From Desulfuromonas sp. SDB (GTDB lineage Bacteria > SDB-A), in the NCBI GenBank assembly GCA_001412365.1, contig LKUE01000337.1, positions 1-13,333 on the forward strand: a stretch of DNA of 13,333 nt, read 5' to 3'. The stretch's first letter is position 1; each line of letters opens with the position of its first letter. Made by a program: the position numbers and the translations under genes. Shown here in pieces: positions 1-13,333 of the stretch. Below the pieces are notes generated by a model. It saw nothing but the letters and a program-made list of their open reading frames with translations. It had not been told where the DNA came from and made no database searches.

Positions 1-2
1 AA

Positions 3-110
3 AACTTTTTTTGCTTGTGGACCTTTAATATTATCGGATGGATTATAACCCTAGTCCCCATTACTGTTGCAGTGATAATGTCTTTTGTTTATCTGAAAAA
101 GCTGAAGTAA
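3..110 (+). CDS. C-terminal end of an integral membrane protein (partial, runs off the left edge)
   Basis: An open frame enters from the left edge and ends at TAA 108-110, giving 35 residues. They are almost wholly hydrophobic with several Trp and Ile, ending in a basic YLKKLK tail. This looks like a last transmembrane helix with a cytoplasmic positive tail, as in many secondary transporters. The stop lies 4 bp from the stop of the opposing racemase gene, so the two genes are tail-to-tail. The family cannot be named from this fragment; a sodium:solute symporter or similar permease is only a guess. Confidence 0.6.
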   Translation, partial: NFFCLWTFNIIGWIITLVPITVAVIMSFVYLKKLK

Positions 111-114
111 AAAT

Positions 115-813
115 TTATTTTGCCAGCATTTCATCAACAATTTCATCAACATGAATTCTGGCTGTATCCAGTACCACTAGATTTTTGATATCCTTTTCAG
201 TTAAAACAAGGGGGATTTCAGTACAACCTAAGATTACACTGTCAATATTTTGATTTTCTGCAATTTGGTTAATAATTCCCAGAAAACCATCTCTGGTATG
301 ATCTAGAATTAATCCTTTATCCAATTCATCAAATATTTTCCGGTGGATGTATTTCTGTTCTTCTATGGAAGGAACAACAATTTCAATCCCGTACTCACTC
401 ATAGCTGAAGGATAAAAATCAAGCTGCATAGTGTACTTAGTTCCCAGCAGAAGAGATTTATTTAAATTCTGTTTACCGGCTCTACGGCAAGTTGCCTCCA
501 CTATACTTATAAGTTTAAGTGGAGATACTTCAGCAAGTTCAGGAAACACCTGATGAGGTGTATTTGCCACCATTGCTGCAAATTCAGCCCCATCTTGGTA
601 AGCCCGGTGCAGTGCTTTTAATAAATAATCAGCTAAACCAGAATAATCTCTTCTTTCCATAAACTGGTCAACTAAATATAAATCCAGATTTATTATCATA
701 AATTCCGGATAATTTTCTGTAGATACTAATGATCTGTATTTTGAAATGATTAAATTATAGTACAGCATGGTTGCCTGAGGTCCCATCCCTCCAATTAAAC
801 AGAATTTTCTCAT
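115..813 (-). CDS. Aspartate/glutamate racemase family protein
   Basis: 232 residues, the usual length for the Asp/Glu racemase superfamily, whose cytoplasmic cofactor-independent enzymes move a proton at C-alpha with two facing acid/base residues. The N-terminal IGGMGPQAT (residues 7-15) is the family's substrate loop. The second catalytic half is clear as ILGCTEIP with Cys197. The first half is ANTPH at residues 83-87, so the usual first cysteine is Ala83. E. coli YgeA also lacks it (Thr there) and still racemizes in one direction preference, so activity here is possible but unproven. The ATG follows the tspO stop directly, and a GGAGG nine bases upstream lies inside tspO, which suggests translational coupling. 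It is the last gene of the proS-HAD-tspO-racemase run. It could instead be a non-racemase lyase-like or isomerase member of the superfamily. Confidence 0.85.
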   Translation of the reverse strand: MRKFCLIGGMGPQATMLYYNLIISKYRSLVSTENYPEFMIINLDLYLVDQFMERRDYSGLADYLLKALHRAYQDGAEFAAMVANTPHQVFPELAEVSPLKLISIVEATCRRAGKQNLNKSLLLGTKYTMQLDFYPSAMSEYGIEIVVPSIEEQKYIHRKIFDELDKGLILDHTRDGFLGIINQIAENQNIDSVILGCTEIPLVLTEKDIKNLVVLDTARIHVDEIVDEMLAK

Positions 814-1290
814 TCAGTTCAACCTCCAGATAAAGAAATTCAGATAACTGGCAAAACTTACCCACAGCAGATAGGGAATCATCAACAGAGCAGCAGTTTT
901 TGAAATGGGGAAAAATTGTACAATGCAGATCAGTATTAAAATCCATAAAATCAAAATATTCACCATGGCTAATCCTGGATTTCTAACTGAAAAAAATACC
1001 AGAGACCAGGTTCCATTAATCACCAGTTGAACAATATATAAAATTAAACTAACTTTAACCTTATTATCGTCCCATCCACTCTGAAAAATTAAAAATCCGG
1101 CTACTCCCATCATAATGTACAGTGAAGTCCAGACCGGAGCAAAAATCCAGGAAGGTGGAGTTAATGCCGGTTTTTCCAAACGGGGGTACCAATCCCTGAT
1201 CCCGGAAGTAGTTAAAGAACTCGCAGTAAATCCCACTCCCAAAGCAGTAATTATAAACAGAGTCAGCACCAATATTATTTTTACAGACAT
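814..1290 (-). CDS. tspO: TspO/MBR family membrane protein (tryptophan-rich sensory protein)
   Basis: 158 residues with five predicted membrane helices, the standard TspO size and topology. Hallmarks seen are WYPRLEKP (34-41), PPSWIFAPVWTSLY (45-58), NGTWSLVFF (92-100) and LLWVSFASYLN (141-151). TspO proteins are membrane-bound and bind porphyrins and similar tetrapyrroles; roles in tetrapyrrole handling, oxidative stress and sensing are reported in other bacteria, and the physiological role here is unknown. The ATG start is preceded by GGGAG seven bases away. The stop codon is immediately followed by the racemase ATG. The gene lies 22 bp downstream of the HAD hydrolase, so it is probably co-transcribed with proS. 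No haem or carotenoid genes are next to it. Confidence 0.93.
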   Translation of the reverse strand: MSVKIILVLTLFIITALGVGFTASSLTTSGIRDWYPRLEKPALTPPSWIFAPVWTSLYIMMGVAGFLIFQSGWDDNKVKVSLILYIVQLVINGTWSLVFFSVRNPGLAMVNILILWILILICIVQFFPISKTAALLMIPYLLWVSFASYLNFFIWRLN

Positions 1291-1312
1291 GATAATGCTC
1301 CCAGATAAATTA

Positions 1313-2026
1313 TTAATAAATTATCTTATCACTTTTTACCAATTGAGTAATGCTGGTGATATGATAATGGGCAATTTTACTCCGTTCAGATATTTTTTCA
1401 GGCCATATATCCCGGATGAATTCAGAAGTGAAAACTGTATCCATTCCTACCCGCCTTGCTCCCTGCAATTCATCTGCATTTCCATCCCCCACAAAAAGAC
1501 AATGTTCAGGGGAAAGATTTAACTGCTCCAGACACAGCTGGTATATCTGAAATTCCGGCTTTAAATATCCCACATTACAGGAAAATATACTAACATCAAA
1601 CAGCTTGGCTATCTCCGATTTATTCCACCCGCTACATTCCACTGCGTCGGCATTGCTTATTAAGGCAATTTTTTTAGAGATGGATTTCAATATTTTCAAT
1701 GTATCCATAGTGGAAGCTGGTATATATTGCAAACAATGGATAAATCGCTTCTTTCTGACTGAAGCAACTTCTATTATTTTCTCCCGGGGGATTCCAGGAT
1801 CAATCTTCAATGCGATGTCCTGGATTATTTCCACCGGATCGGTTATTAAGCCCCTTAATCTTGACTCTGTTCCTGAAAACAATGCTTTATTCCAATCATC
1901 CCGGTCAATCCCTAACAATTCACTGGAATGTTTACCCGGAGCTTGAGTATGCTGAATAGAAGTTAAAGTGTGAAACAGGTCAAATACAATTGCCTCGTAT
2001 TTTTCCAGTTCAATTGTTTTACTCAT
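1313..2026 (-). CDS. HAD-superfamily hydrolase, haloacid dehalogenase-like (subfamily I)
   Basis: 237 residues with all four HAD motifs: motif I VFDLFHT with nucleophile Asp16, motif II LISNAD with Ser124, motif III Lys156 in GYLKPEFQIY, and motif IV FVGDGNADE with Asp181/Asp185. The helical segment between motifs I and II fits a type 1 cap. The second Asp of the common phosphatase signature DxDxT is Phe18; DLF/DxYGT forms occur in haloacid dehalogenase-like members and in some phosphatases, so the substrate cannot be told. It is expected to be cytoplasmic, Mg-dependent and to hydrolyse a small phosphorylated (or halogenated) metabolite. It starts 23 bp after the proS stop. No good Shine-Dalgarno precedes the ATG in this AT-only gap, so translation may depend on coupling or a weak site. 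Confidence 0.88.
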   Translation of the reverse strand: MSKTIELEKYEAIVFDLFHTLTSIQHTQAPGKHSSELLGIDRDDWNKALFSGTESRLRGLITDPVEIIQDIALKIDPGIPREKIIEVASVRKKRFIHCLQYIPASTMDTLKILKSISKKIALISNADAVECSGWNKSEIAKLFDVSIFSCNVGYLKPEFQIYQLCLEQLNLSPEHCLFVGDGNADELQGARRVGMDTVFTSEFIRDIWPEKISERSKIAHYHITSITQLVKSDKIIY

Positions 2027-2049
2027 TTATTTTTTAAATTAAAAATATA

Positions 2050-3570
2050 TCAATAAGCTTTAGCAAAAATTACCCTTAATTTTGCTGGCTTCCCGCATTT
2101 AATGCAAACACCGGATTCCGGTTTGGCTCCTAAAGGAATATTTCTTATGGTTACATTCAACTGCTTTATTTCCTCTTCACATTGCAACTCTCCACACCAC
2201 AATGATCTGGCAAATCCTCCGTGTATTTCAGGCTTATCTGCCTGCACCGGGGTAAAAAATTTTTCAAATTCATTCCATTGATCAATAATTCTGGTATTAT
2301 TCTTCTGATACTGAAAAGCCCGTTTATACATTTTATTTTGAATATCTTCCAGCAATCCGGATATTTCCGATAAAAATTTATCCCGGGGGATGAAAACTCT
2401 TTTCAAATCCTGATCATCCCTCCGGATCAGTGCCACCGAATTATTGGCAATATCCTTCATGCCAATTTCTAAAATCAGGGGAACGCCTTTCTTTATCCAC
2501 TGCCACTTCTTCTCTCCACCCCGGATTTCCCGGTCATCAATCTCAGTTAGAATCTCCTGGTTGAAAAATTTGGTGTTTTTAATTTCATGGTTGATCTTCT
2601 CTATATAATCAAAAACTTTTTTCCGTTCTTCACTATCTTTAAAGATAGGCAGTATAACTAACTGAACCGGAGCAATGCGGGGAGGAAGGACCAAGCCATT
2701 ATCATCTCCATGGGTCATCACTACCCCTCCAATTAAGCGGGTGGACACTCCCCAGGAAGTAGTCCAGGCATATTGGTGGGCGCCTTCCCGATTTAAAAAT
2801 TTGATATTAGAAGCTTTGGCAAAGTTCTGCCCCAGGAAATGGGATGTGCCTGATTGTAGAGCTTTCCTGTCCTGCATCATTGCTTCGATGGAATAAGTAT
2901 CCACCGCTCCGGGGAATTTTTCAGATTCAGATTTCTTTCCTGCTATAACCGGCATAGCCAGATAATCTTCCGCAAAACTTTTATAAACCTGAAGCATCTG
3001 CAAAGTCTCCTGCTGCGCCTCTGCCTGAGTAGAATGAACTGTATGTCCTTCCTGCCAGAGAAATTCAGAAGTCCTTAAAAATAGTCTGGTTCTCATCTCC
3101 CATCTCACAATGTTAGCCCACTGATTGATCAATAAAGGCAGATCCCGGTAGGATTTTACCCATTTGGAAAAAGTTTCCCCTATTATGGTTTCACTGGTAG
3201 GTCTTATCACCAGGGGTTCCTCTAGTTTTCCGTCAGGGATCAGCTTTCCCTGTTCATCCTGTACCAATCTATGATGAGTGACTACTGCACATTCTTTGGC
3301 AAAACCCTGAACATGTTCTGCTTCTTTCTGCATATACTTCAACGGTATAAACAGAGGAAAATATGCATTTTGGTGGCCAGTTTCCTTGAATTTACAGTCT
3401 AGTTCATTTTTAATATTTTCCCAAATAGTATAGCCCCAGGGTTTTATAATCATGCAACCGCGGACTTCGCTATTTTCCGCCAAATCACCATTTTTTATAA
3501 CTTCCTGATACCAATTGGGATAATCCTGATCCCGCCGTGGAGATATTGCTGTTTTGCTACTCATAACCAT
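2050..3570 (-). CDS. proS: Prolyl-tRNA synthetase, archaeal/eukaryotic-type (ProS type 3)
   Basis: 506 residues. It charges tRNA-Pro with proline using ATP in the cytoplasm. Class II synthetase motifs appear in order: motif 1 around residues 38-53, the RPTSE proline/ATP loop at 123-127, motif 2 as TRLFLRTSEFLWQEGHT (161-177), and motif 3 from GGVVMTHGDDNGL (281-293) to PPRIAP. An anticodon-binding domain starts near 300, followed by a C-terminal zinc-binding domain with Cys459, Cys464, Cys489 and Cys492 and a terminal Tyr. There is no editing (INS) insertion between motifs 2 and 3, and the C-terminal extension is present. This marks the short archaeal/eukaryote-like form, also found in Bacteroidetes, Deinococcus, Borrelia and various candidate phyla. 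The ATG has AGG six bases upstream. It leads the run proS-HAD-tspO-racemase. Confidence 0.97.
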   Translation of the reverse strand: MVMSSKTAISPRRDQDYPNWYQEVIKNGDLAENSEVRGCMIIKPWGYTIWENIKNELDCKFKETGHQNAYFPLFIPLKYMQKEAEHVQGFAKECAVVTHHRLVQDEQGKLIPDGKLEEPLVIRPTSETIIGETFSKWVKSYRDLPLLINQWANIVRWEMRTRLFLRTSEFLWQEGHTVHSTQAEAQQETLQMLQVYKSFAEDYLAMPVIAGKKSESEKFPGAVDTYSIEAMMQDRKALQSGTSHFLGQNFAKASNIKFLNREGAHQYAWTTSWGVSTRLIGGVVMTHGDDNGLVLPPRIAPVQLVILPIFKDSEERKKVFDYIEKINHEIKNTKFFNQEILTEIDDREIRGGEKKWQWIKKGVPLILEIGMKDIANNSVALIRRDDQDLKRVFIPRDKFLSEISGLLEDIQNKMYKRAFQYQKNNTRIIDQWNEFEKFFTPVQADKPEIHGGFARSLWCGELQCEEEIKQLNVTIRNIPLGAKPESGVCIKCGKPAKLRVIFAKAY

Positions 3571-3599
3571 TCACCGCCTGAAAATATATATTTTGTCTA

Positions 3600-3629
3600 A
3601 TTATCACTGCTGATCTTTTAAAATAACAA
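3600..3629 (-). promoter_or_regulatory. Weak candidate promoter for proS in the feoB-proS spacer
   Basis: The 120-bp spacer 3571-3690 separates feoB from proS. Reading the minus strand, TTGTTA (3624-3629) and GATAAT (3600-3605) are 18 bp apart, giving a short leader to the proS ATG at 3570. The match is moderate and the region is AT-rich, so chance matches are likely; another pair, TTGTTT with TATTTT, lies just upstream. No T-box-like structure and no convincing feoB terminator were seen in the spacer. Confidence 0.3.
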
Positions 3630-3690
3630 AGAACCATTGTGTAAACAACTAAAAAAAGATAGATTGATAGATAAGGGGGAAAAGTTTTGA

Positions 3691-5406
3691 CTACCAGGGA
3701 TACAAATAATTTACCAGTGCCCCTACAGACACACTGGAAATAATCATAATAACCGCTGCTTTGATTAAATCTTTAATCCCCAATTCCTTAAACAATACGG
3801 AAAAGGTGGCTACGCAGGGAAAATACATAGCCAGCACCAAGGAGGCTACCACCAGCTGTTTTTCAGTCAATCCCAAAGGAATTAACATTCCCACCGCAAT
3901 GTCCTTTCTCAAAAAACCCATCAACAGAGCGCCAATAGCCTGCTGAGGCAGACCGAGGACATTGGTTATTAATGGCTTAGCCAGATTTCCCATCACTTCA
4001 ATAATTTTAAAGGTATAAAGTAAATTTGCAATCACCACTCCCAACAAAACAAAAGGAACTGCTTCTTTTACAAACCAGGTAATTCTGATAGCAATTTTTT
4101 TTACCAAGCCTTGAAAATAAGGAATCCGATAGGGAGGTATTTCAACAAATATTTCATAGGATTCTCCTTTTAAAATCCGGTTTAAAATTACTCCCAATAC
4201 AATCCAAACCAGGAATAATGTGCCGTAAACTGTAGCTAAGCTTTTTATGCCAAATTCACCCACCAAACCTACTATCATTGCCTGTAAAGCCATGCAGGGT
4301 ACTGCAATAGCCATCAAGGTCATGGCAATAAATCTTTCTCTTCTTGATTCCAGTATCCTGGTGGCAAGAGCTCCGGGAACATTGCAGCCTAATCCCAGCA
4401 GCATGGGAACGATGGCTAATCCATGCAATCCCAAGCGATGCAGAATAGTGTCCACCATTACTGCCAACCGGGGCAGATAACCGGAATCTTCCAAAAACGA
4501 AAGAACCAGGTAAAAGGCAACAATGTAGGGAAGGACTGCAGCCAAGGGTACGTATAAGCCAGTAGTAAGAACACCGAAAGATTGACCAAAGTCAATTTCA
4601 CCCTCCACCAGACGTCCAATTATCAAATCATGAAAAATTCCTTGAGAACCCATTATCCCGGATAACCTCATCATCAGAGGTTTCCATCCCATTTCAAATA
4701 TTGGATCCATTACATAGTTTATCAGTCCTTCTCCTACCAGCTGGATAATTTTAAATGTAGCCAGCAGTACAATAACTGCAAGGGGAATACCGGTGACTGG
4801 CTTTACCGAGATATCTCCAATCCGCTCTAAAATTGTGTGATGACGATGTTGTAAATTTTGAGTTTGTTTTACAATTGATCCGATTAAATCCCAGCGGTGT
4901 TGATCCTCAAACTCCAGGGAAGGAATTCGGGCTTGAGGTATCATATCCACAAATGTTTTAATTCCTTCACCGGTAACCGCACAAGTGGGAATACAGGGAA
5001 TTCCCAATATTTCCTCGAGTTTTTTATGATCAATGTCAATCCCTAAATGGTGGGTTTCATCCCAGAAATTCAATATCAAAATCATCGGTTTGTTTAATTG
5101 GATAAGCTGCAAAGTTAGATTTAAATTCCTCTCCAAATTGGTAGCTTCAACCACATTTACCAGAACTGCATCCTCATGTTCTTCAATCATCTTCACTGCA
5201 ATTTCATCTGATGTGGAGGCAGGTTCAAGGGAATAAATTCCGGGAACATCTATCACTGTTGTGGTGGTGTGATCATATTTCATTTTTCCCTGGGTAAACT
5301 CCACAGTGGTTCCGGGATAATTTGAGGCAATTACATGTGCACCGGTTAAGCGGTTGAAAATAACACTTTTACCCACATTGGGATTGCCAATTAGCAGAAT
5401 TTTCAA
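3691..5406 (-). CDS. feoB: Ferrous iron transport protein B (FeoB), short form
   Basis: 571 residues, an inner-membrane Fe(II) importer with a cytoplasmic GTPase head. G motifs: GNPNVGKS (7-14), Thr33/34 in YPGTT, DVPG (53-56), NFWD (113-116) and CAVTGEG (142-148). From about 206 the membrane core follows, with both Gate regions: SFLEDSGYLPRLAVMVD and GLGCNVPGALATR (Cys341) in the first, and GFLRKDIAVGML and YFPCVATFS (Cys531) in the second. The start is TTG, giving MKILLIGNPN, the normal FeoB N-terminus; TGGAG lies seven bases upstream and TTGA overlaps the feoA stop. Only about 45 residues separate the G domain from the first membrane helix, so the helical (GDI-like) domain is shorter than in typical FeoB, and it carries a local QHRHH. 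It is the last gene of fur-feoA-feoB. Confidence 0.96.
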   Translation of the reverse strand: MKILLIGNPNVGKSVIFNRLTGAHVIASNYPGTTVEFTQGKMKYDHTTTTVIDVPGIYSLEPASTSDEIAVKMIEEHEDAVLVNVVEATNLERNLNLTLQLIQLNKPMILILNFWDETHHLGIDIDHKKLEEILGIPCIPTCAVTGEGIKTFVDMIPQARIPSLEFEDQHRWDLIGSIVKQTQNLQHRHHTILERIGDISVKPVTGIPLAVIVLLATFKIIQLVGEGLINYVMDPIFEMGWKPLMMRLSGIMGSQGIFHDLIIGRLVEGEIDFGQSFGVLTTGLYVPLAAVLPYIVAFYLVLSFLEDSGYLPRLAVMVDTILHRLGLHGLAIVPMLLGLGCNVPGALATRILESRRERFIAMTLMAIAVPCMALQAMIVGLVGEFGIKSLATVYGTLFLVWIVLGVILNRILKGESYEIFVEIPPYRIPYFQGLVKKIAIRITWFVKEAVPFVLLGVVIANLLYTFKIIEVMGNLAKPLITNVLGLPQQAIGALLMGFLRKDIAVGMLIPLGLTEKQLVVASLVLAMYFPCVATFSVLFKELGIKDLIKAAVIMIISSVSVGALVNYLYPW

Positions 5407-5669
5407 CTATTTTCTCCAGGCTTAACTTCTTCCACCAATATTTTCCTAGCCATGCGGTGACCAACTGCAATATCAGTTTTGCCGCATCGAAAAACCACCG
5501 GACCCCGCATCCACTGTGAGCTGACTTTAGTTATAATTTTACCTTCAAGAATACCCATGGATTGCAACTTTTGGTTTATTCCATGGTGCCGGTGATGGTG
5601 ATCCTTGATGGATATAATTTTACCCTGCTGACCACTTTTTAAATCAGCAAGGGTTTTTAAAGTTGACAA
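5403..5669 (-). CDS. feoA: Ferrous iron transport protein A (FeoA), SH3-like
   Basis: 88 residues, the size of a FeoA core domain. FeoA is a small cytoplasmic SH3-like protein needed for FeoB-dependent Fe(II) uptake. The pattern G-K-I-I-S-I, then KLQSMGILEGKIITKV, then AVGHRMARKI fits the family, and the MG-I-x-x-G-x-x-I segment is characteristic. The start is TTG: AAGGAG six bases upstream fixes it, and there is no nearby in-frame ATG. Its stop overlaps the feoB start by 4 nt. Unusual is a histidine cluster at residues 24-29 (DHHHRHH), where many FeoAs have a Gly-rich turn; it might bind metal. It follows fur by 17 bp. Confidence 0.93.
   Translation of the reverse strand: MSTLKTLADLKSGQQGKIISIKDHHHRHHGINQKLQSMGILEGKIITKVSSQWMRGPVVFRCGKTDIAVGHRMARKILVEEVKPGENS
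5414..5418 (-). promoter_or_regulatory. Ribosome binding site deciding the TTG start of feoB
   Basis: TGGAG on the minus strand, seven bases before TTG at 5404-5406. It lies inside the end of feoA and supports TTG as the feoB start, with the four-base TTGA overlap. Confidence 0.7.
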
Positions 5670-5675
5670 TTTTAT

Positions 5676-5681
5676 CTCCTT
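5676..5681 (-). promoter_or_regulatory. Ribosome binding site deciding the TTG start of feoA
   Basis: AAGGAG on the minus strand, six bases before TTG at 5667-5669, is a near-perfect Shine-Dalgarno and makes the TTG start of feoA convincing. Confidence 0.8.
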
Positions 5682-5686
5682 AAATT

Positions 5687-6130
5687 TTATTTATTTTTTG
5701 TTGATTTAAAACAATCCTCACAAATTCCGAAAATTTCCACAGCATGTTTATTGATTTTAAAATTATTTTTTTTAGCAATTTTAATTATCCTTTCTTCTAA
5801 TCCAGAATCAATGAATTCAATAATCTTTCCGCAGTTTTGACAGACTAAGTGTTCATGATGTTTCTTTTTCACAGTTAACTCATAGTAGGATTTACTTTTT
5901 CCCAAACGGATTTTCCTGATCAAACCTGAACTCTCCAGTAATTTAACTGTACGAAAAACGGTTGCTCTGCCTATGGAAGGATCTTCTGATTTCATCTGAA
6001 CATAAAGTTGCTCAGCATCAAAATGGTAGGAAGTTGAAAGAATGTAATTTAAAATACACTCACGCTGTGCAGTCAGCAGTAAATTATTGTTTTTCAGAAA
6101 ATTACAAAATTGTTTTTTAATGTCATTCAT
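5687..6130 (-). CDS. fur: Fur-family metal-responsive repressor (probably Fur)
   Basis: 147 residues from the ATG at 6128-6130. An in-frame TTG nine bases earlier would add three residues but has its AGG only one base away, whereas the ATG has AGG ten bases and GAG four bases upstream, so the ATG is chosen. The N-terminal winged helix includes the recognition helix in GRATVFRTVKLLESSGL (54-70). The dimerization/metal part has HHEH (91-94), the zinc pairs C97xxC100 and C137xxC140, and a late His129. With Fe(II) bound, Fur dimers repress iron-uptake genes. Genomic position supports Fur rather than Zur or PerR: feoA and feoB follow at 17 bp and with a 4-nt overlap, and a Fur-box-like dyad lies just upstream. 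PerR cannot be excluded from sequence alone. Confidence 0.92.
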   Translation of the reverse strand: MNDIKKQFCNFLKNNNLLLTAQRECILNYILSTSYHFDAEQLYVQMKSEDPSIGRATVFRTVKLLESSGLIRKIRLGKSKSYYELTVKKKHHEHLVCQNCGKIIEFIDSGLEERIIKIAKKNNFKINKHAVEIFGICEDCFKSTKNK

Positions 6131-6155
6131 TTTACTCAAACCTGGTCTTTGAGAT

Positions 6156-6170
6156 TGATACTCAATATCA
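6156..6170 (-). promoter_or_regulatory. Candidate Fur box upstream of fur-feoAB
   Basis: On the minus strand TGATATTGAGTATCA matches the 7-1-7 Fur box TGATAATnATTATCA at 12 of 14 fixed positions. It lies within a longer dyad, TTGATA-TTGAG-TATCAA (6155-6171). It abuts the -10 hexamer on its downstream side, so bound Fur would cover the predicted transcription start. It lies 26 bp before the fur ATG. This suggests autorepression of the whole iron operon when iron is plentiful. Confidence 0.75.
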
Positions 6171-6198
6171 AATATATCCAGTTTTATCTAAATGTCAA
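6171..6198 (-). promoter_or_regulatory. Sigma70-type promoter of the fur-feoA-feoB operon
   Basis: On the minus strand a perfect TTGACA (6193-6198) is followed after 16 bp by TATATT (6171-6176), a close match to the housekeeping promoter. It starts 18 bp past the stop of the upstream repeat protein gene, so the iron operon has its own promoter. The predicted start, around 6163-6165, falls within the Fur-box dyad. Confidence 0.75.
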
Positions 6199-6215
6199 TT
6201 AATTATTTGGGGATA

Positions 6216-8219
6216 TCAAGGTTGATTGCTTCTATAACGAATAAACCAAGTACTCTTTTTAATCACTGGATGAAGCTCCAGCCAAAGTCCATCCGGTAAA
6301 TACTGAACAGTATTACAATAAGAACAACTGGCATTACGGGGAGTTTCAGAAGTAATGGTCAAAGGAGCTCCGCATTTAATACAGGTTATTGCTATTGATT
6401 TTTTCTTTTCTTGATCAATTTCTTTCTGTCCATATAAAATACCACCAAACACCTGTTCAGCATTGTTAATCCAGTTAAGTTCAGGGGGAACGGGATAAGT
6501 TGAATTGAGATTACCGCAATTTTCACATTTAATGGGATTAACTGAACCGGTAGGGACAAAATCAACATCCAATTCTTTTTTACATTTAGTACATCGGGGA
6601 GAGGAATTATTCATGGTAATAATTAGATCTTGGTAATTGAGATAACGGGACTGACCCAGATCGGATTTAATGACCGTATTCCAAAATTTATGATCTAAAT
6701 CCACTGAGGACAAACAGGAATTACATTTAATTTTAGAGGTTAAGCCATTGACAAAGACCGGCTGACTACAGAAAGGGCATTCAAATTCAATTTGATAGGA
6801 GCGGTAGAAAGGCATAACTGATTCCAGCCGTTCCTGAGCTGCTTTTTTAACTTCGGGATGTGAAGATTGATCCGCCACCTGTTTAATTAAATTCCGGTCA
6901 TCCAGAACTTTTACCGCCAAAACAGACAAAGCGGTTCGGAAGGAGTTAAGAGCAATGTCCTTTACCATATTCTTGTTCTTAACTTTTACTAGAGCTGCTT
7001 TGCATACCGATAGTTCTTTCTCCTGTTCCGCCAGCGACTTTAACCATGAATCACTTGGATTACTCATCGCGTATATGGAAGCGATTCTTCCCCGGGGATG
7101 CTTTGCGGTTTTGGCGCATTCACTCAGTAAAGATTGGGAAGTAATTAAACTGGCTAATGCCATTGCCACATCTTCACAGGATTCATCATTAAGTAATTGG
7201 GAAATAGTCATCTGATTATCCGGAACAAGTTTTTTAACTGCATTCAGTTTAACTCTGCTGGAATCAGATTTTTGTATCGCTTTTACCAAAGTATCCTGCA
7301 GGGTAGCCTTGTTCACCAGGGCATTTAAAATATCTTCGTCTGTCTCATGCTGTACTCGGCTGAGCAGATAATACTGATCCGGATCCTGCAGATAGGAGAT
7401 AGCAGCTGCTCTAAACTTTGGATTATATGCTTTCAAAGAAATATCTTTTAAGTAATTCTGATTATGTATTTTATCCACTACATCTCTAGCTCCCTGAGAT
7501 TGGGGGCTGCTCAGAGCAATGTCGTAAAGTAAATCCTCCTTATCAATTCGGGAAGCCAGCCAGGGATAGAGATCTACTAAATGTTTATCTTTCATCATCT
7601 CTGCCATCATCTTCTGATCAGTCATTCTTTCAACTGCAGCAGTCCTAATATCCATAGATGGATCAGTGTAGGCAATTTCTTTCAATTTTGAATTGTTTTC
7701 AATTTTAGCTAAAGCTTTCAATCTGAAATCTCTATCCGAATGTTTAATTGCCGGTCGGAAAAAATCTTTTAGTTTCCATCTCCCTGTAAATTTTCTCTTC
7801 TGAACATAGAAAAACAAAAATATGGAGATGCAGATAATTGACCAGATAATAAATGGTTGAGGATTTATGTGGATAAGTTCAATCAATGAGAAAAATGCCT
7901 GAGGAATGCTTTCCGGTTCCTTAACAAAATAATAACCCCATCCTCCGGAATATCCTGCACTTGCACAGCCCAGAGCAAATTGACCGATAGCCATAATTGC
8001 TCCCAGAGCAAATTGACCTAAGCAGCCTAAGCCAATGGCAAACTGAGAAATACAGATAAATCCAGCTCCAAATTGAGTAATTGCAATTACTCCCACTCCG
8101 AATTGAGCTATGGTAATAAATCCTACTCCAGAAAAGCCAATGGAAATAATTCCATTGGCAAAAAAGCCCACTGATATCAAAGGCTTACCGAATATCTTAA
8201 ACTTCGTATCCAGACTCAA
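6216..8219 (-). CDS. Membrane-anchored HEAT-repeat / triple zinc-ribbon protein with N-terminal pentad repeats (function unknown)
   Basis: 667 residues; I do not recognise a named family. Residues 10-95 are an uncharged Gly/Phe/Ile-rich stretch with a small residue every fifth position. Residues 123-139 form a strong transmembrane helix followed by basic residues (QKRKFTGRWK), so the rest is probably cytoplasmic. Residues about 160-465 are alpha-helical units of roughly 20-30 residues of HEAT/ARM-like type, for example around 163-175, 189-201 and 425-440. The C-terminus has three zinc ribbons: C481xxC484 with C499xxC502, C543xxC546 with C565xxC568, and C613xxC616 with C632xxC635. The start is TTG with TAGGA seven bases upstream; an in-frame stop lies four codons before it and the next Met is residue 76. 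A scaffold or sensor role is possible. The gene diverges from the secreted protein gene and ends just before the fur promoter. Confidence 0.85.
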   Translation of the reverse strand: MSLDTKFKIFGKPLISVGFFANGIISIGFSGVGFITIAQFGVGVIAITQFGAGFICISQFAIGLGCLGQFALGAIMAIGQFALGCASAGYSGGWGYYFVKEPESIPQAFFSLIELIHINPQPFIIWSIICISIFLFFYVQKRKFTGRWKLKDFFRPAIKHSDRDFRLKALAKIENNSKLKEIAYTDPSMDIRTAAVERMTDQKMMAEMMKDKHLVDLYPWLASRIDKEDLLYDIALSSPQSQGARDVVDKIHNQNYLKDISLKAYNPKFRAAAISYLQDPDQYYLLSRVQHETDEDILNALVNKATLQDTLVKAIQKSDSSRVKLNAVKKLVPDNQMTISQLLNDESCEDVAMALASLITSQSLLSECAKTAKHPRGRIASIYAMSNPSDSWLKSLAEQEKELSVCKAALVKVKNKNMVKDIALNSFRTALSVLAVKVLDDRNLIKQVADQSSHPEVKKAAQERLESVMPFYRSYQIEFECPFCSQPVFVNGLTSKIKCNSCLSSVDLDHKFWNTVIKSDLGQSRYLNYQDLIITMNNSSPRCTKCKKELDVDFVPTGSVNPIKCENCGNLNSTYPVPPELNWINNAEQVFGGILYGQKEIDQEKKKSIAITCIKCGAPLTITSETPRNASCSYCNTVQYLPDGLWLELHPVIKKSTWFIRYRSNQP
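7950..8192 (-). repeat. Tandem ~30-bp coding repeat (decapeptide/pentapeptide units) in the HEAT-repeat protein
   Basis: Residues 10-90 are units of ten, consensus F-[GA]-x-G-x-I-x-[IL]-x-Q, with Phe at 10, 20, 40, 50, 60, 70 and 81 (Ser at 30), and one inserted residue before 81. Each unit splits into two pentads, with a small residue at 18, 23, 28, 33, 38, 43, 48, 53, 58, 63, 68 and 73, then 79, 84 and 89. At DNA level the codons for x-Q-F recur about every 30-33 bp. The spacing fits a pentapeptide-repeat-like beta-helix or a Gly-rich membrane element; which of the two is not decidable by eye. Confidence 0.8.
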
Positions 8220-8226
8220 TTTATTT

Positions 8227-8231
8227 TCCTA
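8227..8231 (-). promoter_or_regulatory. Ribosome binding site deciding the TTG start of the HEAT-repeat protein
   Basis: TAGGA on the minus strand, seven bases before TTG at 8217-8219. Its TAG is the in-frame stop, so no longer N-terminus is possible in this frame beyond four codons. Confidence 0.55.
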
Positions 8232-8370
8232 TCTCTTTATTCATAATTATTTTCAAATTTATCATATATTTAACATTTACTTAATATCTATTTTCACTGT
8301 TTATTTGAGTTAATCTTCTGATATTATTTTTTATATAGTAATAAAAATAAACTTACCGTACAATTTATTG

Positions 8371-8398
8371 TTGAACTTTCAAAGGGGGTAATTATAAT
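8371..8398 (+). promoter_or_regulatory. Promoter of the secreted BNR-like protein gene
   Basis: TTGAAC (8371-8376) and a perfect TATAAT (8393-8398) are separated by 16 bp, giving a leader of about 57 nt before the ATG at 8463. A small dyad, TTGAA-CT-TTCAA (8371-8382), overlaps the -35. The rest of the divergent spacer, 8220-8370, is very AT-rich and must hold the promoter of the opposing HEAT-repeat gene, but no hexamer pair there stands out. Confidence 0.7.
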
Positions 8399-8430
8399 AT
8401 TTTGCCTAAATATATCAAAAATAATGACTA

Positions 8431-8447
8431 TAGTTAATGTTTAACTA
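8431..8447. promoter_or_regulatory. 17-bp perfect palindrome in the leader of the secreted protein gene
   Basis: TAGTTAA-TGT-TTAACTA is a perfect 7-bp inverted repeat around a 3-nt centre. It ends 3 bp before the AAGGAGG ribosome binding site at 8451-8457. It could be an operator for a dimeric regulator downstream of the promoter, or a weak AU-only hairpin next to the ribosome binding site. No known factor is matched. Confidence 0.45.
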
Positions 8448-8462
8448 GTAAAGGAGGGTTAT

Positions 8463-10106
8463 ATGAAAAAGAGTTTGGTACTTTGGGGACTTTTACTTTT
8501 TGTTTCCCTGTATGCGGCAAATAGCGGACCGGCAGGAAATAACTGCCAACCAGCGGTAGTTAATTCATGGCAATCAGCTCTAGATCCGGAAGATGGGATA
8601 TATCCGGAGACTGAGCCGAGAGTAGTTCCTTGTCAGGGAGATATTGAACTGGGAACTGCCCCCTCCCACTATGCCCCCCTGTGGGCAGATGACAAGCTGG
8701 TCACCGATCAGTGCAATATATTATTCAGATACAAAATAGCTCTAGACTACGATGTAGACGGAAATTTATATGCAGCGGTACAGTCTTCTTTCTCCTCGGA
8801 TGCGGACTCTTTGTACATTTTCAAATCCACTGACCGGGGATATACCTGGAACCAGATTTTTCTGACCTGGGCTGGAACAGGTGGCGAACTTCGTGATTTT
8901 GAATTCAGAATTGAGCCCTATAAATCAGATCCCCTGATGTACCTGGTATGGGTGGATACTGTTACCTCCGGATGCCGTTTTTATTTCGGAGCAATTGAAC
9001 AAAACGGCAGTGAACATTGGTATGAATTCTCCGATTCAATTTTTACCAATGTAGTGGAAGCAGCCATGGATGTTTCCCCGGAAGCCGATCCAACTGTGGC
9101 CATATCCTATATCCGCATTGAATCACCCGGTGAAACCGGCTGGTACACATTGTTATCATCGGATAGCGGGATAACCTGGACTTCTTGGGGTCCTCATACT
9201 GCCTCTTCAGGACCAAGAGATGTCACCACTACCGTTCAGGATTCTACTCATTTCTATTCCGGAGTAATTTACACTCAATCTTCCAACCGTTTCCGGATGT
9301 ACCGGCATTACGACGGAGGATGGGGTTTTGCAAATGTTTCCACCACTATTGACACCACCCGTCAAAGTCCCATTCTAGCTACCCAGAAATACCATGCTTA
9401 TCCCAACAACTACGTTTATGGAATGTACACAATCGGTTCAGCAGCAGACGAAAGAGTATTCTTCTCCTACAGCAGCGACGGAGGTCAGAACTTCAATCCA
9501 GAATACTGGTCACTAACCGGAGAGGTGGAATCCGAAGAACCCCATATCCGGATAGGCTGGGACCAGACCAACGACCGACCGGTTGCCTGCTGCAATGTGG
9601 AGGGGGGGGCTTTTGACACTTTAGTGGCAGGAATGGCAAATACAGACTTTCATTCCTGGTATTTACGGGCTACTCCCAACGACTACAGTCTTACCGGGGA
9701 TATGCCGGCTCAGATTACCTATGCTACCGTTACTGGATTGCAGGGAAGAATTTTGATTTACCGGGAATTTGCCAGTGATAATATCTGGTTTGACCGCTGG
9801 AATATGTACAATTCAGTAGAGGAAGAACCGGTATCCGGTACAGTTAACGGTTTCAACTTAATCAATCAGTCAAATCGAGTGAGTATTAGATTCTCCTTAC
9901 CCGCAGGTCAAAATATTAAAATTGATGTCTACGATCTTTCCGGAAGAATTGTCAATTCCCTTGCTAATGGCACTTTTTCTACCGGTGAACATCAGATTTA
10001 CTGGAATCTTGATGACAATTCCGGTGAACAAGTTCAGGCGGGAAATTACTTTATTAGATTTGATGCTGATAACATTATCACTACAAAAACCATCCAGGTC
10101 TTCTAA
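8463..10106 (+). CDS. Secreted BNR/Asp-box beta-propeller-like protein with C-terminal sorting (T9SS / FlgD Ig-like) domain
   Basis: 547 residues. A signal peptide (MKK then a Leu/Val-rich core, cleavage near residues 18-19 after LYA/YAA) directs export. The body, about 70-450, is rich in aromatic beta-strands. It carries Asp-box-like motifs STDRGYTW (122-129), SSDSGITW (232-239) and SSDGGQNF (337-344), as in sialidase/BNR propellers. The last ~90 residues (PAGQNIKIDVYDLSGRIV, then WNLDDNSGEQVQAGNYFIR, ending TKTIQVF) are the Ig-like sorting domain used for type IX secretion or its FlgD-like relatives. Catalytic sialidase arginines are not evident, so a binding or structural surface role is more likely than hydrolysis. 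Start: ATG with AAGGAGG at 8451-8457, an unusually strong site. Monocistronic, with its own promoter and terminator. No secretion-system genes are adjacent. Confidence 0.9.
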   Translation: MKKSLVLWGLLLFVSLYAANSGPAGNNCQPAVVNSWQSALDPEDGIYPETEPRVVPCQGDIELGTAPSHYAPLWADDKLVTDQCNILFRYKIALDYDVDGNLYAAVQSSFSSDADSLYIFKSTDRGYTWNQIFLTWAGTGGELRDFEFRIEPYKSDPLMYLVWVDTVTSGCRFYFGAIEQNGSEHWYEFSDSIFTNVVEAAMDVSPEADPTVAISYIRIESPGETGWYTLLSSDSGITWTSWGPHTASSGPRDVTTTVQDSTHFYSGVIYTQSSNRFRMYRHYDGGWGFANVSTTIDTTRQSPILATQKYHAYPNNYVYGMYTIGSAADERVFFSYSSDGGQNFNPEYWSLTGEVESEEPHIRIGWDQTNDRPVACCNVEGGAFDTLVAGMANTDFHSWYLRATPNDYSLTGDMPAQITYATVTGLQGRILIYREFASDNIWFDRWNMYNSVEEEPVSGTVNGFNLINQSNRVSIRFSLPAGQNIKIDVYDLSGRIVNSLANGTFSTGEHQIYWNLDDNSGEQVQAGNYFIRFDADNIITTKTIQVF

Positions 10107-10115
10107 CTTATGTTC

Positions 10116-10137
10116 AGGGGATGCTCCGGCATCCCCT
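10116..10137 (+). terminator. Rho-independent-like terminator between convergent genes
   Basis: AGGGGATGC-TCCG-GCATCCCCT is a perfect 9-bp stem with a 4-nt loop, starting 10 bp after the TAA of the secreted protein gene. The following AATTTA is only a short U-rich tail. The hairpin's last two bases belong to the stop codon of the opposing NUDIX gene (10136-10138), so the structure can act for both convergent transcripts; on the minus side it has no T-run. Confidence 0.75.
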
Positions 10138-10591
10138 AATTTACATCTCCCCAGTATATCTTAGGGGAATTATCCAGATCAGCTAGAACTGATCTCAGTG
10201 ATTGAGGATATAGACGATATTGCTCGATATTATCTAAATCCAGCCAGGCAATATCCATCTGACCCTGATCCGGTGAAATGCCCATTTTTAAATCGGTCAT
10301 ATCTTCTAACTGACATTCAAACATATACTCTATTTGATGAGCATCTCCATCCGTATCCCTAAACTCATGATTTAAGCCGATATACTCCCGGATAAGTTTA
10401 ATATCCCCAACTAAAACCCTGGAGTTTATCTCCTCCATGCATTCCCGGTTTAAAGCTTCGATCATGGTTTCCCCCGGTCTCTGCCCTCCTCCCGGCAACA
10501 GATAATAATATCCATCTAAGTCTTGCGCTTGGATGGTTAAAATTTTGTTGTTTTCAATAATTATCGCTTTCACTGAATTCCGGAATTTCAT
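10136..10591 (-). CDS. NUDIX hydrolase
   Basis: 151 residues, a single NUDIX domain that hydrolyses a nucleoside diphosphate linked to another group, with Mg or Mn. The Nudix box runs from residue 35 to 57: Gly35, five residues, Glu41, seven residues, RE (49-50), then CMEE (51-54). The metal-binding Glu50, Glu53 and Glu54 are present; the usual Gly after EE-x is Asn56, a tolerated change. The start PGGG (33-36) preceding the box is typical of MutT/ADP-ribose-pyrophosphatase-like proteins. Substrate unknown. The ATG begins one base after the stop of the DUF2007 gene with no strong ribosome site, suggesting coupled translation. Its stop codon overlaps the terminator hairpin. Confidence 0.92.
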   Translation of the reverse strand: MKFRNSVKAIIIENNKILTIQAQDLDGYYYLLPGGGQRPGETMIEALNRECMEEINSRVLVGDIKLIREYIGLNHEFRDTDGDAHQIEYMFECQLEDMTDLKMGISPDQGQMDIAWLDLDNIEQYRLYPQSLRSVLADLDNSPKIYWGDVN

Positions 10592-10592
10592 T

Positions 10593-10811
10593 TCACTGAT
10601 TGTTCATCTGATTGATTAATTCCAGTGCTTTCTGCTTCTGCTCCGGAAAAATGAGCAATTTAACTCCCCGGATAAAAGTTTGCCCTCCGGCAGTTCCTCC
10701 GCAGTCATCGGCAACAGTTATAGCTTTTATCCCATTTGATTCCAACATCCCTTTCACCAAATCCGCTTCTACATGACTGGAAAATTCCTTCACCACCACT
10801 AAATTATCCAT
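10593..10811 (-). CDS. DUF2007 family small protein
   Basis: 72 residues. The pattern VVVKEFSSHVEADLVKGMLESNGIKA, followed by a Gly-rich loop and a strand GVKLLIFPEQKQKALELI, is the DUF2007 (putative signal-transducing protein) fold, with similarity to PII/ACT-like alpha-beta proteins. Its biochemical role is unknown. Asp35, Asp36 and Cys37 in the loop could be a ligand or metal site, but this is speculation. Start ATG with AAGGAG six bases upstream. It lies 3 bp after the DUF3795 stop and 1 bp before the NUDIX start, so the three are probably one transcript. Confidence 0.85.
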   Translation of the reverse strand: MDNLVVVKEFSSHVEADLVKGMLESNGIKAITVADDCGGTAGGQTFIRGVKLLIFPEQKQKALELINQMNNQ

Positions 10812-10814
10812 AAT

Positions 10815-11276
10815 TTACTCCTTGATTTTACTATACCAGTATTTTTTTCCCGATAAGAATCCGGATATTCCTTTCTTATTCAATTTTTTTAAATTTTTAA
10901 GATGAGCATCTCCATGATTTTCTTTTAGAAAATCCAATTTTGTACAAGTCGGAAATTTATCACACTCCCAGCATCCCCGAATCCCTTTTTTCTCACAACA
11001 TTTCCTTATTTTGCAGAACGGAGGACCTCCACCACCCCGGCAAGCTTTTTTACACCTCATCTTAACCATAGCTCCTAAAACCTCATAGCATTCATCATAG
11101 TGCCGGTAAGCTGAGAAAAAAGGTATTTTAGCCAGGGTTTGAGCAGTCTTGTCAAACCGGGTTTCCCGAAGTTCTTTTCTCAGATCTCTGGCTAGATTAG
11201 CCATTTTTTGACGGTAACCTACACAATCTCCGCAATATAATCCGCAATAGGAAACTAATTCTTTGTTTTCTTCCAT
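10815..11276 (-). CDS. DUF3795 cysteine-rich protein
   Basis: 153 residues with the DUF3795 hallmark YCGLYCGDC (residues 10-18) and twelve cysteines: 11, 15, 18, 63, 75, 79, 88, 93, 94, 102, 105 and 111. The second half, including CRGGGGPPFCKIRKCC and GCWECDKFPTC, fits a zinc or iron-sulfur binding knuckle. Members are small cytoplasmic proteins of unknown function common in anaerobes. The C-terminal 30 residues are basic and Lys-rich. Start ATG with GGGAG seven bases upstream. The 82-bp AT-rich gap 11277-11358 upstream holds no clear promoter or hairpin. It is first in the cluster with DUF2007 and NUDIX. Confidence 0.9.
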   Translation of the reverse strand: MEENKELVSYCGLYCGDCVGYRQKMANLARDLRKELRETRFDKTAQTLAKIPFFSAYRHYDECYEVLGAMVKMRCKKACRGGGGPPFCKIRKCCEKKGIRGCWECDKFPTCTKLDFLKENHGDAHLKNLKKLNKKGISGFLSGKKYWYSKIKE

Positions 11277-11358
11277 AATATCTCCCGTATTTTTTGACTG
11301 GTCTTGTAAACTAAACTTGAATAATAATTAAATTTTTAAAATATTCACCCGTTATTAA

Positions 11359-12225
11359 TTATTTAACTTCTCTTATCATGTAAAGACAAGGGCTATGTTC
11401 ACCCCATAGATCAGTGAATTCCTCAAAAGGCTTAAATCCGCATTTTTCATAAAACTTCCTGGTTTTCCAGTAGTTTTTATCAGGATGCTTTTCACTTAAA
11501 GTTTTAACCGACATATAGGGAATATTTAACTGTTTACAGTATTCATTTATTGTCCCGATCAATCGTTTTCCAATCCCCTTACCATGAAACTCCTTGAAAA
11601 TACCCAGAACATATAAATCTGCATTAACTCCGTAATTTACTTTAATTGCACAAAAACCAATTGTTTTGCTGTAAATGCTTATCTTAAAAAAAGGCAAAGT
11701 TTTCACATCTTCAATGTAGTGTAAAATTGCTTTCTCTATTCCAAACCACTGAGGAAGAGATCTTAAAATCTGTTCACAGATTTGTGCTTTAATTTTACTA
11801 CTTTTTTCCATTTCAACCACCAGATCGGCAAGGGGATCCTGACTAATTTTCTGCTGATAACTTGAACATAGATCAAGCCATTCTCTCTGATATTCCCGCT
11901 CTTCGATAATTCGGTCATTTAAATCTCCGATGGATATTATATTACTATCTCGGCACCACTTTAAATTCAACAGGTACATAATCCAGTCCAATCTGTCCGG
12001 GTCATCATAAACATTTATTTCGGTGATTTCTTGCTGCCATAAAATAAATGCACGGGTATGTCCATCGGTAAAAAAAATCTCTTCTCCGATCTTCTTGACC
12101 GGCAAAGGCTGGTATTTTTTGAAATTACTTTTCTCTAGAATTTTCAAATTATGCTCATACTTAGACTTTGAGATATATAACTGGGTAGGCAAAATTTCAT
12201 CTAATTTCATCTTAAATATTTTCAT
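11359..12225 (-). CDS. ParB/sulfiredoxin-like domain fused to a GNAT acetyltransferase
   Basis: 288 residues in two parts. Residues 1-90 resemble ParB/Srx-like domains: LPTQLYISKSK, then PLPVKKIG, then FFTDGHTRAF with DGHTR at 54-58, the position of the conserved ParB/Srx phosphate-binding Arg loop. Residues about 135-288 are a GNAT fold: the acetyl-CoA loop EFHGKGIGKRL (212-222) and the late FYEKCGF (258-264). The reaction is probably transfer of acetyl from acetyl-CoA to an amine; acceptor unknown. Whether the N-terminal part binds nucleotide or is only structural is not clear. It is not part of a partition locus, so plasmid ParB is unlikely. It lies 19 bp after the nitroreductase stop. No good ribosome site is visible before the ATG; Met6 is an alternative start. 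Confidence 0.8.
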   Translation of the reverse strand: MKIFKMKLDEILPTQLYISKSKYEHNLKILEKSNFKKYQPLPVKKIGEEIFFTDGHTRAFILWQQEITEINVYDDPDRLDWIMYLLNLKWCRDSNIISIGDLNDRIIEEREYQREWLDLCSSYQQKISQDPLADLVVEMEKSSKIKAQICEQILRSLPQWFGIEKAILHYIEDVKTLPFFKISIYSKTIGFCAIKVNYGVNADLYVLGIFKEFHGKGIGKRLIGTINEYCKQLNIPYMSVKTLSEKHPDKNYWKTRKFYEKCGFKPFEEFTDLWGEHSPCLYMIREVK

Positions 12226-12244
12226 TTCTTTTTGTTGAAATTAA

Positions 12245-13027
12245 CTACTCATCGGATTTCTGATTGTAGCCGGGAAGATTAAATCCGCATTTAGCAAATT
12301 GTTCCAGCAACTGATCCGGCGATTCCATCCACTGCCCGGTTTTTCGAGAAATATGTTCAGTCCAGCTGTAGTTGTCAAAAGTATAGGATTCTTCCCTGCC
12401 ATCTTCCAATGGTATCATCGCATTTAAACTGCGGTAGTAATTTTGATCAAGATATCCCTGATCCATAACTTCTATAGCATTTTCAATCAATTCATCACCA
12501 GCAAGATTATACTGTGTATCCATCAGAGAAATATTTAAAGGATAACGTGGCCGGATAGGCGGATTTTCAGCGGGATATCCCATCACTAAACCAACCAGAG
12601 GGAAAATCCTGGAAGGTAAATTGTACTGTTCAATTATTTTCTCCGCCTGATAGGGGATACCCCCCAGAAAACAACTGCCCATACCTAAACTCTCCCCTGC
12701 TATCACCATATTTTCCGCCATGTAGGAAGCATCCTGGATACCGAAAAGTAGCAAGGATAGATCATTTTGCACCATTTTCCAGCCTCTCCTGGCCATCACC
12801 TCTTCATGGCGATGGGAATCTACACAGATAACAAAAAACAGGGGAGCATTACATGGATTTTCATCCCTATTCCGGGAAAGCAACACACTGCCCAGTTGAT
12901 AGGCAAATGGTGCTTGTTGTCCAGCTTTTACAATGGTTTCAATTATTTCATCACTAGGTTCTTTATCCTGATACTTCCGAATTGATTTTCGGTTCATCAG
13001 GATTTCAATAGTCGCGTTACTGATCAT
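12245..13027 (-). CDS. NfsA-like FMN-dependent nitroreductase
   Basis: 260 residues, a cytoplasmic flavin oxidoreductase that reduces nitro compounds, quinones or flavins with NAD(P)H. The N-terminal NRKSIRKY (12-19) supplies the FMN-phosphate Arg/Ser residues. GESLGMGSCFLGGI (111-124) and LVGLVMGYPAENPPIRPRYP (144-163) are the usual FMN and C-terminal signatures. A tail of nearly 100 residues with W-x-E-H-I-S-R-K follows, as in the NfsA/FRP subgroup. Physiological substrate unknown. ATG start with AGGAG seven bases upstream. It lies 42 bp after the TauE-like gene, in an AT-rich gap where a promoter is possible but not clear. The ParB/GNAT fusion gene follows closely. Confidence 0.92.
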   Translation of the reverse strand: MISNATIEILMNRKSIRKYQDKEPSDEIIETIVKAGQQAPFAYQLGSVLLSRNRDENPCNAPLFFVICVDSHRHEEVMARRGWKMVQNDLSLLLFGIQDASYMAENMVIAGESLGMGSCFLGGIPYQAEKIIEQYNLPSRIFPLVGLVMGYPAENPPIRPRYPLNISLMDTQYNLAGDELIENAIEVMDQGYLDQNYYRSLNAMIPLEDGREESYTFDNYSWTEHISRKTGQWMESPDQLLEQFAKCGFNLPGYNQKSDE

Positions 13028-13069
13028 TATTATTCTCCTAAATTTAAATTATTTAGTTATACTACAAAA

Positions 13070-13333
13070 CTATATGTATTTAGAAAGCAATGCCGGCACA
13101 ACCGCGCTAACTCCAATAATCAGCAGAACCATATAGGCAATCATCTTCAGTTTGTCCTTGGACATCCTATTACCCAGAGGAATACCCACTGTAGCCCCTA
13201 AATAAATCAAGGGTAGAAAAGATATGCCCAGTACTACATTCCAAAGAATTGATAGACCAAAGGTAATACTCAATAACAAAATCTGAACTGGTATGGACAT
13301 GGCAAAAACCGCAAATAAAAAACCTCTGGTTTT
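13070..13333 (-). CDS. TauE/SafE-type permease, C-terminal part (gene runs off the right edge)
   Basis: The frame is open from the right edge at 13333 to TAG 13070-13072, giving 87 visible residues. It begins KTRGFLFAVFAM and has three hydrophobic helices (about residues 12-33, 34-49 and 64-84). The interior pattern IYLGATVGIPLGNRMSKDKLK, ahead of a last helix, is typical of the C-terminal half of TauE/SafE (DUF81) sulfite/sulfonate-type exporters. The ATG at 13298-13300 is internal, not the true start, because family-like sequence continues upstream of it. The substrate cannot be told. It is co-directional with the nitroreductase gene. Confidence 0.75.
   Translation of the reverse strand, partial: KTRGFLFAVFAMSIPVQILLLSITFGLSILWNVVLGISFLPLIYLGATVGIPLGNRMSKDKLKMIAYMVLLIIGVSAVVPALLSKYI

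Follow-up and report, generated by a model that had tools for sequence, protein, structure and literature searches.

The first 99 residues of a 667-residue protein encoded in the window (the whole stretch of 13,333 nucleotides analysed here) are one member of a widespread bacterial domain superfamily that carries no name, and the protein itself is an unusual fusion within this real, conserved and under-described superfamily. The domain was present in 23 of 386 sampled whole genomes (about 6%) and has neither a family model nor a structure, which makes it a visible annotation gap. Regarding its role, the proposal that a hydrophobic beta-solenoid anchors the cytoplasmic HEAT/triple-zinc-ribbon scaffold at the membrane stands, in our judgement, evenly balanced between right and wrong.

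The gene, its protein and the periodicity of the repeat stretch

The gene starts with a TTG codon at 8219, with AGGA eight bases upstream, and encodes a repeat domain followed by a membrane helix, a HEAT superhelix and three zinc ribbons. Its features are as follows:

6216-8219, minus strand: whole gene, 667-residue protein plus stop (open reading frame and translation)
8184-8219, minus strand: N-terminal cap, residues 1-12 (TKFKIFGK, with PL continuing at 13-14), matching the family motif K..fG.PL
7923-8183, minus strand: uncharged pentad-repeat stretch, residues 13-99
8056-8130, minus strand: DNA tandem repeat within the pentad stretch, 30-bp unit (10 residues), 2.5 copies (Tandem Repeats Finder score 80)
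7866-7910, minus strand: helix, residues 104-118 (AlphaFold2 helix 105-118), probably interfacial
7803-7859, minus strand: membrane helix, residues 121-139 (hydropathy 2.09; AlphaFold2 helix 121-139), then QKRKFTGRWKLK
6819-7748, minus strand: HEAT/ARM-type superhelix, residues 158-467 (AlphaFold2, Foldseek)
6231-6809, minus strand: triple zinc-ribbon module, residues 471-663 (three CxxC...CxxC pairs)

The stretch at 7950-8192 (residues 10-90) had been singled out in an earlier note for its lack of charge, and residues 13-99 indeed contain no Asp, Glu, Lys or Arg, the nearest charged residues being K12 and K100. The small residue reported there at every fifth position is likewise borne out by the listing of positions: 18, 23, ... 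73 read G G G G A G T G S G G G, and G follows at 79, 84 and 89 after a one-residue slip. What had been overlooked is a second small position in each pentad, as G, A, S, T or C stands at all 12 phase-0 positions and all 11 phase-3 positions between residues 18 and 73, with counts of 0, 2 and 1 in the other three phases. The chi-square of these phase counts (45.8) was reached in none of 20,000 composition-preserving shuffles, and a phase signal as strong appeared in none of 3,000 shuffles in a test open to all periods from 2 to 15. Phase counts were used instead of Fourier power at period 5, which is uninformative because two small residues per pentad shift the signal to 2.5. The Phe described as recurring every ten residues does so (40, 50, 60, 70 and 81), preceded each time by Gln (39, 49, 59, 69 and 80), a joint recurrence that none of 20,000 shuffles equalled, and residue identity at distance ten is 0.35 versus 0.11 in shuffles (z 7.3). 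The stretch is rich in Gly (19 of 87 residues) and poor in Leu (5 of 87), none of its 19-residue windows exceeds a hydropathy of 1.78, whereas the membrane helix 121-139 reaches 2.09, and helical periodicity is absent, all in agreement with the view that this is not an ordinary transmembrane helix.

The membrane helix, helical repeats and three zinc ribbons that had been read downstream are all real, as seen from hydropathy, from AlphaFold2 and Foldseek, and from the Cys pairs, respectively. The membrane helix is followed by the basic stretch KRKFTGRWKLK, which would mark the positive-inside side. The AlphaFold2 model of the protein (alignment of 44 sequences, mean pLDDT 86.6) contains a superhelix of helix pairs at 158-467, where the ten-residue blocks between 161 and 470 have pLDDT values of 89-98, and Foldseek matches this region to armadillo/HEAT proteins, among them PP2A and condensin subunits. 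The tandem antiparallel helix pairs typical of a HEAT/ARM superhelix are present in this confident model with its Foldseek matches, and Pfam HEAT_2 scores 19.8 bits, below threshold. The zinc ribbons are formed by C481/C484-C499/C502, C543/C546-C565/C568 and C613/C616-C632/C635, and their module ends in YLPDxLWxxLHP....WF.

Distribution and fusions of the domain

A whole-protein search of 60 genomes returned full or near-full orthologues in three other genomes of the same family (L002 and L003 at 43-44% identity, and L004, which is partial), together with small proteins of 178 and 189 residues that match the N-terminus alone. In a single-sequence search with the window protein, the stand-alone relatives, or solos, L005 and L006 are matched at E 2e-9 and 3.5e-9. 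A five-row N-terminal alignment then served as query for a species-level genome scan, which gave 145 relatives, 80 of them kept, from more than 20 phyla. By their record names, the kept relatives belong to Omnitrophota, WOR-3/Stahlbacteria, TA06, several deltaproteobacterial groups, Armatimonadetes, Acidobacteria, Gammaproteobacteria, Planctomycetota, Kiritimatiellaeota, Lentisphaerae, Elusimicrobia, Hydrogenedentota, Aminicenantes, Krumholzibacteriota, Delongbacteria, Nitrospirae, Poribacteria, Acaryochloris, Anaeromyxobacter and others. The family profile A3, of which the window protein is itself a row, matches this protein at 2.5e-29. Plasmid searches gave two weak relatives only, one of them an annotated XRE regulator that carries the domain on a plasmid of Pusillibacter faecalis.

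The short, charged cap K/R..fG.PL, which reads TKFKIFGKPL in the window protein, lies shortly ahead of the first pentads, and its residues G11 and P13 are at least 90% conserved across 44 sequences. Most relatives are solos of 130-190 residues with an N-terminal zinc ribbon (CRECxxxxSxxAxxCPxCGAP) followed by a core of the form E(Y/W)(K/R)SK...G.PLvHiaf......vAKGiIAIGQFgiGliTIaQFGvG..., and the long forms add a C-terminal WS....DPEA..FF helix. Besides this QF type there is a glycine-rich type with the same cap (AKGVIAIGdiAIGlvaIGGvAlGG...), and the two align over 123 columns with an hhalign probability of 99.7% (E 5e-27). Searches of Pfam, NCBIfam and PDB sequences with the window protein and the family profiles left the repeat domain unmatched, and those of the PDB found no solved relative of it; one glycine-rich member matches MinC at 13.7 bits (E 0.04), too weak for use, and a literature text search for the repeat motif found nothing.

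In several relatives the domain is fused to regulatory or enzymatic parts: an XRE HTH_3 domain (L111, 62.7 bits), a HAAS domain (PF22564; 39.3 bits in L135, above cut-off, and 21.4 bits in L136, below it), a protein kinase (Pkinase at 192.8 bits in L110, and L063 by reading its sequence) and a beta-lactamase-type serine hydrolase (L027, 122.3 bits). In L135 the HAAS domain stands in front of a repeat of the glycine-rich type. The L027 gene (3863-5563, Candidatus Electryonea clarkiae) joins the domain and a zinc ribbon to the hydrolase, which has no evident signal peptide, an odd feature for the beta-lactamase family.

The order repeat, membrane helix, HEAT and triple zinc ribbon was found in four of the four genomes examined from the window's phylum, a small one (the G002 copy is cut by a contig end), and in two MAGs recorded as Spirochaetes or Spirochaetota (L015 and L016), and only in these; the 386-genome sample held no other matches in reading frames of more than 500 residues. 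The earlier note could not place this architecture, and no described family with the full order was found in the Pfam and NCBIfam libraries searched. It missed that the repeat is a common, separable domain with a conserved N-terminal cap and relatives in more than 20 phyla. After an interval of 76 bases the gene is followed, on its own strand, by genes for Fur, FeoA and FeoB (window 3691-6139); they are not kept beside the orthologues, which adjoin a gene for a ClC-type channel. Neighbours of the solos are conserved only inside closely related groups, and the neighbourhoods point to no function.

The pentad plan and its candidate folds

Pentads were assigned with a five-state model, neutral for charged and polar residues, on 93 related sequences, whose position counts are non-independent events. 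The resulting plan is small - Gln/hydrophobic - Phe/Ile - small - hydrophobic, which the window protein follows, and two decads span about 20-21 residues. In the QF type, i-2 is G/A/S in 94% of cases, i-1 is Q in 40% (V 13, L 13, I 11), with Asp and Asn outside the twelve commonest residues, i is F/I/V/L in 81% (F 45%, I 18, V 12, L 6), i+1 is A/G/T/S in 84% and i+2 is I/L/V/F in 76%; in the glycine-rich type, glycine takes 85% of i-2. Of the few Asp, Glu, Lys and Arg residues, 115 of 161 in the QF type and 29 of 40 in the glycine-rich type occupy i-1 or i+2, with 40% expected, and their placement is an independent check, as these two positions would face outward by analogy with the pentapeptide-repeat fold.

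Autocorrelation of 76 QF-type cores peaks at lags 5, 10, 20, 21 and 31 (z 20, 43, 12, 25 and 15), the last two reflecting a one-residue slip that recurs regularly, in every other decad, in the long solos, whereas lags 3, 4, 7, 11 and 18 do not rise above threshold. Thirteen canonical pentapeptide-repeat proteins peak at 5, 10, 15, 20 and onwards, and 13 other hydrophobic stretches have no peak. The periodicity is thus kept in homologues, the loss of which had been named beforehand as an outcome that would speak against the reading. The composition of the repeat is also unlike that of membrane helices (Gly 20% and Leu 9% in the family, versus 8% and 18% in the FeoB and TspO-like protein of the window).

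Structure prediction supports the strands in one protein and opposes them in another. In the window protein, AlphaFold2 gives strands at 15-22, 25-32 and 35-42, with a period of ten. Its block pLDDT is about 76-80 in the initial 30 residues and drops under 50 across most of 41-73; the two or three ordinary helices that would have counted against the earlier note's description do not appear. The solo relative L020 (171 residues) is instead modelled as a single 76-residue helix at 70-145, with block pLDDT of up to 93 and a pTM of 0.33. An uncharged single helix of this length is physically unlikely, and it may be a default output for shallow repetitive alignments. With two models in conflict, we infer a beta-solenoid from the pentad pattern, the autocorrelation and the period-ten strands, which make it the best reading.

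According to this proposal, the pentads would wind into a solenoid, the likeliest form being the four-sided one of pentapeptide repeats, and the small i-2 and the Phe/Ile of i would pack inside. Since the residues that would point outward, at i+1, at i+2 and in every second pentad at i-1, are not polar but small or hydrophobic, the solenoid would lie on or within the cytoplasmic membrane at its inner face, or stack there with its own copies, and would thereby anchor cytoplasmic regulatory or scaffold domains. In the window protein, the solenoid and the membrane helix 121-139 would together hold the HEAT superhelix and the three zinc ribbons, a putative protein-binding scaffold, at the membrane surface. 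The membrane helix that adjoins the repeat and the XRE, HAAS and Pkinase fusions are consistent with this location. Regulatory domains such as XRE, HAAS and Pkinase elsewhere carry membrane sensors. The HAAS passage of PMC11237479 states that proteins with this domain usually couple to membrane or sub-membrane domains. Because most solos have no clear separate transmembrane helix, membrane contact is argued from hydrophobicity and from the logic of the fusions. Should the domain prove to be such a membrane-placed hydrophobic beta-solenoid, it would represent a new module for anchoring or sensing.

On the other hand, the repeat could be alpha-helical, either as two to four glycine-packed membrane helices or as one long, oligomerising, Gln-striped helix, with the ten-residue period equal to three helical turns. 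The L020 helix, with pLDDT values of 85-93 in its middle, a hydropathy close to membrane level and a Gln spacing in long solos that alternates between 10 and 11 (mean near 10.5, or 3 x 3.5) are in its favour. We nevertheless regard it as unlikely: the 76-residue uncharged helix would extend beyond 110 A and has no charged loops that could break it up, the period in the window protein is 10 and not 10.5, the strong lags of the family are 5, 10, 15, 20 and 25 and not those of a helix, the glycine content, above all at i-2 of the glycine-rich type, and the few Leu differ from FeoB and TspO, and the model of the window protein itself shows 15-42 as strands and not as helices. If helical, the repeat would follow a striking ten-residue glycine/glutamine code.

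Less likely again is a beta-solenoid that is not membrane-bound, copies of which would stack through their hydrophobic faces to form a filament or a large oligomer in the cytosol that gathers the attached domains, as in bactofilins, which are triangular beta-helices that polymerise into filaments. Pentad pattern and autocorrelation agree with it as well as with the membrane-bound solenoid, most solos carry a zinc ribbon, normally a cytosolic feature, in the absence of a clear transmembrane helix, and the DNA-binding and kinase fusions are cytoplasmic, but the membrane helix directly after the repeat in the window protein and its orthologues argues against it. Whole-library Pfam scans gave no bactofilin match up to E 10. 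More doubtful still is the bolder version of the membrane proposal, a solenoid that truly enters the lipid bilayer and serves across bacteria as a charge-free anchor replacing transmembrane helices. To our knowledge, anchoring in the bacterial inner membrane is thought to be almost wholly alpha-helical, and such a solenoid would be a class of inner-membrane protein fold not yet described.

That the repeat belongs to an ordinary pentapeptide-repeat protein of the PF00805 clan, such as a DNA-mimic gyrase binder, is highly improbable. The register does agree with the pentapeptide-repeat rule in its small i-2 and large hydrophobic i, an agreement that the earlier note missed; its conclusion that this is no standard pentapeptide repeat holds, as the window protein is unmatched by Pfam pentapeptide families up to E 10 (36 solos at 0.1), the hhalign probability against a canonical profile of 13 proteins is about 0, the protein's own genome has no PF00805 match and an acidic surface is absent. 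Finally, low-complexity drift with no defined fold, which the narrow composition might suggest, is hardly credible and is already refuted by conservation: the cap, the invariant Gln and Gly columns and the register are fixed across phyla.

Relation to known repeats, and the zinc-ribbon module

The domain is a variant of the pentad-repeat kind, not one without precedent. With pentapeptide-repeat proteins it shares the pentad register, a 20-residue double-decad period and a variable repeat number; it differs in having Gln or hydrophobic residues at i-1, where the A(D/N)LXX consensus, not followed by the QF type, has Asp/Asn, and in its hydrophobic i+2, near absence of charge, own N-terminal cap and undetectable profile similarity. 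The best reading, drawn from sequence and analogy, is a pentapeptide-repeat plan in which the inward i-2 and i would be kept and the outward i-1, i+1 and i+2 made small or hydrophobic. Mycobacterial PPE-MPTR proteins (Pentapeptide_2) also have hydrophobic, glycine-rich and nearly uncharged pentad/decad repeats. They are distinguished by an Asn-rich NxGxGNxG motif, a PPE domain and ESX secretion, and Pfam Pentapeptide_2 matches neither the window protein nor the relatives scanned.

The pentapeptide repeat is described in the relevant passage of PMC8145042 as a right-handed quadrilateral beta-helix with four pentads per coil. Passing mentions exist of HAAS-fused pentapeptide repeat domains of Firmicutes (PMC11237479, example AOH56696.1) and of transmembrane-linked pentapeptide repeats of Bacteroidetes (PMC12419801); these passages contain no link to the QF type, the zinc-ribbon solos or the HEAT fusions. 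To judge by the description in that passage, L135 is probably of the same kind or superfamily as AOH56696.1. Toastrack (DUF4097/DUF2807) is, in the part of PMC11237479 devoted to it, a right-handed beta-helix domain at the membrane, fused to HAAS and membrane parts and proposed as a sub-membrane assembly platform. The present domain resembles it in placing a beta-helix, here a predicted one, at the membrane with similar fusion partners, and is set apart by a different sequence, with no Toastrack match in Pfam scans, and by the description of Toastrack in that part as following separate transmembrane segments and having no transmembrane or membrane-entering regions of its own.

Two reading frames show the repeat in other forms. 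A 101-residue protein (L138, 1390-1692) has one hydrophobic segment, then GFLAAGDFSLGVFAAGNFAIGIFAAGIFSVG... decads and an LRKR end, and may represent the repeat in its minimal membrane version. In the long version L120 (1336-1923; GAIAIGDTAFGAIAIGRIAGGAIAIGQWAYG), alternate pentads are charged or polar at i-1 and the others read GAIAI, which is the two-face alternation of pentads at its clearest.

The triple zinc-ribbon module recurs in other proteins of its own genome and of its relatives, where it stands by itself (L011), follows a membrane domain (L007) or precedes a beta-propeller-like part (L009, L010 and L013), and it also occurs in a few other families (G242, G260 and G123). With its YLPDxLWxxLHP....W(F/Y) end (6231-6809 in the window; L007, L009, L010, L011, L013, L126 and L128), the module is itself unnamed, and the propeller forms lack the middle Cys pairs. 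Genes for the zinc module with a propeller-like part adjoin a gene for a Sir2-type deacetylase (L008, L009 and L010), with a MoxR/chelatase-type ATPase gene also alongside in L009 and L010, and this grouping recurs in three genomes of the sister genus.
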